DNA from: Clostridia bacterium | GTDB taxonomy: Bacteria > Bacillota > Clostridia > Christensenellales > Aristaeellaceae | Direction of reading: 5' to 3' | Length of the DNA: 57,298 bases | Assembly (NCBI GenBank): GCA_017484085.1 | Contig: JAFUTW010000023.1 | Location: 1-57,298, forward strand | In this document: piece by piece, positions 1 to 57,298 of the stretch | Layout: each line of letters starts with the position of its first letter | Numbering within the stretch: the stretch's first letter is position 1 | Program-made: the position numbers and the translations under genes | Notes under the pieces: model-generated | Seen by the model: the letters and a program-made list of their open reading frames with translations, nothing else | Databases searched by the model: none | What the model was told of the DNA's origin: nothing

Positions 1-1
1 G

Positions 2-1927
2 ACGGCAAGCAGCACGGCAGCGAGCCCGCTGACATTCACGAACACGTACAGTGTAGAGCCGACGACGGCGAGCTTCCCGGTAGAGAAGGAAATGGTCATA
101 CCGGAAGGGCTGACGGGACCGGAAGAGTGGAGCTACGACATTACAGTAACTGCGAATAACGGAGCGCCTGTGGCCACTACGATGGAAGGAACAGTGGACC
201 AGGATAACGCGAGTGTCACGTTCGGCGAGTTCGAGTACACAGCGGCCGGTACGTACACCTATACTGTATCCGAGACTGGAGAGATTGACGGCGTAACGAA
301 TGACGAGGATGCAGATGGCAAGACGGTAACGGTTACAGTTGTGGACAACGGCGACGGAACGCTGACAGCTACGGCGAGTAGCACAACCGACAGCCCGATA
401 ACGTTTACGAACACCTACGATGCGACGGGCAATGCAATCCTTAAAGTCATCAAGAATGTCATAGATGATCAGGCCAAAGAGGGTGAAGATCCCTGGCCGG
501 ACGATCAGACGCTGACCTTCAAGCTTGAGGGCAAGGATGAAGGAACACCGATGCCGAGTCCTGCGAAAGTAGAGCTTACCAAGGACAGTGATCCTCGCAC
601 GGCAACGTTCGGCGCTATCCAGTACACAGCCGCAGATGTCGGCAAGACATACACTTATACGATCTCTGAGGATGGCTTCACAGGCTCGTGGTCAAGCAGC
701 GGACCTGTAACGGTAACGGTTACGCTCACAGATAACGGAGAAGGCGTGTTGGAGCCCACCTATACGTATGACAAAGACCAGACTATCACCAATACCCATG
801 TGCGCAAGACTGTCGACATCAGAAAGGTCTGGATTGACGACAAGAACCGTGATGGTCTCCGCCCGAGCCCCGAGGACTTCAAGAAGTATCTGGTGCTTAA
901 GGCTACAGTCAAAGGCGAAACGACAGATGTAAGTAAGGATAATCTGAGCAAGCTTACAGTAACCGAGACCAAGGTAGAGGAAGGCGACGACTACTACACC
1001 GCTACCTGGACGGATCTTGACGGTTATCTGGACGGCAGCGAGATCACGTACACTGTCGAAGAGACGGCAGTTGAAGGGTATACGACCAGCGGACCCACCG
1101 GCACAATCGGTGATGAAGAGAATCCATTCACATTCTTCAACACACATAAAACGTTTGAAACCAAAGTCAGCGTCAAAAAGTTCTGGGACGACAATAACAA
1201 CAAGTGGAAGAAGCGCGGAAGCGCCGGCGCAACCGTACAGCTGTATGCACAGATTCAGTTGGAGGATGGCAGCCAGGAGGTCATCAAGGTAGAAGAACCT
1301 GTGACAGTTGGTACCGACAATAACTACTGGTCCTACGCATGGGAGCATCTGCCGATCTATGAGGCCGGCAACCCGAGAACCTATTATGTGACAGAGACAC
1401 TCAGTTCCGATTTGTACAAGAAGAGCGGCGATGACGTGTTGCTGCCGGCCGTGGAGCCCAAAGATGGCGAGACGACGACCGACACCGGTACGGTCACCAT
1501 CACGAACAAGTACGATGAGGATTCCGACCTGACTTATAAGTTCACCTTCTACAAACGCTGGGAGGGCGATCAGCTCGACAGTATTGACTGGCACCTCTAT
1601 GATGAGAACGGCAATATTGTCAAAATCAGTTTCCCGATGCCGGATAAGAGCAATAATCCGTGGTACTATCATAAGTGGTTCCCGGATTACGTGGACTACT
1701 ACGTCGTTGAGGAAGTTCCTGCTGGCTACAAGGTGCGCTACGAGAACGTGGGCTCGCACGCCGACGTGACCGACCGCTGCTACAACGGCGGTACGATCGT
1801 CAACTACAAGGTGCCCAAGACCGGCGACGAAGCGAAGCCGGTGCTGTGGGCCGGATGCGTGCTGGCAGGCCTGGCCCTGCTGGGCGGCGTGGTCTTCACC
1901 CGCAAGCGCAGGAAGAACAACGGATAA
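2..1927 (+). CDS. Cell-wall-anchored Cna-B/pilin-repeat adhesin, C-terminal part
   Basis: The reading frame is open to the first bases of the window, so the N-terminus lies outside; the first ATG at 92 is internal, because the residues before it (SPLTFTNTY) are the end of a preceding repeat. Visible repeats are Spy0128/Cna-B-like beta-sandwich domains, each ending in an FTNTY, ITNTH, FFNTH or ITNKY strand whose Asn is the usual isopeptide partner of an early Lys (VIKNV, IRKVW, VKKFW), with a YTxxE Glu between. The C-terminus has a sortase signal VPKTGD, a hydrophobic segment and an RKRRKNNG tail. Known for the family: self-crosslinked surface adhesins or pilins. The sortase gene follows directly. 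Ligand unknown. Confidence 0.9.
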   Translation, partial: TASSTAASPLTFTNTYSVEPTTASFPVEKEMVIPEGLTGPEEWSYDITVTANNGAPVATTMEGTVDQDNASVTFGEFEYTAAGTYTYTVSETGEIDGVTNDEDADGKTVTVTVVDNGDGTLTATASSTTDSPITFTNTYDATGNAILKVIKNVIDDQAKEGEDPWPDDQTLTFKLEGKDEGTPMPSPAKVELTKDSDPRTATFGAIQYTAADVGKTYTYTISEDGFTGSWSSSGPVTVTVTLTDNGEGVLEPTYTYDKDQTITNTHVRKTVDIRKVWIDDKNRDGLRPSPEDFKKYLVLKATVKGETTDVSKDNLSKLTVTETKVEEGDDYYTATWTDLDGYLDGSEITYTVEETAVEGYTTSGPTGTIGDEENPFTFFNTHKTFETKVSVKKFWDDNNNKWKKRGSAGATVQLYAQIQLEDGSQEVIKVEEPVTVGTDNNYWSYAWEHLPIYEAGNPRTYYVTETLSSDLYKKSGDDVLLPAVEPKDGETTTDTGTVTITNKYDEDSDLTYKFTFYKRWEGDQLDSIDWHLYDENGNIVKISFPMPDKSNNPWYYHKWFPDYVDYYVVEEVPAGYKVRYENVGSHADVTDRCYNGGTIVNYKVPKTGDEAKPVLWAGCVLAGLALLGGVVFTRKRRKNNG

Positions 1928-1961
1928 CCCCTTAATGAACGGCTAAAACCTTACACACTGC

Positions 1962-1998
1962 AAACAGGCCATATCAGGCAGCTGGTATGGCCTGTTTT
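1962..1998 (+). terminator. Rho-independent terminator after the adhesin gene
   Basis: AAACAGGCCATA pairs with TATGGCCTGTTT across a 12-base loop and ends in a T run. It lies between the adhesin stop and the sortase ribosome binding site, so sortase expression may be partly uncoupled from the adhesin. Confidence 0.75.
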
Positions 1999-2015
1999 GC
2001 GAAAGGAGAACGGCG

Positions 2016-3203
2016 ATGGAGCAACAGCCAAAGCGGCGCAGGAGAAGACAGCGCCGCCGCACCCTCCGGGAGCGGATGGGTGCCCCGGGCTCGGCTGTTG
2101 CACTGCTTGTGACCGGCCTATTTGAACTGATCGGCTATGGAAGGGAGCTCCTCGCCGCCCGGCTGGATACGAAGAAGCTGCGGAAGCAGCCGAAGCGGCG
2201 GAAAAGAAGAAAGCGGCGCCGCCAAAGCATCCGCTGGGAGCGGGTGCTCGTCATCGGCATGGCGCTGGCCCTGCTGCTGTTCGGCCTGCTTCAGCTGATC
2301 GGTTACGGGTTGGACCTCCTCGCTGCCCGGCGAAGCACGCAGGAGCTGCGGGAGCTGTACCAGTCCGCGCCGACGGACGTGCCTGAAGAGCCTGAAGAGA
2401 CGCCCGAAATGCTTTTCCCGTTCGACGACGCGCCGACCGCCGTGCCGATGGCGGAGATGCCGGAAGAGACGCCCACACCGGCCGCTGCCCCGGAAGCGGA
2501 TTTGGACCTGCCGACGCCGTCGCCCACGAAAACGCCGATCCCGCGCCTGCCCGGCACCGGCTACCCGGGCAACCCGAACCGGAAGATCAGCAGCCGCTTT
2601 AAAACCTTGCGTAAGGAAAATAAGGACATCATGGGCTGGCTGAACATCCACAGGATGCTGGATGAGCCGGTGGTGCAGCGGGATAACGTCTTCTATCTGG
2701 ATCACGATGCGCTGCGCGAGGAGAACGCCAACGGCGCGCTGTTCCTGGATTCGGGCATCAGCCTCAAGAACAGGCCGTATACGTACGTCATCTACGGACA
2801 TAACATGAAGACCGGCGCCATGTTCGGCTGCCTGCGCAATTACGAAAACATCGACTTCTACCGCAATTATCCGTTCATCACGTTCGATACGATGTATGAA
2901 TCGGGCCGGTACGTGGTCTTCGCCGTTGGCAATATCGCCACGGAGGAACAGTACCGGGATTATCTGGATCTCTATGCGCTCCGCTCCACGAGCATACCGG
3001 AGCGGAAGGCGGGCATCGACACGCTGATCGCCACCTCCATGCACACCTGCACCGTCGACGTGCAGCCGGACGACCAGCTGCTGGTCCTCGTCACCTGCGT
3101 GGAAAACGACGACTATCGCCGCATCGTGGCGGCCAGGCGCGTGCGCACCGATGAAAACGAATCGGCGCTGAAAACGGCGGCGGAAAAGAGTCGGTCGCGC
3201 TGA
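2016..3203 (+). CDS. Class B sortase with duplicated N-terminal membrane anchor
   Basis: A membrane transpeptidase that cleaves a sorting signal and attaches or polymerises surface proteins. The catalytic domain (about residues 190-380) has His262 in YGHNM, the nucleophile Cys361 in LVTCV and an Arg pair at 368-369, the class B layout. The N-terminus is odd: an Arg/Lys-rich stretch plus a hydrophobic helix ending IGYGRELLAAR (about residues 1-56) is followed by a second similar copy ending IGYGLDLLAAR (about 57-112). The class normally has one anchor. A Pro/Glu-rich linker (about 120-180) joins it to the enzyme. The ATG has GAAAGGAG upstream. The neighbouring VPKTGD protein is the likely substrate (inference). 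Confidence 0.9.
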   Translation: MEQQPKRRRRRQRRRTLRERMGAPGSAVALLVTGLFELIGYGRELLAARLDTKKLRKQPKRRKRRKRRRQSIRWERVLVIGMALALLLFGLLQLIGYGLDLLAARRSTQELRELYQSAPTDVPEEPEETPEMLFPFDDAPTAVPMAEMPEETPTPAAAPEADLDLPTPSPTKTPIPRLPGTGYPGNPNRKISSRFKTLRKENKDIMGWLNIHRMLDEPVVQRDNVFYLDHDALREENANGALFLDSGISLKNRPYTYVIYGHNMKTGAMFGCLRNYENIDFYRNYPFITFDTMYESGRYVVFAVGNIATEEQYRDYLDLYALRSTSIPERKAGIDTLIATSMHTCTVDVQPDDQLLVLVTCVENDDYRRIVAARRVRTDENESALKTAAEKSRSR

Positions 3204-3238
3204 AGGCCTTCCATGTGACCTGAAACAGAAGAAAACAG

Positions 3239-3295
3239 GCCGCCTGATTCAAGAGGATCAGGCGGCTGATCTTATCCACCGCCTGACGGCGGTGG
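3239..3295. repeat. Two adjacent hairpins, the second REP-like
   Basis: GCCGCCTGAT (3239-3248) pairs with ATCAGGCGGC (3257-3266). Ten bases later CCACCGCC-TGAC-GGCGGTGG (3276-3295) forms a perfect 8-bp stem. The second resembles the TCCACC core of the palindromic repeats at 53.3-53.6 kb and is followed by GAGAGCCGAGG, also present there at 53330. The first could terminate sortase transcription but lacks a clear T run. Confidence 0.5.
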
Positions 3296-3434
3296 AAGGG
3301 TTCTTTATGGAGAGCCGAGGAAAGGCAGAAGGGCAAACACAGTCTTCGCTTTTTCGTCAAGGACTCTTCCTTTTGCGTTCATCCTCCCGCCACAATCGGG
3401 CGGCATAATAGGCGCACAAAAAGAGGTGAACGGG

Positions 3435-5063
3435 ATGAAGAAGGAATGGATTTCCATCGTGCTGGCTTTTGCGCTGCTGTGCACGCTGGTGTGGACGGGG
3501 AATGCCGTCCTGCCGGATGTTGCCGCTTCGGCGGATGCCGAAACGGTGTGGACGGCGGAGATCACGCTCGTGGGAGAAACGGCGGAGTGGACGGGCGACG
3601 GTGTGACGGCGGAAGACGGCGTGCTGACCATCGCGGGTACCGGGACCTACCGGCTGACGGGGGAGTGGCAGGAGGGCCGCATCGTCGTGGAGGCCGGCAA
3701 AAAGGGATACGTCACCCTCGTGCTGGACGGGCTTGAGGTCACGAGCAGCACGGGCAGTGCGCTGGAGATCGCCTCCTGCAGCCGCGTGACGCTTGTGACG
3801 GCCGAGGGGAGCGAAAACCGCCTCGAGTCCGCGGCGACGGGAGAGGAGGCCGCCTCCGCGCTGGTGAGCAAGGCGGACCTCTGGCTGGAAGGCGAAGGCA
3901 GCCTGACGCTGACGAGCGCCGGCAGGCACGGCGTACAGGCCGCGGACAGCCTCAGCATCAGCAGCGGGAACTATGTGATCGAGGCCGCCAAAGCCGGCCT
4001 GCGCGCCAATGACTTCATCCGCATTTCCGGCGGGGACATCCAGATCACCAGCGGTGCGGACGGCGTCCATGCCGACGGGGATGAGAGCAAGCCGGACACC
4101 GGTTGGATCGACATCTCGGGCGGCAGCCTCGTGATCGCCTCCGGGGACGACGGCGTGCACGCCGAGACGGTGCTGACGGTCTCAGGCGGCAGCATCACGG
4201 TGACGGAGAGCTGTGAAGGCCTGGAGGGCAATCAGGTCGAAATCCTGGGCGGGGACCTTGATATCACGGCCAGCGACGACGGCATCAACGCCGGCGGCGG
4301 GGATTCGGATTCAGGCGAATCCGGGTTTCGCGCGGGCGGCTTTGACAGGGCGTTCCCGCAGGACGGGGACATGCCGGAGCTGCCGGAAGGTTTCCCGGAA
4401 GACGGCGCCCTGCCGGAGATGCCGCAGCGGCCGGAGAAAGCTGAAGCAGACGGTGAACTCCCGGAGCGGCCGGAGACGATGGAGCCGCCGGAGGGATTTG
4501 AGCCGGGCGGGACGGACGGCGGTCCGGAGGCCCAAACGGAAAACAGCGACGCGCTGCTGCGCATCGCCGGCGGAAATATCCATGTAAAGGCGGACGGTGA
4601 CGGACTGGATTCCAACGGGGACCTCGTCATCGAAGGCGGGGAAATCGTGGTGGACGGCCCGAAAGACGGCATGAACGGCGCGCTGGACTGCGGCAGCGAA
4701 AGCGGAGGCACCCTGACTGTCTCAGGCGGGACCGTGCTGGCCATCGGTGCCTCCGGGATGGATGAGTGCTTTGACGAAAGTTCGGCGCAGGCTTCCTTCC
4801 GGTATGCGGGGCTCTCCTTTTCGGCGGGCGACGTGATCACCGTCGCGCTCGCGGATGGGACCGTGCTCCTTGAGCATACGGCAGAAACGGACGGCGATTC
4901 CATCGTCTTTTCCTCTCCGGCGCTTGCGGTGGGGGAGACGGTGCTCGTGAGCGCGGGAGAGGAGACGGCGGAGCTTCAGCTGACCGGGCAGACGACCGTC
5001 GCGGGAGAGAGCCGCGGATTTACGGGCGCGTCCCGCAGTCCGCGCTCACGCGGGAGAGGATGA
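3435..5063 (+). CDS. Secreted Cthe_2159-like (DUF4353) carbohydrate-binding beta-helix protein
   Basis: An exported protein with a signal peptide (MKKEWISIVLAFALLC) and many short parallel-beta turns rich in Gly and Asp (ISGGDIQITSGADGVHADG, ISGGSLVIASGDDGVHAE), the pattern of the Cthe_2159 family, whose founder binds acidic and cellulosic polysaccharides. A Pro/Glu-rich low-complexity segment (about residues 310-375, repeated PE-MP and ERPE units) interrupts the helix. I chose the ATG at 3435, with AAGAGGTG six bases upstream, rather than the in-frame GTG at 3426, which lies inside that site. The 3' end overlaps the convergent aroK by 44 bp. Ligand and location (wall or released) are not visible. 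Confidence 0.8.
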   Translation: MKKEWISIVLAFALLCTLVWTGNAVLPDVAASADAETVWTAEITLVGETAEWTGDGVTAEDGVLTIAGTGTYRLTGEWQEGRIVVEAGKKGYVTLVLDGLEVTSSTGSALEIASCSRVTLVTAEGSENRLESAATGEEAASALVSKADLWLEGEGSLTLTSAGRHGVQAADSLSISSGNYVIEAAKAGLRANDFIRISGGDIQITSGADGVHADGDESKPDTGWIDISGGSLVIASGDDGVHAETVLTVSGGSITVTESCEGLEGNQVEILGGDLDITASDDGINAGGGDSDSGESGFRAGGFDRAFPQDGDMPELPEGFPEDGALPEMPQRPEKAEADGELPERPETMEPPEGFEPGGTDGGPEAQTENSDALLRIAGGNIHVKADGDGLDSNGDLVIEGGEIVVDGPKDGMNGALDCGSESGGTLTVSGGTVLAIGASGMDECFDESSAQASFRYAGLSFSAGDVITVALADGTVLLEHTAETDGDSIVFSSPALAVGETVLVSAGEETAELQLTGQTTVAGESRGFTGASRSPRSRGRG

Positions 5064-5547
5064 GATCCACGGTATCCTCCACGCGGCTGCAGCTCTTGAT
5101 GATGTCATCCGCGCAGGAGCGGTAGAGGGGAAGGCGCGCCTCATAGAGGGCGCGCATTTCCTCTTTGGTGCGGTCCTTGGCCAGCGGGCGGCCGGTACGC
5201 CGGGAGAGGACGAGCCAGATGTCGTCAAAGTCGCGGTCCAGAAAGAGCACCAGGCCTGCGGCGCGCAGCGGAGCGGCGTTGCGCGCGAAGGTGGGCAGCC
5301 CGCCGCCGGTCGCGATCACCCGGGGCGAAAGAGAGGGGAGAGAGCAGAGCACCTCGTGCTCCAGATCGCGGAAGGAAGCCTCTCCCCGCGCTTCGAAGAT
5401 CTCCGGGATGGTCTGCCCGGTCTTCTCCTCGATCAGCATGTCGGTATCGGCAAAGGGGACGCCGAGCCTGCGCGCGGCCAGGCGGCCGACCGTGGTTTTG
5501 CCGCAGGCCATGAAGCCGCACAGAAGGACGTGGCGCCGGAGTTTCAT
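5020..5547 (-). CDS. aroK: Shikimate kinase
   Basis: ATP-dependent phosphorylation of shikimate in the chorismate pathway, cytoplasmic. At 175 residues it is the usual size. The P-loop is GFMACGKTT (residues 11-19), with Ala where GxxGxGK usually has Gly. DTD (about 34-36) binds Mg and shikimate, ATGGGLP is the shikimate-binding loop, and RTGRPL is the lid. The frame is open much further upstream, but the start at 5547 is set by GGGGAGGTG nine bases before the ATG and by a promoter at 5582-5610. It is a stand-alone gene with no other aro genes nearby. Its last 44 bp overlap the convergent beta-helix gene. Confidence 0.93.
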   Translation of the reverse strand: MKLRRHVLLCGFMACGKTTVGRLAARRLGVPFADTDMLIEEKTGQTIPEIFEARGEASFRDLEHEVLCSLPSLSPRVIATGGGLPTFARNAAPLRAAGLVLFLDRDFDDIWLVLSRRTGRPLAKDRTKEEMRALYEARLPLYRSCADDIIKSCSRVEDTVDLILSRVSADCGTRP

Positions 5548-5581
5548 ATCGAGCACCTCCCCGGATGAACTGTTTTTACTG

Positions 5582-5610
5582 ACTGTATCAAAGGGGGATG
5601 CCCTTGTCAA
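5582..5610 (-). promoter_or_regulatory. Sigma-A-type promoter of aroK
   Basis: Read on the minus strand: TTGACA, 17-bp spacer, TACAGT, about 35 bases upstream of the aroK start. Confidence 0.65.
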
Positions 5611-5681
5611 GAAGGACGGCGGATCAAATAATTTTGGTTCTGCGGGATAAAAGCGGAAGCCGCTGCGTCTTATGGTTGTAC

Positions 5682-5746
5682 TGTCCCGAAAGAGAGGCAC
5701 GGCAAAGGATACGGCCGGCCCAATAACAGCTTCGGGACAAAGGAGG
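5682..5746 (+). promoter_or_regulatory. 5' UTR hairpin abutting the SIMPL gene ribosome binding site
   Basis: TGTCCCGAA (5682-5690) is fully complementary to TTCGGGACA (5731-5739), whose last base starts the Shine-Dalgarno AAAGGAGG (5739-5746). A GC-rich inner part (GGCACGG, CGGCCGGCC) could extend the structure. The placement suggests translational control or mRNA protection; no known riboswitch is recognised. Confidence 0.45.
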
Positions 5747-5751
5747 ACAAG

Positions 5752-6447
5752 ATGAAAAAGTTTGCAGTTCTGCTGGCTTTGCTGGCACTGGCGTTTTCCT
5801 GCTGCGCCCTTGCGGATGCGGATATCGTCGCGCAGGGGACGGCGACCATCATGGCGGATCCGGATCTGGCGCGCGTAAACTGCGGCGCGAGCCTGCGCGC
5901 ATCCAGCATCGCCGAGGCACAGGAGAAGGTCGCCGCCGTCGTCGCTGCCGCGACGGAGAACCTGGAGGCCATGGGCATCGCGAAGGAAGACATCGTGACC
6001 GATTATTACAGCTGCTACCCGGCGTATGACTACAACGGCACGCAGGAGGAGCCGCAGATCATCGGCTATCAGGCGGGCCACTCGCTCGTCGTCACCTGCC
6101 GGGATCTCAGCCGGCTGGATGAAGTCCTCGGCATCATGACCGAGAGCGGCATGACGGAGTTCAACGGCATCACCTTTGACTGCACGAACAGACACGACCT
6201 GTATCTGGAGGCGCTGAAGAGCGCGGTGCGCACCGCAAGGGAAAAGGCGGAGGTGCTCTCTGCCGAATCCGGCCTGACCCTGGGCAGGGTGGACAAGGTG
6301 ACCGAGCAGGGCTATTCCGACATGGTCTACGCCGAAGCCGCATCCGGCGATGCGCAGATGCTGAGCAAGCGCGATGCGGGCGCAGGGATCCGGGGCGGCA
6401 CCGTGGGCGTGAGCGCGAGCGTCACGGTGGAATTCGAAGCCAGATGA
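5752..6447 (+). CDS. Exported SIMPL (DUF541) domain protein
   Basis: 231 residues with a signal peptide (MKKFAVLLALLALAFSCCALA), then the SIMPL/BP26 fold: an N-terminal strand with VAQGTATIMADPDLA, a helix rich in EAQEKVAAVVAA, a central segment IIGYQAGHSLVVTCRDL, and a C-terminal helix with ALKSAVRTAREKAEVLS. Family members occur in many bacterial envelopes and one forms channel-like rings; biochemical function is undefined. The ATG has AAAGGAGG six bases upstream. Monocistronic, closed by a strong terminator. Confidence 0.85.
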   Translation: MKKFAVLLALLALAFSCCALADADIVAQGTATIMADPDLARVNCGASLRASSIAEAQEKVAAVVAAATENLEAMGIAKEDIVTDYYSCYPAYDYNGTQEEPQIIGYQAGHSLVVTCRDLSRLDEVLGIMTESGMTEFNGITFDCTNRHDLYLEALKSAVRTAREKAEVLSAESGLTLGRVDKVTEQGYSDMVYAEAASGDAQMLSKRDAGAGIRGGTVGVSASVTVEFEAR

Positions 6448-6474
6448 CCCCGACGCCTGAGAAGGTGAAAACAC

Positions 6475-6520
6475 AGCCTGCCGTGCGCTGCAATTGCTGC
6501 AGCGCACGGCAGGCTTTTTT
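6475..6520 (+). terminator. Strong rho-independent terminator
   Basis: AGCCTGCCGTGCGCTGCA (6475-6492) pairs with its complement at 6498-6515, followed by six Ts. Confidence 0.9.
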
Positions 6521-6542
6521 ACAGAGTACCGGGCAGGCACAC

Positions 6543-6571
6543 TTGTCTCCATACGGATGAAATGTTATAAT
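6543..6571 (+). promoter_or_regulatory. Sigma-A-type promoter of glnN
   Basis: TTGTCT (6543-6548), 17-bp spacer, TATAAT (6566-6571), 37 bases before the start codon. The spacing leaves a leader of about 30 bases, too short for an elaborate riboswitch. Confidence 0.75.
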
Positions 6572-6608
6572 TTCCTTTAACTTGCCGGAGAAAACGGGAG
6601 GAAAAGCG

Positions 6609-8708
6609 ATGGAAAAGACAGAGATCCCCGCGCTGTTCGGTAGCGCGGTTTTCGGAGACAAGGAGATGCGCCGCAGGCTGCCCAAGGAGCTGTACCGCAG
6701 GCTGCACGGCTGCATCGAGGCCGGTGCGGAGCTGGATTCCGAGCTGGCCGGCGCCGTCGCCTGCGCCATGAAGGAATGGGCAGTTGAAAACGGCGCCACG
6801 CATTATACGCACTGGTTCCAGCCGCTTACGGGCACGACGGCGGAGAAGCACGACTCCTTCATCAGCCCGGACGGCGACGGCGGCGTCATCATGGAGCTGC
6901 GGGGCAAGGAGCTCATCCGCGGCGAGCCGGACGCCTCCTCTTTTCCTTCCGGCGGCATCCGTGCGACCTTTGAGGCCCGCGGCTATACGGTCTGGGATGT
7001 GACCAGCCCGGCTTTCCTCTACGACAACGGCGGGACGCGCACGCTGTGCATCCCAACGGCGTTCTGCGCCTACACGGGCGAGGCGCTGGATGAGAAGACG
7101 CCGCTGCTGCGGGCCATGGAGGCGGTCAGCCGCCAGGCTGTGCGCGTGCTGCGCCTCTTCGGGGACGAGAAGACGCAGCGGGTCTTCGCGTCTGTGGGCG
7201 CGGAGCAGGAGTACTTCATCGTGGATGAGGCGACGTACAAGCGCCGCAAGGACCTGATCTTCACGGGACGCACGCTCTTCGGGGCGATGCCGCCCAAGGG
7301 GCAGGAGATGGAGGACCACTACTTCGGCGCGATCAAGGAGCGTGTGGCGGCCTTCATGCGCGAGGTGGATCTGGAACTCTGGCGGCTGGGGATCCCCGCC
7401 AAGACGGAGCACAACGAGGCAGCCCCTGCCCAGCACGAGCTGGCCAGCGTGCACACGACGGCCAACGTGGCCTCCGACCAGAACATGCTGGTCATGAACG
7501 TGATGAAAAAGGTGGCCAGACGCCACGGCCTCGTCTGCCTGCTGCATGAAAAGCCCTTTGCCGGCGTCAACGGCAGCGGCAAGCACAACAACTTTTCCCT
7601 GCAGACGGAAGGCGGGCGCAATCTGCTGGATCCGGGGCGCCAGCCGCAGACGAACACGGAATTCCTGCTGTTCATGACGGCGGTGCTGAAGGCTGTGGAT
7701 GAATACGCGCCCCTTCTCCGTCTCTCCGCGGCGACCCCGGGGAACGATCACCGGCTGGGCGGCGACGAGGCGCCGCCGGCCATCCTCTCCGTCTTCCTGG
7801 GCGACCAGCTGACGGCCGTCGTGGAGCACATCATCCGCGGCAGCGACGAGCAGGTGCCCTGCACCTCGGAGATGAGCGTGGGCGTCTCCACCCTGCCGCA
7901 CATCCGCAGGGACGCGACGGACCGCAACAGGACTTCCCCCTTCGCCTTCACGGGCAACAAGTTCGAATTCCGCATGGTGCCTTCGACCGCCTGCGTGGCG
8001 GACGCGAACACCGTGCTCTGCACCATCGTGGCGGATGCGCTCGGCGACTTTGCCGATCAGCTGGAGAAGGAAGCGGATCCGCTTTCAGCCGTGCCGGCGC
8101 TGCTGCAGCGCGAGCTGACGGCGCACCAGCGCATCATCTTCAACGGCAACGGCTATACGGAGGACTGGGTTGCGGAGGCGGAGCGCCGCGGCCTGCCCAA
8201 CATCCGCACGATGGTGGACGCCATCCCCGCCTATCTCGCCCAGGATACCGCTGCGCTGTTTGCGCGGCACGGCGTGTACACCTCCAAAGAGCTGGCGGCG
8301 CGCGCGGACGTGGCCTGGGAGCAGTACGCCAAGGTGATCAACATCGAGGCGCTGACCATGATCGATATGGCGGGCAAGGACATCCTGCCGGCCGTCGTGC
8401 GCTGGACGGGCAAGCTGGCCCGGGCGGCAAACGAGGTGGCCGAGGCAGGGGTGGACGCCTCCGTGCACCGGGAGATGCTGGAGCGCGCGTGCATCCTGCT
8501 GCGGCAGGCCACAAGGGCGCTATCCGACCTGGAGGAGAAGCAGGCGCGCACTGCCAAGCTCTCCGGCGCCGCGCGCGCTGCCGCCTGCCGGGATGAGCTG
8601 CTGCCCGCGATGACGGTGCTGCGCGCGCCCGTGGATCTGCTGGAAGGCATCTGCGATTCCGCCCTCTGGCCGATCCCCGGCTATGACGAGCTGCTGTTTA
8701 ACGTCTGA
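6609..8708 (+). CDS. glnN: Glutamine synthetase, type III
   Basis: ATP-dependent condensation of glutamate and ammonia to glutamine. At 699 residues it matches the long type III (GlnN) family rather than type I (about 450). Visible signatures: KTEHNEAAPAQHE near residue 265, NVASDQNMLVMNVM near 287, KPFAGVNGSGKHNNFSL near 314 (substrate loop), RLGGDEAPPA near 381 and FTGNKFEFRMVPS near 446 (nucleotide and metal region). I chose ATG 6609, with GGGAGG seven bases upstream; the in-frame upstream start lies too close to the -10 box. Its own promoter precedes it; no glnR or glnB neighbour is present. Confidence 0.95.
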   Translation: MEKTEIPALFGSAVFGDKEMRRRLPKELYRRLHGCIEAGAELDSELAGAVACAMKEWAVENGATHYTHWFQPLTGTTAEKHDSFISPDGDGGVIMELRGKELIRGEPDASSFPSGGIRATFEARGYTVWDVTSPAFLYDNGGTRTLCIPTAFCAYTGEALDEKTPLLRAMEAVSRQAVRVLRLFGDEKTQRVFASVGAEQEYFIVDEATYKRRKDLIFTGRTLFGAMPPKGQEMEDHYFGAIKERVAAFMREVDLELWRLGIPAKTEHNEAAPAQHELASVHTTANVASDQNMLVMNVMKKVARRHGLVCLLHEKPFAGVNGSGKHNNFSLQTEGGRNLLDPGRQPQTNTEFLLFMTAVLKAVDEYAPLLRLSAATPGNDHRLGGDEAPPAILSVFLGDQLTAVVEHIIRGSDEQVPCTSEMSVGVSTLPHIRRDATDRNRTSPFAFTGNKFEFRMVPSTACVADANTVLCTIVADALGDFADQLEKEADPLSAVPALLQRELTAHQRIIFNGNGYTEDWVAEAERRGLPNIRTMVDAIPAYLAQDTAALFARHGVYTSKELAARADVAWEQYAKVINIEALTMIDMAGKDILPAVVRWTGKLARAANEVAEAGVDASVHREMLERACILLRQATRALSDLEEKQARTAKLSGAARAAACRDELLPAMTVLRAPVDLLEGICDSALWPIPGYDELLFNV

Positions 8709-8761
8709 CGGATCCGCACTGCCGCCCGGCGGCAAAACGGAGGAGGAACGGAAGGATTTCC

Positions 8762-10345
8762 ATGATGAAACACAACGAGGCAGGGCCGGGGCTTTCGCGT
8801 GTGCCCGCGGCGCTGCTGCTGGTGCTGGCCTTCCTCTTCAGCGTGGGCGCATATGCCCGGCTGGGCAGCCACTATCCGGATGCCGACCTGGCCAGCGAGA
8901 TGGTGCTCGCCGATCTGCTGAACCGCGAAGGGCGGCTCATGACGGACAGCTGGTACTATTCCAGCGAGCTGCGGATCGTGAGCCCCGTGCCGCTGTATCA
9001 GCTGGGCCTCACCCTCTTTCATTCATGGCACGCGGCAAGGGTTTTTGCCGTGGCCGTCATGCTTGCGGTGACGATCGCGTGCTTCCTCTACGCCGCAAAG
9101 CCGTGCGGCCTTTGCGCGGGGGGCCTGTACACCGCCGCGGTGCTGGCGCTGCCCTTTACCCGCGTCTACGCCGAGTTTTCGGTGTTCGGCTGCTACTACT
9201 CGGTCTTTCTTGGCATCATCTTTCTGCTGCTGGGCATGCTGATGCGCATGGGAAAGGAGAAGGGCCGCATCCGGCGCTTTCTCCTTATGGCGCTCCTCTC
9301 CCTGTGGGGCGGTCTGGCCGGCGTGCGCCTGCTGATGACCTTTGTGCTGCCGCTGGGACTGGCGCTCGTGTGGGAGACGCTGAGCGCGCTGCGCGGACAC
9401 AGGACCCTGCGGGAGGGCTGCAGTACCCTGCCGATACCGATGCTTGCCGCCGCGGCGCTTTCGTTTGCGCTGCTGCTGGCGGGCTGGATGATCAACACGC
9501 GCGTGCTTTCGCAGCTTTACACCTTTGACAGCTACGGCACTACGCACGTGGCGGAGCCGGATGCCGAGATCCTCACCTACCAGTTTACGGAAGCCATCGA
9601 ATTTTTCGGCTTCAGGGAGGCATCCAGCCTCATCTCGCTGCGCGGGCTGCTCGCCCTGTTTTCCATCGCCCTTGCGGGGTTTGCATTCGTCTCCCCCGCG
9701 CGCGCCCTGCGCGAAGAGAAGGGCTTCTTTACCGCGCCCCGCGTGCTTGAACTCTACGCGCTCTTTGCCGCGCTCTGCGGCATCGCCGTCAACCTGTCCA
9801 CGCAGAACTTCGGCTGCCAGTACTACCTGCCGGGGCTGCTTGCGATGATCGCCGTGCTGGACCGGCGCATCGCCCGCTCCCGTCTGCCGAAGGCGGCGAT
9901 GCAGCTGCTGTGCCTGGCCTTTGCCGGTGTCTTTGCGCTGAATGCGGCGGTCTATGTGCGCGAGGATCTGCCGCACGGGGCGACAAACCAGGAGCAGGCG
10001 GCTGCCTGGCTGAAGGATGCAGGCCTTGAAAGGGGATATGCGACCTTCTGGAACGGCGCGAACCTCTCGCAGGCGACGGACGGCGCGCTGGAGGTCTGGG
10101 TGCTGGAGGAGCCGACCTACTCCGAGGAATGGAAGCGTCTGAAACTCAATGAATACCTGCAGGAAAAACGGCATCTCGCGGAGGCGCCCGAAGGAGAGGT
10201 CTTCGTCTACCTGTCGCCGGAGGAGGCTTTGGAGGCGCCCGGCTGGGCGGATGCGGGCCACCTTGCCTGCGCGGCGGACTGGGGAAGCGTTTACCGCTAT
10301 GAAAGCGCTATAGAATTGAAAGAATTGGTTGACACGGCCCCGTAA
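8762..10345 (+). CDS. Polytopic membrane protein, possible GT-C glycosyltransferase
   Basis: 527 residues. About nine or ten hydrophobic segments run from residue 14 to 400, with a soluble C-terminal region. The first outside loop contains PDADLASEM soon after the first membrane helix, the place where GT-C (PMT/ArnT-type) lipid-sugar transferases keep an acidic pair; a hydrophilic C-terminal domain is also common there. I cannot recognise a specific family, so transferase activity is inference. It begins 53 bases after glnN without an obvious terminator and may be cotranscribed. Its last codons contain the -35 box of the rplJ promoter. Confidence 0.55.
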   Translation: MMKHNEAGPGLSRVPAALLLVLAFLFSVGAYARLGSHYPDADLASEMVLADLLNREGRLMTDSWYYSSELRIVSPVPLYQLGLTLFHSWHAARVFAVAVMLAVTIACFLYAAKPCGLCAGGLYTAAVLALPFTRVYAEFSVFGCYYSVFLGIIFLLLGMLMRMGKEKGRIRRFLLMALLSLWGGLAGVRLLMTFVLPLGLALVWETLSALRGHRTLREGCSTLPIPMLAAAALSFALLLAGWMINTRVLSQLYTFDSYGTTHVAEPDAEILTYQFTEAIEFFGFREASSLISLRGLLALFSIALAGFAFVSPARALREEKGFFTAPRVLELYALFAALCGIAVNLSTQNFGCQYYLPGLLAMIAVLDRRIARSRLPKAAMQLLCLAFAGVFALNAAVYVREDLPHGATNQEQAAAWLKDAGLERGYATFWNGANLSQATDGALEVWVLEEPTYSEEWKRLKLNEYLQEKRHLAEAPEGEVFVYLSPEEALEAPGWADAGHLACAADWGSVYRYESAIELKELVDTAP

Positions 10346-10357
10346 AGCGGTTATAAT
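10329..10357 (+). promoter_or_regulatory. Consensus sigma-A promoter of rplJ-rplL
   Basis: TTGACA (10329-10334), exactly 17 bp, TATAAT (10352-10357): a perfect consensus promoter. The -35 box lies inside the last codons of the upstream membrane-protein gene. Confidence 0.9.
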
Positions 10358-10364
10358 ACCCGTC

Positions 10365-10485
10365 GTGAATTGAAAAGATCTGTGCCAAAGACAGCCGGTC
10401 GCCCAGTGCGATAAGTTTAACGCCGGCCGAGGCGCGAGACTCAATGTGATTTGTGTCCCTGCGCCCAGCGCAGGGATTTTCTTTT
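10365..10485 (+). promoter_or_regulatory. Ribosomal protein L10 leader with terminal hairpin
   Basis: The stretch between promoter and rplJ has the position, length and GCCAAAGACAGCCGG-type core of the L10 leader, an mRNA mimic of the 23S rRNA site bound by L10-(L12)4, through which the complex represses its own synthesis. It ends in TCCCTGCGC-cca-GCGCAGGGA (10456-10476) followed by TTTTCTTTT, a terminator-like hairpin that fits attenuation. The leader call rests on context and partial motif match; a covariance-model search would settle it. Confidence 0.75.
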
Positions 10486-10517
10486 CCGGATCCGTACGGA
10501 AAGGAGGAACCTTACCA

Positions 10518-11039
10518 ATGTCTGCGAATTTGGAAGCCAAAAAGGCAGTCGTCGCCGAGATCGAGGAGAAAATCGAGAAGGCGCAGTCCATCACCATCGT
10601 GGAGTACAAGGCACTCACCGTCGAGGCCATCACGGCCCTGCGCGCAAAGTGCCGCGCCGCGGGTGTGGACTACTGCGTGCTGAAGAACACCATGGCCCGC
10701 CGCGCGATGCAGAACAAGGGCATCGAGCTGGATCAGAAGGTGCTGGAAGGCCCCAACGCCTACATCTTCAGCAACAACGACCCGATCTCCGGCCCGAAGC
10801 TCGTTAAGGAGTTCATCGCCGCCGCAGAGAAGGACAAGAAGGTGCCCGCTCTCACCATCAAGGGCGGCTACATGGACGGCGCAGCGCAGAGCGTGGAGGA
10901 CATCAAGGCCCTGGCCGACATCCTGCCCCGCGAGCAGCTCATCGCCAAGATCATGGGCGCACTCAATTCCCAGGCGACCGCTCTGGCCTATGTCATCAAG
11001 GCGATTGCCGACAAGAAGGCCGAAGCCGGCGAACAGTAA
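10518..11039 (+). CDS. rplJ: Ribosomal protein L10 (uL10)
   Basis: 173 residues, normal for L10. The N-terminal RNA-binding domain includes SITIVEYKALTVE and VLKNTMARRAM; the C-terminal helix that carries L7/L12 dimers ends in Ala-rich sequence. I chose ATG 10518, with AAGGAGG ten bases upstream; the frame is open further back only through the leader hairpin. Forms the ribosomal stalk base. rplK and rplA, usually upstream, are absent here. Confidence 0.97.
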   Translation: MSANLEAKKAVVAEIEEKIEKAQSITIVEYKALTVEAITALRAKCRAAGVDYCVLKNTMARRAMQNKGIELDQKVLEGPNAYIFSNNDPISGPKLVKEFIAAAEKDKKVPALTIKGGYMDGAAQSVEDIKALADILPREQLIAKIMGALNSQATALAYVIKAIADKKAEAGEQ

Positions 11040-11076
11040 TCAGAAATCATCCTAAAAATTACAGGAGGAAAGCATC

Positions 11077-11451
11077 ATGGAAATCAATGAGATCGTATCC
11101 GCGATTGAGAATCTTACCCTGCTTCAGGCGAGCGAGCTCGTCAAGGCTCTCGAAGAGAAGTTCGGCGTTACCGCCGCTGCCCCCGTTGCCGCCGCTGCCG
11201 GCGGAGCTGCCCCGGCCGCTGCTGCCGAGGAGAAGACCGAGTTCGACGTCGTGCTCACCGGCTTCGACGCTGCGAAGAAGGTCGCCGTCATCAAGGCCGT
11301 CCGCGAGGTCGTTTCCGGCCTGGGCCTGAAGGAAGCCAAGGACATGGTCGAGGGCGCGCCCAAGACCCTGAAGGAAGGCGCCTCCAAGGACGAAGCCGAG
11401 GAGATCAAGAAGAAGCTGGAAGCCGCCGGCGCTACCGTCGAGGTCAAGTAA
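11077..11451 (+). CDS. rplL: Ribosomal protein L7/L12 (bL12)
   Basis: 124 residues: an N-terminal dimerisation helix ([19 protein letters not shown]), an Ala-rich hinge (about 33-55) and the C-terminal factor-binding domain ([20 protein letters not shown], then [18 protein letters not shown]). Binds L10 and recruits translational GTPases. It follows rplJ by 37 bases with AGGAGG. A terminator follows at once, so rpoB is not in this transcript, unlike the usual rplJL-rpoBC arrangement. Confidence 0.98.
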
Positions 11452-11468
11452 TCCCGCTGATTCAAGCA

Positions 11469-11501
11469 AAGCACTTTCGCATCCTGCGGAGGTGCTTTTT
11501 T
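11469..11501 (+). terminator. Rho-independent terminator after rplL
   Basis: AAGCAC...CGCA pairs with TGCG...GTGCTT, followed by a T run. Confidence 0.85.
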
Positions 11502-11565
11502 CATATCCCCGCCCCAATTGGCTGAAAAGTCGGCAACCTTGTGTCACACCTTTGCCACAATGTGC

Positions 11566-11574
11566 TGGTAGAAT
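11566..11574 (+). promoter_or_regulatory. Possible extended -10 promoter
   Basis: TG-G-TAGAAT about 30 bases before the ATG of the beta-helix gene, without a good -35 box; the extended TG could compensate. Confidence 0.4.
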
Positions 11575-11604
11575 ACGGCCATTCAAACAAAGGAGGACAT
11601 CCTG

Positions 11605-13119
11605 ATGAGAGCCAAGAAGATTTTTGCGCTGCTGACAGCGCTTGCCGTACTGATGATGAGCTTTGCCGCACTGGCGGAAGGACAGACACCCCCGGCTATG
11701 CCGCCCGAAATGGGACAAGGCGGCCCCGGTGGAAATCCGCCTGACGGAATGCCGGGAAATCCGCCTGACGGAATGCCCGGCGGCCAGGGCGGCCCCGGCG
11801 GGATGCCGGGCGGCGGCAGCAGCCAGCCGGAGAGCTATGACGCGGTGAACACCTTCGCGGAAGATACCGATATCGCGGATGAAACCATCGAATCGACGGG
11901 GACGGACGAGAACGCGGTGCTGGTAACGGACGGTTCCGTCACGCTGGAGAACGTCACCGTAAAGCGCATCTCCGATGACAGCACGGGCGGCGACAGCGCG
12001 AGCTTCTACGGCGTGGGCGCGGCACTTCTTGCGACGGGCGGCACCCTGTCGGTATCGGATTCCGTGATCGAGACGGACGCAAAGGGTGGCGCGGGCGTCT
12101 TTGCCTACGGCAGCGGCACGGCCGTGGTGACCGACACGACGATCGCGACGACGCAGGATACCTCCGGCGGTATCCACGTGGCGGGCGGCGGTACGCTGTA
12201 CGCCAGGAACCTCACGGTGACGACCGAGGGCGGGAGCTCCGCTGCGATCCGCTCCGACCGCGGCAGCGGCACCATGGTCGTGGACGGCGGCAGCTACACC
12301 TCAAACGGTTCCGGCAGCCCGGCGGTCTACGTAACGGCGGACATCACGATCCACGGCGCCGATCTCACGGCGACCGGCTCCGAGGCGCTGTGCCTGGAGG
12401 GGCTCAACGCTGTGCGCCTCTACGACTGCAATCTGACCGGCGATATGCCCGACCAGGAGCAGAATGACAACACGTGGACGGTCATCCTCTACCAGAGCAT
12501 GTCCGGCGACGCCGAAGTGGGCAAGGGCAGCTTTGAGATGGTCGGCGGCAGCCTGACCTCCGCAAACGGCGGCCTGTTGTACACCACCAACACACAGAGC
12601 GAGTTCATCCTATCCGGCGTCCGCATCGAAGCGGCGGAGGACAGCGAGTACTTCCTGCGCTGCACGGGCAACAGCAACAAGCGCGGCTGGGGACAGACGG
12701 GCGCAAACGGCGCGGACTGCACCTTCACGGCGATCACCCAGGAGATGGCGGGCGACGTGATCTGGGACAGCATTTCGACGCTGCGGCTGTATGTGACCGA
12801 GGGGAGCGTGCTGAAGGGCGCGGTCATCGACGATGAGAGCTGCGCCGGCACCGGCGGGGACGGCAGCTGCACGCTTGTGATCGACGCGGACTCCACCTGG
12901 GTCGTGACCGGCGACAGCACGGTGACGAACCTTGCCTGCGAGGGCACGATCGCGGATGCGGCCGGCAATGCCGTCACCATCGTGAAGGCTGACGGCATGG
13001 TGCTTTCGGAAGGCAGCAGCGAGTACACCGTAACGGTGACGGACTACTCCACCTCCTGCGATCTCTCCGGCGCGGGCAGCGCGGCGGAATGGAACGCCGA
13101 CCTCTTTGCGGCGGACTGA
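11605..13119 (+). CDS. Secreted parallel beta-helix protein with Gly/Pro-rich N-terminal region
   Basis: 504 residues. A signal peptide (MRAKKIFALLTALAVLMMS...ALA) is followed by a Met/Gly/Pro-rich linker (about residues 26-75) with two copies of GNPPDGMP encoded by a 24-bp tandem duplication (11731-11778). The rest is short Val/Thr/Gly/Asp strands of a right-handed beta-helix (GSVTLENVTV, GGTLSVSDSVIETD, GSGTMVVDGGSYTSN). No catalytic motif is recognised; polysaccharide binding is possible by analogy with similar folds. The ATG has AAAGGAGG. Monocistronic. Confidence 0.75.
   Translation: MRAKKIFALLTALAVLMMSFAALAEGQTPPAMPPEMGQGGPGGNPPDGMPGNPPDGMPGGQGGPGGMPGGGSSQPESYDAVNTFAEDTDIADETIESTGTDENAVLVTDGSVTLENVTVKRISDDSTGGDSASFYGVGAALLATGGTLSVSDSVIETDAKGGAGVFAYGSGTAVVTDTTIATTQDTSGGIHVAGGGTLYARNLTVTTEGGSSAAIRSDRGSGTMVVDGGSYTSNGSGSPAVYVTADITIHGADLTATGSEALCLEGLNAVRLYDCNLTGDMPDQEQNDNTWTVILYQSMSGDAEVGKGSFEMVGGSLTSANGGLLYTTNTQSEFILSGVRIEAAEDSEYFLRCTGNSNKRGWGQTGANGADCTFTAITQEMAGDVIWDSISTLRLYVTEGSVLKGAVIDDESCAGTGGDGSCTLVIDADSTWVVTGDSTVTNLACEGTIADAAGNAVTIVKADGMVLSEGSSEYTVTVTDYSTSCDLSGAGSAAEWNADLFAAD
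11731..11778 (+). repeat. 24-bp tandem duplication in the beta-helix gene
   Basis: Two adjacent 24-bp units differing at one base, encoding GNPPDGMP twice. This is a likely slippage site for in-frame length change of the linker. Confidence 0.85.
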
Positions 13120-13133
13120 GTTGAATATAGAGA

Positions 13134-13159
13134 GCGGGCCCCGCAGATGCGGGGCCCGC
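13134..13159. terminator. Hairpin between convergent genes
   Basis: GCGGGCCCCGC-AGAT-GCGGGGCCCGC, an 11-bp GC stem, sits between the convergent beta-helix and lacI-fusion stops. T runs are weak on both sides. Confidence 0.55.
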
Positions 13160-13180
13160 AAAATACTGCGCGGCGGGATT

Positions 13181-15361
13181 CTATGCAAACTCCGGAAACT
13201 CCTCTTCAAACCGCAGCTGCGCGCTGCGCAGGGCCTGCTCCGGCGTCATGGCGCCGCTGAGGGCGTTTTTGACGGCGATGCCCAGCAGGCTGATGAAAAG
13301 CCGCTCGTTAAAGGGCCTGGGATCCTCCGGATGCTGACGGAACCCCTTGGCTGTGTGGTAACGGTCGCGCACCAGGCGGAGCCAGGGATAGCTGCCGAGG
13401 ATCTCGTAGTTTTCGTAAGCGGCTGCGCTGGGCGCGACGCCGCACAGCAGACCGACAGCGGAAGCGACCGGCTCGCCGATCAGCCATCGGAGAAAGGCCA
13501 GGCTTTCCTTTTTGTTGCGCGAATGGCGGGAGATGCCCAGCGCACCGCCGCCCAGCTGGGGGTTGCCGCCCGGAACCATGGCGTAGCCCAGGTTGTCCTG
13601 TACGCGGGAGTGGTGACCGACCAGCGGCGCTGCGAAGTTGTTGTAAAGGATCGCCATTGCCGTATCGCCCCGGGCGAAGGAGCGGGCAGTGTCCGTCCAC
13701 CAGGGGCACCCGCCGGGCTGTACGCTGCCCTTCAGCCGGATCATCTGGCGCAGGGCGAGGATGCCCGCCTCGCTGTCCAGACGGATGCGGCCTTCACCGT
13801 CGTACAGGTTCTCCTGCAGCGCAAAGAGGCGGCAGAGGTATTCCGAGCCGGTGACGCCGGTGGAGCCGAGCGTCAGCGTCGCGCCGTAGGGGACAGGCGA
13901 TTCCGGGTTGCTCTGTCTGGAGAAGAACGCGGCGATCCGGTTGAATTCCGTGAAGGTGCGGGGCACGCGCAGCTCCTCGTGGCAGCGCTCCTGATAGAGG
14001 CGGCGGAGGATGGCGCTCTCGAAGAGGTCCGTACGGTAGAAGAGCATCTGCATGCTGGGAGAAGCCGGCAGGGTGTAGAGCGTGCGGCCGACGCGGCAGC
14101 ACCGCTCCGGGACCCCGCGCAGGAAGCTGCCGAGGGACTCCGGGATGTCCGGATCGATGTCGGTGAGGGGCACGAGGATCTTCTCCGCGAGCCAGGAAAG
14201 CCAGGTGATGTCCAGGCGGATGATGTCGAAGACGGATTCCCGCTGCAGGCCGGCATAGACCTCGCTGGTCGCATCATAGGAATACACGGTGATGTTGACG
14301 GGGACACCGGTCTGCTGCGTGTACAGCGTGGCCATGCTGCGCAGGGTCGCGGCGGCGGGGCTGTCCAGGGTGACGATATTGAGCGCTTCGTTTTTCTCCG
14401 GGCGGACAGACGGGGCCGCGAAGGAGCGGAACCCGGCGGCGGGCAGGACGCAGGAAGCCTCTGCCGGCTCGCCGGAGAGGATGCGCAGAAGTCTGCCGGC
14501 AGCTCGGCTGCCCAGCTGACGGTAGTCAAATTCATATTTGTAGAAGTCCGGCTCCGGCAGTGTGAACAGAGGGGAGAGGCAGTAGATGGCAGGCCGGGGC
14601 TCGGGCAGGAAGACCTGTGTGGTGCTGCGCACGGTGCGGGCGAGTTCCAGCCGGCTGCAGACGACAGCGCTATCCGCGTACTGTTCGGAAGCCTGCAGAA
14701 GGGCCAGCCGGACGCGGCGCAGGTCGGTCGCGATGGGATGGACGATGCAGCCGCCGGCCTCTGCCGCTTCCGTAAAGCCGCGGACGAACGCGGCCTCATC
14801 CGGAAAGCGGAGGCTGCCGGAGATGAGCGTGGCGGAAGGTACGCCGCGGGAAAGGAGCCGCCCGGCGAGCGCGCGGCCTGCGGCTTCCGTATCAAAACCG
14901 ATGAAGTGCCGGCATCCTTCCGCAGCGTGCTCGATGTGCAGCACGGCGGGCGCGCCTTCCCCGGAGGGCAGACGGGCGCCGCGGCAGCGGGAGAAGAGGG
15001 CAATGCCGCTGACCATGTCGCTCTGGGCATCGCGCAGGGCAGCCTCTTCCGCTTCGCGGTCGTCGCTGCGCAGGATGTAAAGCCGCGCTTCATAGCCGTG
15101 GCTCTCCGCGTGCGCGCGGAACCCGGAAAAGAAATCCGTATGGCGCTTCTCTTCCAGGGCGGGGACGATGACGCCCAGAACGCGGTTGCTGCCGCGGCGC
15201 AGGACTTTTGCGCGCTCATTGGGCACATATCCGAGACGGCGGCAGGCTTCCTGCACGAGGCGGATCTTCTCGCTGGAGACGTTGCCCCGCCCGTTGAGCA
15301 CATTGGAGACCGTACCCTGTGAGACGCCGGCTTCCCTTGCGATGTCTTTGATGGTGACCAT
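13181..15361 (-). CDS. Three-domain regulator: LacI HTH + PBP1-like domain + ABC solute-binding-protein domain
   Basis: 726 residues in one frame. Residues 1-58 are a LacI helix-turn-helix and hinge (IKDIAREAGVSQGTVSNVLN, then YVPNERAKVLRR). About 60-320 resemble the periplasmic-binding-protein type I effector domain of LacI regulators (RVLGVIVPALEEKR, GFDTEAAGRALAGRLLSRG). From about 327 to the end is a second sensor-like part resembling family 1 ABC solute-binding proteins (VTLDSPAAATLRSM, FDIIRLDITWLSWLAEK, FARGDTAMAILYNN, FLRWLIGEPVAS). There is no signal peptide, so it acts in the cytoplasm. AAAGGAAG precedes the ATG. It diverges from a Ugp-like importer that it probably controls (inference). 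Confidence 0.88.
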   Translation of the reverse strand: MVTIKDIAREAGVSQGTVSNVLNGRGNVSSEKIRLVQEACRRLGYVPNERAKVLRRGSNRVLGVIVPALEEKRHTDFFSGFRAHAESHGYEARLYILRSDDREAEEAALRDAQSDMVSGIALFSRCRGARLPSGEGAPAVLHIEHAAEGCRHFIGFDTEAAGRALAGRLLSRGVPSATLISGSLRFPDEAAFVRGFTEAAEAGGCIVHPIATDLRRVRLALLQASEQYADSAVVCSRLELARTVRSTTQVFLPEPRPAIYCLSPLFTLPEPDFYKYEFDYRQLGSRAAGRLLRILSGEPAEASCVLPAAGFRSFAAPSVRPEKNEALNIVTLDSPAAATLRSMATLYTQQTGVPVNITVYSYDATSEVYAGLQRESVFDIIRLDITWLSWLAEKILVPLTDIDPDIPESLGSFLRGVPERCCRVGRTLYTLPASPSMQMLFYRTDLFESAILRRLYQERCHEELRVPRTFTEFNRIAAFFSRQSNPESPVPYGATLTLGSTGVTGSEYLCRLFALQENLYDGEGRIRLDSEAGILALRQMIRLKGSVQPGGCPWWTDTARSFARGDTAMAILYNNFAAPLVGHHSRVQDNLGYAMVPGGNPQLGGGALGISRHSRNKKESLAFLRWLIGEPVASAVGLLCGVAPSAAAYENYEILGSYPWLRLVRDRYHTAKGFRQHPEDPRPFNERLFISLLGIAVKNALSGAMTPEQALRSAQLRFEEEFPEFA

Positions 15362-15397
15362 TGAGTCTTCCTTTCGGCTGGAGGGTGCTTTTTTATG

Positions 15398-15425
15398 AGT
15401 ATAGCATAAAACCGGCCCGCTTCAA
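15398..15425 (-). promoter_or_regulatory. Promoter of the LacI-fusion regulator
   Basis: Minus strand: TTGAAG, 16-bp spacer ending in TGC (extended -10), TATACT, about 37 bases before the start codon. Confidence 0.6.
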
Positions 15426-15445
15426 AGCCGGAAAGCATTTTATCA

Positions 15446-15478
15446 ATTGACACATCAATGTTATTGACACGTTTCAAT
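15446..15478. promoter_or_regulatory. Tandem LacI-type operator candidates
   Basis: Two inverted repeats: ATTGACACATCAAT (15446-15459) and ATTGACACGTTTCAAT (15463-15478). The second has the central CG and near-symmetric half-sites typical of LacI-family operators (one mismatch) and overlaps the -35 box of the importer promoter. Centres are 18 bp apart. Likely bound by the divergent regulator. Confidence 0.65.
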
Positions 15479-15492
15479 TTAGGTGATATACT
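15464..15492 (+). promoter_or_regulatory. Promoter of the Ugp-like ABC operon
   Basis: TTGACA (15464-15469), 17-bp spacer, TATACT (15487-15492), overlapped by the operator candidate. Confidence 0.8.
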
Positions 15493-15530
15493 GGACACAG
15501 CATCATAAAGCTGAAAAAGGAGGTTTTCCC

Positions 15531-16811
15531 ATGAAAAAGATTCTGGCACTCGTGCTGGCCGCGATGATGATTTGCGGTCTTGCCGCAGCCCTGGCGGAGC
15601 CGCTGGAGCTCACGATGTACTTCCCCGTCAACGTGGGCGGCGCGGTCGCGCAGCTTATCGACGACATGACCTCTGAATTCAACCAGGAGAATCCGGACAT
15701 CCAGGTTCAGGCCGTGTACACCGGCAACTACGACGACACGGTGACCGCGATCCAGACGGCCATCCAGGGCGGCAACGCGCCCGACCTGTTCGTGAGCCTG
15801 GCGACCCAGCGCTTTACCATGGACAGCACCAAGATGGCGATGCGCCTGGACGACATCATCGCGAAGGATCCCGAAGGACAGGCCTTCGTCGACGACTTCA
15901 TCGACGGCTTTATGCTCGACTCCTACGTGGAGGACGGCGCGATCATCTCCATCCCGTTCCAGCGTTCCACGATGGTGCTCTTCTACAACAAGGACGCCTT
16001 TGCGGAAGTCGGCCTCGATCCCGAGCAGCCCCCGAAGAACTGGGAAGAGCTGATCGACTACGCCCAGAAGCTGACCAACGACAAGCGCTACGGCGTGGCC
16101 ATCGCCCTCAACTCCGGTTCCGCGCAGTGGGCCTTCACCGGCTTCTCTCTGCAGAACTGCACCAACGGCGTGGGCCTCATGAGCGCCGACGGCAAGGAAA
16201 TCTACTTCAACACGCCTGAGAACGTGGAAGCGCTGCAGCTCTGGCTTGATCTGCAGAACAAGTATCACTGCATGGCCCCCGGCATCGTGCAGTGGACGGA
16301 TATGCCCACCCAGTTCCTGGCGGGCGAAGTCGCGATGATCTATCACACCACCGGCAACCTCACCAACATCAAGAACAACGCGAACTTCAACTTCGGCGTC
16401 GCGTTCCTCCCGGCCGGCAGGCAGTGGGGCGCGCCCACCGGCGGCGGCAACTTCTACATCACCAACGGCATTTCTGAAGAGCGGCAGCAGGCGGCCTGGA
16501 AGTACATCAAGTGGATGTGCTCCACCGAGCGCGCGGCGCAGTGGTCCATCGACACCGGTTACGTGGCGACCCGCGAGAGCTGCTACGAGACTCCGGTGCT
16601 GAAGGAGTATTACGATTCCTTCCCGGAGGCGCTGGTCGCTTACGAGCAGCTGCCCTATGCGCAGCCGGAACTGACCACCTATTCCGCGGCTGAGATGTGG
16701 CGCATCCTGAACGACAACATCCAGGCTGCCGTCACCGGCGAGATGACCGCAGAGGAAGCCCTGGAAGCGGCCCAGGAGCAGGGCGACGAGCTTCTGGACG
16801 ATTACAGGTAA
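15531..16811 (+). CDS. ABC transporter solute-binding protein, Ugp/sugar family 1
   Basis: 426 residues with a signal peptide (MKKILALVLAAMMICGLAAALA). The mature part has UgpB-like segments: LTMYFPVNVGGAVAQLIDD, TDMPTQFLAGEVAMIYH, GAPTGGGNFYITNG and WSIDTGYVATRESCY. A Cys in the signal peptide is in a poor lipobox, so membrane tethering is uncertain. It captures a sugar, glycerol phosphate or related polyol outside the cell; the exact ligand is not readable. ATG 15531 has AAAGGAGG; the in-frame start at 15483 lies upstream of the -10 box and is excluded. A hairpin follows before the permeases. Confidence 0.88.
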   Translation: MKKILALVLAAMMICGLAAALAEPLELTMYFPVNVGGAVAQLIDDMTSEFNQENPDIQVQAVYTGNYDDTVTAIQTAIQGGNAPDLFVSLATQRFTMDSTKMAMRLDDIIAKDPEGQAFVDDFIDGFMLDSYVEDGAIISIPFQRSTMVLFYNKDAFAEVGLDPEQPPKNWEELIDYAQKLTNDKRYGVAIALNSGSAQWAFTGFSLQNCTNGVGLMSADGKEIYFNTPENVEALQLWLDLQNKYHCMAPGIVQWTDMPTQFLAGEVAMIYHTTGNLTNIKNNANFNFGVAFLPAGRQWGAPTGGGNFYITNGISEERQQAAWKYIKWMCSTERAAQWSIDTGYVATRESCYETPVLKEYYDSFPEALVAYEQLPYAQPELTTYSAAEMWRILNDNIQAAVTGEMTAEEALEAAQEQGDELLDDYR

Positions 16812-16844
16812 AAAAGACGCACAAACCATCATATAGCAGTACCG

Positions 16845-16876
16845 GCGGAGCCGCAGCCCTCTGCGGCTCCGCTTTT
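16845..16876 (+). terminator. Intra-operon terminator-like hairpin after the binding-protein gene
   Basis: GCGGAGCCGCAG-CCCT-CTGCGGCTCCGC followed by TTTT, a 12-bp perfect stem between the binding-protein gene and the permeases. It probably yields more binding protein than permease by partial termination or 3'-end protection. Confidence 0.8.
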
Positions 16877-16893
16877 AAAAGGGATGGATTGCT

Positions 16894-17793
16894 ATGACGA
16901 AAATCACGACAGCCGCGTCCAGAAGGAGGCGGGAAGCGGGGCTGGGCTGGCTCCTGCTTACGCCGTCGCTGATCATCATGCTGATTTTCACGGTGTATCC
17001 CGTGCTCCGGAGCTGCTACCTGGGCTTTACCAAGTACAGGATGGGCATGGATGCGCCGGAATGGATCGCGTTTGCCAACTATACGAAGCTGTGGGGCTCC
17101 TCCACCTTCTGGAAGGTCATGCGCAATACGGTGACGTTTGCGCTCATGACCGTCATCCCCAGCATGGCGCTGGGGCTCTGCCTGGCGATGCTCGTCAACC
17201 GGCGGGGCCGGCACATCGGCTTTATCCGCAGCGGTTTCTTCTATCCATCCGTCATGCCCATGATCGCCATCGCGAGCGTGTGGATGTTCATCTACATGGC
17301 GCGCAACGGCCTGTATGACCAGATGCGCCAGAGCCTTGGCCTGCAGGCGCAGGACGTGCTCTCCCACAAGGAAACCGTGCTGCCGGCGATGGCCGTTATG
17401 TACGTCTGGCGCGAGGCCGGATACCTGATGGTCTTCTTCCTCTCAGGCCTGCAGAGCATCAACCAGGATCTACTGGAGGCGGCGGCCATCGACGGCGCTA
17501 CAGGCGCCAAGACCTTCCGCTACATCACCTTCCCGCTGCTGGGCCCGACGACGCTTTTCGTCTCCACGATCGCCTTTACCAACTGCTTCAAGCTGGTGGA
17601 CCAGGTGATCATCATGACGGAGGGCGCGCCCAACAACGCGAGCACGCTGCTGCTGTACTACATCTACCAGCAGGGCTTTACCAACATGAACTACGGCGTC
17701 TCCTCCGCGCTGACGGTCATCATGCTGCTGATGCTGATGGTGGTTTCGCTGCCCCGCTTCTTCAGCCAGGACCGCAAGATCCACTACTCGTGA
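16894..17793 (+). CDS. ABC sugar-type permease, UgpA/MalF family
   Basis: 299 residues, six membrane helices; the N-terminus LGWLLLTPSLIIMLIFTVYP is characteristic. The cytoplasmic EAA loop LLEAAAIDGATGAKTFRYIT (about residues 194-213) contacts the ATPase. The Shine-Dalgarno is weak (AGGGATGG). It pairs with the next gene as a heterodimer. No ATPase gene is present in the operon, so a shared MsiK/MalK-type ATPase encoded elsewhere is expected. Confidence 0.92.
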   Translation: MTKITTAASRRRREAGLGWLLLTPSLIIMLIFTVYPVLRSCYLGFTKYRMGMDAPEWIAFANYTKLWGSSTFWKVMRNTVTFALMTVIPSMALGLCLAMLVNRRGRHIGFIRSGFFYPSVMPMIAIASVWMFIYMARNGLYDQMRQSLGLQAQDVLSHKETVLPAMAVMYVWREAGYLMVFFLSGLQSINQDLLEAAAIDGATGAKTFRYITFPLLGPTTLFVSTIAFTNCFKLVDQVIIMTEGAPNNASTLLLYYIYQQGFTNMNYGVSSALTVIMLLMLMVVSLPRFFSQDRKIHYS

Positions 17794-17809
17794 GAGGGGG
17801 CGGAGAGAG

Positions 17810-18640
17810 ATGAAAGAGAACCGGAATTTCCGCTTGGGGCCGGCGCTGCTGACGGTGCTTTCCGTCGCGCTGGCGCTCATCTGGTTTGCGCCCCTCTTCT
17901 GGCTGGTCACCACGGCGCTGACCAAGACGTCGTTCCACATGAGCTTTCTGCCGACGACGCCCTTTACCTTTGACAATATCCGTTACGTATGGAATGCCGT
18001 CCCCTTCGGACAGTATTACATCAATACGATCATCCTGGTGGTGGTGACCTTCTGCATCCAGTTCGTCACCTCCACGCTGGCGGCCTACTCCCTGGCGTTT
18101 ATGGAATACCGGGGCAAGGCGCTGGTCTTTGTCATCATCTTCATGCAGATCATCATCCCCAACGACGTGCTGATCATCCCCAACTTCATGACGCTTTCCG
18201 AGATGGGGCTCATCGACACCAAGCTGGCGATCATGCTTCCCTTCCTGGGCAGCGCGATGGCCATCTTCCTGCTGCGCCAGCACTTCAAAACGGTGCCGAA
18301 GGCCTTCGGCGAGGCGGCGAAGATCGACGGGGCGAACCTGTGGCAGACGATCTGGCGCGTATACATGCCGTGCGCCAAACCGGCTTACATGTCCTTCGCT
18401 GTCATTTCGGTCAGCTACCACTGGAACAACTACCTCTGGCCGCTGATCGTGACCAAGTCCCCCACAAACCGCACGCTGACGGTGGGCCTTGCGATCTTTG
18501 CCAAATCCAAGGAGGCGGACATGCAGTGGTCCAACGTATGCGCGGCGACCTTTATCATCATCCTGCCGCTGCTGCTGGCCTTCTTCATCATGCAAAAGCA
18601 GTTTATGAACAGCATCGTCAGCGCGGGCGTAAAGGAGTGA
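17810..18640 (+). CDS. ABC sugar-type permease, UgpE/MalG family
   Basis: 276 residues with six helices. The EAA loop FGEAAKIDGANLWQTIWRVY (about residues 166-185) and the C-terminal HWNNYLWPLIVT segment are typical of the second permease of carbohydrate importers. It starts 16 bases after the first permease with a GGAGAGAG ribosome binding site. Confidence 0.92.
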   Translation: MKENRNFRLGPALLTVLSVALALIWFAPLFWLVTTALTKTSFHMSFLPTTPFTFDNIRYVWNAVPFGQYYINTIILVVVTFCIQFVTSTLAAYSLAFMEYRGKALVFVIIFMQIIIPNDVLIIPNFMTLSEMGLIDTKLAIMLPFLGSAMAIFLLRQHFKTVPKAFGEAAKIDGANLWQTIWRVYMPCAKPAYMSFAVISVSYHWNNYLWPLIVTKSPTNRTLTVGLAIFAKSKEADMQWSNVCAATFIIILPLLLAFFIMQKQFMNSIVSAGVKE

Positions 18641-18644
18641 GGAT

Positions 18645-19328
18645 ATGATCCGGCTGCATTTCTTCGGAAAAGGGGCGGCTTTCTATCCCGCCTTCGGCAA
18701 TACCAACGCCTGGTTTACGGCGGGCGGTCAGCTCTTCTTCCTGGATTTCGGCGAGGCGGCCTTTGAAAAAGCCGCAAGGCTGCCGGAGCTGAGAAACTGT
18801 GAAAAGGTGACGGTGCTGCTGACCCACCTGCATGCGGACCATGCGGGGTCGCTGCCTTCCCTGTGTTCGTACTGCGCGATGGTTCTGGGCAAGCGCATCA
18901 CCATCGTGCATCCTTCGCGCGCCGTGGTGGATTTCCTCACGATCACGGGGATCAGCCCGGCGTTTTACACCTGGCTGCCCGCGCTCGCGGAGGACGCGCC
19001 CATACAGGTTTCGGCGTATCCCGTGCAGCACGCGAAGGACATGGCGTGCTTCGGCTATGAGATTTCGGACGGAGAGGAGACCGTCTACTTCAGCGGCGAC
19101 GCGGCCGAGCCGTGCCCGGCAGTCGTAGAGGGGTTCCTTTCCGGGCGCATCGCAAGGATCTATCACGACACCGCGAGCCACGAATCCGCCTCCCACTGCT
19201 GGTACAGGCGCCTGGAAGACGCCATACCGCCGGAGCACCGCAGCCGCGTGTACTGCATGCATCTGGACGGCGATTACGCCGGGATGCTGCGCGGGCTCGG
19301 CTTCTCCGTTGTGGAACCGGAAGGGTAA
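18645..19328 (+). CDS. MBL-fold metallo-hydrolase
   Basis: 227 residues of the metallo-beta-lactamase fold. Metal ligands: HLHADH (residues 61-66), a His in PVQHAKD (about 129), and Asp in FSGDAAE (about 152). The layout is closest to RNase Z/PhnP-like phosphodiesterases rather than lactamases. It follows the permease by 4 bases, so it is surely cotranscribed. With a Ugp-like importer, hydrolysis of an imported phosphodiester or related ester is plausible (inference). Confidence 0.85.
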   Translation: MIRLHFFGKGAAFYPAFGNTNAWFTAGGQLFFLDFGEAAFEKAARLPELRNCEKVTVLLTHLHADHAGSLPSLCSYCAMVLGKRITIVHPSRAVVDFLTITGISPAFYTWLPALAEDAPIQVSAYPVQHAKDMACFGYEISDGEETVYFSGDAAEPCPAVVEGFLSGRIARIYHDTASHESASHCWYRRLEDAIPPEHRSRVYCMHLDGDYAGMLRGLGFSVVEPEG

Positions 19329-19384
19329 GACAGAGACTGACTTCGGTTGTATGCCGGATTGCGGTCTTTCTCCCGGTTTACCGT

Positions 19385-19404
19385 TTTGCCGGATTCCCGG
19401 CAAA
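19385..19404. repeat. Small perfect palindrome in intergenic DNA
   Basis: TTTGCCGG-ATTC-CCGGCAAA, an 8-bp stem with no T run. Function unknown. Confidence 0.4.
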
Positions 19405-19443
19405 GGAACCGGCATGCGATTTCAGTGCCTTTTTAAGAATGTG

Positions 19444-19484
19444 TGAGGTGCTGCTGCCAGACTTTGGCAGCGGCACCTCATTTT
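19444..19484 (+). terminator. Rho-independent terminator of the Ugp-like operon
   Basis: TGAGGTGC..CTGCCA pairs with TGGCAG..GCACCTCA, followed by TTTT. It lies about 115 bases after the MBL gene. Confidence 0.75.
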
Positions 19485-19536
19485 GCATTACGGCAGTCTG
19501 ATTATCAGTTGATGCTAAAATTTTAAATACCAGGAA

Positions 19537-19568
19537 TTGATATAAAACAGGATTAAAGTTACTATAAT
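19537..19568 (+). promoter_or_regulatory. Possible promoter of the cotH-like gene
   Basis: TATAAT at 19563-19568 with TTGATA at 19537-19542. The 20-bp spacer is long, so activity is uncertain. If used, transcription starts near 19575 and rules out the ATG at 19572. Confidence 0.4.
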
Positions 19569-19622
19569 AGAATGAAAATCGATAAAATTCATATTACTGA
19601 CAGGATAAGAAGGATGAAGGAT

Positions 19623-21344
19623 ATGATTCGCATAACATCCGTTGCCAAAATTAAGAGCTTGAGGAAGAAAAAGAAGGAGATTCTGAGAACAGCGCAGCTG
19701 CTTTGGATCTGCGTCCTTCTTTTGCTGCCTGCGCTCGCCTGTGCCAAAACAGCGTTGCTCTGGGTTTCTCCGGATGGTGGACATTTGACGGAGGCGATTG
19801 ACTGGTATAAGAATGACAAGGGAGAGATGTACCTCTTTTTGCCCGCGAATGCAGATGTGAACGCTTTACGCGTTGGGTACTCCGGTTGTGATCTCATCCT
19901 TGATGATGAAACCGGGATGGCTGTGTCGCCCGGAGACAACGCACAGTGGCTTACACCGGGAGTGCATATGCTTCGCGTCGACGGGAAAACGCAAAAGCTG
20001 ACAGTGATGCAGGGCTCTGCCGGCTTGCCCACGTTGTACATTACGACACAGAGCGGTTCTCTCGATTATATCAAAAAGAACAAGGAAAACCGCGAGGCAG
20101 GGTCGCTTGTTTTTGTGTCACCGGACGGCGAACACACTTACGACGGCGAATTGGAGCATATCAAATGCCGCGGTAACAGTTCCATGACCTTCCCGAAAAA
20201 GAATTATCAGATCAAGTTGGAGAGCAGCGCGGATCTCATGAATATGGGGAAAGCGAAAAAGTGGATTCTGACCTCCAATTATCGGGATAAATCCCTGTTG
20301 CGCAATGAAATCGTCTTTGATGTAGCTGAGACGATCGGGCTGCCTTACACGCCCGAGCATATGCAGGCAGAAGTTTACATTAACCACGAGTATCGGGGTG
20401 TTTACCTGTTTTCTGAGAAAGTAGAAATTGGGCAGAACAGGATCAATATCGCTGATCTGGAAAAGGAAACGGAAAAATTGAATGAAAAGGATCTATCCGA
20501 GTATCCTCTCGCTGGGAGCAAGCGCGGAACAAGAGGCGCATATAAAGCATATGACATTCCTGTCGATGCGGAGGACATCACGGGTGGATATCTGGTGGAA
20601 TTTGAAAGCTATGCTTCCCGCTTTGAAAGTGAGGCCAGTGCATATGAGACGGCCAGGGGAAATGTGTTGGTTATCAAGAGTCCTGAATATGCCAGCGCGT
20701 CACAGATGAACTATGTTGCAACGCGCCTGCAGGCTTTTGAAAACGCCATTTTCAGTCCGGATGGAAAAGATGCCGAAAGCGGTTTGCACTATGACGATAT
20801 AGTTGACAAGGACTCGCTCGTCCAAAAATACCTGCTGGAAGAGTTTTGTAAAAACTACGATGGAAATTACAGCAGCCAGTATTATTACAAACCCCGTGAT
20901 GAAGTCAGCGAAAAGTTTTTTGCGGGGCCTGCGTGGGACTATGACAGCAGCTTTGGATCCTATGCGAGAGAAGACAACGCCAAGCGTGTACTCGGCGGTG
21001 AAGGAATGTGGATCGGAGCGGGCTCTTCCAATCGCTTATGGTGGCCGGCACTTTACAGTCACAGCGATTTCAGACAAGAGGTTGCCGTGATCTGGAAGAG
21101 CCGTATGAAGCCGGCCATAAAGGCTTTGCTGGGAAGCAAAGCCGAAGGAGACATCTCCCTCCGTTCCCTTTATGAGTATGCTGACAGGATCCGGGATTCC
21201 TACGCCATGAACAGCATTCGTTGGCCGCGGATTGCCAATCCTTCGGGAGTCGTGAATACAGGAAATACACTCGACAAAAACATTGATTATCTTGCAGAAT
21301 TCCTGCTCAAGCGGGTGGATTATCTCTCCGAGCAATGGGAATGA
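19623..21344 (+). CDS. CotH-like kinase-fold surface protein
   Basis: About 573 residues. A basic N-terminus and one hydrophobic segment (TAQLLWICVLLLLPALACA) suggest export or a membrane anchor. The CotH core is clear: IKCRGNSSMTFPKKNYQIKL, KSLLRNEIVFDVAE, VYINHEYRGVYLFSEKVEIG, and GPAWDYDSSFG with the metal-binding Asp. CotH proteins are atypical protein kinases (spore coat in Bacillus); many clostridial copies are exported with unknown targets. Starts at 19572 and 19614 are possible; 19623 has AAGAAGG nine bases upstream. Base composition is clearly AT-richer than its neighbours, suggesting transfer. Confidence 0.82.
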   Translation: MIRITSVAKIKSLRKKKKEILRTAQLLWICVLLLLPALACAKTALLWVSPDGGHLTEAIDWYKNDKGEMYLFLPANADVNALRVGYSGCDLILDDETGMAVSPGDNAQWLTPGVHMLRVDGKTQKLTVMQGSAGLPTLYITTQSGSLDYIKKNKENREAGSLVFVSPDGEHTYDGELEHIKCRGNSSMTFPKKNYQIKLESSADLMNMGKAKKWILTSNYRDKSLLRNEIVFDVAETIGLPYTPEHMQAEVYINHEYRGVYLFSEKVEIGQNRINIADLEKETEKLNEKDLSEYPLAGSKRGTRGAYKAYDIPVDAEDITGGYLVEFESYASRFESEASAYETARGNVLVIKSPEYASASQMNYVATRLQAFENAIFSPDGKDAESGLHYDDIVDKDSLVQKYLLEEFCKNYDGNYSSQYYYKPRDEVSEKFFAGPAWDYDSSFGSYAREDNAKRVLGGEGMWIGAGSSNRLWWPALYSHSDFRQEVAVIWKSRMKPAIKALLGSKAEGDISLRSLYEYADRIRDSYAMNSIRWPRIANPSGVVNTGNTLDKNIDYLAEFLLKRVDYLSEQWE

Positions 21345-21401
21345 GCGGAAGTTCAGCCGGGTATGGGGATCAATTGCATGCACTGCGTCAAAACTGAAGA
21401 T

Positions 21402-21442
21402 CAGATGCGCTGCCAGGGGTGAAGGCAACGCATCTGTCATTT
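21402..21442 (+). terminator. Terminator after the cotH-like gene
   Basis: CAGATGCG...GCC pairs with GGC...CGCATCTG, followed by TCATTTT. Confidence 0.65.
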
Positions 21443-21514
21443 TATGATCCCTGTCTGACTGTCTGCCGCATTTGAGCTTCATCACAAAGACCGGACCAAA
21501 GGGACATGTATAAA

Positions 21515-21541
21515 GCCTTCCCCCGGGAGAGGAAGGCCTGA
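21515..21541 (-). terminator. Terminator of nagA-nagB
   Basis: On the minus strand GCCTTCC pairs with GGGAAGGC and is followed by TTTAT, about 25 bases beyond the nagB stop. Confidence 0.65.
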
Positions 21542-21565
21542 TCTTACAGAAAGGACCCGGGTTGC

Positions 21566-22312
21566 TTACGTATACTTCTTCGCGTCGATCTGGGATGCGG
21601 AGCCCGCATCGAGGAAGAGCGTCCAGTCCTTGTGAGTGGAGAGGAAGGTGGCGGGCACCATGGCCGTGGGCTCGGCTGCTTCCAGCGTGTTGCGGACGGC
21701 CTCGGCCTTGCGCTCGTCGGGGACGACGGAGAGGATGACGCGGCACTGGAGGATCTGCCAGACGGTCATCGAGATGGCCTGCGCCGGCACATCGGCAAGG
21801 CCGGCAAACCAGCCCTCGCCGACCTGCTGCATGCGGCAGCGCTCGTCGAGGTTCACCACGATGTACGCATCGCGCGTCTCCAGGTTGGCGGGCGGATCGT
21901 TGAAGGCGATATGGCCGTTTTCACCGATGCCGACGATGCCGACATCGATGGGCGCGGCGCGGAGCTCCTTCGTGAGCGCCGCGATGTTGGCCGCGACGTC
22001 GCCCTCGCCGTTCACCAGATGCACTTCGCCCGGGTGCACCTTGTCGATGAAGCGTTCGGTCAGGTATTTGCGGAAGCTGGCCGGGTGGGTAACGGGCAGG
22101 CCGACGTATTCATCCAGGTGGAACATCGTGACCTTGTCCCAGGGGAGGTCCATCTTTGTCAGCGCATCGAACATGGGGAACTGGGAGGCGCCGGTGGAGA
22201 GCAGGATACGGCAGCTGCCCTGACGGCTGACGGCTTCGCGGATGCGGCGCGCGGCTTCCTCTGCGGCGCGTACGCCCATGGCTTCCGGGGTCGGATCGAC
22301 ATAGAGTTTCAT
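21566..22312 (-). CDS. nagB: Glucosamine-6-phosphate deaminase
   Basis: Converts glucosamine-6-phosphate to fructose-6-phosphate and ammonia. 248 residues, usual for the shorter Gram-positive enzymes. Signatures: LSTGASQFP (phosphate loop, about 38-46), FHLDEYVGL (64-72) and GIGENGHIAFNDPP (about 128-141) with the catalytic His. AAAGGAGGAA precedes the ATG. It lies 26 bases downstream of nagA in one operon, ending GlcNAc-6-P catabolism. Confidence 0.96.
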   Translation of the reverse strand: MKLYVDPTPEAMGVRAAEEAARRIREAVSRQGSCRILLSTGASQFPMFDALTKMDLPWDKVTMFHLDEYVGLPVTHPASFRKYLTERFIDKVHPGEVHLVNGEGDVAANIAALTKELRAAPIDVGIVGIGENGHIAFNDPPANLETRDAYIVVNLDERCRMQQVGEGWFAGLADVPAQAISMTVWQILQCRVILSVVPDERKAEAVRNTLEAAEPTAMVPATFLSTHKDWTLFLDAGSASQIDAKKYT

Positions 22313-22338
22313 GATCGTTTTTCCTCCTTTTGGTGTCG

Positions 22339-23529
22339 TTACGATGCAAAAGCCTCTTGGCCGCCGACGAAGACGCGGGCGGCATGGAGGGTATCATCCA
22401 TGAGAACGAGGTCGGCCTTTTTGCCGGGGGCGATGCTGCCCAGCTCGTCTTCCCTGTGCAGCAGCCGGGCGGGATGCAGGCTCATCATGCGGCAGGCAGC
22501 CTCGATGGGCAGGCCGGCCTTTTGGACCATGGTGCGCACCAGCCTGTCCGTCGTGGCGACCGAGCCGGCAAAGCCGCTGAAGTCGGGCATGTTGGCGATG
22601 CCGTCTTTGATGATGACCCTCTGGCCGTTTTTGCGGCTGCCCAGGATGGACGGGCCTTCCGGCATGGCGGCGCCGCGCATGGCGTCTGTGATGAGGGAGA
22701 TGCGGCGCTCATCCATCGTCTTCACGATGAGGCGCAGCAGTTCGGGCGGCAGGTGGATGCCGTCCGCAATGATTTCCACGTCCAGCTCATCGAAGAGGTA
22801 GGCGCATTCCACGACGCCCAGCACGCGCATGCCGCGGCGGCGGACGATGGAGGACATGCCGGAGTACAGGTGCGTGACGTGCGTATAGCCGTGGGCGATA
22901 GCGGCTTTGACCTCCTCGTAGGTGGCGTTGCTGTGCCCGATGGAGGCGATGATGCCGCGCTCGCGCAGTTCGTCCCCCAGTTGCAGCGCACCGGGCAGTT
23001 CCGGCGCGCTGGACCAGCGGAGGATCAGCCCCTCGCCGCGGCGCAGGATCTCGCGGTACTGTTCCGGTCTGGGGTTCACCAGAAGATGCGGGGGCTGCGC
23101 GCCTGCCTGGGCAGGGGAGAAATAGGGGCCTTCCAGGTGGATGCCGGCCAGGCGGGGCATATCCTCTGTGACGCGCTGCGCCGCCCGGTAGCAGTCGAAG
23201 AAGACGAACAGCTCCTCATCGGGGCAGGTGAGGCTGGTGGGCGCGATGGTCGTGGTGCCGTGCCGCAGGTGGGCACGCGCAGCGGCGACGACATCCTCCG
23301 CCGTACCGTCCATAAAGTCGCTGTCCCCGCCGCCGTGCACATGCAGATCGATAAAGCCGGGGCAGAGGAAACCTCCCCTGCAGTCGACGGCGGGGAATGC
23401 GGCGTATGTCTCCGGTGCGGGACCTTCTCCGACAGCTTCGATCCGGTCATCCCGAATGGCGACGTAACCGGACGGTAACGTTTTCGTTTCCAGGACGACC
23501 TTCGCATTCATCAACAGAAGTGAAGACAT
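22339..23529 (-). CDS. nagA: N-acetylglucosamine-6-phosphate deacetylase
   Basis: Metal-dependent removal of acetate from GlcNAc-6-phosphate. 396 residues. DLHVHGGGDSDFMDG (about 61-75), HLEGPYFSP (metal Glu), IGHSNAT, HLYSGMS, ADGIHLP and SLITDAM (catalytic Asp near 280) are all present. AAGGAGG precedes the ATG. First gene of the nagA-nagB operon, divergent from a LacI regulator. A copy of the regulator's probable operator sits inside codons 14-19. Confidence 0.97.
   Translation of the reverse strand: MSSLLLMNAKVVLETKTLPSGYVAIRDDRIEAVGEGPAPETYAAFPAVDCRGGFLCPGFIDLHVHGGGDSDFMDGTAEDVVAAARAHLRHGTTTIAPTSLTCPDEELFVFFDCYRAAQRVTEDMPRLAGIHLEGPYFSPAQAGAQPPHLLVNPRPEQYREILRRGEGLILRWSSAPELPGALQLGDELRERGIIASIGHSNATYEEVKAAIAHGYTHVTHLYSGMSSIVRRRGMRVLGVVECAYLFDELDVEIIADGIHLPPELLRLIVKTMDERRISLITDAMRGAAMPEGPSILGSRKNGQRVIIKDGIANMPDFSGFAGSVATTDRLVRTMVQKAGLPIEAACRMMSLHPARLLHREDELGSIAPGKKADLVLMDDTLHAARVFVGGQEAFAS
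23474..23488. promoter_or_regulatory. Operator-like copy inside nagA
   Basis: GGTAACGTTTTCGTT, identical over 15 bases to the site at 23703-23717. About 40 bases into the nagA coding sequence; binding here could block elongation or allow looping. Confidence 0.55.
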
Positions 23530-23556
23530 GGTGATCCTCCTTCACGCTTTTTTATT

Positions 23557-23585
23557 AGCATACGCCCAATGCCGGAAAAAGTCAA
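23557..23585 (-). promoter_or_regulatory. Promoter of nagA-nagB
   Basis: Minus strand: TTGACT, 17-bp spacer, TATGCT, about 28 bases before the nagA start. Confidence 0.7.
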
Positions 23586-23664
23586 TGACAGAAGCATGGT
23601 ACAGTTGGTTTTTCGCGGCGGATGAACCCCATGGGCGGCGGGGCGGAAAATGTGTATTTTCATG

Positions 23665-23693
23665 TTGCAAAGACGGTCCGGTTCCAGTATAAT
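23665..23693 (+). promoter_or_regulatory. Promoter of the lacI-TRAP operon
   Basis: TTGCAA (23665-23670), 17-bp spacer, TATAAT (23688-23693). The expected transcription start is near 23700. Confidence 0.75.
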
Positions 23694-23702
23694 AGCAGAT
23701 AG

Positions 23703-23718
23703 GGTAACGTTTTCGTTA
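23703..23718. promoter_or_regulatory. LacI-type operator at the transcription start
   Basis: GG-TAACG-TTTT-CGTTA, inverted arms TAACG/CGTTA, immediately after the expected start site: the classic position for autorepression by the downstream LacI-family gene. Confidence 0.65.
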
Positions 23719-23759
23719 AAGTATGGGACGGCGGATGCCTGCTGAAGGGAGACGGACGG

Positions 23760-24845
23760 ATGGCAAAAGAAGCGGGCATCACCCTCAAAGACATCGCGCG
23801 GGAAACGGGCTTTTCTCTGGTGAGCGTTCACCGGGCGCTGAGTGGCAAGCCGGGTGTCGGGCCGGAGGCCCGGCAGAAGATCCTGGAGTGCGCGGAGGAG
23901 ATGCGCTATCGGCCCAATGTCATGGCTTCCGCGCTGAAACGCCGGCAGAGGAGGATCGCCATCGTGATGCCGAAGCGGCGCGATGCCGGCGCCCGGTACT
24001 TTGATTATATGTGGAAGGGCTGCGACGCCTATCTGCAGGAGACCCTCGGCCTGGGCGTGGCCTGCGAGAAATACGAATTCGACACCGGGGCACACGGCAG
24101 GCAGGAAGGCGAAGCACAGCTGCAGACGCTGAAGCGCGTTCTTGAAAGCCCGGAAGGGCCGCCGGACGGCCTTCTCACCGTACCGGTGACCAGCACGGAA
24201 GCGGTGACGGAGGTGCTGCGCTGTTTCTGCGAACAGGGGACGCAGACGGTGCTGATCGACAACGACGCGCCGGTGGACCGCCTGTGCTGCATCGCCCCCA
24301 GCGATGAGAACACGGGCAGGCTCGCCGCCGAACTGATGTGCGGGCTGCTCGGCCGCGAAGGGGGAACCATCCTTCTGGTGGGCTGCAACCGCTACTCGCC
24401 GAGCCATATGGCCAACGCCTCCGGGTTTGCCGATTACGTGCGCACGCACAGGCCGGATCTGGGCGTCATCATCACGGGCGACGAGGACGGCGCGCCCGAC
24501 GCTGAGCGCTACGCGCGCCTCATTGCGGACAATGCCGGCATCATCGCCGCCTATTCCGTGCGGGCCAGGAGCACGATGCCCCTGTGTGAGGCGGCGCTTC
24601 GCCTGGAAGGAGCGCGCAGGCTGATGCTGCTGGGCAGCGACCTTTTCCCGGAAAGCGCGGATATGCTGCGCCGCGGCGTGCTGCGCGGCATCATCTACAA
24701 GAATCCGTACGAGAAGGGTTACCGCGGGCTGAAGGTGCTCTCGGAGTGCCTGCGCAGCGACGCAAAGCCGAAGGCGGACAGCCTGGGCGTGCCCATCTCC
24801 GTCATCCTCCGCAGCAACCTGGTCTTCTTCGAGGAATTCATCTGA
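23760..24845 (+). CDS. LacI-family transcriptional regulator
   Basis: 361 residues: N-terminal HTH (ITLKDIARETGFSLVSVHRALSG, quoted only in part: KDIARETGFSLVSVHRALSG), hinge with YRPNVMASALKRR, then a PBP1 effector domain (RIAIVMPKRR, LLTVPVTSTEAV, SDENTGRLAAELM, GTILLVGCNR). Binds a sugar-type effector and an operator. It is the first gene of an operon with a TRAP transporter and an esterase. The ATG at 23760 has GAAGGGAG about eight bases upstream. Probably autoregulatory and, through the nagA site, possibly a regulator of nagAB. Confidence 0.92.
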   Translation: MAKEAGITLKDIARETGFSLVSVHRALSGKPGVGPEARQKILECAEEMRYRPNVMASALKRRQRRIAIVMPKRRDAGARYFDYMWKGCDAYLQETLGLGVACEKYEFDTGAHGRQEGEAQLQTLKRVLESPEGPPDGLLTVPVTSTEAVTEVLRCFCEQGTQTVLIDNDAPVDRLCCIAPSDENTGRLAAELMCGLLGREGGTILLVGCNRYSPSHMANASGFADYVRTHRPDLGVIITGDEDGAPDAERYARLIADNAGIIAAYSVRARSTMPLCEAALRLEGARRLMLLGSDLFPESADMLRRGVLRGIIYKNPYEKGYRGLKVLSECLRSDAKPKADSLGVPISVILRSNLVFFEEFI

Positions 24846-24893
24846 GCTTTTTGCGGCGGACGCCGTAAAAGATAAATCAAAGGAGGTAACCCC

Positions 24894-25865
24894 ATGAAGA
24901 AACTGGCTCTCATTCTGTCTCTCGTTCTCATCCTGGTCTGCGCCGCGGCGACGGCCGAAGTGGGCCCGACGCTGAACTTCAAACTGGCGGAGAACCAGCC
25001 GGACGGCAACCCCATCACCGAAGGCATGAAGATGTTTGCCAAGCTGGCCAACGAGTACACCGAAGGCACAGTCAACATCGAAGTGTACGCCAACGGCGCG
25101 CTGATCGACGAAGCATCCTCCGTTGACCAGCTGCAGATGGGCACGCTGGACTTCTCCCGCGTGAACACCAACAGCATGTCCTCCACCATCGACGAGTTCG
25201 GCGTCTTCGGTATGCCCTACCTCTTCTCCAGCACGGAGCAGAAGTACCGCGCTCTGGACGGCGAGGCCGGCGAGAAGGCCATGGCCCTGCTGGAGGACTA
25301 CAACATGGTCGGCCTGTACTTCTGGGAGGCCGGCGCCCGCTGCTTCTACACCACCAATAAGCCCATCCACGGCGTGGAAGACCTGAAGGGCATGAAGATC
25401 CGCGTGCAGCAGACCGAAGTGGCCATCTCCATGGTCCGCGCCCTTGGCGCCGAGGCGACCCCGATGGATTACGGCGAGGTCTTCCAGGGCCTGCAGACGG
25501 GCGTCGTGGACGGCGCTGAGAACGACTTCGTTTCCTATTACACCTCCGGCCACTATGAGGTCGCAAAGCACTACTCCCTCGATCAGCACATGGCTCCTCC
25601 CGCGATCCTGCTCATGAGCAAGACCAGCTGGGACAAGATGACCGAAGCGCAGCAGGAAGGTGTGCGCAAGGCGGCTTACGAGGCGGCTGTATGGCAGCGT
25701 CAGGCGATGCAGGACTATCAGCTTGAGTCCCGTGCGGCTTGCGAAGCGGCCGGCTGCGAGATCATCGAAGTGGATGTCCCGTCCTTCCAGAAGGCGGTCG
25801 CCAGCGTGTATGACGAGTATCCGCAGTACAAGGAGCTCGTGGACGCCATCAACGCGGTAGAGTAA
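24894..25865 (+). CDS. TRAP transporter substrate-binding protein, DctP family
   Basis: 323 residues; signal peptide MKKLALILSLVLILVCAAATA. DctP features: LNFKLAENQPDGNPITEGM at the N-terminus, GTLDFSRVNTNSMS, LKGMKIRVQQTEV containing the Arg that binds substrate carboxylates in the family, and GLQTGVVDGAEND. This implies a carboxylated ligand (acid sugar, sialic-acid-like or organic acid), captured outside. AAAGGAGG precedes the ATG. It follows the LacI gene by 48 bases without a terminator. Confidence 0.94.
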   Translation: MKKLALILSLVLILVCAAATAEVGPTLNFKLAENQPDGNPITEGMKMFAKLANEYTEGTVNIEVYANGALIDEASSVDQLQMGTLDFSRVNTNSMSSTIDEFGVFGMPYLFSSTEQKYRALDGEAGEKAMALLEDYNMVGLYFWEAGARCFYTTNKPIHGVEDLKGMKIRVQQTEVAISMVRALGAEATPMDYGEVFQGLQTGVVDGAENDFVSYYTSGHYEVAKHYSLDQHMAPPAILLMSKTSWDKMTEAQQEGVRKAAYEAAVWQRQAMQDYQLESRAACEAAGCEIIEVDVPSFQKAVASVYDEYPQYKELVDAINAVE

Positions 25866-25882
25866 TCGACAGAATCACAAGA

Positions 25883-25927
25883 GGGGCTGTCTTGCAATCC
25901 GCATAAGGCGGGCTGCAGGGCAGCCCC
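25883..25927 (+). other. Hairpin between dctP and dctQ genes
   Basis: GGGGCTG (25883-25889) pairs with CAGCCCC (25921-25927), with an inner GCA..CCGC/GGCGG..TGC stem. There is no T run; more likely 3'-end protection of the dctP message than termination. Confidence 0.5.
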
Positions 25928-25993
25928 GCATCATCCGGCCGGGATGAGCGGGCCCCCGAATCCACGTTCCTCGGCTTGGCAAGGAGAGATGAT

Positions 25994-26539
25994 ATGCAAA
26001 AGATCCGCAAGGTACTCGATGTGTTCATCCGCATCGAGCGCTATATCTGCTGCGCGCTGCTGGTGGCCATCCTGGTCGTCTGCTTCGGCTCGGTGGTGAT
26101 GCGCTACGTCTTCAACAAGCCGTGGGCTTGGTCGGAGGAGGTCATTATCGTCCTGCTCCTCTGGTTCGGTTTCCTGTGCATGTCCATGGAAATCTACAAC
26201 GACACCAGCATCTCCATCACCGGCTTTTACAAGCGCCTGCCTGCGCCGGCGCGCAAGGTCTGCGACCTGCTGCGCCATGTGCTGCTGACGGTGTTCTTCT
26301 GGCTGATGATGAACAACGGTTACATGGTTTTCAAGATCAATTCCCGCAAGCGGCTGCCCGCCTCCCACTGGAACCAGGGGCTCCAGTATTTCCCTATGGT
26401 GCTGGGCGGGGCGATCATGCTGGTGTTCAGCGTCCTCAACATCATCGGGACGCTGACGCGTGAACAGCGCACGATCATCGACGAGGCGGAGCGGCTGAGC
26501 GCCGGGGATCCGCGCAAAAAAGGAGGGAAGGAAGCATGA
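25994..26539 (+). CDS. TRAP transporter small permease, DctQ family
   Basis: 181 residues with four membrane helices; the segment MRYVFNKPWAWSEEVI is the DctQ hallmark. It couples the binding protein to the large permease. The ATG at 25994 has AAGGAGAG five bases upstream; an in-frame TTG at 25976 is less likely. The stop overlaps the next start (ATGA). Confidence 0.93.
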   Translation: MQKIRKVLDVFIRIERYICCALLVAILVVCFGSVVMRYVFNKPWAWSEEVIIVLLLWFGFLCMSMEIYNDTSISITGFYKRLPAPARKVCDLLRHVLLTVFFWLMMNNGYMVFKINSRKRLPASHWNQGLQYFPMVLGGAIMLVFSVLNIIGTLTREQRTIIDEAERLSAGDPRKKGGKEA

Positions 26540-27843
26540 GCCAGATCGCTATCGGCACGATCATGCTCTTCGGAACGCTGATCGTCCTCATGTTCCTGCG
26601 CTTCCCCATCGCGTACTCCCTGGGGGTCGCCGCGGTGCTGACAGCCACGTACATGGGCATCCCGTACCCCAACCTCTTCCAGAAGATGACGACGGGCCTG
26701 TCCAGCTTCACGTTCATCGCAGTGCCCTTCTTTATAATGATGGCGCAGGTGATGTGCGACGGCCAGATCACCAAGAAGCTGATGCGCTTCTGCAACATCT
26801 TCGTGGGGCAGGTGCGCGGCGGAACGGCCATCATCAACATCCTGGTGTCCATGCTCTTCGGCGGCATCTCCGGTTCCTCTTCGGCGGACGTCTCTTCCAT
26901 CGGCGCCATGCTGATCCCCACCATGATCGACGAGGGCTATGATGCCGATTACAGCGTGGCCGTAACGGTCACCTCCTCCGTGGAGGGCGTCATCATCCCG
27001 CCCAGCCAGAACATGCTGTTCTACGCCATCTCGACAGCCAGCGGTCTGTCCATCAGCACGCTGCTCATCTGCGGTTACGTGCCGGGCGTCCTGCTGACCC
27101 TCAGCCTGATGATCCCTGCGGTCATCATTGCCATCCGGCGCAATTATCCGCTCGGCGAGAAGTGCTCCTTCCGCCAGAACGTGCGCATCGCATTGGAAGC
27201 GCTGCTGGGCCTGGGCGCGATCGTCGTCGTGCTCGTGGGCACCACGACGGGCATCTGCTCCGCTACGGAGTCCGCGGCCATCGCGGCGGTGTATGCGCTG
27301 TTCGTCACCGTGTGCATCTACCGCAACATGTATCCCAGGCTGTATATCTCCGGCCTCATGCGCTGCCTGCCCACGCTGGGCATGGCGATGAGCATCATCG
27401 CGACGTCCAGCGCGTTCAGCTACATCATGAACTACCTCAAGGTTCCGCAGAATCTGACAACCTGGCTGCTGTCCATCACCAGCAACGCCACCATCCTCAC
27501 GCTGCTGCTCCTGCTCATGATGCTGGTGCTCGGCTGCTTCATGGATATGGGCATCCTCATCCTGGTGACGACGCCCATCCTGTATCCCATCGCGGTCAAC
27601 GGCCTGGGCTTCAACCCGTATCACTTCGGCGTGGTGCTGGTGCTGGCTTACGGCATCGGCCTGTGCACGCCGCCTGTCGGCACCTCCCTGTTCATCGGCT
27701 GCGCCATAGCGAAAAAGCCGGTGGAGGAGATGGTCCCGGGCTTCCTTCCTTTCTATGTGTCCATGCTGGTTCTGCTGCTCCTGCTGACCTTCGTGCCGGA
27801 GATCACGCTGTGCCTGCCGCGCATGCTGGGGCTGATCACCTGA
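26536..27843 (+). CDS. TRAP transporter large permease, DctM family
   Basis: 435 residues, about 12 helices; the ion-coupled translocation subunit. MLFGGISGSSSADVSSIGAM and the repeat-related SVEGVIIPPSQNMLFYA are family signatures, mirrored in the second half by CFMDMGILILVTTPIL and GIGLCTPPVGTSLFIG. It overlaps the small permease gene by 4 bases, indicating translational coupling. Confidence 0.95.
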   Translation: MSQIAIGTIMLFGTLIVLMFLRFPIAYSLGVAAVLTATYMGIPYPNLFQKMTTGLSSFTFIAVPFFIMMAQVMCDGQITKKLMRFCNIFVGQVRGGTAIINILVSMLFGGISGSSSADVSSIGAMLIPTMIDEGYDADYSVAVTVTSSVEGVIIPPSQNMLFYAISTASGLSISTLLICGYVPGVLLTLSLMIPAVIIAIRRNYPLGEKCSFRQNVRIALEALLGLGAIVVVLVGTTTGICSATESAAIAAVYALFVTVCIYRNMYPRLYISGLMRCLPTLGMAMSIIATSSAFSYIMNYLKVPQNLTTWLLSITSNATILTLLLLLMMLVLGCFMDMGILILVTTPILYPIAVNGLGFNPYHFGVVLVLAYGIGLCTPPVGTSLFIGCAIAKKPVEEMVPGFLPFYVSMLVLLLLLTFVPEITLCLPRMLGLIT

Positions 27844-27861
27844 CGCGGAGGAGGCTTTGGA

Positions 27862-28488
27862 ATGAAGACGATCGTCTGCTTCGGCGACAGCAACACCTTC
27901 GGCTCGCATCCGCTGGGCGGCCGGCATCCGTATGAGGATCGCTGGACGGGCCGGCTGCAGGGCCTGCTGGGCGACGAATACCGCGTGATCGAGGAGGGGC
28001 TCGGCGGCCGCACGACGGTCTTCGAGGACGAGATCGAGCGCGGGCGCTGCGGCAGCGTGGCGCTGCCCATCTGCCTGGGCACGCACAAACCGTTTGATCT
28101 GCTCATCATCATGCTGGGCACCAACGACCTCAAGGCGCGCTTCAACCTGCCGGAGTGGGACCTGGCGCACGCGATGCGCGAGCTGCTGCGGATGGTGAAG
28201 GCGTATCCCTTCCAGCCGGAGTTCCCGGCGCCGCAGATCCTCGTGGTTTCGCCGATTGAAATCGCACCTGGTGTATCGCAGACCTTCGGGTGCTTCGGAG
28301 AGGATGCGGCGGAGCGCTCCCGCCGGTTTGCCGCGATCTATGAACCGGTGGCAAGGGAAGCGGGCGCGCATTTCATGAACGCCGCGCAGTATGCGGGCCC
28401 CAGCCGCCAGGACCGGCTGCACATGGACCGCGAGGGCCACGCCGCGCTGGCGGAGGCGCTGGCCACGAAGGTGCGGGAGATCCTCTGA
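27862..28488 (+). CDS. SGNH/GDSL-family esterase
   Basis: 208 residues, no signal peptide, cytoplasmic. Block I CFGDSNTFG with Ser10, block II GLGGRTT, block III LGTNDLK (about 86-91), and Asp/His in DRLHMDREGH (about 184-192): all SGNH blocks present. The family deacylates sugars, lipids or aryl esters. As the last gene of the lacI-TRAP operon next to nagAB it may remove O-acyl groups from the imported acid sugar (inference). Confidence 0.88.
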   Translation: MKTIVCFGDSNTFGSHPLGGRHPYEDRWTGRLQGLLGDEYRVIEEGLGGRTTVFEDEIERGRCGSVALPICLGTHKPFDLLIIMLGTNDLKARFNLPEWDLAHAMRELLRMVKAYPFQPEFPAPQILVVSPIEIAPGVSQTFGCFGEDAAERSRRFAAIYEPVAREAGAHFMNAAQYAGPSRQDRLHMDREGHAALAEALATKVREIL

Positions 28489-28526
28489 GCGGGCCGGCGG
28501 CCGAACGCCGCCCCGTGAATCGTGGG

Positions 28527-28545
28527 AAGGGCTTATCGGCCCTTT
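28527..28545 (+). terminator. Small hairpin after the TRAP-esterase operon
   Basis: AAGGGC (28527-28532) pairs with GCCCTT (28539-28544), with a short T run. A weak terminator. Confidence 0.4.
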
Positions 28546-28566
28546 GAGGATGAACGGAAAACGAGA

Positions 28567-28595
28567 TTGACAAAACTGGTTCAGAAAACTATAAT
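28567..28595 (+). promoter_or_regulatory. Consensus sigma-A promoter of the Afu-like operon
   Basis: TTGACA (28567-28572), 17 bp, TATAAT (28590-28595). It leaves a leader of about 115 bases with GC-rich segments; I recognise no riboswitch in it. Confidence 0.88.
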
Positions 28596-28715
28596 TATTT
28601 TGTTGACGACGGACAGTAAACCGTACGTTGCCTTGGCGAAATGCGTCGTTTCCGGGCGCGCGTTTCGGGGAGAATGCTTACCGGGACACAACGACAGGAA
28701 GGACTGGTGTATTTT

Positions 28716-29903
28716 ATGAAGAAGATCCTTGCTCTCGCGCTTGCCTGCGTCATGCTGCTCGCGCTCGCCGCCTGCGCTTTTGCGGACGCGGATACGGCTA
28801 CCTTTGAGGAGCTGCTGGAGGCCGGCAAGGCCAACGGCAACAAGCTGACCCTCTATTCCACGCACTCCGTTTCTGTTGCGGCGATCGACGCGTTTGCCAA
28901 TAAATACGGCATTGATATCGAGCTTGTGGAAGGGACCCAGATCGGCGACAACAACCAGATCACCCAGGTCGCGACCGAGGTTTCGAGCGGCGTTTCCGGC
29001 GCGGACATCATCTTCATCCAGGACGGCGCGCGCACGGTTTCCGAGCTGGTTGAGGAAGGCTATGTCTACAACTGGTACAACCAGGAGATCCTGGACAAGG
29101 TCGGCGACGACTGTGAGCCGCTCCTCGTGTGGGATTACTGCAACAAAGTCTTCATCTATAATGCCGACTATGTCGAGGACGGCGAGATCACCAACATCTG
29201 GTACTGCACCGATCCCCAGTACGCGGCGACGCTCCAGATGAAGGATCCTGAAAAGGAAGGCGTCAACATGAACTTCCTGGTCATGCTGACCTCCGAGGAG
29301 AACAGCGCGGCCCTCGAAGAAGCGTACAAGGCTTATTACGGCAAGGACATCGAGCTGGACGCCGATTGCCCGAACGCCGGCTATCAGTTCATCAAGATGA
29401 TGTACCAGAACGGTATGCTGTGCGGCGATTCCGACGGCAATATCGCGAAGGCCATCGGCAATCCCGAGCAGGAAGCGCCGACAAAGTGGTCCGCTCTCAT
29501 CACGCTCAACAAGTATGTAAAGAACCTCAAGGACTCCACCGTCAAGCCCGGCAGCCAGACGCTGAATTACGTAAAGGAAATGCAGCCCGTCGCCGGCTTC
29601 ATCTATCCGATTTACGGCCTTATCACCGCCAACGCCGACAACCCCGAGCTGGCCAAGGCCTTCCTCGTCTGGCTCTTCACTGAGGACGGATGGTTTGGCG
29701 ACGGCGAAACCACGCAGCGTGACGGTTCCGTCTACGTGGGCATGACGGGCCGCTTCGGCGATTACTCCGGCAACCAGGCGATCCCGGTCGCCGAGGGAGA
29801 TTCCCCGGTCGCGGAGTGGAAGCAGGTTCTCATCCAGGAGGATCCGATCTTTGCCGCGGAGAACCGCGCCGACGTCGAGGACTTCATCAAGATGATCAAA
29901 TAA
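28716..29903 (+). CDS. ABC transporter binding protein, AfuA/FbpA-like
   Basis: 395 residues; the signal peptide has a plausible lipobox (LALAACAF). The mature part resembles family 1 iron/hexose-phosphate-type binding proteins: LTLYSTHSVSVAAIDAFANK, GADIIFIQDGARTVSELVEE, LVWDYCNKVFIYNADYV. FbpA members bind ferric iron; AfuA of Actinobacillus binds sugar phosphates. The class II aldolase at the operon end favours a phosphorylated sugar over iron (inference). ATG 28716 has GGAAGGA about 12 bases upstream; the in-frame start at 28641 is unlikely. Confidence 0.8.
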   Translation: MKKILALALACVMLLALAACAFADADTATFEELLEAGKANGNKLTLYSTHSVSVAAIDAFANKYGIDIELVEGTQIGDNNQITQVATEVSSGVSGADIIFIQDGARTVSELVEEGYVYNWYNQEILDKVGDDCEPLLVWDYCNKVFIYNADYVEDGEITNIWYCTDPQYAATLQMKDPEKEGVNMNFLVMLTSEENSAALEEAYKAYYGKDIELDADCPNAGYQFIKMMYQNGMLCGDSDGNIAKAIGNPEQEAPTKWSALITLNKYVKNLKDSTVKPGSQTLNYVKEMQPVAGFIYPIYGLITANADNPELAKAFLVWLFTEDGWFGDGETTQRDGSVYVGMTGRFGDYSGNQAIPVAEGDSPVAEWKQVLIQEDPIFAAENRADVEDFIKMIK

Positions 29904-29930
29904 GGGCCTGAACTGATGGTTCATCGCCGG

Positions 29931-29961
29931 GAAAGGGATGGCGCGCCATCCCTTTCCTCTT
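29931..29961 (+). terminator. Terminator-like hairpin between binding protein and permease genes
   Basis: GAAAGGGATGG-CGCG-CCATCCCTTTC followed by CTCTTTAT. Same position as the hairpin at 16845 in the other ABC operon. Confidence 0.75.
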
Positions 29962-30002
29962 TATACCGGGGCGCGCGTGCCGCGCCCTGAGGAGGGAGCG
30001 TA

Positions 30003-31799
30003 ATGAACAAAAAATGGAACAGGGTTAAAACCTTTCTCAGCAAGCCCTACAACATCCTGCTGATCCTCCTGCTGGTCACGCTTACCTACCTGGTCGTCCT
30101 GCCGCTCTTTTCCATCATACGGGACACTTTCATCGTGCATGCCTCGGAGAAGAGCCGCATTAAGCAGGCCGTCGGCTCCTTTACGCTTTACCACTGGATC
30201 CGCGCGTTCAACAGCAGCTTCAGCAAGATCCTCATCTGGGAGCCGCTCTGGCACAGCGTATATACCTCCGTGCTGGCCTGCGTGGTGGCCATCCTGATCG
30301 GCGGCGGCTTCGCGTGGCTGGTAACCCGTACGGACCTGCTGTGGAAGAACGGGCTGACCAAGCTTTTTATCTTTCCTTATATTATGCCGTCCTGGACGCT
30401 GGCCCTCGCCTGGCGCAACTTTTTCAAGAACGCGGTCGTCGGAGGCGCGCCCGGCATCTTCACCGCGCTGACCGGCATAACGATCCCGAACTGGTTTGCC
30501 TACGGGCCGTTTCCGATCATCATCACCACGGGGCTCCACTACGCGCCCTTCGCCTATATTCTGATCGGCGGCGTGCTTCGGAATATGGACGCGAACCTGG
30601 AGGAAGCCGCCATCATCCTGCAGACGACCAAGGCGAGGATGTTCACCCGCATCACCATCCCCATGGTGATGCCTGCCGTGATGAGCACGATCATCCTCGT
30701 TTTCTCCAGCGCGATGAGCTCCTTCGCGGTGCCGCAGTTCCTCGGCCTGCCTGTGCGCTATTACGTGCTGACAACGGAGATGTACTCCACGATACAGGGC
30801 ACGAACCCGGGCGTCGGCTATATCATCGCCATCCTCATGATCGTCATTTCGGTGGGCATCATGATGGTCAACCAGCACATGATCGGCACGCGCAAGAGCT
30901 ACGCTACCGTGACGGGCAAGAGCGCGAACATTTCGCTCTTCCACCTGAAAGGCGCGCGCCTGCCGGTTTCCACGATCATATGCGCGCTGGTGCTGTGCAT
31001 GTCCCTCATACCGATGATTTCGTTTGTACTGCAGTCTCTCATCCTGACGGACGGCAACTACTCGCTTTCCAATATGACGCTGGACTTCTGGATCGGGCTG
31101 TCCAAGGGCGGCAACGATTACCAGGACAAGGCTGGCATACTGCGCAACGCCGATGTCTGGAAAACGCTGTTTAATTCGCTCCGCCTGTCCGTCACCTGCG
31201 CGCTGGGCGCGGGCACGCTGGGCTTCCTGGCCGGCTACGCCATCGTGCGCCGGCGCGGCAGCCTGATCAGCCGGACTGTGGAAAACCTCACCTTTATCCC
31301 GTACCTCATTCCCTCGATGGCTTTTTCGGCGATCTACCTGTCCATGTTTTCCCAGCAGAGGGCCTTCATCCCCTCTCTGTACGGCACGTTCGCCATCCTC
31401 GCCCTGATCGGAACGATCAAATACCTGCCCATGGCCAGCCGCAGCGGCGTCAACTCCATGCTGCAGCTCTCGCCGGAGATCGAGGAAGCCGGCGTCATCA
31501 TGGGCGTGCCGTGGATCCGCCGCATGACGCAGATCATCATCCCGATCGAGAAATCGACGATCGTCTCCGGATATCTGCTGCCCTTTGTCTCCTGCATGCG
31601 CGAGCTGAGCCTCTTCGTCATCCTTGTGACGGCGAACAACCGCGTTCTCACCACGCTGCTCTTCTTCTATGATGAAAAGGGCTGGGCGCAGTACGGCAAC
31701 GCCATCAACCTGCTCATCATCTTCATCGTTCTGCTGGTCAACTTCGTTGTGGAAAAGCTGACGGGCGCATCCATCGAAAAGGGTGTAGGAGGGAAATAA
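30003..31799 (+). CDS. ABC permease with two fused membrane domains, AfuB/FbpB-like
   Basis: 598 residues, about twelve helices: two permease domains in tandem, as in FbpB/AfuB. The first EAA loop reads MDANLEEAAIILQTTKARMF (about 193-212), the second LSPEIEEAGVIMGVPWIRRM (about 489-508). AGGAGGGAG precedes the ATG. One base separates its stop from the ATPase start. Confidence 0.9.
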   Translation: MNKKWNRVKTFLSKPYNILLILLLVTLTYLVVLPLFSIIRDTFIVHASEKSRIKQAVGSFTLYHWIRAFNSSFSKILIWEPLWHSVYTSVLACVVAILIGGGFAWLVTRTDLLWKNGLTKLFIFPYIMPSWTLALAWRNFFKNAVVGGAPGIFTALTGITIPNWFAYGPFPIIITTGLHYAPFAYILIGGVLRNMDANLEEAAIILQTTKARMFTRITIPMVMPAVMSTIILVFSSAMSSFAVPQFLGLPVRYYVLTTEMYSTIQGTNPGVGYIIAILMIVISVGIMMVNQHMIGTRKSYATVTGKSANISLFHLKGARLPVSTIICALVLCMSLIPMISFVLQSLILTDGNYSLSNMTLDFWIGLSKGGNDYQDKAGILRNADVWKTLFNSLRLSVTCALGAGTLGFLAGYAIVRRRGSLISRTVENLTFIPYLIPSMAFSAIYLSMFSQQRAFIPSLYGTFAILALIGTIKYLPMASRSGVNSMLQLSPEIEEAGVIMGVPWIRRMTQIIIPIEKSTIVSGYLLPFVSCMRELSLFVILVTANNRVLTTLLFFYDEKGWAQYGNAINLLIIFIVLLVNFVVEKLTGASIEKGVGGK

Positions 31800-31800
31800 G

Positions 31801-32916
31801 ATGCCAAGGATCCGTTTGCAGAACATCACAAAACAGTTTGCCAAGGGTTCACGCGCCGTGGACCGGCTGAACCTCGTCATCGAGGACAGCGACTTTGTAT
31901 CCCTGCTGGGCCCTTCCGGCTGCGGCAAAACGACGACGCTGCGCATGATCGCCGGACTTGAAACGCCGACAGAAGGCGAGATCTTCTTTGATGACAAGTG
32001 CGTCTTCTCCGCCGAAAAGGGGATCAACATTTCCCCGGATAAGCGCAACGTGGGTTTCCTCTTCCAGAATTATGCGCTCTGGCCGCACATGACCGTAAGG
32101 CGAAATATCGCTTTCGGCCTGGAGAACATGAAGTGGGAGAAGGGCAAGATCGAATCCCGGGTACAGGAAATCTGCGAGACCATGCGGATTGCGGAATACA
32201 TTGACCGCTATCCGGCGGAGCTGTCCGGCGGGCAGCAGCAGCGCGTGGCGATCGCCAGGACGCTTGCGCCGAATCCGCGCGTTTTGCTGATGGACGAGCC
32301 GCTTTCGAACCTGGACGCGAAGCTGCGCAACGATATGCGCGCGGAGCTGAAGCGCCTGCACCTGACGACGGGCGCAACCTTCATCTACGTCACGCATGAC
32401 CAGAGCGAGGCGATGACGCTCTCCAGCAAGATCTGCCTGATGAAACAGGGCGTGCTGCAGCAGTACTGCCCGCCGCTGACGCTCTACGGCAGCCCGCGCA
32501 ACCTGTTCTGCGCGGATTTCATGGGCAACCCTACGATGAATTTCCTCCCCTGCGAGGCACAGGAAGGAAAGGACGGCATCACGCTGACAACCGGCGTCTT
32601 CCGTCTGCGCTTCAACCCCAACACACCCCTGCGGCTGGAGGGTAAAAAACAGCTGGTTCTGGGCATCCGCCCGGAATTCGTGAAGATCGTTGAGGAAGAG
32701 GGAATTGAAAGCCGCGTGGTCTCGTCCCTGCCGACGGGGATGGACACCGTCCTGGCGCTGGAGGCCGGCGGGATAACGCTTTCCGCCGTGGCGTTCGGCA
32801 GCGTGGACTACGCGATGGACTCAGCGGTGCGCTTTGGCTTTGAAGGCGACCGTTATCTGTTGTTCGACGCTGAGACGACCGAGCAGCTCGCGATGGGGAG
32901 CCTCGCTATTGAATGA
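31801..32916 (+). CDS. ABC transporter ATPase, AfuC/PotA-like
   Basis: 371 residues. Walker A GPSGCGKT (37-44), Q-loop FQNYALWPHMTV (about 86), signature LSGGQQQRVAIAR (about 141), Walker B VLLMDEPLSNLD (about 161), H-loop VTHDQSEAM; a C-terminal TOBE-type regulatory domain occupies about 240-371. Energises the importer encoded just upstream. Confidence 0.95.
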   Translation: MPRIRLQNITKQFAKGSRAVDRLNLVIEDSDFVSLLGPSGCGKTTTLRMIAGLETPTEGEIFFDDKCVFSAEKGINISPDKRNVGFLFQNYALWPHMTVRRNIAFGLENMKWEKGKIESRVQEICETMRIAEYIDRYPAELSGGQQQRVAIARTLAPNPRVLLMDEPLSNLDAKLRNDMRAELKRLHLTTGATFIYVTHDQSEAMTLSSKICLMKQGVLQQYCPPLTLYGSPRNLFCADFMGNPTMNFLPCEAQEGKDGITLTTGVFRLRFNPNTPLRLEGKKQLVLGIRPEFVKIVEEEGIESRVVSSLPTGMDTVLALEAGGITLSAVAFGSVDYAMDSAVRFGFEGDRYLLFDAETTEQLAMGSLAIE

Positions 32917-32982
32917 TCTCCCTGAGGGAGAGTGAGGGGGCCGGCCAAAGGCAGGCCCCTCTGAGAAAGGAGTTTGAAATCG

Positions 32983-33867
32983 ATGCTTGTTAATATGAAG
33001 GGGATGCTGGATGCCGCCAATCGGGACGGCTATGCCGTTATGGCGGTGAACAGTGTGAATATGGAGATGGCGCGCGCGGTCATCGAAGCGGCGAATGAGG
33101 AGCATTCACCGATCATCGTGCAGATGGGCAGGGGCCAGATGGCCAAGCTGGCCCATCCCCAGGACATCCTGCCCATGATCATCCGCATGGCGGAACGGGC
33201 GGATGTCCCGGTCTGCCTTAACCTCGATCACGGACCGGATTTCCCGACGGAGGTCAGCGCGATCCACAACGGCTTTACCAACCTGATGATCGACGCCTCC
33301 TCTCTGCCGTTTGAGGAGAATGTCCGGCGCACCCGCGTCATCACGGATATGGCGCACGCCATGGGAATCAGCGTAGAGGCGGAGCTGGGACACGTCGGGC
33401 AGGCCGCGGACGGGGACGGCAGGACGGATGACCTGTATACCAACGTTGCCCAGGCCGTCGAATTCGTGGAGCGCACAGGTGTGGACGCCCTGGCGGTCGC
33501 AATCGGGACAGCGCACGGCAAGTACCCCGCGGGTTATGTGCCGAAGCTGGACTTCAACCGGCTGGCGGAGCTCAAGGCTGCGCTGAAGATGCCGCTCGTC
33601 CTGCACGGCGGCTCCGGCTCCGGGGAAGAGAATATCCGCAGGGCCGTCGCCGGCGGCATCAATAAGATCAACGTCTGCACCGATGCTTTCCACGCCGCGG
33701 AAAAGGCCATGAAGGCCAAATGGGAGGCTGAGCCGGAAACGGACTATCTTGGGATCATGGTGACCGCCGAGGCGGCCATTAAGGCGTTTGTGAAGGACTA
33801 CATCCGGCTGATCGGCTCGGCCAACCGCTACACCTTTGACTATGCGGACAACGGCAGCAGGGAATAA
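32983..33867 (+). CDS. Class II (zinc) fructose/tagatose-bisphosphate-type aldolase
   Basis: 294 residues. NLDHGPD (about 79-85) supplies the catalytic Asp and a Zn His; EAELGHVGQ, AVAIGTAHGKYPAGY and LVLHGGSGSGEENIRRAV carry the other metal and phosphate contacts, with KINVCTD near the end. It cleaves a ketose bisphosphate to DHAP plus an aldehyde; GatY/KbaY and Fba cannot be told apart by eye. Start ATG 32983 with AGAAAGGAG ten bases upstream; the TTG at 32974 overlaps that site. Last gene of the Afu-like operon. Confidence 0.9.
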   Translation: MLVNMKGMLDAANRDGYAVMAVNSVNMEMARAVIEAANEEHSPIIVQMGRGQMAKLAHPQDILPMIIRMAERADVPVCLNLDHGPDFPTEVSAIHNGFTNLMIDASSLPFEENVRRTRVITDMAHAMGISVEAELGHVGQAADGDGRTDDLYTNVAQAVEFVERTGVDALAVAIGTAHGKYPAGYVPKLDFNRLAELKAALKMPLVLHGGSGSGEENIRRAVAGGINKINVCTDAFHAAEKAMKAKWEAEPETDYLGIMVTAEAAIKAFVKDYIRLIGSANRYTFDYADNGSRE

Positions 33868-33947
33868 GGAACGGCGTATGGCGTTGAGGCGGCCGGAAGA
33901 AAAGAGGCCTTCCGCGGACTCGCACAGACAGTAATAAGGATCAATTG

Positions 33948-33979
33948 GGCCATCCGTGTGATGCGGATGGTCTTTTTTT
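33948..33979 (+). terminator. Terminator of the Afu-aldolase operon
   Basis: GGCCATCCG pairs with CGGATGGTC, followed by seven Ts. Confidence 0.85.
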
Positions 33980-34125
33980 GAAGACGTAGAAGGGAAACAC
34001 CCGGAAACGTGGCTTAATAAACTAAAAAAGAAACGCCCGGTTTAGTGTGCAGTCATGAAACCGGCGGAATAATGGAAAATCCTATAGAATAAAGGAATTC
34101 AAAGAAACAGCAATAAGAGACGAAG

Positions 34126-34162
34126 AAAAAAGTTTCAAAAAAATCGAAAAAAGCGCGAAAAA
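34126..34162. promoter_or_regulatory. Phased A-tracts upstream of the rpsJ promoter
   Basis: Runs of 6, 7, 6 and 5 As at 34126-34131, 34137-34143, 34147-34152 and 34158-34162, with centres about 10-11 bp apart, i.e. on one helix face. This predicts bent DNA and an UP-element-like region directly upstream of the -35 box. The 33868-34125 stretch otherwise holds only the preceding terminator and AT-rich DNA. Confidence 0.65.
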
Positions 34163-34166
34163 CCCC

Positions 34167-34195
34167 TTGCGCTTTTTTTAAAATAAAGATATAAT
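34167..34195 (+). promoter_or_regulatory. Promoter of the S10-spc-alpha ribosomal cluster
   Basis: TTGCGC (34167-34172), 17-bp spacer, TATAAT (34190-34195), preceded by phased A-tracts. Confidence 0.8.
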
Positions 34196-34201
34196 GGCGC
34201 G

Positions 34202-34354
34202 GATGTCTGCAAAAGGGATGAAACGGCAGATTGCTCACTGGCCGGTGAGGTAACTGTCGCGGACCATGTCCGCCAATCGGACGACGGCTCAAGATTCCGT
34301 CATGCAGGCGCAAGCCAGCAAGTCGTACTTGAGTACGAACAAGGAGGAAAAGAA
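34202..34354 (+). promoter_or_regulatory. Leader of the S10 operon
   Basis: A roughly 150-base leader with hairpins GCGGAC-cat-GTCCGC (34259-34273) and TCGTAC-ttga-GTACGA (34323-34338), the latter just before the AAGGAGG of rpsJ. It does not look like the enterobacterial L4 leader; any regulation is unproven. Confidence 0.45.
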
Positions 34355-34663
34355 ATGGCCAGCAAGAAAATCCGCATCAAGCTCTGGGCTTACGAGCACA
34401 GCCTCGTCGACCAGGCTGCCGCGCGCATCGTTGAGACGGCCCGCCGCACCGGTTCCAAGGTGTCCGGCCCGATCCCGCTTCCCACTGAGAAGGAAGTCGT
34501 GACGATCCTGCGCGCACCGCACAAGTACAAGGACAGCCGCGAACAGTTCGAGCAGCGCACCCACAAGCGCCTGATCGACGTTCAGAATCCCACCCGCGCC
34601 ACCTTTGACGCGATGGAGAAGCTCGACCTCCCCGCGGGCGTGGAGATCGAGATCAAACTGTGA
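34355..34663 (+). CDS. rpsJ: Ribosomal protein S10 (uS10)
   Basis: 102 residues, normal size ([40 protein letters not shown]). 30S head protein, also NusE in antitermination complexes. First gene of the cluster, AAGGAGG upstream. Confidence 0.98.
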
Positions 34664-34680
34664 TCAGGAGGTAAGAAACG

Positions 34681-35322
34681 ATGAAGAAAGGTATCGTCGG
34701 CAAGAAGATCGGCATGACGCAGATCTTTACCGAAGACGGCCGCCTGATCCCGGTCACCGTTATCGAGGCAGGTCCCTGCCCGGTGGTGCAGAAGAAGACG
34801 GTCGAGAATGACGGCTATGAAGCGATCCAGGTCGGCTTTGACGCTTACGCGGAGAACCGCGCGGAGAAGCTGGTCAACAAGCCCATGAAGGGCCACTTCG
34901 CCAAGGCGGGCATCGCGCCCACCCGCAGGCTGCGCGAACTCCGCCTGGAGGACTGCAGCAGCTACAACGTCGGCGACGTCGTCAAGGTTGACGTGTTCGC
35001 CGCCGGCGACAAGGTCGACATCACCGGCACCTCTAAGGGCCACGGCTACACCGGCGCCATCCAGCGCTGGAACCACCACACCGGCCCCATGGCGCACGGC
35101 TCCAAGTATCATCGCGGCGTCGGTTCCCTGAGCGCGAACTCCTCTCCGTCCCGCGTGTTCAAGAACAAGAAGATGTCCGGACAGTACGGCGTCGAGCGCG
35201 TTACGACCCTGAATCTCTCCGTCGTGCGCGTGGATGCCGAGCGCAATCTCCTGCTGGTCAGGGGCGCTGTGCCGGGCCCGAACGGCGGAACCGTCGTGAT
35301 TCGCGATTCCGTCAAAGCCTGA
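34681..35322 (+). CDS. rplC: Ribosomal protein L3 (uL3)
   Basis: 213 residues. [18 protein letters not shown] start; the central extension [20 protein letters not shown] reaches towards the peptidyl-transferase centre. Starts 17 bases after rpsJ. Confidence 0.98.
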
Positions 35323-35341
35323 TGAAGGAGGAACCGACACA

Positions 35342-35965
35342 ATGCCTAAGATTGCAATGCTGAATCAGGAAGGCGCCAAGGTCGGCGAGATCGAACTCTC
35401 CGACGCGGTATTCGCCTCCGAGGTCAACGAAAGCGCCATCCACCTGGTGGTGCGCAGCCAGCTGGCCGCCAAGCGCCAGGGCACCCAGTCCGCCAAAACC
35501 CGCGGCGAAGTCCGCGGAGGCGGCCGCAAGATCTACCGCCAGAAGGGCACCGGCAACGCGCGTCACCATGGCAACCGCGCTCCGCAGTTCACGCACGGCG
35601 GCGTCGTCTTCGCGCCGAAGCCCCGCGACTACGTGATCAACGTTCCCAAGAAGATCCGCCGCCTGGCCCTCAAGGGCGCGCTGACCTCCAAGGTTACGGA
35701 GAATGAGATGATCGTTCTGGACAAGATCAGCCTCACCGCCCCGAAGACCCGCGAGGTTGCCGCCATCCTGAAGAACCTCAAGGTGGAGAAATCCGCGCTG
35801 CTGGTTCTGGCCGGCCCCGACGAAACCGTGACCCGCGCGTCCGCGAACATCGCGGGCCTGAAGACCGCTTATGTGAACACCCTCAACGTGTATGACCTGC
35901 TCGCCAACGAGAAGTTCATCATCACCGAGGAAGCGGTAAAGCTCGTGGAGGAGGTTTACGCGTAA
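35342..35965 (+). CDS. rplD: Ribosomal protein L4 (uL4)
   Basis: 207 residues. The exit-tunnel loop region GGRKIYRQKGTGNARHHGNR is intact. The last base of its stop is the first base of the rplW start, implying coupling. Confidence 0.98.
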   Translation: MPKIAMLNQEGAKVGEIELSDAVFASEVNESAIHLVVRSQLAAKRQGTQSAKTRGEVRGGGRKIYRQKGTGNARHHGNRAPQFTHGGVVFAPKPRDYVINVPKKIRRLALKGALTSKVTENEMIVLDKISLTAPKTREVAAILKNLKVEKSALLVLAGPDETVTRASANIAGLKTAYVNTLNVYDLLANEKFIITEEAVKLVEEVYA

Positions 35966-36261
35966 TGAAGAATCCTCATGACATCATCCTCCGCCCCGTC
36001 CTGACGGAGAAGGCCTATGACGGCCTGGCCGACAAGCGCTACGTCTTCGAAGTGGCCTTGAACGCCAACAAGATCGAGATCAAGCAGGCGGTGGAAGCCG
36101 TGTTCGACGTCAAGGTCGAATCCGTCAACACCCTGCGGACCCTCGGCAAGATCAAGCGGCAGGGCCGCTACTCCGGGCGCACCCCGGAAATCAAAAAGGC
36201 CTATGTGACGCTGAAGAAGGACTCCAAGACCATCGAGTTCTTCGACGGCATGGCGCAGTAA
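35965..36261 (+). CDS. rplW: Ribosomal protein L23 (uL23)
   Basis: 98 residues; HDIILRPVLTEKAYDGL and GRTPEIKKAYVTLKKDS are typical. Lines the tunnel exit and docks SRP and trigger factor. Confidence 0.98.
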   Translation: MKNPHDIILRPVLTEKAYDGLADKRYVFEVALNANKIEIKQAVEAVFDVKVESVNTLRTLGKIKRQGRYSGRTPEIKKAYVTLKKDSKTIEFFDGMAQ

Positions 36262-36279
36262 CAGGGAGGGGTAAGCAAA

Positions 36280-37113
36280 ATGGCGATTCGCGTTTATAAG
36301 CCGACTTCCCCGGCAAGGCGCTTCATGTCCGTGCTGACCTTCGAGGAAATCACCAAGAAGTCGCCGGAAAAGAGCCTGGTCTCCACCAAGAAGAAGCACG
36401 CCGGGCGCAACAACCAGGGCAAGATCACCGTTCGCCACCAGGGCGGCGGAAACAAGATCAAGTACCGCACGATCGATTTCAAGCGCAACAAGGACGGCAT
36501 CCCGGCCAAGGTTGCGGGGATCGAGTACGATCCCAACCGCACCGCGTTCATCGCGCTGCTGAACTACGCTGACGGCGAGAAGCGCTACATCCTGGCGCCG
36601 CTGGACCTCAAGGTCGGCGACACCGTGGTGAGCGGCGAGAACGCCGACATCAAGCCGGGCAACGCCCTCCCGCTCCGCTCCATCCCGCTGGGCACGCTGA
36701 TCCACAACGTTGAGATCATCCCGGGCCGCGGCGGCCAGATGGTCCGCAGCGCCGGCAATGCCGCGCAGCTGATGGCCAAGGAAGGCAAATGGGCTCAGGT
36801 CCGTCTTCCCTCCGGTGAGGTCCGCCTCGTGTCCATCGACGCCAAGGCGACCATCGGCACCGTTTCCAATACCGATCACAGCAACGTGCGTATCGGCAAG
36901 GCCGGCCGCACCCGCCACATGGGCATCCGCCCGACGGTCCGCGGCGTCGTCATGAACCCGTGCGATCACCCGCACGGCGGCGGCGAGGGCAAGAGCCCTG
37001 TCGGACTTCCCGCGCCTGTCACCCCGTGGGGCAAGCCGGCGCTCGGCCTGAAGACCCGCAAGCACAACAAGTACTCTGACAAGAAGATTGTCAAGCGTGC
37101 GGGCAAGAAGTAA
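36280..37113 (+). CDS. rplB: Ribosomal protein L2 (uL2)
   Basis: 277 residues. [18 protein letters not shown] near the N-terminus and the peptidyl-transferase-proximal [13 protein letters not shown] near the C-terminus are both present. Confidence 0.98.
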
Positions 37114-37128
37114 TAGGAGGACGCATTA

Positions 37129-37410
37129 ATGAGCAGATCGGTCAAGAAGGGCCCCTATGTAGCGCCCAAGCTGCTGAAGCGGGTCGAAGAAATGAATGAG
37201 ACTGGCAAGAAGAGCGTGCTCAAGACCTGGTCCCGTGCCTCCACGATCTTCCCGCAGATGGTCGGGCATACGATCGCGGTTCACGACGGACGCAAGCACG
37301 TCCCGGTCTATATTGTGGAAGAAATGGTCGGCCATAAGCTGGGTGAGTTCGCTCCCACGCGTACCTTCCGTGGTCACGCGGGTTCCGAGAAGTCCAGCGG
37401 CGGCAAGTAA
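37129..37410 (+). CDS. rpsS: Ribosomal protein S19 (uS19)
   Basis: 93 residues; [50 protein letters not shown] (only in part here: [15 protein letters not shown]). 30S head protein. Confidence 0.98.
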
Positions 37411-37427
37411 GTAAGGGGTGAAAACGC

Positions 37428-37811
37428 ATGGCTACTAGAATTCGTGAAAAAGCGAAGGTCCGCCGCGAAAATGCGGACAGGCGTCCTCGCGCGATCGCCC
37501 GCTATGTGCGCATCTCTTCCAGCAAGGTCGGAATCGTTGCCGATCTCATCCGCGGGAAGAAGGCTGATGACGCCCTCGCGATCCTGATGTACACGCCGAA
37601 GGCTGCGGCTCCCGTGATGGAGAAGCTGCTGCTCTCCGCGATTGCCAATGCCGAAAACAACCTGAGCATGGATCGCGGCTCCCTCTACGTCGCTGAAGTG
37701 TACGCGAACCCGGGCCCGACGCTCAAGCGTTACGTTGCCCGCAGCCGCGGCAGCGCTTCCCCGATGCTGAGGCGCACGAGCCACATCACCATCGTGCTCG
37801 ACCAGAAATAA
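37428..37811 (+). CDS. rplV: Ribosomal protein L22 (uL22)
   Basis: 127 residues; RYVRISSSKVGIVADLIRGK and the C-terminal RGSASPMLRRTSHITIVL match L22. The N-terminus is about 15 residues longer than the common form (MATRIREKAKVRRENADRR), rich in Arg/Lys. Confidence 0.97.
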   Translation: MATRIREKAKVRRENADRRPRAIARYVRISSSKVGIVADLIRGKKADDALAILMYTPKAAAPVMEKLLLSAIANAENNLSMDRGSLYVAEVYANPGPTLKRYVARSRGSASPMLRRTSHITIVLDQK

Positions 37812-37823
37812 GGAGGTTTTCGG

Positions 37824-38546
37824 ATGGGCCAGAAAGTAAATCCGCATGGCGCGCGCGTTGGCGTCATCAAGGATTGGAGCACCCGCTGGTACGCGGATAA
37901 AAAGGAGTTCGCCGACAACCTCGTGTCCGACGCGAAGCTCCGCAAGATGATCAAGGATCTCACTTTTGTCGACGACAAGAGCAAGAAGCCGGTCCACCTG
38001 TATGACGCGGGTATCTCCGGCATCGAGATCGAGCGCCGCTTCGACAACGACAAGCAGCGCGTCAGCGTCACCCTGAACGTGGCGAAGCCCGGCATCGTGA
38101 TCGGTGCCAACGGCGCCAACATCGAAAAGATCAAGGCTGCCATCGCCAAGGAACTCGGCCCCAAGGCCGTGCTGATCCTGAACGTTCAGGAGATCAAGAA
38201 CCCGGATCTGGACGCGCAGCTGGTGGCTGAGAACATCGCAGCACAGCTGGAGAACCGTGTCTCCTTCCGCCGGGCGATGAAGAAGTGCCTGCAGAGCTCC
38301 ATGCGCGCGGGCGCCAAGGGAATCAAGACGAGCGTGGCGGGCCGCCTGGGCGGCGCGGACATCGCCCGCAGCGAGGGCTACCACGAGGGTTCCATCCCGC
38401 TGCAGACGCTGCGCGCGGACATTGACTACGGCTTCGCCGAGGCGAAGACTGCTTACGGCCGGCTGGGCGTGAAGGTCTGGATCTACAAGGGCCAGGTGCT
38501 CCCCGCCGTCAAGAAGGCTCCGGCCAGGACCGAAGGAGGCAAATAA
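37824..38546 (+). CDS. rpsC: Ribosomal protein S3 (uS3)
   Basis: 240 residues. [18 protein letters not shown] start, KH domain with [17 protein letters not shown]-terminal domain with [14 protein letters not shown]. Part of the mRNA entry helicase site. Confidence 0.98.
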
Positions 38547-38549
38547 ACC

Positions 38550-38990
38550 ATGTTAATGCCGAAGAGAGTGAAGCGCCGCCGCGTCTTCCGCGGCCGCATG
38601 AAGGGTAAGGCCCAGCGCGGAAACTTCCTGGCGTACGGCGACTTTGGCCTGCAGGCCACGGAGCCGAGCTGGGTGACCGCCCGCCAGATCGAGGCCGCCC
38701 GTGTCGCCCTGACCCGCTACACCAAGCGCGGCGGTCAGGTGTGGATCAAGATTTTCCCGGACAAGCCGATTACGGAAAAGCCGGCTGAGACCCGAATGGG
38801 TTCCGGCAAGGGCTCTCCCGAGTACTGGGTCGCGGTTGTGAAGCCCGGCCGCGTGCTCTTCGAGATCAAGGGCGTGGAAGAGTCTGCCGCGCGCGAGGCG
38901 CTGCGCCTGGCGAGCCACAAGCTCCCCTGCAAGACCAAGATCATCGCCCGCCAGACCGCGGCGGCTGCCGGCGAGGAAGGTGAAGCGTAA
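38550..38990 (+). CDS. rplP: Ribosomal protein L16 (uL16)
   Basis: 146 residues; [18 protein letters not shown] and [19 protein letters not shown] are hallmarks. Three bases after rpsC; the stop overlaps the rpmC start by one base. Confidence 0.98.
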
Positions 38991-39190
38991 TGAAGAAGAA
39001 CACATTCAGCGATCTCAGCGCTGCCGAACTGAACGATAAGGTCCTGGAACTGAAGAAGGAGCTCTTCAATCTCCGCTTCCAGCTCGCCACCGGCCAGCTG
39101 CAGGACACCACGGCGATCGCCAAGACCAAGCGCGATATCGCGCGCGCCAAAACCGCGCTGCGCAGCCTCGAGCTCAAGGCCGGGGCCTGA
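38990..39190 (+). CDS. rpmC: Ribosomal protein L29 (uL29)
   Basis: 66 residues, two-helix protein; ELKKELFNLRFQLATGQLQD is diagnostic. Confidence 0.97.
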   Translation: MKKNTFSDLSAAELNDKVLELKKELFNLRFQLATGQLQDTTAIAKTKRDIARAKTALRSLELKAGA

Positions 39191-39213
39191 CCTTTTGAAA
39201 GGAGACAGCAAAC

Positions 39214-39474
39214 ATGTCTGAAGAAAGAGGAATGCGCAAGACCCGCGTGGGCGTCGTCGTCAGCGACAAGATGGACAAGACGATCACCGTAGCGGTCAAG
39301 TATCGCGTTCGTCATCCCCTGTATGGCAAGATCATCAACCGGACCACGAAGCTGAAGGCCCATGACGAGAACAACGAGTGCGGCATCGGCGATACCGTGC
39401 GCGTGATGGAAACCCGTCCGCTGAGCCACGACAAGCGCTGGCGTCTGGTCGAAATCATCGAAAAGGCGAAGTAA
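39214..39474 (+). CDS. rpsQ: Ribosomal protein S17 (uS17)
   Basis: 86 residues; [20 protein letters not shown] and [20 protein letters not shown]. Confidence 0.98.
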
Positions 39475-39504
39475 GCCGCTTGTGGATAAGGAGGTTAACA
39501 CTCA

Positions 39505-39873
39505 ATGATTCAGCCGCAAACGCGTCTTAAGGTCGCCGACAACACCGGCGCCAAAGAAATTATGTGCTTCCGCGTCATGGGCGGTTCCTTCCGCCAGACC
39601 GGCACGGTCGGCGACATCATCATGGCCAGCGTCAAGAGCGCAACGCCCGGCGGCGTTGTGAAGAAGGGCGACGTCGTGAAAGCCGTTATCGTGCGCGTGC
39701 ACAAGAACTACCGCCGTAAGGACGGTTCCTACATCCGTTTTGACGATAACGCTGCCGTGATCATCGGCGCTGACAAGCAGCCCCGCGGCACCCGCATCTT
39801 TGGGCCGGTGGCGCGCGAGCTGCGCGAGCACGACTTCATGAAGATCGTGTCTCTGGCCCCCGAAGTTCTGTAA
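39505..39873 (+). CDS. rplN: Ribosomal protein L14 (uL14)
   Basis: 122 residues; [20 protein letters not shown] and [14 protein letters not shown]. Binds at the 30S interface. Confidence 0.98.
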
Positions 39874-39890
39874 GGAGGCGGCAGAAAGAT

Positions 39891-40205
39891 ATGCATATCC
39901 GTTCCAAGGATACGGTGGTTGTGATCACCGGCAAGGACAAGGGCAAGCAGGGCAAGGTGCTTACCGCCTTCCCGAAGACCGGCAAGGTCGTCGTCGAGGG
40001 TGTCGCCATCGCGACCAAGCACCAGAAGCCGCGTCAGCAGGGCATGCCCGGCGGCATCGTCAAGAAGGAAGCCGCTATCGACGCCAGCAACGTGATGCTG
40101 GTGTGCCCGAAGTGCAAGAAGGGTGTCCGCGTGGGTCATAAGATCCTGGACAACGGCACCAAGGTTCGCGTGTGCGTGAAGTGCGGCACTGCGATCGACG
40201 AGTAA
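39891..40205 (+). CDS. rplX: Ribosomal protein L24 (uL24)
   Basis: 104 residues. A KOW motif ([18 protein letters not shown]) is followed by two CxxC pairs, VCPKCKK and VCVKCG, that can hold a zinc ion, a variant common in Gram-positive L24. Confidence 0.97.
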
Positions 40206-40221
40206 TGCAGGAGGAAAAGCA

Positions 40222-40764
40222 ATGGAAGCGCGTCTTTATGACAAGTACGTGACCGAAGTCGTTCCTGCCCTGCAGCAGAAATTCGGTTACAAGAATGTAA
40301 ACGAAATCCCGAAGCTCGAGAAGATTGTCGTCAACATGGGTCTGGGCGACTGCAAGGACAACCCCAAGTCTCTCGAGGGCGCGGTCAAGGAGCTGGAGGC
40401 CATCACCGGCCAGAAGGCGATCGTGACCAAGGCAAAGAAGAGCATCGCCAACTTCAAGCTCCGTGAGGGCATGAACGTCGGCGCCAAGGTAACCCTCCGC
40501 AGCGAGCGCATGTATGAGTTTGCAGACAAGCTCATGAACATCGCGCTGCCGCGCGTCCGCGACTTCCACGGCGTGAGCGACAAGGCCTTCGACGGCCGCG
40601 GCAACTACGCTCTGGGCATTCGCGAGCAGCTGCTCTTCCCCGAAATCGACTACGATAAGGTGGAAAAGGTGCGCGGCATGGAAATGATCTTTGTGACCAC
40701 TGCCAAGACGGACGAAGAGTGCAAGGAAATGCTTCGCCTGCTGGGCATGCCGTTCGCGAAGTAA
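40222..40764 (+). CDS. rplE: Ribosomal protein L5 (uL5)
   Basis: 180 residues; [37 protein letters not shown] and [19 protein letters not shown]. Binds 5S rRNA. Confidence 0.98.
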
Positions 40765-40778
40765 GGAGGAGGAGAATC

Positions 40779-40964
40779 ATGGCCAAGACCAGTATGATCA
40801 ACAAGCAGCAGAGGGAGCCGAAATTCTCCACTCGCGCCTATACGCGGTGCCGTATCTGCGGCCGCCCGCACTCCGTGCTCCGCAAATACGGCGTCTGCCG
40901 CATTTGCTTCCGCGAACTGGCGTACAAGGGACAGATCCCCGGCGTCCGTAAGGCCAGCTGGTAA
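40779..40964 (+). CDS. rpsN: Ribosomal protein S14, zinc-binding type Z (uS14)
   Basis: 61 residues, the short zinc form: Cys24, Cys27, Cys40 and Cys43 (CRIC / CRIC) coordinate Zn. Ends [11 protein letters not shown]. The start is the ATG at 40779, with AAGGAGGAGG upstream; the frame extends back into rplE only as a shadow. Confidence 0.98.
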
Positions 40965-40976
40965 GGAGGGACAGAA

Positions 40977-41375
40977 ATGCTCGTAAACGATCCCATTGCA
41001 GATATGCTGACACGCATCCGCAATGCACAAGTCGCCAAGCATGACACCGTGATGGTTCCGGCTTCCAACATGAAGAAGTCCATCGCGAAGATCCTGCTCG
41101 ACGAAGGTTATATCAAGAGCGTCGATTTCATCGACGACGGGCTTGCCGGCCAGATCAAGATCGGCCTCAAGTACACCGAGAAGAAGCAGAGCGTCATCGT
41201 CGGCCTGAAGCGCATCAGCAAGCCCGGCCTGCGCGTCTACGCGCAGTGCGAGGAGCTGCCGAAGGTTCTCGGCGGCCTGGGCATCGCGATCGTCTCCACG
41301 TCCAAGGGCGTGATGACCGACAAGCAGGCGCGTGCCGCCAAGGTCGGCGGCGAAGTGCTGGCCTACATCTGGTAA
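40977..41375 (+). CDS. rpsH: Ribosomal protein S8 (uS8)
   Basis: 132 residues; [14 protein letters not shown] start and [20 protein letters not shown] near the end. Central 30S domain assembly protein. Confidence 0.98.
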
Positions 41376-41401
41376 TAGACGCTGAAACGGAGGTAAAGAA
41401 C

Positions 41402-41944
41402 ATGTCTCGTATCGGAAGACATCCGATTGCGGTTCCGGCCGGCGTCACGGTCACCATCGACGAGGACAACAAGGTCGTCGTCAAGGGGCCGAAGGGCCAG
41501 CTGGAGCAGGCGGTCAACAAGAACATTTCCGTCGAAATCAAGGACGGTCAGGTGCACGTCACCCGCCCGAATGACGAGAAGGAAAACCGCGCGATGCACG
41601 GCCTCTACCGCGCGCTCATCGCCAACATGGTGACCGGCGTTACGGAAGGCTTCAAGAAGACGCTGAACCTGGTCGGCACCGGCTATCGTGCCGAGGCCAA
41701 GGGCAGCACCCTGACCATCAACGTGGGCTATTCCCACCCCGTGGTCCTGGAAGCGCCGGAACACATCGCTTTCGCGACGCCCAACCAGACGACCATCGAG
41801 GTCAGCGGCATCGACAAGCAGCAGGTGGGCAACCTCGCCGCTGACATCCGCGCGATCCGCAAGCCGGAACCCTACAAGGGCAAGGGCATCAAGTACGATA
41901 CTGAAGTGGTCCGCCGCAAGGAAGGCAAGACCGGTAAGAAGTAA
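41402..41944 (+). CDS. rplF: Ribosomal protein L6 (uL6)
   Basis: 180 residues; [16 protein letters not shown] start and [19 protein letters not shown] near the C-terminus. The ATG at 41402 has CGGAGG upstream; the frame is open upstream inside rpsH, but that is not the gene start. Confidence 0.98.
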
Positions 41945-41962
41945 GAAAGGGAGTGATCGCAA

Positions 41963-42331
41963 ATGTTCACGAAACGTGATCGCAACGAGATCCGCAGGAT
42001 CCGCCATGAGCGCGTGCGTAAGAAGATCAGCGGCACGCCCGAAATGCCGCGTCTGTGCGTCTATCGCAGCCTCAACCACATTTACACCCAGGTCATCGAC
42101 GATACCGTCGGCAAGACCCTCGTCTCCTGTTCCACGCTCGACCCGCAGATCAAGGGTCAGCTGGCTGACCTCGACAAGAAGGGCGCCAGCAAGCTCGTGG
42201 GCAAGGTTGTCGCCGAGCGCGCGATCGCGGCCGGCATCAAGCAGGTCGTCTTCGACCGCGGCGGCTATGTTTACACCGGCCGCGTGGCGGAGGTCGCCGC
42301 AGGCGCCCGTGAAGCGGGCCTCGACTTCTGA
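41963..42331 (+). CDS. rplR: Ribosomal protein L18 (uL18)
   Basis: 122 residues; [20 protein letters not shown] and [20 protein letters not shown]. Binds 5S rRNA with L5. Confidence 0.98.
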
Positions 42332-42348
42332 TCAAGGAGGATATGGAA

Positions 42349-42924
42349 ATGCCTCAGGATATGGAAAGAAAACCGCAGGAGCGTGAAGGACGCCCGGAGC
42401 GCGAGGGACGCCGTGACCGCGGCCCGCGCCGCGACCGCCGCCCGGAGAGCGAGTTCCAGGAGAAGATGGTATCCATCAACCGCGTGTCCAAGACCGTTAA
42501 GGGCGGCCGCAACATGCGCTTCGCAGCGCTGGTGGTCGTTGGCGACGGCAAGGGCCGCGTAGGCTGCGGCCTCGGCAAGGCGACGGAAATTCCGGAAGCC
42601 GCGCGCAAGGCTGCTGAGGATGCCAAGAAGCATCTCGTGCACGTCAGCCTCAAGGGCACGTCCATCCCGCATGAAATCGTCGGCCGTTACGGCACGGGCG
42701 AAGTCGTGATGATCCCGGCTCCGGAAGGCACCGGCGTTATCGCGGGCGGCCCCGCGCGTGCGGTCCTGGAGCTCTGCGGCGTCAAGGACATCCGCACCAA
42801 GAGCTACGGCACCAACAACCCCATCAACATGGTGAAGGCGACCATCCAGGGTCTCTCCTCCCTGCGCAATGCGGAGGAAGTCGCGAAGCTGCGCGGCAAG
42901 ACCGTGGAAGAGATCCTTGACTGA
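42349..42924 (+). CDS. rpsE: Ribosomal protein S5 (uS5) with charged N-terminal extension
   Basis: 191 residues. The conserved core begins at [18 protein letters not shown] (about residue 37) and includes [20 protein letters not shown] and [16 protein letters not shown]. Before it is an unusual run of Arg, Glu and Asp (residues 5-34: [20 protein letters not shown] in the middle), longer than the common S5 N-terminus. ATG 42349 is eight bases from AAGGAGG; an ATG at 42343 is only two bases from it and is rejected. Confidence 0.97.
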
Positions 42925-42941
42925 GAAGGAGGCAGCACAAG

Positions 42942-43124
42942 ATGAAACTTGAGGTTACGCTCGTGAAGTCTCCTGTCTCCAGCAAGCCGAACCACATCAA
43001 GGTTGTGAAGGCGCTCGGCCTGCACAAGATCCGCCAGACCAAGGTGTTCGAGGACACGCCGTCCATCCGCGGCATGATCTTCAAGGTCAAGCACCTCGTG
43101 TCGGTGGTTGAAATCGCCGACTAA
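42942..43124 (+). CDS. rpmD: Ribosomal protein L30 (uL30)
   Basis: 60 residues; [20 protein letters not shown] and [20 protein letters not shown]. Confidence 0.97.
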
Positions 43125-43138
43125 GGAGGATTCACACC

Positions 43139-43579
43139 ATGAAATTGCATGAACTGCAGCCCGCAGTGGGCTCCACAAAGTCTCCGCGCCGTCTTGGCCG
43201 CGGCACCGGCTCCGGCCTGGGCAAGACCTCCGGCAAGGGCCATAAGGGCGCCAAGGCCCGCAGCGGCGGCGGCAAGCGGCCCGGATTTGAAGGCGGCCAG
43301 ATGCCCCTCGTCCGCCAGCTGCCCAAGCGTGGATTCAACAACATCTTCGCGAAGGAATACGCGACTGTGAACGTCAGCGCCCTGGAAGTCTTTGACGAGG
43401 GCACCGAGGTGACCGCCGCGCTGCTGTGCGAGAAGCGCATCATCCGTCAGGAGCTCGACGGGCTCAAGATCCTGGGCAACGGTGAGCTGACCAAGAAGCT
43501 GACGGTGAAGGCCGCCAAGTTTACCGCCTCTGCAAAGGAGAAGATTGAAGCTGTCGGCGGGACTGCTGAGGTGATCTGA
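43139..43579 (+). CDS. rplO: Ribosomal protein L15 (uL15)
   Basis: 146 residues; Gly-rich N-terminus [20 protein letters not shown] and [20 protein letters not shown]. Confidence 0.98.
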
Positions 43580-43580
43580 T

Positions 43581-44837
43581 ATGCTGGAGAAGATGAGGAA
43601 TGCCTGGCGCATCCCGGAGCTGCGCAGCAAGATCCTGTACACCCTGGGCATGCTGCTGGTTTATCGCCTGCTGAGCGTTATCCCGGTCCCCGGCATGGAT
43701 CTCAGCCAGGTCTCGCAGTACATCAACCAGTTCTCGATCCTGAACTTCATGAGCATGATGACCGGCGGCTCCTTTGAGCGGATGACCATCATGGCGATGG
43801 GCATCACGCCGTACATCAACTCCAGCATCATCCTGCAGCTTCTCACCGTGGCGATCCCGTCGCTGGAGAAGCTGGCCAAGGAAGGGCCGGAGGGGCGCAG
43901 GAAGATCAATGAATACACCCGCTACCTCACCATCGTTCTGGCCTTCGTCCAGGCTGTCGGCCTTGTGTTCGCAATGCGCGGCACCTCCAAGGGCGGCATC
44001 TGGTACCTGGTCATCGGCATCTGCATGGCGGCCGGCACCGCGCTGGCCATGTGGATCGGTGAGCGCATCACGGAGAACGGCATCGGCAACGGCATCTCCC
44101 TGCTGATCATGGCCGGTATCGTCTCCAACCTCTTCAACTGGTTCGCCGGCATGATCTCCGGCGTGGCGTCCGGCATCGTCAATATCTTCGGTGTCATCAT
44201 CGTCCTCGCCATCCTGCTGGCCATGATCGTGGCCGTCACCTATGTGGACATGGGCGAGCGCCGCATCCCGGTTCAGTACGCCAAGCGCGTGGTGGGCCGC
44301 AAGATGTACGGCGGTCAGTCCACCCACATCCCGATGAAGCTGAATGCGACCGGCGTTATGCCGCTGATCTTCGGCTACGCCATCCTTCAGTTCCCGGCGA
44401 CGATCTTCGCTTTCTTCCCGAACTCCGGCATCAACCAGTGGTGGACCGGATTCCAGAGCGGATTCGGTTATCAGATCCTGCTGGCTGTGCTGGTCATCGC
44501 CTTTACCTACTTCTACACCGGCATCACCTTTGATCCGGTGGAGATCAGCAAGAACATGCAGCAGAACGGCGGCATCATCCCCGGCATCCGCCAGGGCAAG
44601 GCAACCGGCGACTATCTCGGCCGCACGAGCAACCGCCTGACGCTCTTCAGCGCACTGTTCCTCGCCGCTCTGGCGATCATCCCGACCCTGCTGATGCAGC
44701 TGGTCCGCCCGCTGGGCGTCACCTATACGCCGTTCAGCGCCAGCTCCGTGCTGATCGCTGTGAGCGTCGGCATCGAGACGATCCGTCAGATCGAGGCGCA
44801 GATGGTCATGCGTCACCACAAGGGCTTCCTCGGCTGA
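43581..44837 (+). CDS. secY: Protein translocase channel SecY
   Basis: 418 residues, ten membrane helices; the pore of the Sec translocon. YINSSIILQLLTVAIPSLE (plug and TM2 region), GERITENGIGNGISLLIMAG, and the cytoplasmic loop ERRIPVQYAKRVVGRKMYGG are typical. One base after rplO. Confidence 0.98.
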   Translation: MLEKMRNAWRIPELRSKILYTLGMLLVYRLLSVIPVPGMDLSQVSQYINQFSILNFMSMMTGGSFERMTIMAMGITPYINSSIILQLLTVAIPSLEKLAKEGPEGRRKINEYTRYLTIVLAFVQAVGLVFAMRGTSKGGIWYLVIGICMAAGTALAMWIGERITENGIGNGISLLIMAGIVSNLFNWFAGMISGVASGIVNIFGVIIVLAILLAMIVAVTYVDMGERRIPVQYAKRVVGRKMYGGQSTHIPMKLNATGVMPLIFGYAILQFPATIFAFFPNSGINQWWTGFQSGFGYQILLAVLVIAFTYFYTGITFDPVEISKNMQQNGGIIPGIRQGKATGDYLGRTSNRLTLFSALFLAALAIIPTLLMQLVRPLGVTYTPFSASSVLIAVSVGIETIRQIEAQMVMRHHKGFLG

Positions 44838-44854
44838 GACGCGTGAGGTAGGAT

Positions 44855-45475
44855 ATGAATGTGATTTTTCTGGGCCCGCCCGGCGCGGGCAAGGGAACCC
44901 AGGCCGTCCGCATCTGCGAACGGCTGGGCATCCCGCAGATCTCGACCGGCGACATTCTCCGCCGCGCCATGAAGGAAGGCACGCCGACCGGACTGGCCGC
45001 CAAGCGGTATATCGACGCCGGCGCGCTGGTACCGGATGAGGTCGTCATCGACATCGTGCGCGAGCGCCTTGCGATGGATGACTGCAAGGGCGGCTATCTG
45101 CTCGACGGCTTCCCGCGCACGGTACAGCAGGCGGAAGCGCTTGCCGGCTTTGCCGACATCGACGCGGTGATCGACATTGAGGTCAGCGACGAAAAGCTCA
45201 CCGAGCGCTTGTCCGGACGCCGGGTCTGCCTGGCGTGCGGCGGCACGTACCACATCAGCCGGCTGACCGGCAATGTGTGCGAGAAGTGCGGCGGAGAGCT
45301 GATTCAGAGGAACGACGACAAGCCCGAGACGGTGCTGAGCCGCCTCAAGGTTTACCACGAGCAGACGGCGCCGCTGATCCAGTGGTACAGCGAGCGCGGG
45401 CTGCTGCGGACGGTGGACGGGGCGCAGCCGATGGACGACTGCTTCGCCGCGATCCTGAAAGCCCTCGGAGTGTGA
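44855..45475 (+). CDS. adk: Adenylate kinase, zinc-lid form
   Basis: AMP + ATP to 2 ADP. 206 residues. P-loop GPPGAGKGTQ (7-16), the AMP site around QISTGDILRRAMKEGT, GYLLDGFPRTVQQAE. The LID has four Cys (125, 128, 142, 145), the Gram-positive zinc type. It is followed by the KOW gene; map, normally next, is missing. Confidence 0.97.
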   Translation: MNVIFLGPPGAGKGTQAVRICERLGIPQISTGDILRRAMKEGTPTGLAAKRYIDAGALVPDEVVIDIVRERLAMDDCKGGYLLDGFPRTVQQAEALAGFADIDAVIDIEVSDEKLTERLSGRRVCLACGGTYHISRLTGNVCEKCGGELIQRNDDKPETVLSRLKVYHEQTAPLIQWYSERGLLRTVDGAQPMDDCFAAILKALGV

Positions 45476-45499
45476 CGATGATCGAACAAGAGTTCACGC

Positions 45500-45539
45500 C
45501 CTGCCGAAAGCGGCAGGACACGGCCGAAAGGGAGGCCGG
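45500..45539 (+). other. Two hairpins between adk and the KOW gene
   Basis: CCTGCCG-AAAG-CGGCAGG (45500-45517), then CGGCC...GGCCG (45521-45538), the second overlapping the GGGAGG ribosome binding site of the next gene. Located exactly where map would be. Confidence 0.55.
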
Positions 45540-45542
45540 GTC

Positions 45543-45827
45543 ATGAAAAACCCCATCCCGATCGAGACCGGACGGATCGTGATCTCCAAGGCAGGTCGGG
45601 ACAAGGGAACGGCGTACGCAGTTCTCTCGCTCCCATCCGAAGACAGGGTGCTGGTGGCCGACGGCAAAACCCGCACCTGCGATCATCCGAAGAAGAAAAA
45701 CGTGAGACACCTGGCTGCCAAACCGGACAGGATTCCGGAGCTCGCCGAAGAGCCGAAAGCGGAGACGCGCAGGCTGGATGAGGCGATCAGGCAGGGCCTG
45801 AAGGCAGCCGGCTACCTTACCACTTAA
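45543..45827 (+). CDS. KOW-domain RNA-binding protein (L14e/YlqC-type position)
   Basis: 94 residues. [20 protein letters not shown] is a KOW motif; [20 protein letters not shown] follows, matching the small KOW protein that clostridia keep between map and infA, related to archaeal/eukaryal L14e. Probable ribosome or RNA-associated role; not experimentally defined as far as I know. Confidence 0.85.
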
Positions 45828-45840
45828 GGAGGGTTACAGC

Positions 45841-46071
45841 TTGCCCAAGAGCGACAATATCGAAGTAGAAGGCGTCGTCGTCGAAGCGCTGCCCAACGCC
45901 AACTTCCGCGTGGAAGTGGGACAGGCCGGGCGCAGTCACACGATTATCGCCCAGATTTCCGGAAAGATCCGCATGAACTTCATCCGGATCTATCCGGGAG
46001 ACAAGGTGAAAGTCGAGATCTCTCCCTATGATCTGTCCAGGGGTCGCATCACCTGGCGCAGCAAGGGCTGA
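45841..46071 (+). CDS. infA: Translation initiation factor IF-1, TTG start
   Basis: 76 residues of S1-fold: [20 protein letters not shown], then [20 protein letters not shown]. The start codon is TTG at 45841, with AAGGAGGG about seven bases upstream; no ATG or GTG in frame fits. The rare start may lower yield relative to the ribosomal proteins. Confidence 0.96.
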
Positions 46072-46096
46072 GCAATACGAGCAGGAGGAACAAACA

Positions 46097-46210
46097 ATGA
46101 AGGTTAGACCGTCTGTTAAGCCCATCTGCGAGAAGTGCAAGATTATCAAGCGCAAGGGCCGCATTATGGTCATCTGCGAGAATCCGAAGCACAAGCAGAA
46201 ACAGGGCTGA
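46097..46210 (+). CDS. rpmJ: Ribosomal protein L36, zinc form (bL36)
   Basis: 37 residues: [20 protein letters not shown] start; Cys11, Cys14, Cys27 and His32 form the Zn site. AGGAGG upstream of ATG 46097. Confidence 0.97.
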
Positions 46211-46343
46211 TTCTGAAGCATAAGTGCGATCAGACAAAGAAGGGATCGTCCGGGCGGCTGCGCAGGTCTCCTGTGATCCGGATGACTTTTCATAGAGGTA
46301 AAGCAGAACATCGATTGATGGAAATCAGTTCGGAGGTAAAGTA

Positions 46344-46721
46344 ATGGCACGTATTTCTGGCGTAGACCTGCCTCGTGAGAAGCGGGTCGAAATCGGATTG
46401 ACGTATATCTTCGGCATCGGCCTCAAGACCTCTCAGGAGATCCTGGCCGGCACCGGCGTCAATCCTGACACTCGCGTGAAGGACCTCACCGAGCAGGACG
46501 TCAACAAGATCCGTGAGTACATCGAGCACAACCTGAAGGTGGAGGGCGATCTCCGCCGTGACGTGGCGCTGGATATCAAGCGCATGATGGAAATCGGCTG
46601 CTACCGCGGTGTCCGCCATCGTCGGGGTCTCCCCGTCCGCGGACAGAACACGAAGCAGAACGCCCGCACCCGCAAGGGCCCCAAGAAGACCATCGCCGGC
46701 AAGAAGAAAGCCACCAGGTAA
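46344..46721 (+). CDS. rpsM: Ribosomal protein S13 (uS13)
   Basis: 125 residues; [20 protein letters not shown] and [21 protein letters not shown] 133-base spacer with no recognised element precedes it. Confidence 0.98.
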
Positions 46722-46737
46722 GGGGGAGTGAGGAAAA

Positions 46738-47139
46738 ATGGCACCGAAGAAGAACCTTAAGAAGGTTACCCGCAAGCGCCGTGAGCGCAAGGTTGTAGAG
46801 CGCGGCGCTGCTCACATCAGCTCCTCCTTCAACAACACGATTGTGACGCTGACTGACCTGCAGGGTAATGCCCTGAGCTGGGCCAGCGCCGGCGGACTGG
46901 GATTCCGCGGCAGCAAGAAGTCCACGCCTTTCGCGGCGCAGAGTGCGGCGGAGACGGCGGCCAAGGCTGCTATGGAGTACGGCCTCAAGACCGTGGAAGT
47001 GTACGTCAAGGGTCCGGGTTCCGGACGTGAGGCGGCCATCCGCTCTCTGCAGGCTGCCGGCCTGGAGGTCAACATGATCAAGGACGTGACGCCCATCCCG
47101 CACAACGGATGCCGCCCGCCCAAGCGCCGTCGCGTGTAA
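46738..47139 (+). CDS. rpsK: Ribosomal protein S11 (uS11)
   Basis: 133 residues; [19 protein letters not shown] and [18 protein letters not shown] at the C-terminus. Confidence 0.98.
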
Positions 47140-47163
47140 GGTTTGTAAGGAGGACTACATACA

Positions 47164-47760
47164 ATGGCTAACAATAAGGAGCCTATCGCCAAGAAGTGCC
47201 GGAGCCTGGATATCTCTCCGGCCGCACTGGGCTACGGCAACAAGAAGTCCAAGCGCAATCCCGGCGGAAACCGGCGCAGGAAGGTGTCCGAGTACGGCAC
47301 CCAGCTCAAGGAGAAGCAGAAGGTCAAGTTCGTATACGGCGTGCTGGAGAAGCAGTTCCACCGTTACTACCTGAAGGCTTCCAACATGAAGGGCATCACC
47401 GGTGAAAACCTGCTGTCCCTGCTGGAGCGCCGCCTGGATAACGTCGTATACCGTCTCGGCCTGGCCAAGACCCGCCGCATGGCGCGCCAGATCGTGGTGC
47501 ACGGCCATATCATGGTCAACGGCCGCAAGGTCAACATCCCCTCCTACCTCGTGAAGGCGGGTGACGTGATCACGCTGCGCGAGCGCAGCCGTGAGAGCGA
47601 GATGTTCAAGAGCCTGCGCGAGGGCACCGGCGCCGTGACGCCCAAGTGGCTCACCTTCAGCGCACCGACTCTCACGGGCACCGTCTCTGCGCTGCCCACG
47701 CGCGAGGATATCGACTATCCGGTGCAGGAGCACCTCATCGTCGAACTCTATTCTCGTTAA
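47164..47760 (+). CDS. rpsD: Ribosomal protein S4 (uS4)
   Basis: 198 residues. The S4 RNA-binding domain lies at about 90-150 ([37 protein letters not shown]). The N-terminal zinc Cys cluster is absent (zinc-free form). Lies in the alpha operon before rpoA. Confidence 0.98.
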
Positions 47761-47801
47761 TCCATGGCTGTTCACGGGACACGTGAGGAGGAATCTGCCT
47801 A

Positions 47802-48740
47802 ATGATCGAACTCGAAAAGCCCCTTATCGAACGCGTGGAGGTCGGCGACAGCTACGGCAAATTCGTCGTGGAGCCGCTGGAGCACGGCTTTGGCCAGACG
47901 CTGGGCAACTCCCTGCGCCGTGTGCTGCTCAGCTCGCTCCCCGGCGTGGCCGTTTCCAGCATTCGCATTGAGGGAATCCAGCACGAATTTTCCGCCGTCC
48001 CCGGCGTGAAAGAAGACGTCGCAGAGATCATCCTCAACCTGAAAGAGCTCTCCGCCAGGCTTTTCTGCGAGGGCAAAAAGACGATCACGCTCCATGCCAA
48101 GGGACCCTGCGAGCTTACGGGCGCGGACCTCGCCGTCGATGACCAGATCGAGATCATCAATCCCGAGCTGCACATCGCGGAGCTGAATGAGGACGCGGAC
48201 GTGACCCTGTATGTGACCCTTGAAAAGGGCATGGGCTACGTAAGCGCGGAGCGCAACAAGACGGCGGATACGCCGATTGGCGTCATCCCCACCGATTCCA
48301 TCTTTACCCCGATCCGCAAGGTCAACTACACCGTGGAGAACACGCGTGTCGGCAAGGAGACGGATTTCGACCGCCTGACCCTCGAGGTCTGGACGGACGG
48401 GAGCGTCAAGCCGGATGAGGCGATCGCGGCGGCAGCGGATGTCTTCTACAAGCACCTGAAGATCTTCATGAGCCTCACCGATCAGGTGGCGCAGGTCGGC
48501 TTCAGCGAGAAGGAGAACGACACCCAGGAGAAGGTCCTGGAGATGACCATCGAAGAGCTGGATCTCTCCGTAAGGGCTTACAACTGCCTCAAGCGCGCCG
48601 GCATCAACACTGTGGCGGAGCTGGTACAGAAGAATCAGGAAGACATGATGAAGGTCCGCAACCTGGGCAAGAAGAGCCTGGAGGAGGTCGAGCAGAAGCT
48701 CGCCGGCCTGGGCATGGCCCTGAGGACCGTGGAAGAATAA
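47802..48740 (+). CDS. rpoA: RNA polymerase alpha subunit
   Basis: 312 residues. N-terminal assembly domain: [20 protein letters not shown] and [17 protein letters not shown]-terminal domain: [20 protein letters not shown] and [20 protein letters not shown], which contacts UP elements and activators. Confidence 0.98.
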
Positions 48741-48813
48741 GGGGCAGAAGCCCACAAAGGCCGCGCCTAAGGGAAATGGGGCGCGTACGGTCTCCCGGAG
48801 GGAAGAAGGTGAT

Positions 48814-48852
48814 CTGCCGCGAGGCAGGAACCAAAGCCGCAGCCGCGGCTGC
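48814..48852 (+). other. Hairpins in the rpoA-rplQ spacer
   Basis: CTGCC-GCGA-GGCAG (48814-48827, GNRA loop) and the palindrome GCAGCCGCGGCTGC (48839-48852) lie in the 168-base spacer. No T run; a possible processing or stability element. Confidence 0.4.
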
Positions 48853-48908
48853 CGTGCGCGTAAGGATCCCTATTTGCAGGAGGCGGGCCAAAAAAGGAGG
48901 AAATCCCA

Positions 48909-49421
48909 ATGGCTAAACAGCGTAAACTTGGCCTTACGGCCTCGCAGCGCAAGGCGCTGCTCCGCAACCAGGTCACCAATCTCATTTGGTATGGCCGCAT
49001 CGAAACGACTCTGGCCCGTGCCAAGGAGGTGCGCCCGATCGCGGAGCATCTCGTGACGCTCGCCATTGCCGAGTGCGATAACAACATTGAAGTCGAAAAG
49101 ACCTTCAATAACGAAAAGGGTCAGTCTGTCACCGTCAAGGTGCAGAACGACGCGCCCAGCAAGCTGGCTGCCCGCCGCCGGATGATGCGTGTGCTCTATC
49201 CGATGAAGGAAGCCAAGAAGGCCGACGAGAACAAGGCCGAGTATCGCGCCCGCACCAAGGACGTGAAGTATCCCTGCGTTGAGAAGCTCTTCCGCGAGTA
49301 CGGCCCCAAGTACAAGGCCCGCAACGCCGAGAAGAACTGCGCCGGTGGCTACACCCGCATCCTGAAGAAGGGCCCGCGCCGCGGCGACGCAGCCGAGATG
49401 GTCATTCTCGAGTTTATCTGA
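48909..49421 (+). CDS. rplQ: Ribosomal protein L17 (bL17) with internal expansions
   Basis: 170 residues against about 120-127 in the usual form. The core is clear: [40 protein letters not shown], then [12 protein letters not shown] and [20 protein letters not shown]. Between them are two extra segments, about residues 53-85 ([19 protein letters not shown]) and 98-120 (Lys/Glu/Ala-rich). The frame is continuous, so these are genuine expansions. Last gene of the cluster. Confidence 0.96.
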
Positions 49422-49436
49422 TTTCTGCTGTCAGAG

Positions 49437-49467
49437 GAGCTGTTTCGCAACGCGGAACAGCTTCTTT
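49437..49467 (+). terminator. Terminator of the ribosomal cluster
   Basis: AGCTGTTTCG pairs with CGGAACAGCT (one G-T pair), followed by TCTTTGCT. It starts about 15 bases after rplQ. Confidence 0.75.
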
Positions 49468-49487
49468 GCTCATTGAGGATAGGAAAG

Positions 49488-50906
49488 ATGAACGATACAG
49501 TACTGATCTTCAGCTATTCGGAACGCACTTCGCTGGAACTGGCCAAGCGCCTGCGCGGCGAGCACGTTTTCAGCCTGATCCTCCCCGGTACGACGACGGC
49601 TGAACAGGCAGCGGCGTACGAGCCCCGCGGCATCATCCTCAGCGGTGAGGACGGCGGCACCGGCGTCATGGATGCTTCGATCCTGGAGATGGGTGTGCCG
49701 GTTCTGGCACTCGGCCAGGCGGCGCACATGATGCTGATGGCGATGGGCGGCGCGTGCGCCGGAACAGGGATCAGCCGCCGAAAGGTCGATGTCCATTTCG
49801 AGAAGAGCGTCCTGTTCAGCGGTGCCGAGGACGGCGAGCGCTATATCCGCGAAGCGCAGACGCTGATGCTGCCCGCCAGCGTTCGGATGAGCGCCAGCGG
49901 CGCAGGCTGCACGCTTGCCTTTGAGGATGAAGAGCGCAGGCTCTACGGCATTCAGTTTGAGCTGGAGCGCAACGACCCGACGACGACCGGCATCCTGGAT
50001 GCCTTCCTCTTCAACGTCTGCGGCTGCGATCCGTGGTATTCGATCGATGCTGCGATGGAGGAGGCCGACAGACAGCTGACGGAGGCGGCAGCCCAGGGCG
50101 GCCGCGCAGTCTGCGCGGTCAGCGGCGGTCTCGTTTCGACCGTGACGGCCGTCATGGGCAAGAAGGCGTTCGGGGACCGGCTGACGGCGGTTTACGTGGA
50201 AACCGGGCTTATGAGGACCGGTGAAGCGGAAACCGTTCGGGAGACGATCGAAGCGCTGGGCATTCCCTTCCGCACGGTCGATATCCGCGACAAGATGCTG
50301 GGCGCCCTCTCCGGGCTCCGCAGCCGGCAGCAAAAGCGGCGCGCAGTGCAGCGCTGCCTGCTGGAGACGCTGGAAGCCGGAGAAGAGGATGAACCGGTGC
50401 GCATCATCGTGGGGACGGACTATACGGACCGGCTGTTCGGCCGTATGACGCCAAAGGAGTTTATGCGCACCGAACCGCTGGAGCCGCTTGCGATGTGCTT
50501 CCGCAGAGAGGTGCGGGCGATTGCCGAGCGGCTTGAGGTCCCGGCTGCGATCCGGGAGCGCAAGGCCTTCCCGCCGATGGGGCTGGGGGCTATGGTCATG
50601 GGCGAGGTCCGGGAGGAAAAGCTCGCCATGCTGCGCAGCATCGATGCGGTCTTCCGCGAGGAACTGACGGCAGCCGGTCTCATGCCAAAGCTGTACGACT
50701 TCTATCCGCTGCTTTCGGAGGAAGGCGTGCTGGGCATCGGGCGGCAGGTGCTGCTGTGTGCGCACACGAGATCCGGCGGCAAGCTGATGCCCGCCAGGCT
50801 GCCCTATGACCTGGTCGAGCGGACGGTCTCCCGCATCCTGGAGGATCACCCTTCCGTTTCCCGCGTGATGCTGGATGAGACACCGACGACATACAGGATG
50901 TTTTAA
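49488..50906 (+). CDS. GMP-synthase-like protein lacking catalytic residues
   Basis: 472 residues that follow GuaA end to end: an amidotransferase-like part (about 1-175: GIILSGEDGG, PVLALGQAAHMM, GIQFELERND), an ATP pyrophosphatase-like part (about 205-320: AVCAVSGGLVSTVTAVMGKK, TAVYVETGLMRTGEAETVRE) and a dimerisation-like part (EVRAIAERLEVPAAIRERKA, LPYDLVERTVSRI). Key residues differ: the glutaminase Cys position is Gly76, the His of QFHPE is Glu158, SGGxDS has Val216 for Asp, and HHNVGG is absent. The frame is intact, so a pseudoenzyme or diverged paralogue rather than a decayed gene. Start at ATG 49488. Confidence 0.8.
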   Translation: MNDTVLIFSYSERTSLELAKRLRGEHVFSLILPGTTTAEQAAAYEPRGIILSGEDGGTGVMDASILEMGVPVLALGQAAHMMLMAMGGACAGTGISRRKVDVHFEKSVLFSGAEDGERYIREAQTLMLPASVRMSASGAGCTLAFEDEERRLYGIQFELERNDPTTTGILDAFLFNVCGCDPWYSIDAAMEEADRQLTEAAAQGGRAVCAVSGGLVSTVTAVMGKKAFGDRLTAVYVETGLMRTGEAETVRETIEALGIPFRTVDIRDKMLGALSGLRSRQQKRRAVQRCLLETLEAGEEDEPVRIIVGTDYTDRLFGRMTPKEFMRTEPLEPLAMCFRREVRAIAERLEVPAAIRERKAFPPMGLGAMVMGEVREEKLAMLRSIDAVFREELTAAGLMPKLYDFYPLLSEEGVLGIGRQVLLCAHTRSGGKLMPARLPYDLVERTVSRILEDHPSVSRVMLDETPTTYRMF

Positions 50907-50907
50907 G

Positions 50908-50942
50908 AAAACCGCCTGTTCGCTTTGCGAGCAGGCGGTTTT
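50908..50942. terminator. Bidirectional terminator
   Basis: AAAACCGCCTG pairs with CAGGCGGTTTT around a TTCGC..GCGA inner part, with As and Ts on both flanks. It serves the GuaA-like gene and the convergent aminotransferase operon. Confidence 0.9.
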
Positions 50943-50979
50943 GCTGTATTCTTTGAGATGGAATGATCGGAGCAGCCCC

Positions 50980-52104
50980 CTATTCCAGCGTCCTGAGGAA
51001 GGCCGATACCGCGGCAAGGCCGTCCTTCAATTCCCCGGTGTCGCAGGCGTAGCCGACGCGCATGCTGCGCGGCTCGCCGAAGCAGTCGCCAGGGGTGACG
51101 AAAGCGCCCGTCTGCCGGTACATGGCAAGGCAGAAATCGTAGGATTCCACGGGATAATCCCAGTGGATGAGCGCGGTGGTGCCTGCCTGCGGGCGCACCC
51201 ACCAGAGCCGGGACTCTGTCTCCATCCACCGGGTGAGGATGGCGAGGTTCTCCCGCACGATGCCGCGGCTGCGGGCGAGCACGGCGTCGGCGTGGCGCAG
51301 GGCCAGCGCAGCCAGCGTTTCGTCGATCATGCCGCAGGAGATGTGGTTGTAGTCGCGGTGGGAGAGAAAGGCACGCATGGCGGCTTCATCCTTCGTGGCG
51401 ATCCAGCCCAGGCGAAGGCCGGCCAGAGAGAAGACCTTGGACATGCTGGAGACGGAGATGCCCCTGTCGTAGAGATCGGCGATGGAAGGGCTGTAATCGT
51501 CCGTCTGGGTGAGGTGGCGGTATACCTCGTCGCAAAGCAGCCAGGCGCCGGCCTCTTTTGCGATGGAAACGATCTCCCGCAGCATCGCCTCGTTCATCAG
51601 CGCGCCTGTCGGGTTGTTGGGGTTGTTGATGCAGATGAGCTTCGTCCCCGGGACAGCCAGCGTACGCAGCTCGTCCAGATCGGGCAGGTATCCGTTTTCC
51701 GGACGCAGGCGGATGACTTTCAGATCCGCGCCGTAGCCCTCCGGGATGGAGGTGAGCTGCTGATAGCTGGGTGCGATGGAGACGACGCGGTCGCCGGGCT
51801 CCACGAGAGAGTAAAAGACGTGGTGGTTGGCGCCGGCCGCGCCGTGCGTGGTGAGGATGTGCCGCGGCTCCAGCGTGCGGTACAGGCGGCAGACGCCCTC
51901 GCGGAAGGCGGGCGAGCCTTCGATATCGCCGTAGGTGAGGCGGCGCCCGGCGAGGCCGTGCCAGAAGGTGTCGCCATCTTCCCCGGTCAGCTTAAAAAGT
52001 TCATCGGCGGAGACGGAATCCACGCAGGTCTCCGCAATATTGTATTTTGCGCCCGTTTCATGGGCGTTCATCCATTCTTCAACGGCAAAGGGCTGGATCA
52101 GCAT
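50980..52104 (-). CDS. PLP-dependent aminotransferase, class I/II
   Basis: 374 residues of fold type I. NNPNNPTG, LLCDEVYRHL and SMSKVFSLAGLRLGW (PLP Lys) are present, as is the substrate Arg region RVGYACD near the C-terminus. Substrate not assignable by eye. The start is ATG 52104, with AGGAGG six bases upstream; it overlaps the end of the upstream amidase gene by 26 bp. Third gene of a three-gene minus-strand operon. Confidence 0.9.
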   Translation of the reverse strand: MLIQPFAVEEWMNAHETGAKYNIAETCVDSVSADELFKLTGEDGDTFWHGLAGRRLTYGDIEGSPAFREGVCRLYRTLEPRHILTTHGAAGANHHVFYSLVEPGDRVVSIAPSYQQLTSIPEGYGADLKVIRLRPENGYLPDLDELRTLAVPGTKLICINNPNNPTGALMNEAMLREIVSIAKEAGAWLLCDEVYRHLTQTDDYSPSIADLYDRGISVSSMSKVFSLAGLRLGWIATKDEAAMRAFLSHRDYNHISCGMIDETLAALALRHADAVLARSRGIVRENLAILTRWMETESRLWWVRPQAGTTALIHWDYPVESYDFCLAMYRQTGAFVTPGDCFGEPRSMRVGYACDTGELKDGLAAVSAFLRTLE

Positions 52105-52663
52105 CGTTTTCCTCCTGTGGTTCATTTAAGGGTAAACCGACCGCTTTGGCCAGGCAGTCCGCGACGGCATCCGCCACGAAGAGCTTGCAGGCCAGCCGGG
52201 TGGGCAGGGCGGGGACGGTGCAGCGGAAGCGCCGGGTCCCTTCCTTCAAGGCGATGGCGAAGAAGACCTCGCCGGGCACGCTGTCGGGGTTGGCGGGATC
52301 GGCATTGCCGAAGCTGCCGGTGACGCCGATGCCGATGTCCGCGGCGTACGCATTCCGGCATGCCTCCGCCATCGCGGCGGCGGTTTCGGCGGAGTAGACG
52401 CCGTGGCTGCGGATCACCTCCGCGGGAACGCCCTCCCGCACCTTGGCCGCGTTGCTGTAGGTGACAAAAGCGCCGGGCAGGACGGCGGAAGAGCCCTCCG
52501 TGTCCGTGATGAGGGAGGCGATCTGGCCGCCGGTGCAGCTTTCCATGGCTGTAAGCGTCAGCGTGCGGCCGATCAAAAGGCGGGTGAGGCGCGCATACTT
52601 ACGGCGCACGGCCGCTTCATCTGCTGCTTTCCCGGTGAGGTTCAGGGTCTCAGTTTCGGGCAC
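52079..52663 (-). CDS. pncC: CinA C-terminal-type nicotinamide-nucleotide amidase
   Basis: 194 residues. TAMESCTGGQIASLITDTEG holds the catalytic Ser motif, followed by AFVTYSNAAKVREGV, HGVYSAETAAAMAEACRN and GIGVTGSFGNADPANPDSVP, all typical. The family deamidates NMN to NaMN in NAD recycling. It starts with GTG at 52663, six bases after AAGGAGGAG. The N-terminal CinA domain is absent (single-domain form). Confidence 0.9.
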   Translation of the reverse strand: MPETETLNLTGKAADEAAVRRKYARLTRLLIGRTLTLTAMESCTGGQIASLITDTEGSSAVLPGAFVTYSNAAKVREGVPAEVIRSHGVYSAETAAAMAEACRNAYAADIGIGVTGSFGNADPANPDSVPGEVFFAIALKEGTRRFRCTVPALPTRLACKLFVADAVADCLAKAVGLPLNEPQEENDADPALCR

Positions 52664-52686
52664 GGTGCTCCTCCTTCATGGCAGCG

Positions 52687-53208
52687 TCACAGTCGGAAGA
52701 CGCGGTTTTCCTTTCTGGGGATGATCCGGTCTGTCGTCTTGGCCGGGTAGCCGATGGCGCAGTGGCCGATGCCGGTATAGCTGTCATCCAGGCCGGCGCG
52801 CCGCAGCACCTCCAGGCCCTCCGCGTCTTCAAAGACCGGACGCGCGCGGTGGATCCAGCAGCTGCCGATGCCAAGCGAGTGGGCGGCCAGCATCAGGTTG
52901 CCGAGCACCAGGCTTCCGTCCTCCACTGCGGCGGGGTCGCTCTTCGGTGCGAGCACACAGAGGATGACCGGCGCGCCGTAGAACGGATCGGGGCGCTTCA
53001 GCGGATCGTATTTGGCGTTGAGGCGGGACAGCGTGTTCCGCGTCTCGGGATCGGTGACGGCGAGGATGACGGGCATCTGCCTGCCCATCCAGTTGGCGGC
53101 ATACAGGCCGGTCTCGATGATTTCATCGATGAGCTCCTGCGGGACGGGATCCGGCCGGTAGCTTTTGCAGCTGCGCCTTTTCATCATGCTGTCGATGACG
53201 GTGTTCAT
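52687..53208 (-). CDS. Nitroreductase-family flavoprotein
   Basis: 173 residues. MMKRRSCKSYRPDPVPQELI at the N-terminus binds FMN phosphate; GSLVLGNLMLAAHSLGIGSC and GHCAIGYPAK complete the fold. NAD(P)H-dependent reduction of an unknown acceptor. First gene of the operon, GGAGGTG upstream of the ATG. Confidence 0.9.
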   Translation of the reverse strand: MNTVIDSMMKRRSCKSYRPDPVPQELIDEIIETGLYAANWMGRQMPVILAVTDPETRNTLSRLNAKYDPLKRPDPFYGAPVILCVLAPKSDPAAVEDGSLVLGNLMLAAHSLGIGSCWIHRARPVFEDAEGLEVLRRAGLDDSYTGIGHCAIGYPAKTTDRIIPRKENRVFRL

Positions 53209-53319
53209 GCTGCACCTCCATAGCGGACTGGCTGAGTCCGGGTTTCTGCGGTCTTTCGACTATCATACAACGAAGGGCGCGGGAATGACAAGGGTTTTTG
53301 ACGGGGCGAACGGAAAGGC

Positions 53320-53567
53320 CCTCTCAAGGGAGAGCCGAGGACCTCATCCGTCACGGCTGCGCCGTGCCACCTTCCCCTAAAGGGGAAGACAAGAAAACAA
53401 AGCTGCTTTCCTAATACTTGCCTCCCCCTTTGGGGGAGGTGGCATGCCGTAAGGCATGACGGAGAGGGCTCTGTCTTGCCCTTTAGGGCTGATCCCGTTC
53501 TGAAAGAACGAGGATGCCTCCCGGCGAGGGGGAGGGGGACCATGAGCGGAGCGAATGGTGGATGAGG
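53320..53567. repeat. Inverted array of REP-like palindromic elements
   Basis: Copy A (about 53341-53388): CACGGC-tgc-GCCGTG, then CTTCCCCT-AA-AGGGGAAG. Copy B (53421-53468) is the inverted form: CCTCCCCC-ttt-GGGGGAGG, then CATGCC-gtaa-GGCATG. Copy C (about 53520-53567), same orientation as B, is partial and ends GGTGGATGAGG. A and reverse-complemented B share the backbone CCGTCA...GCCACCT. The 53209-53690 gap holds no gene: only these repeats and the hsdR promoter. Similar elements are dispersed in many clostridial genomes. Confidence 0.8.
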
Positions 53568-53639
53568 TTTTATCCTTTCAGGGGAGCCGGGGACGATGGC
53601 AAAAAGTATCCGCCGGCAGTGACGGGGTTTGCAAAGTCA

Positions 53640-53648
53640 TGATATAAT
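53640..53648 (+). promoter_or_regulatory. Extended -10 promoter of the restriction locus
   Basis: TG-A-TATAAT, 43 bases before the hsdR ATG; no good -35 box. Confidence 0.55.
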
Positions 53649-53690
53649 AAACCGATATGAGCAACTCTGATGTCGGCAGGAGGCTTTGCC

Positions 53691-56057
53691 ATGTACGATA
53701 AAAAGAAGATGAGCGAGGAAGATATCAAGCTGAAGTTCATTACGCCTGCTGTCACCGCAAAGTGGAGCCTTGACCGGATCACGATGGAAACGAAGATCAC
53801 GGACGGACGGATCAACCTCAGGGGAAATCTGGTCGTGCGTGAGCACCCCAAGAAGGCGGATTATGTCCTTTACAGCAGCGCCAACAACCCGATCGCCATT
53901 ATTGAGGCGAAGGACAACAATCACACCGTGTCTTTCGGGCTGATGCAGGCGATGACCTATGCCCAGATGCTCGATGTCCCTTTTGCGTACAGTTCGAACG
54001 GCGACGCCTTTTACGAGCATGATTTTCTGACCGGACTGGAACGGCAGATTCCGCTTCAGGATTTTCCCTCTCCCGACGAATTGATGGAAAGATACCGGAC
54101 CGGGGCGAACGACGGCCTGGGATTGAACGAAGCGGAAATGCGGATCCGGCTTCAGCCCTATTACAGCAGCCAGAAGACCCATGCGCCGCGCTATTATCAG
54201 CGCAACGCGGTCAACAGGACCGTGGATGCCATTGCGCGCGGACAGAACCGGCTGCTTCTTGTGATGGCCACGGGGACGGGCAAAACCTATACGGCGTTCC
54301 AGATCGTTTACCGCCTGCTGAAGAGCGGCATGAAAAGAAAGGTGCTCTATCTCGCGGACCGGAACATCCTCGTGGACCAGTCCATTCAGCAGGATTTCTC
54401 ACCGCTGGAGAAGACCATACACAAGATCAATTTCGCCAAAGACGATCCGACGACGATCACTTCCCATGAGGTGTATTTCTCGCTGTATCAGCAGCTTACA
54501 GACCGCGAAGAGGACGCGGCTGACGCGGATGAGGATGAAACACTCAGCCGCCTTGCCCGCCTGTTCAAGCCGGACTTCTTCGACCTCATCATCGTGGACG
54601 AGTGTCACAGGGGCTCTGCAAAGAAGGACAGCAGCTGGCGCAGGATCCTGGAATACTTTGCCTCGGCCACGCAGATCGGCATGACGGCCACGCCGAAGGA
54701 GACGAAGTACGTCTCCAATATCGATTACTTCGGAAAGCCGGTTTACACCTACAGCCTGAGGGAGGGCATAGAGGACGGTTTCCTCGCCCCGTTCAGGGTC
54801 ATCAACATCACCACGGACATCGGAGACGGGTGGCGGCCGAGAAAGGGGCAGCTGGACAAGTTCGGCAACCCGATCGAGGACCGCGTCTACACCAACAGCG
54901 ATTACGACTACAGCATCGTGATCGAGGACCGTGTGCAACAGGTGGCCTCGGAGATCACCCGCTACCTGAAGTCGACCGACCGCATGGCCAAGACCATCGT
55001 GTTCTGCGCCACGGAGGAAGCTGCCGAGCGCATGCGCGTAGCGCTTTCCAACCTGAACGCGGACAAGGTGAAAGAAAACCCGGATTACGTGGTCAGGATC
55101 ACAGGCAGCGACGTCTACGGCAAGAGCAAGCTGGATTACTTTATCTCCGTCTCCGCGCCGTACCCGGTCATCGCGACGACCTCCAAGCTCCTCTCCACCG
55201 GCGCGGACTGCAAGATGACCAAGCTGATCGTGCTGGACGAGATGATCGGCTCCATGACGGAATTCAAGCAGATCATCGGGCGCGGCACCCGCCTGCGCGA
55301 AAAGGAAGGGAAGACCCACTTCGTCGTGATGGACTTCCGCAACGTCACGCGCCTGTTCGCTGACCCGGAATGGGACGGCCCCATCCAAATGGATCCCGGG
55401 TTCGACCCGAACGGACCGGGCAACGGAGGCAGTGACGATCCGCCCGGCCCCGGCCCCGTGGATCCCGTCCCCCCGAAGGTCAAGCCCATTGTGGACAGGA
55501 ACGGCTGCCGGGTCGAGATCATCTACAAAACGGTTTCTGTTTACGACGCGAACGGAAAGCTGCTCCGCCAGGAGAGCATTACGGATTACACCAAGGAGAA
55601 TGTCCGCGGCGAATACGCCACGCTGGATGCGTTCATCCGGGAATGGCGCAGGGATCCCCAAAAGGAAAAGATCCGGGATATGCTGCTGGAGCGCGGCATC
55701 GATCTTGAAAGGATGAAAGCGGATCAGGGCATGAGCGACGTGGATGACTTTGATTTCATCTGCCACGTGGCCTACGACAAAAAGCCGCTCACCCGGAAAG
55801 AACGGGCAAACAATGTGAAAAAGCGCGACTTCCTCAGCCGCTACAGCGGCGTCGCCCGCGAGATCCTGGAAGCGCTGCTGGACAAGTACATGAACGCCGG
55901 CATCTATGAGATCGGCAAAGCGGAGATCCTGAAGCTCGATCCCTTCCTGAAATACGGAAAGCCGGCAAAGATTTCTTCCTTCTTCGGCGGTAAAACCGGG
56001 TACCTGAAAGCCGTGCAGGAGCTGGAAGACGCAATTTATACAGATGAGGCAGGTTAA
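53691..56057 (+). CDS. hsdR: Type I restriction enzyme R subunit (EcoEI-like)
   Basis: 788 residues. The N-terminal nuclease is of PD-(D/E)xK type (ADYVLYSSANNPIAIIEAKD, about 58-77). SF2 motor: MATGTGKTYTA (192 on), VDECHRG (about 302), GMTATP (about 330), QIIGRGTRLRE (about 528). A Pro/Gly-rich linker (about 575-600) precedes the C-terminal HsdM-contact region. It translocates and cuts DNA lacking host methylation. The ATG at 53691 is seven bases after AGGAGG; the ATG at 53670 lies upstream of that site. The stop overlaps the next start by one base. Confidence 0.93.
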   Translation: MYDKKKMSEEDIKLKFITPAVTAKWSLDRITMETKITDGRINLRGNLVVREHPKKADYVLYSSANNPIAIIEAKDNNHTVSFGLMQAMTYAQMLDVPFAYSSNGDAFYEHDFLTGLERQIPLQDFPSPDELMERYRTGANDGLGLNEAEMRIRLQPYYSSQKTHAPRYYQRNAVNRTVDAIARGQNRLLLVMATGTGKTYTAFQIVYRLLKSGMKRKVLYLADRNILVDQSIQQDFSPLEKTIHKINFAKDDPTTITSHEVYFSLYQQLTDREEDAADADEDETLSRLARLFKPDFFDLIIVDECHRGSAKKDSSWRRILEYFASATQIGMTATPKETKYVSNIDYFGKPVYTYSLREGIEDGFLAPFRVINITTDIGDGWRPRKGQLDKFGNPIEDRVYTNSDYDYSIVIEDRVQQVASEITRYLKSTDRMAKTIVFCATEEAAERMRVALSNLNADKVKENPDYVVRITGSDVYGKSKLDYFISVSAPYPVIATTSKLLSTGADCKMTKLIVLDEMIGSMTEFKQIIGRGTRLREKEGKTHFVVMDFRNVTRLFADPEWDGPIQMDPGFDPNGPGNGGSDDPPGPGPVDPVPPKVKPIVDRNGCRVEIIYKTVSVYDANGKLLRQESITDYTKENVRGEYATLDAFIREWRRDPQKEKIRDMLLERGIDLERMKADQGMSDVDDFDFICHVAYDKKPLTRKERANNVKKRDFLSRYSGVAREILEALLDKYMNAGIYEIGKAEILKLDPFLKYGKPAKISSFFGGKTGYLKAVQELEDAIYTDEAG

Positions 56058-56569
56058 TGAAAACCATCAGTTCCTGGCATGTCGGGGTGGCTGCAGAAGC
56101 CTATGCCGCTGCCGTTTTCGCCCGTTATGGGTATGATGTTTCCGTACAATACGGAGCCAACCAACCGGAATACGATTTAATTGCTGTATCCGGAGACCGT
56201 ATGCTCAAAATCTCCGTAAAAGGCAGTCAGGACGGAAGCTGGGGCCTTACACAGGGCTATAAAAAAGGGTGTGACTACCACGAAGCCACGGCGAAATGGC
56301 TTACGGCACACCACAGGAAAACCATATTTTGTCTTGTTCAGTTCCAAGGCACAGCACCGGATGAAATGCCGAGGATCTATCTGGCCACGCCGCAGGAGAT
56401 AGCCGATCGTCTGAATGCATCCGCCGGCGGCAGGGGCGAAACCATACTGTATGAAAACCATACCTGGGGACCTCGTGCAGTTGGGAGCGGCACAACGGAT
56501 CAGGTTCCGGCAGATTGGAGGATTTCCGCCGGAAGGCTGGAATACCTGTTTGATCGTTTCGGTCAGTAA
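56057..56569 (+). CDS. Small PD-(D/E)xK-like protein inside the hsd operon
   Basis: 170 residues. WHVGVAAEAYAAAVFARYGY with Glu14, EYDLIAVSGD with Asp40, and KISVKGSQDG with Lys55 follow the E...D...(x)xK plan of resolvase/restriction-like nucleases, with Ser53 where Glu or Gln is usual. The family is not certain. Codon use looks AT-richer than hsdR. It overlaps the hsdR stop (TAATG) and precedes hsdM by 15 bases, so it is cotranscribed. Could be an accessory nuclease or regulator of the restriction system. Confidence 0.55.
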   Translation: MKTISSWHVGVAAEAYAAAVFARYGYDVSVQYGANQPEYDLIAVSGDRMLKISVKGSQDGSWGLTQGYKKGCDYHEATAKWLTAHHRKTIFCLVQFQGTAPDEMPRIYLATPQEIADRLNASAGGRGETILYENHTWGPRAVGSGTTDQVPADWRISAGRLEYLFDRFGQ

Positions 56570-56584
56570 AGGAAGGAAAAGCAC

Positions 56585-57298
56585 ATGGCAAATCTCACGG
56601 GTTTTGTAAAGCGGCTGCGCGACATCATGCGAAACGACGCAGGCATCAACGGCGACGCTCAGCGCATCGAGCAGATCGCCTGGATGCTCTTTCTCAAGGT
56701 TTACGACGCCAAGGAGCAGGACTGGGAGTGGGATGACGACGCCTACGTCTCCATCATCCCGGAAGAATGCCGCTGGGCCGCCTGGGCGCACGACGACAAA
56801 TCCGGCACGGCGCTGACCGGAGAGAAACTGCTGGACTTCGTCAACAACACCCTATTCCCGACGCTGAAAAAGCTGCCGGTGGACGCTTCCACCCCCATCA
56901 AAAAAGCCATCGTGCAGACGACGTTTACCGACGCCAACAACTACATGAAGGACGGCGTGCTGCTGCGGCAGGTGCTGAACGTGATCGACGAGCTGGACCT
57001 TTCCGACTACACGGAGAGCCACGCCTTCGGCGAAATCTACGAGAGCATCCTGAAGGAGCTGCAGAGCGCCGGCAGCGCCGGCGAGTTTTACACGCCCCGC
57101 GCCGTCACCGAATTCATGGCGAAGATGATCCGCCCGAAGATCGGCGAGACGATGGCGGAAAAAACCCTGCCAACTTTGATACAAACCAACGAAACTTATG
57201 AATCGACGCAAATCGACGCATTTTTTGAGTCGAAACCAAAAATCGACGCATTTTTGAAAATCGACGCAAATGCCCAAAGGCAGGAATACAAAATGGCA
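56585..57298 (+). CDS. hsdM: Type I methyltransferase HsdM, N-terminal part, frame diverges before motif I
   Basis: ATG 56585, GGAAGG upstream, open to the window end. Residues 1-190 are standard HsdM: FVKRLRDIMRNDAGINGDAQ, IEQIAWMLFLKVYDAKEQDW, FGEIYESILKELQSAGSAGE, FYTPRAVTEFMAKMIRPKIG. The next residues should form the SAM-binding motif (ADPACGTGGF), but after ETMAE the sequence becomes KTLPTLIQTNETYESTQIDA and then repeated IDAF units. The switch, near 57160, coincides with a drop in GC content. Insertion, rearrangement or assembly junction; the catalytic domain is not in this window. Confidence 0.8.
   Translation, partial: MANLTGFVKRLRDIMRNDAGINGDAQRIEQIAWMLFLKVYDAKEQDWEWDDDAYVSIIPEECRWAAWAHDDKSGTALTGEKLLDFVNNTLFPTLKKLPVDASTPIKKAIVQTTFTDANNYMKDGVLLRQVLNVIDELDLSDYTESHAFGEIYESILKELQSAGSAGEFYTPRAVTEFMAKMIRPKIGETMAEKTLPTLIQTNETYESTQIDAFFESKPKIDAFLKIDANAQRQEYKMA
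57201..57268. repeat. Four copies of a 10-mer in AT-rich DNA
   Basis: AATCGACGCA occurs at 57201, 57211, 57241 and 57259, the first two in direct tandem; the second and third are followed by a T run and GA. It lies just inside the foreign-looking sequence that interrupts hsdM. Iteron-like or element-end repeats. Confidence 0.75.

Follow-up and report, generated by a model that had tools for sequence, protein, structure and literature searches.

A probable integrative element at motif I of hsdM in a Clostridia bacterium genome, and related ends at other methyltransferase genes

ICEs that carry a triplet of serine integrases and are inserted in hsdM, traG or mutT have been described for streptococci. 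Their direct repeats measure 2-8 bp and some secondary sites are in use (PMC4701971, PMC7563491, in the accessible parts of both texts). For Tn4451, the accessible parts of two further papers describe a large serine recombinase, TnpX, a 2-bp crossover and low target specificity (PMC3158075, PMC5704250). We report here on a locus of a Clostridia bacterium in which the DNA from position 57158 onwards is, judged from the sequence, very probably the left end of an integrative element that was inserted site-specifically into hsdM at a GA dinucleotide.

The window, i.e. the whole stretch of 57,298 nucleotides that was analysed, is the entire contig C21 of a metagenome-assembled genome (G000; 2.43 Mb, 49 contigs, 80.75% complete). 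All features of the window described below lie on the forward (+) strand. The type I restriction subunit gene hsdR occupies 53670..56057 as an intact frame with Pfam matches to ResIII, EcoEI_R_C and HSDR_N_2. Between hsdR and hsdM there is a small PD-(D/E)XK-like gene (56057..56569), the start of which overlaps the hsdR stop; its match to PF11645 is weak, as its 20.9 bits fall short of the cut-off of 26.1 bits. The hsdM frame starts at 56585 and is open up to the end of the contig. According to the reading frame, Pfam and homologs, its 5' part (56585..57159) corresponds to homolog residues 1-192 and is broken at the Asp codon of the SAM-binding motif I. The Pfam matches of the window HsdM are HsdM_N and positions 3-56 of the 311 positions of N6_Mtase.

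A first-pass annotation of this DNA, made without database searches, had noted that hsdM is interrupted just before its motif I, and the comparison with relatives bears this out. The window HsdM is like its relatives through residue 191 and departs from them at the Asp codon of motif I. Among the best 80 hsdM loci of 458 relatives, which served as the comparison set, 77 possess an intact ADFACGTGGF, and two (L008 and L009) are interrupted at the same codon. The native motif of these relatives is DFACGTGGF and not DPACGTGGF, as had been written. In L065 the hsdM contig stops at 3889, shortly ahead of motif I, which looks like a break by a similar insertion.

The insert begins with the GA at 57158, and 141 bases of it are present on the contig. 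The inserted DNA has a GC content of 39.7% compared to 60.0% in the hsdM part, and it contains four exact copies of the 10-mer AATCGACGCA (57201..57268, starting at 57201, 57211, 57241 and 57259), with no others in the window; both properties had been recognized correctly in the first-pass annotation. The order of elements on the window side is the GA (57158..57159), a spacer of 11 bases (57160..57170), the left inverted repeat CAACTTTGATACAAA (57171..57185), the segment CCAACGAAAC (57186..57195) and then the subterminal 10-mer copies. All of these belong to the presumed left end of the integrated element, which extends from 57158 to the contig limit at 57298 and is covered to 100% by L008. 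The sequence AAATCGACGCA occurs three times in the whole genome, each time at the insert, and its reversed control does not occur.

The locus L008 stems from roe deer abomasum and its record is labelled Oscillospiraceae. It agrees with the end of the window over 6714 of 6714 bases, and offers 4 kb more of the element. In this additional DNA a hairpin followed by a T-run resembles an intrinsic terminator, and the genes after the hairpin encode TfoX_N, DUF2268, MerR/TipAS and TetR proteins; no recombinase was found in the 4.2 kb of element in L008. It had been remarked earlier that the frame stays open through the insert, and the hsdM frame does run to the end of the contig. A function of the encoded IDAF repeats at the protein level was dropped as a candidate, because the frame stops soon afterwards in L008 and the same DNA follows other genes. 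The small new frame that had been taken for the possible start of an element gene is probably none, as it leads into the terminator-like hairpin in the identical DNA of L008. In L009, from sheep duodenum, hsdM is cut at the same codon by a different element; its spacer and inner sequence differ from those of the window, and CCAACTTTGATACAA is common to both. A second type of left end, GATATAAAAAC[GT]CCAACTTTGATACAAT followed by the common TTCGACGGCGGCTTACCTCCAAGCAGGGTAAG, is observed in L009 (from 6574 on) and in L254 (197-224), likewise in methyltransferase genes.

The remaining part of hsdM is found on another contig of the same genome, C26. There are only two matches to the N6_Mtase profile in the genome, namely the window stub and a piece on C26 that starts at profile position 49. 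On C26 the order is TTTGTATCAAAGTTG, 11 bases and GA, and hsdM resumes with GATTTTGCCTGCGGC directly behind the 11 bases. Three HsdM relatives align with residues 1-192 to the window and with residues 190-492 to C26, so hsdM appears to have lost nothing except its continuity. The two halves fit, and the GA comprises the sole bases common to both junctions. TTTGTATCAAAGTTG matches CAACTTTGATACAAA, and the two ends form perfect 15-bp inverted repeats at equal distance from the GA. CCAACGAA is found again in three copies close to the right end on C26, and a PLD-like protein adjoins this end. Each element end occurs once in the genome, and we infer that one element is flanked by both contigs in the arrangement C21-element-C26. 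The presence of a right end, of the missing part of hsdM and, as described below, of sister copies speaks for the mobile element that had been one of three readings in the first-pass annotation; the proposed search for the remaining hsdM, a target-site duplication and inverted ends yielded the half on C26, the GA alone and the 15-bp repeats.

One of the two other readings was a contig chimera, in which the assembler joined hsdM to unrelated AT-rich repeat DNA. The contig indeed ends 141 bases past the junction start, in sequence repeated among related elements, and 141 is a usual largest word length of one assembler. The identical junction in the 6714 bases of L008, which perhaps comes from the same sampling project, and the occurrence of this end at different host sites in further genomes make such a chimera highly improbable; a matching right end with a fitting rest of hsdM on C26 further argues against it. 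The other reading was a phase-variable switch; the insert would then form part of a system that switches methylation on and off by programmed inversion or excision. In its favor, the ends are inverted and excision would restore the frame. No second hsdM copy or silent cassette was detected in the 80.75% complete genome, in which the N6_Mtase matches are the two halves only. Since other genomes have these ends at unrelated genes, a wandering element is favored, and we give a dedicated switch hardly any probability.

To survey these ends we searched 308 genomes of the family, the own genome included. The left-end pattern was found at 11 sites in 10 of the genomes. The right-end search, which tolerated 3 mismatches at most, gave 22 sites in 17 of them, 18 of these sites being exact matches; the reversed controls gave no match in either case. 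Over the first 190 bases, L007, L232, L233, L234, L239, L240 and L242 are identical to L008 at 178-187 of 189-190 positions, and these seven, like L008 itself, also possess four copies of AATCGACGCA. L238 is identical at 160 of 168 positions and has two 10-mers, L236 at 122 of 175 positions with one 10-mer, and L237 at 95 of 98 positions up to its contig end. The variant ends L009 and L235 are left out of this comparison. Across the order, the left-end spacing pattern occurred in 5 of 396 genomes, a set that partly overlaps the 308 family genomes; two of these were already known and three have unrelated spacers (L243-L245). Outside the family, these 396 genomes yielded nothing above chance for the left-end spacing, the reversed control matching in 2. 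Several candidates were rejected. A 15-mer scan of viral contigs matched at least 120 stretches, and of the loci from it that were checked for the spacing pattern, only L007 had the left-end spacer; seven others show a correctly spaced GA and unrelated spacers and are regarded as chance matches, as is a seeming right end in G001:C89 (the genome of L008), which lies inside an unrelated reading frame.

A complete element on a single contig is available in L313 (G300:C29). It measures 5,076 bp from GA to GA, with the left end from 5994 and the right end at 11044-11071, and a single GA leaves a continuous host frame. GA is seen at both junctions of this element and in G000, and also in G025, where both halves are UPF0020, and in G152 and G162, where the halves were paired by eye. 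L313 contains five reading frames of at least 110 amino acids; the three that were scanned are ArsP_1 and SBF transporters and one without family, with no transposase among these three, and the complete element has no match to recombinases A, B and C (A and B are described below). L315 is made up of stacked units: its two right ends lie 4.1 kb from each other, and the first is immediately followed by a damaged left end. Joints between a right end and a left end are also present in L230, L246, L247 and L248, and could represent circular forms instead of tandem copies. In L248 (7695-8971) a right-left joint is followed by an IS630-like transposase frame and then, judged by eye, by chromosome-like genes; this joint is perhaps a decayed remnant.

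Recombinases are encoded near the left end of related copies. In L230, two overlapping genes encode A (526 aa) and B (597 aa), both with Resolvase and Recombinase domains in Pfam; this adjoining pair lies at 3784-5364 and 5340-7133 on the minus strand. A third serine recombinase of 750 aa is encoded in opposite orientation (10283-12535, plus strand), and the stretch 13436-13957 resembles part of its C-terminal region (29%). By similarity, L250 possesses A and B, with B cut by the contig end, and L246 possesses A. The distance between the left end and the start of A is 1.6 to 4.1 kb in these three loci, and A is oriented toward that end. The A proteins of the three elements are 97% alike, and B is 96% alike over 372 aa in two. 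The A gene of L250 carries a stop, its frame ending at 2310 while the similarity extends to 2769. A protein of 132-133 aa (phrog_2308) is encoded just upstream of the recombinase pair in L230 (7357-7755) and in the more distant L308 (4976-5377); in L230 it is sigma-70 region 4-like and could be a helper. The four serine recombinases of the own genome were rejected as a partner, as the similarity to A or B is 24-27% for three of them and the fourth gave no match.

On account of the large serine recombinase pair near the left end of related copies, we regard integration at GA by serine recombinases as the most likely route. A tyrosine recombinase or a DDE transposase as the mover, in place of A and B, is unlikely in our judgement. 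In its favor, two frames were recognized by eye in L248, one tyrosine integrase-like, on the element side of one right end, the other IS630-like, beside a left end; and the enzyme of the own element is not seen in the parts of it that the two contigs cover. Moreover, 11 right-end or joint stretches, including L309 with 19.7 kb and L311 with 19.9 kb, had no match to A, B or C. Against it stands the position of A near the left end in L230, L250 and L246 and of B in L230 and L250, as well as distant relatives of both near the L308 junction. The junctions share GA alone, as described for serine recombinases with a 2-bp crossover such as TnpX in the accessible parts of PMC3158075 and PMC5704250.

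The cargo of the window-type elements comprises transporters (L313, L315), acetyltransferases (L230, L250) and regulators (L008, L315). Ten large proteins of L309, L311 and L312 gave PADLOC matches at 1e-25 for two, both in L311. In L311 (2915-8582) a type III-like methylase and a GajB/UvrD-like helicase form one gene run beside a diverged right end.

The survey allows the host sites to be compared. Three of the 11 left junctions adjoin the right end of another element and eight adjoin host genes, six of which are methyltransferase genes. From the 22 right junctions, five tandem or decayed joints (L276, L282, L290, L293, L294) were excluded; seven of the remaining 17 continue in frame as motif I of a methyltransferase. 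Four insertions were taken as two-sided (G000, G025 and the pairs in G152 and G162), so that 8 left and 17 right junctions amount to 21 host sites, own genome included and L009 excluded, which was found via hsdM itself. Methyltransferase genes account for 11 of the 21 sites and other locations for 10. Motif I is read directly, from the right side, at seven of the 11; the other four (L234, L235, L238, L239) are seen from the left only, and break where motif I is expected. By Pfam, the methyltransferase targets belong to N6_Mtase, MmeI_Mtase, MmeI_N with MmeI_hel, and the RNA-methylase type UPF0020. For L234, a 103-aa piece alone had no Pfam match and a longer piece did match; the L235 piece resembles proteins annotated as N-6 DNA methylase.

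The resemblance among target sites extends beyond the methyltransferase genes. The 17 right flanks contain 13.4 bits over positions 3-45, a figure inflated by the motif common to the seven methyltransferase genes; in 2000 samples of GA-anchored sequence the average was 5.1 and the highest value 8.6. We also built an empty-site matrix from the 77 uninterrupted hsdM sites. The mean score of the ten non-methyltransferase right flanks under this matrix was reached by none of 20,000 random groups. Ranked against every GA in their own 1.5-kb flanks, seven of the ten fall in the top 2% (combined p 3e-8). L285 (7.5%), L280 (31%) and L287 (91%, beside a diverged right end) are not clearly motif-I-like. 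In L296 and L286 the resemblance to motif I is out of the apparently coding frame. The target thus seems to be recognized as DNA and not as protein, and we infer that the serine recombinases see DNA encoding motif I as attB.

From these observations a mechanism can be proposed for the element in hsdM. A circular form with the order right end-GA-left end would meet motif I DNA, where the GA at the crossover corresponds to the first two bases of the motif I Asp codon. Serine recombinase subunits could then bring the two GAs together and exchange the strands, so that each junction retains a GA. The catalyst would be the adjoining large serine recombinase pair (A/B) known from sister copies; the 10-mers and the CCAACGAA repeats are probable binding sites for the recombinase or a helper. 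Elements without a recombinase may be mobilized in trans. In type I restriction HsdR requires HsdM and HsdS, and the type I system should therefore be silent while the element is inserted, the insertion presumably silencing the methyltransferase and with it the system. As for the earlier suggestion that HsdR may be present without a working methyltransferase, the methyltransferase function is probably lost while the element is in place, but HsdR alone is not expected to cut. Precise excision would restore hsdM exactly.

Relatives of recombinase A are found at some distance: in gut phages (up to 69.5%), in Streptococcus phage Javan255 (53%) and on an Enterococcus lactis plasmid (54%). On this plasmid TGTATCAAAG-N14-GA directly precedes motif I of an hsdM 3' half, which begins at GATCCTGCAGCGGG behind the N14; the spacing is that of the window family. 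The Enterococcus element was searched for its second end without success. When viral contigs were scanned for TGTATCAAAG-N14-motif I, eight loci emerged, compared to none with the reversed core and none with a spacing of 11 bases. These loci were selected for motif I by the scan pattern itself; by eye, in all eight the downstream part reads as methyltransferase and the upstream part does not. In L308, relatives of A and B (57% and 50%) are near the junction, whereas A, B and C are absent from the other seven of the eight stretches. The end core was not found in the examined stretches of L274, L275 and L299.

Proteins on the element side of distant junctions were chosen for scanning, L303, L305 and L307 being left out. 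In L302 they comprise the S and R subunits of a type I system, GmrSD, Hachiman A and, in two frames, Hachiman B; in L304, McrBC and a type I set of M, S and R; in L301, a type II methylase, Hachiman B and a nuclease similar to Mrr; and in L306, DpnII with a methylase. On the Enterococcus plasmid, McrC adjoins a DUF3578 protein. Of the three proteins scanned in L308, two belong to DNA polymerase A and MerR and the third to a phage family without known function. At five distant junctions the element-side proteins thus look like defence proteins by family assignment; some of these genes could lie outside the elements. L301, L302, L304, L306 and L298 have in common the right-end spacing, a cut host methyltransferase and restriction or defence genes on the element side.

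As a broader and tentative proposal, to which we assign somewhat less than an even chance, DNA encoding motif I may be where serine-recombinase elements of a broad class generally dock, in Bacillota of the gut and others. Arriving elements would silence the resident system and some would bring restriction or defence genes, amounting to a swap of immunity, while recombinase-less cassettes would ride along and stack in tandem. Such elements should readily find a site, because selection keeps the motif I target in nearly every restriction-modification system. Restriction-modification is a main barrier to incoming DNA. If the proposal is true, integration at motif I would disable this barrier and excision could give it back, and a family of serine recombinases would gain an attB of wide occurrence, specified by a protein motif. 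An hsdM that appears broken at the contig end of a metagenome bin may then represent a reversible insertion and not decay. In a limited literature search, with few subscription papers, we found no report of a motif I target rule across methyltransferase families, of recombinase-less units with these ends or of restriction-gene cargo in the distant relatives.

The crossover dinucleotide of TnpX is GA. The window family shares with Tn4451/TnpX, as far as the parts available of PMC3158075 and PMC5704250 describe it, a large serine recombinase, encoded here near the left end of sister copies, and a 2-bp crossover, presumably the GA in this family. It differs in favoring motif I DNA, with 11 of 21 sites in methyltransferases, and in possessing a recombinase pair (L230, L250) in place of a single TnpX as well as subterminal repeat arrays. 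The gut phages (one of them PV036426, 64%, filed under Ca. Heliusvirales) and Javan255, in which the relative of A adjoins a second recombinase, encode relatives of A but are phage genomes, and the core of the window-type ends was not found in the examined stretches of PV036426 and Javan255. Integron gene cassettes are small cargo units that have no recombinase of their own and are able to line up. The recombinase-less units described here are similar in being small cargo units that can line up; the window family is different in probably using a serine and not a tyrosine recombinase, and in having inverted ends on both sides. Since serine-integrase elements inside hsdM have been published for streptococci, the window element is of a known kind, as judged from the accessible parts of PMC4701971 and PMC7563491. 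In common with those triplet ICEs, it has serine recombinases in its family, insertion inside hsdM, very short repeats (2 bp here) and some secondary sites. In contrast to them, as far as these parts describe them, the window family has two adjoining recombinases near one end, with a third in opposite orientation in L230; three serine integrases of the same orientation at one end are not present in L230, the only copy with enough sequence. The window family further differs from the streptococcal ICEs in that it is placed at motif I of several methyltransferase families, forms joints of two elements and includes a 5-kb element without such a recombinase.
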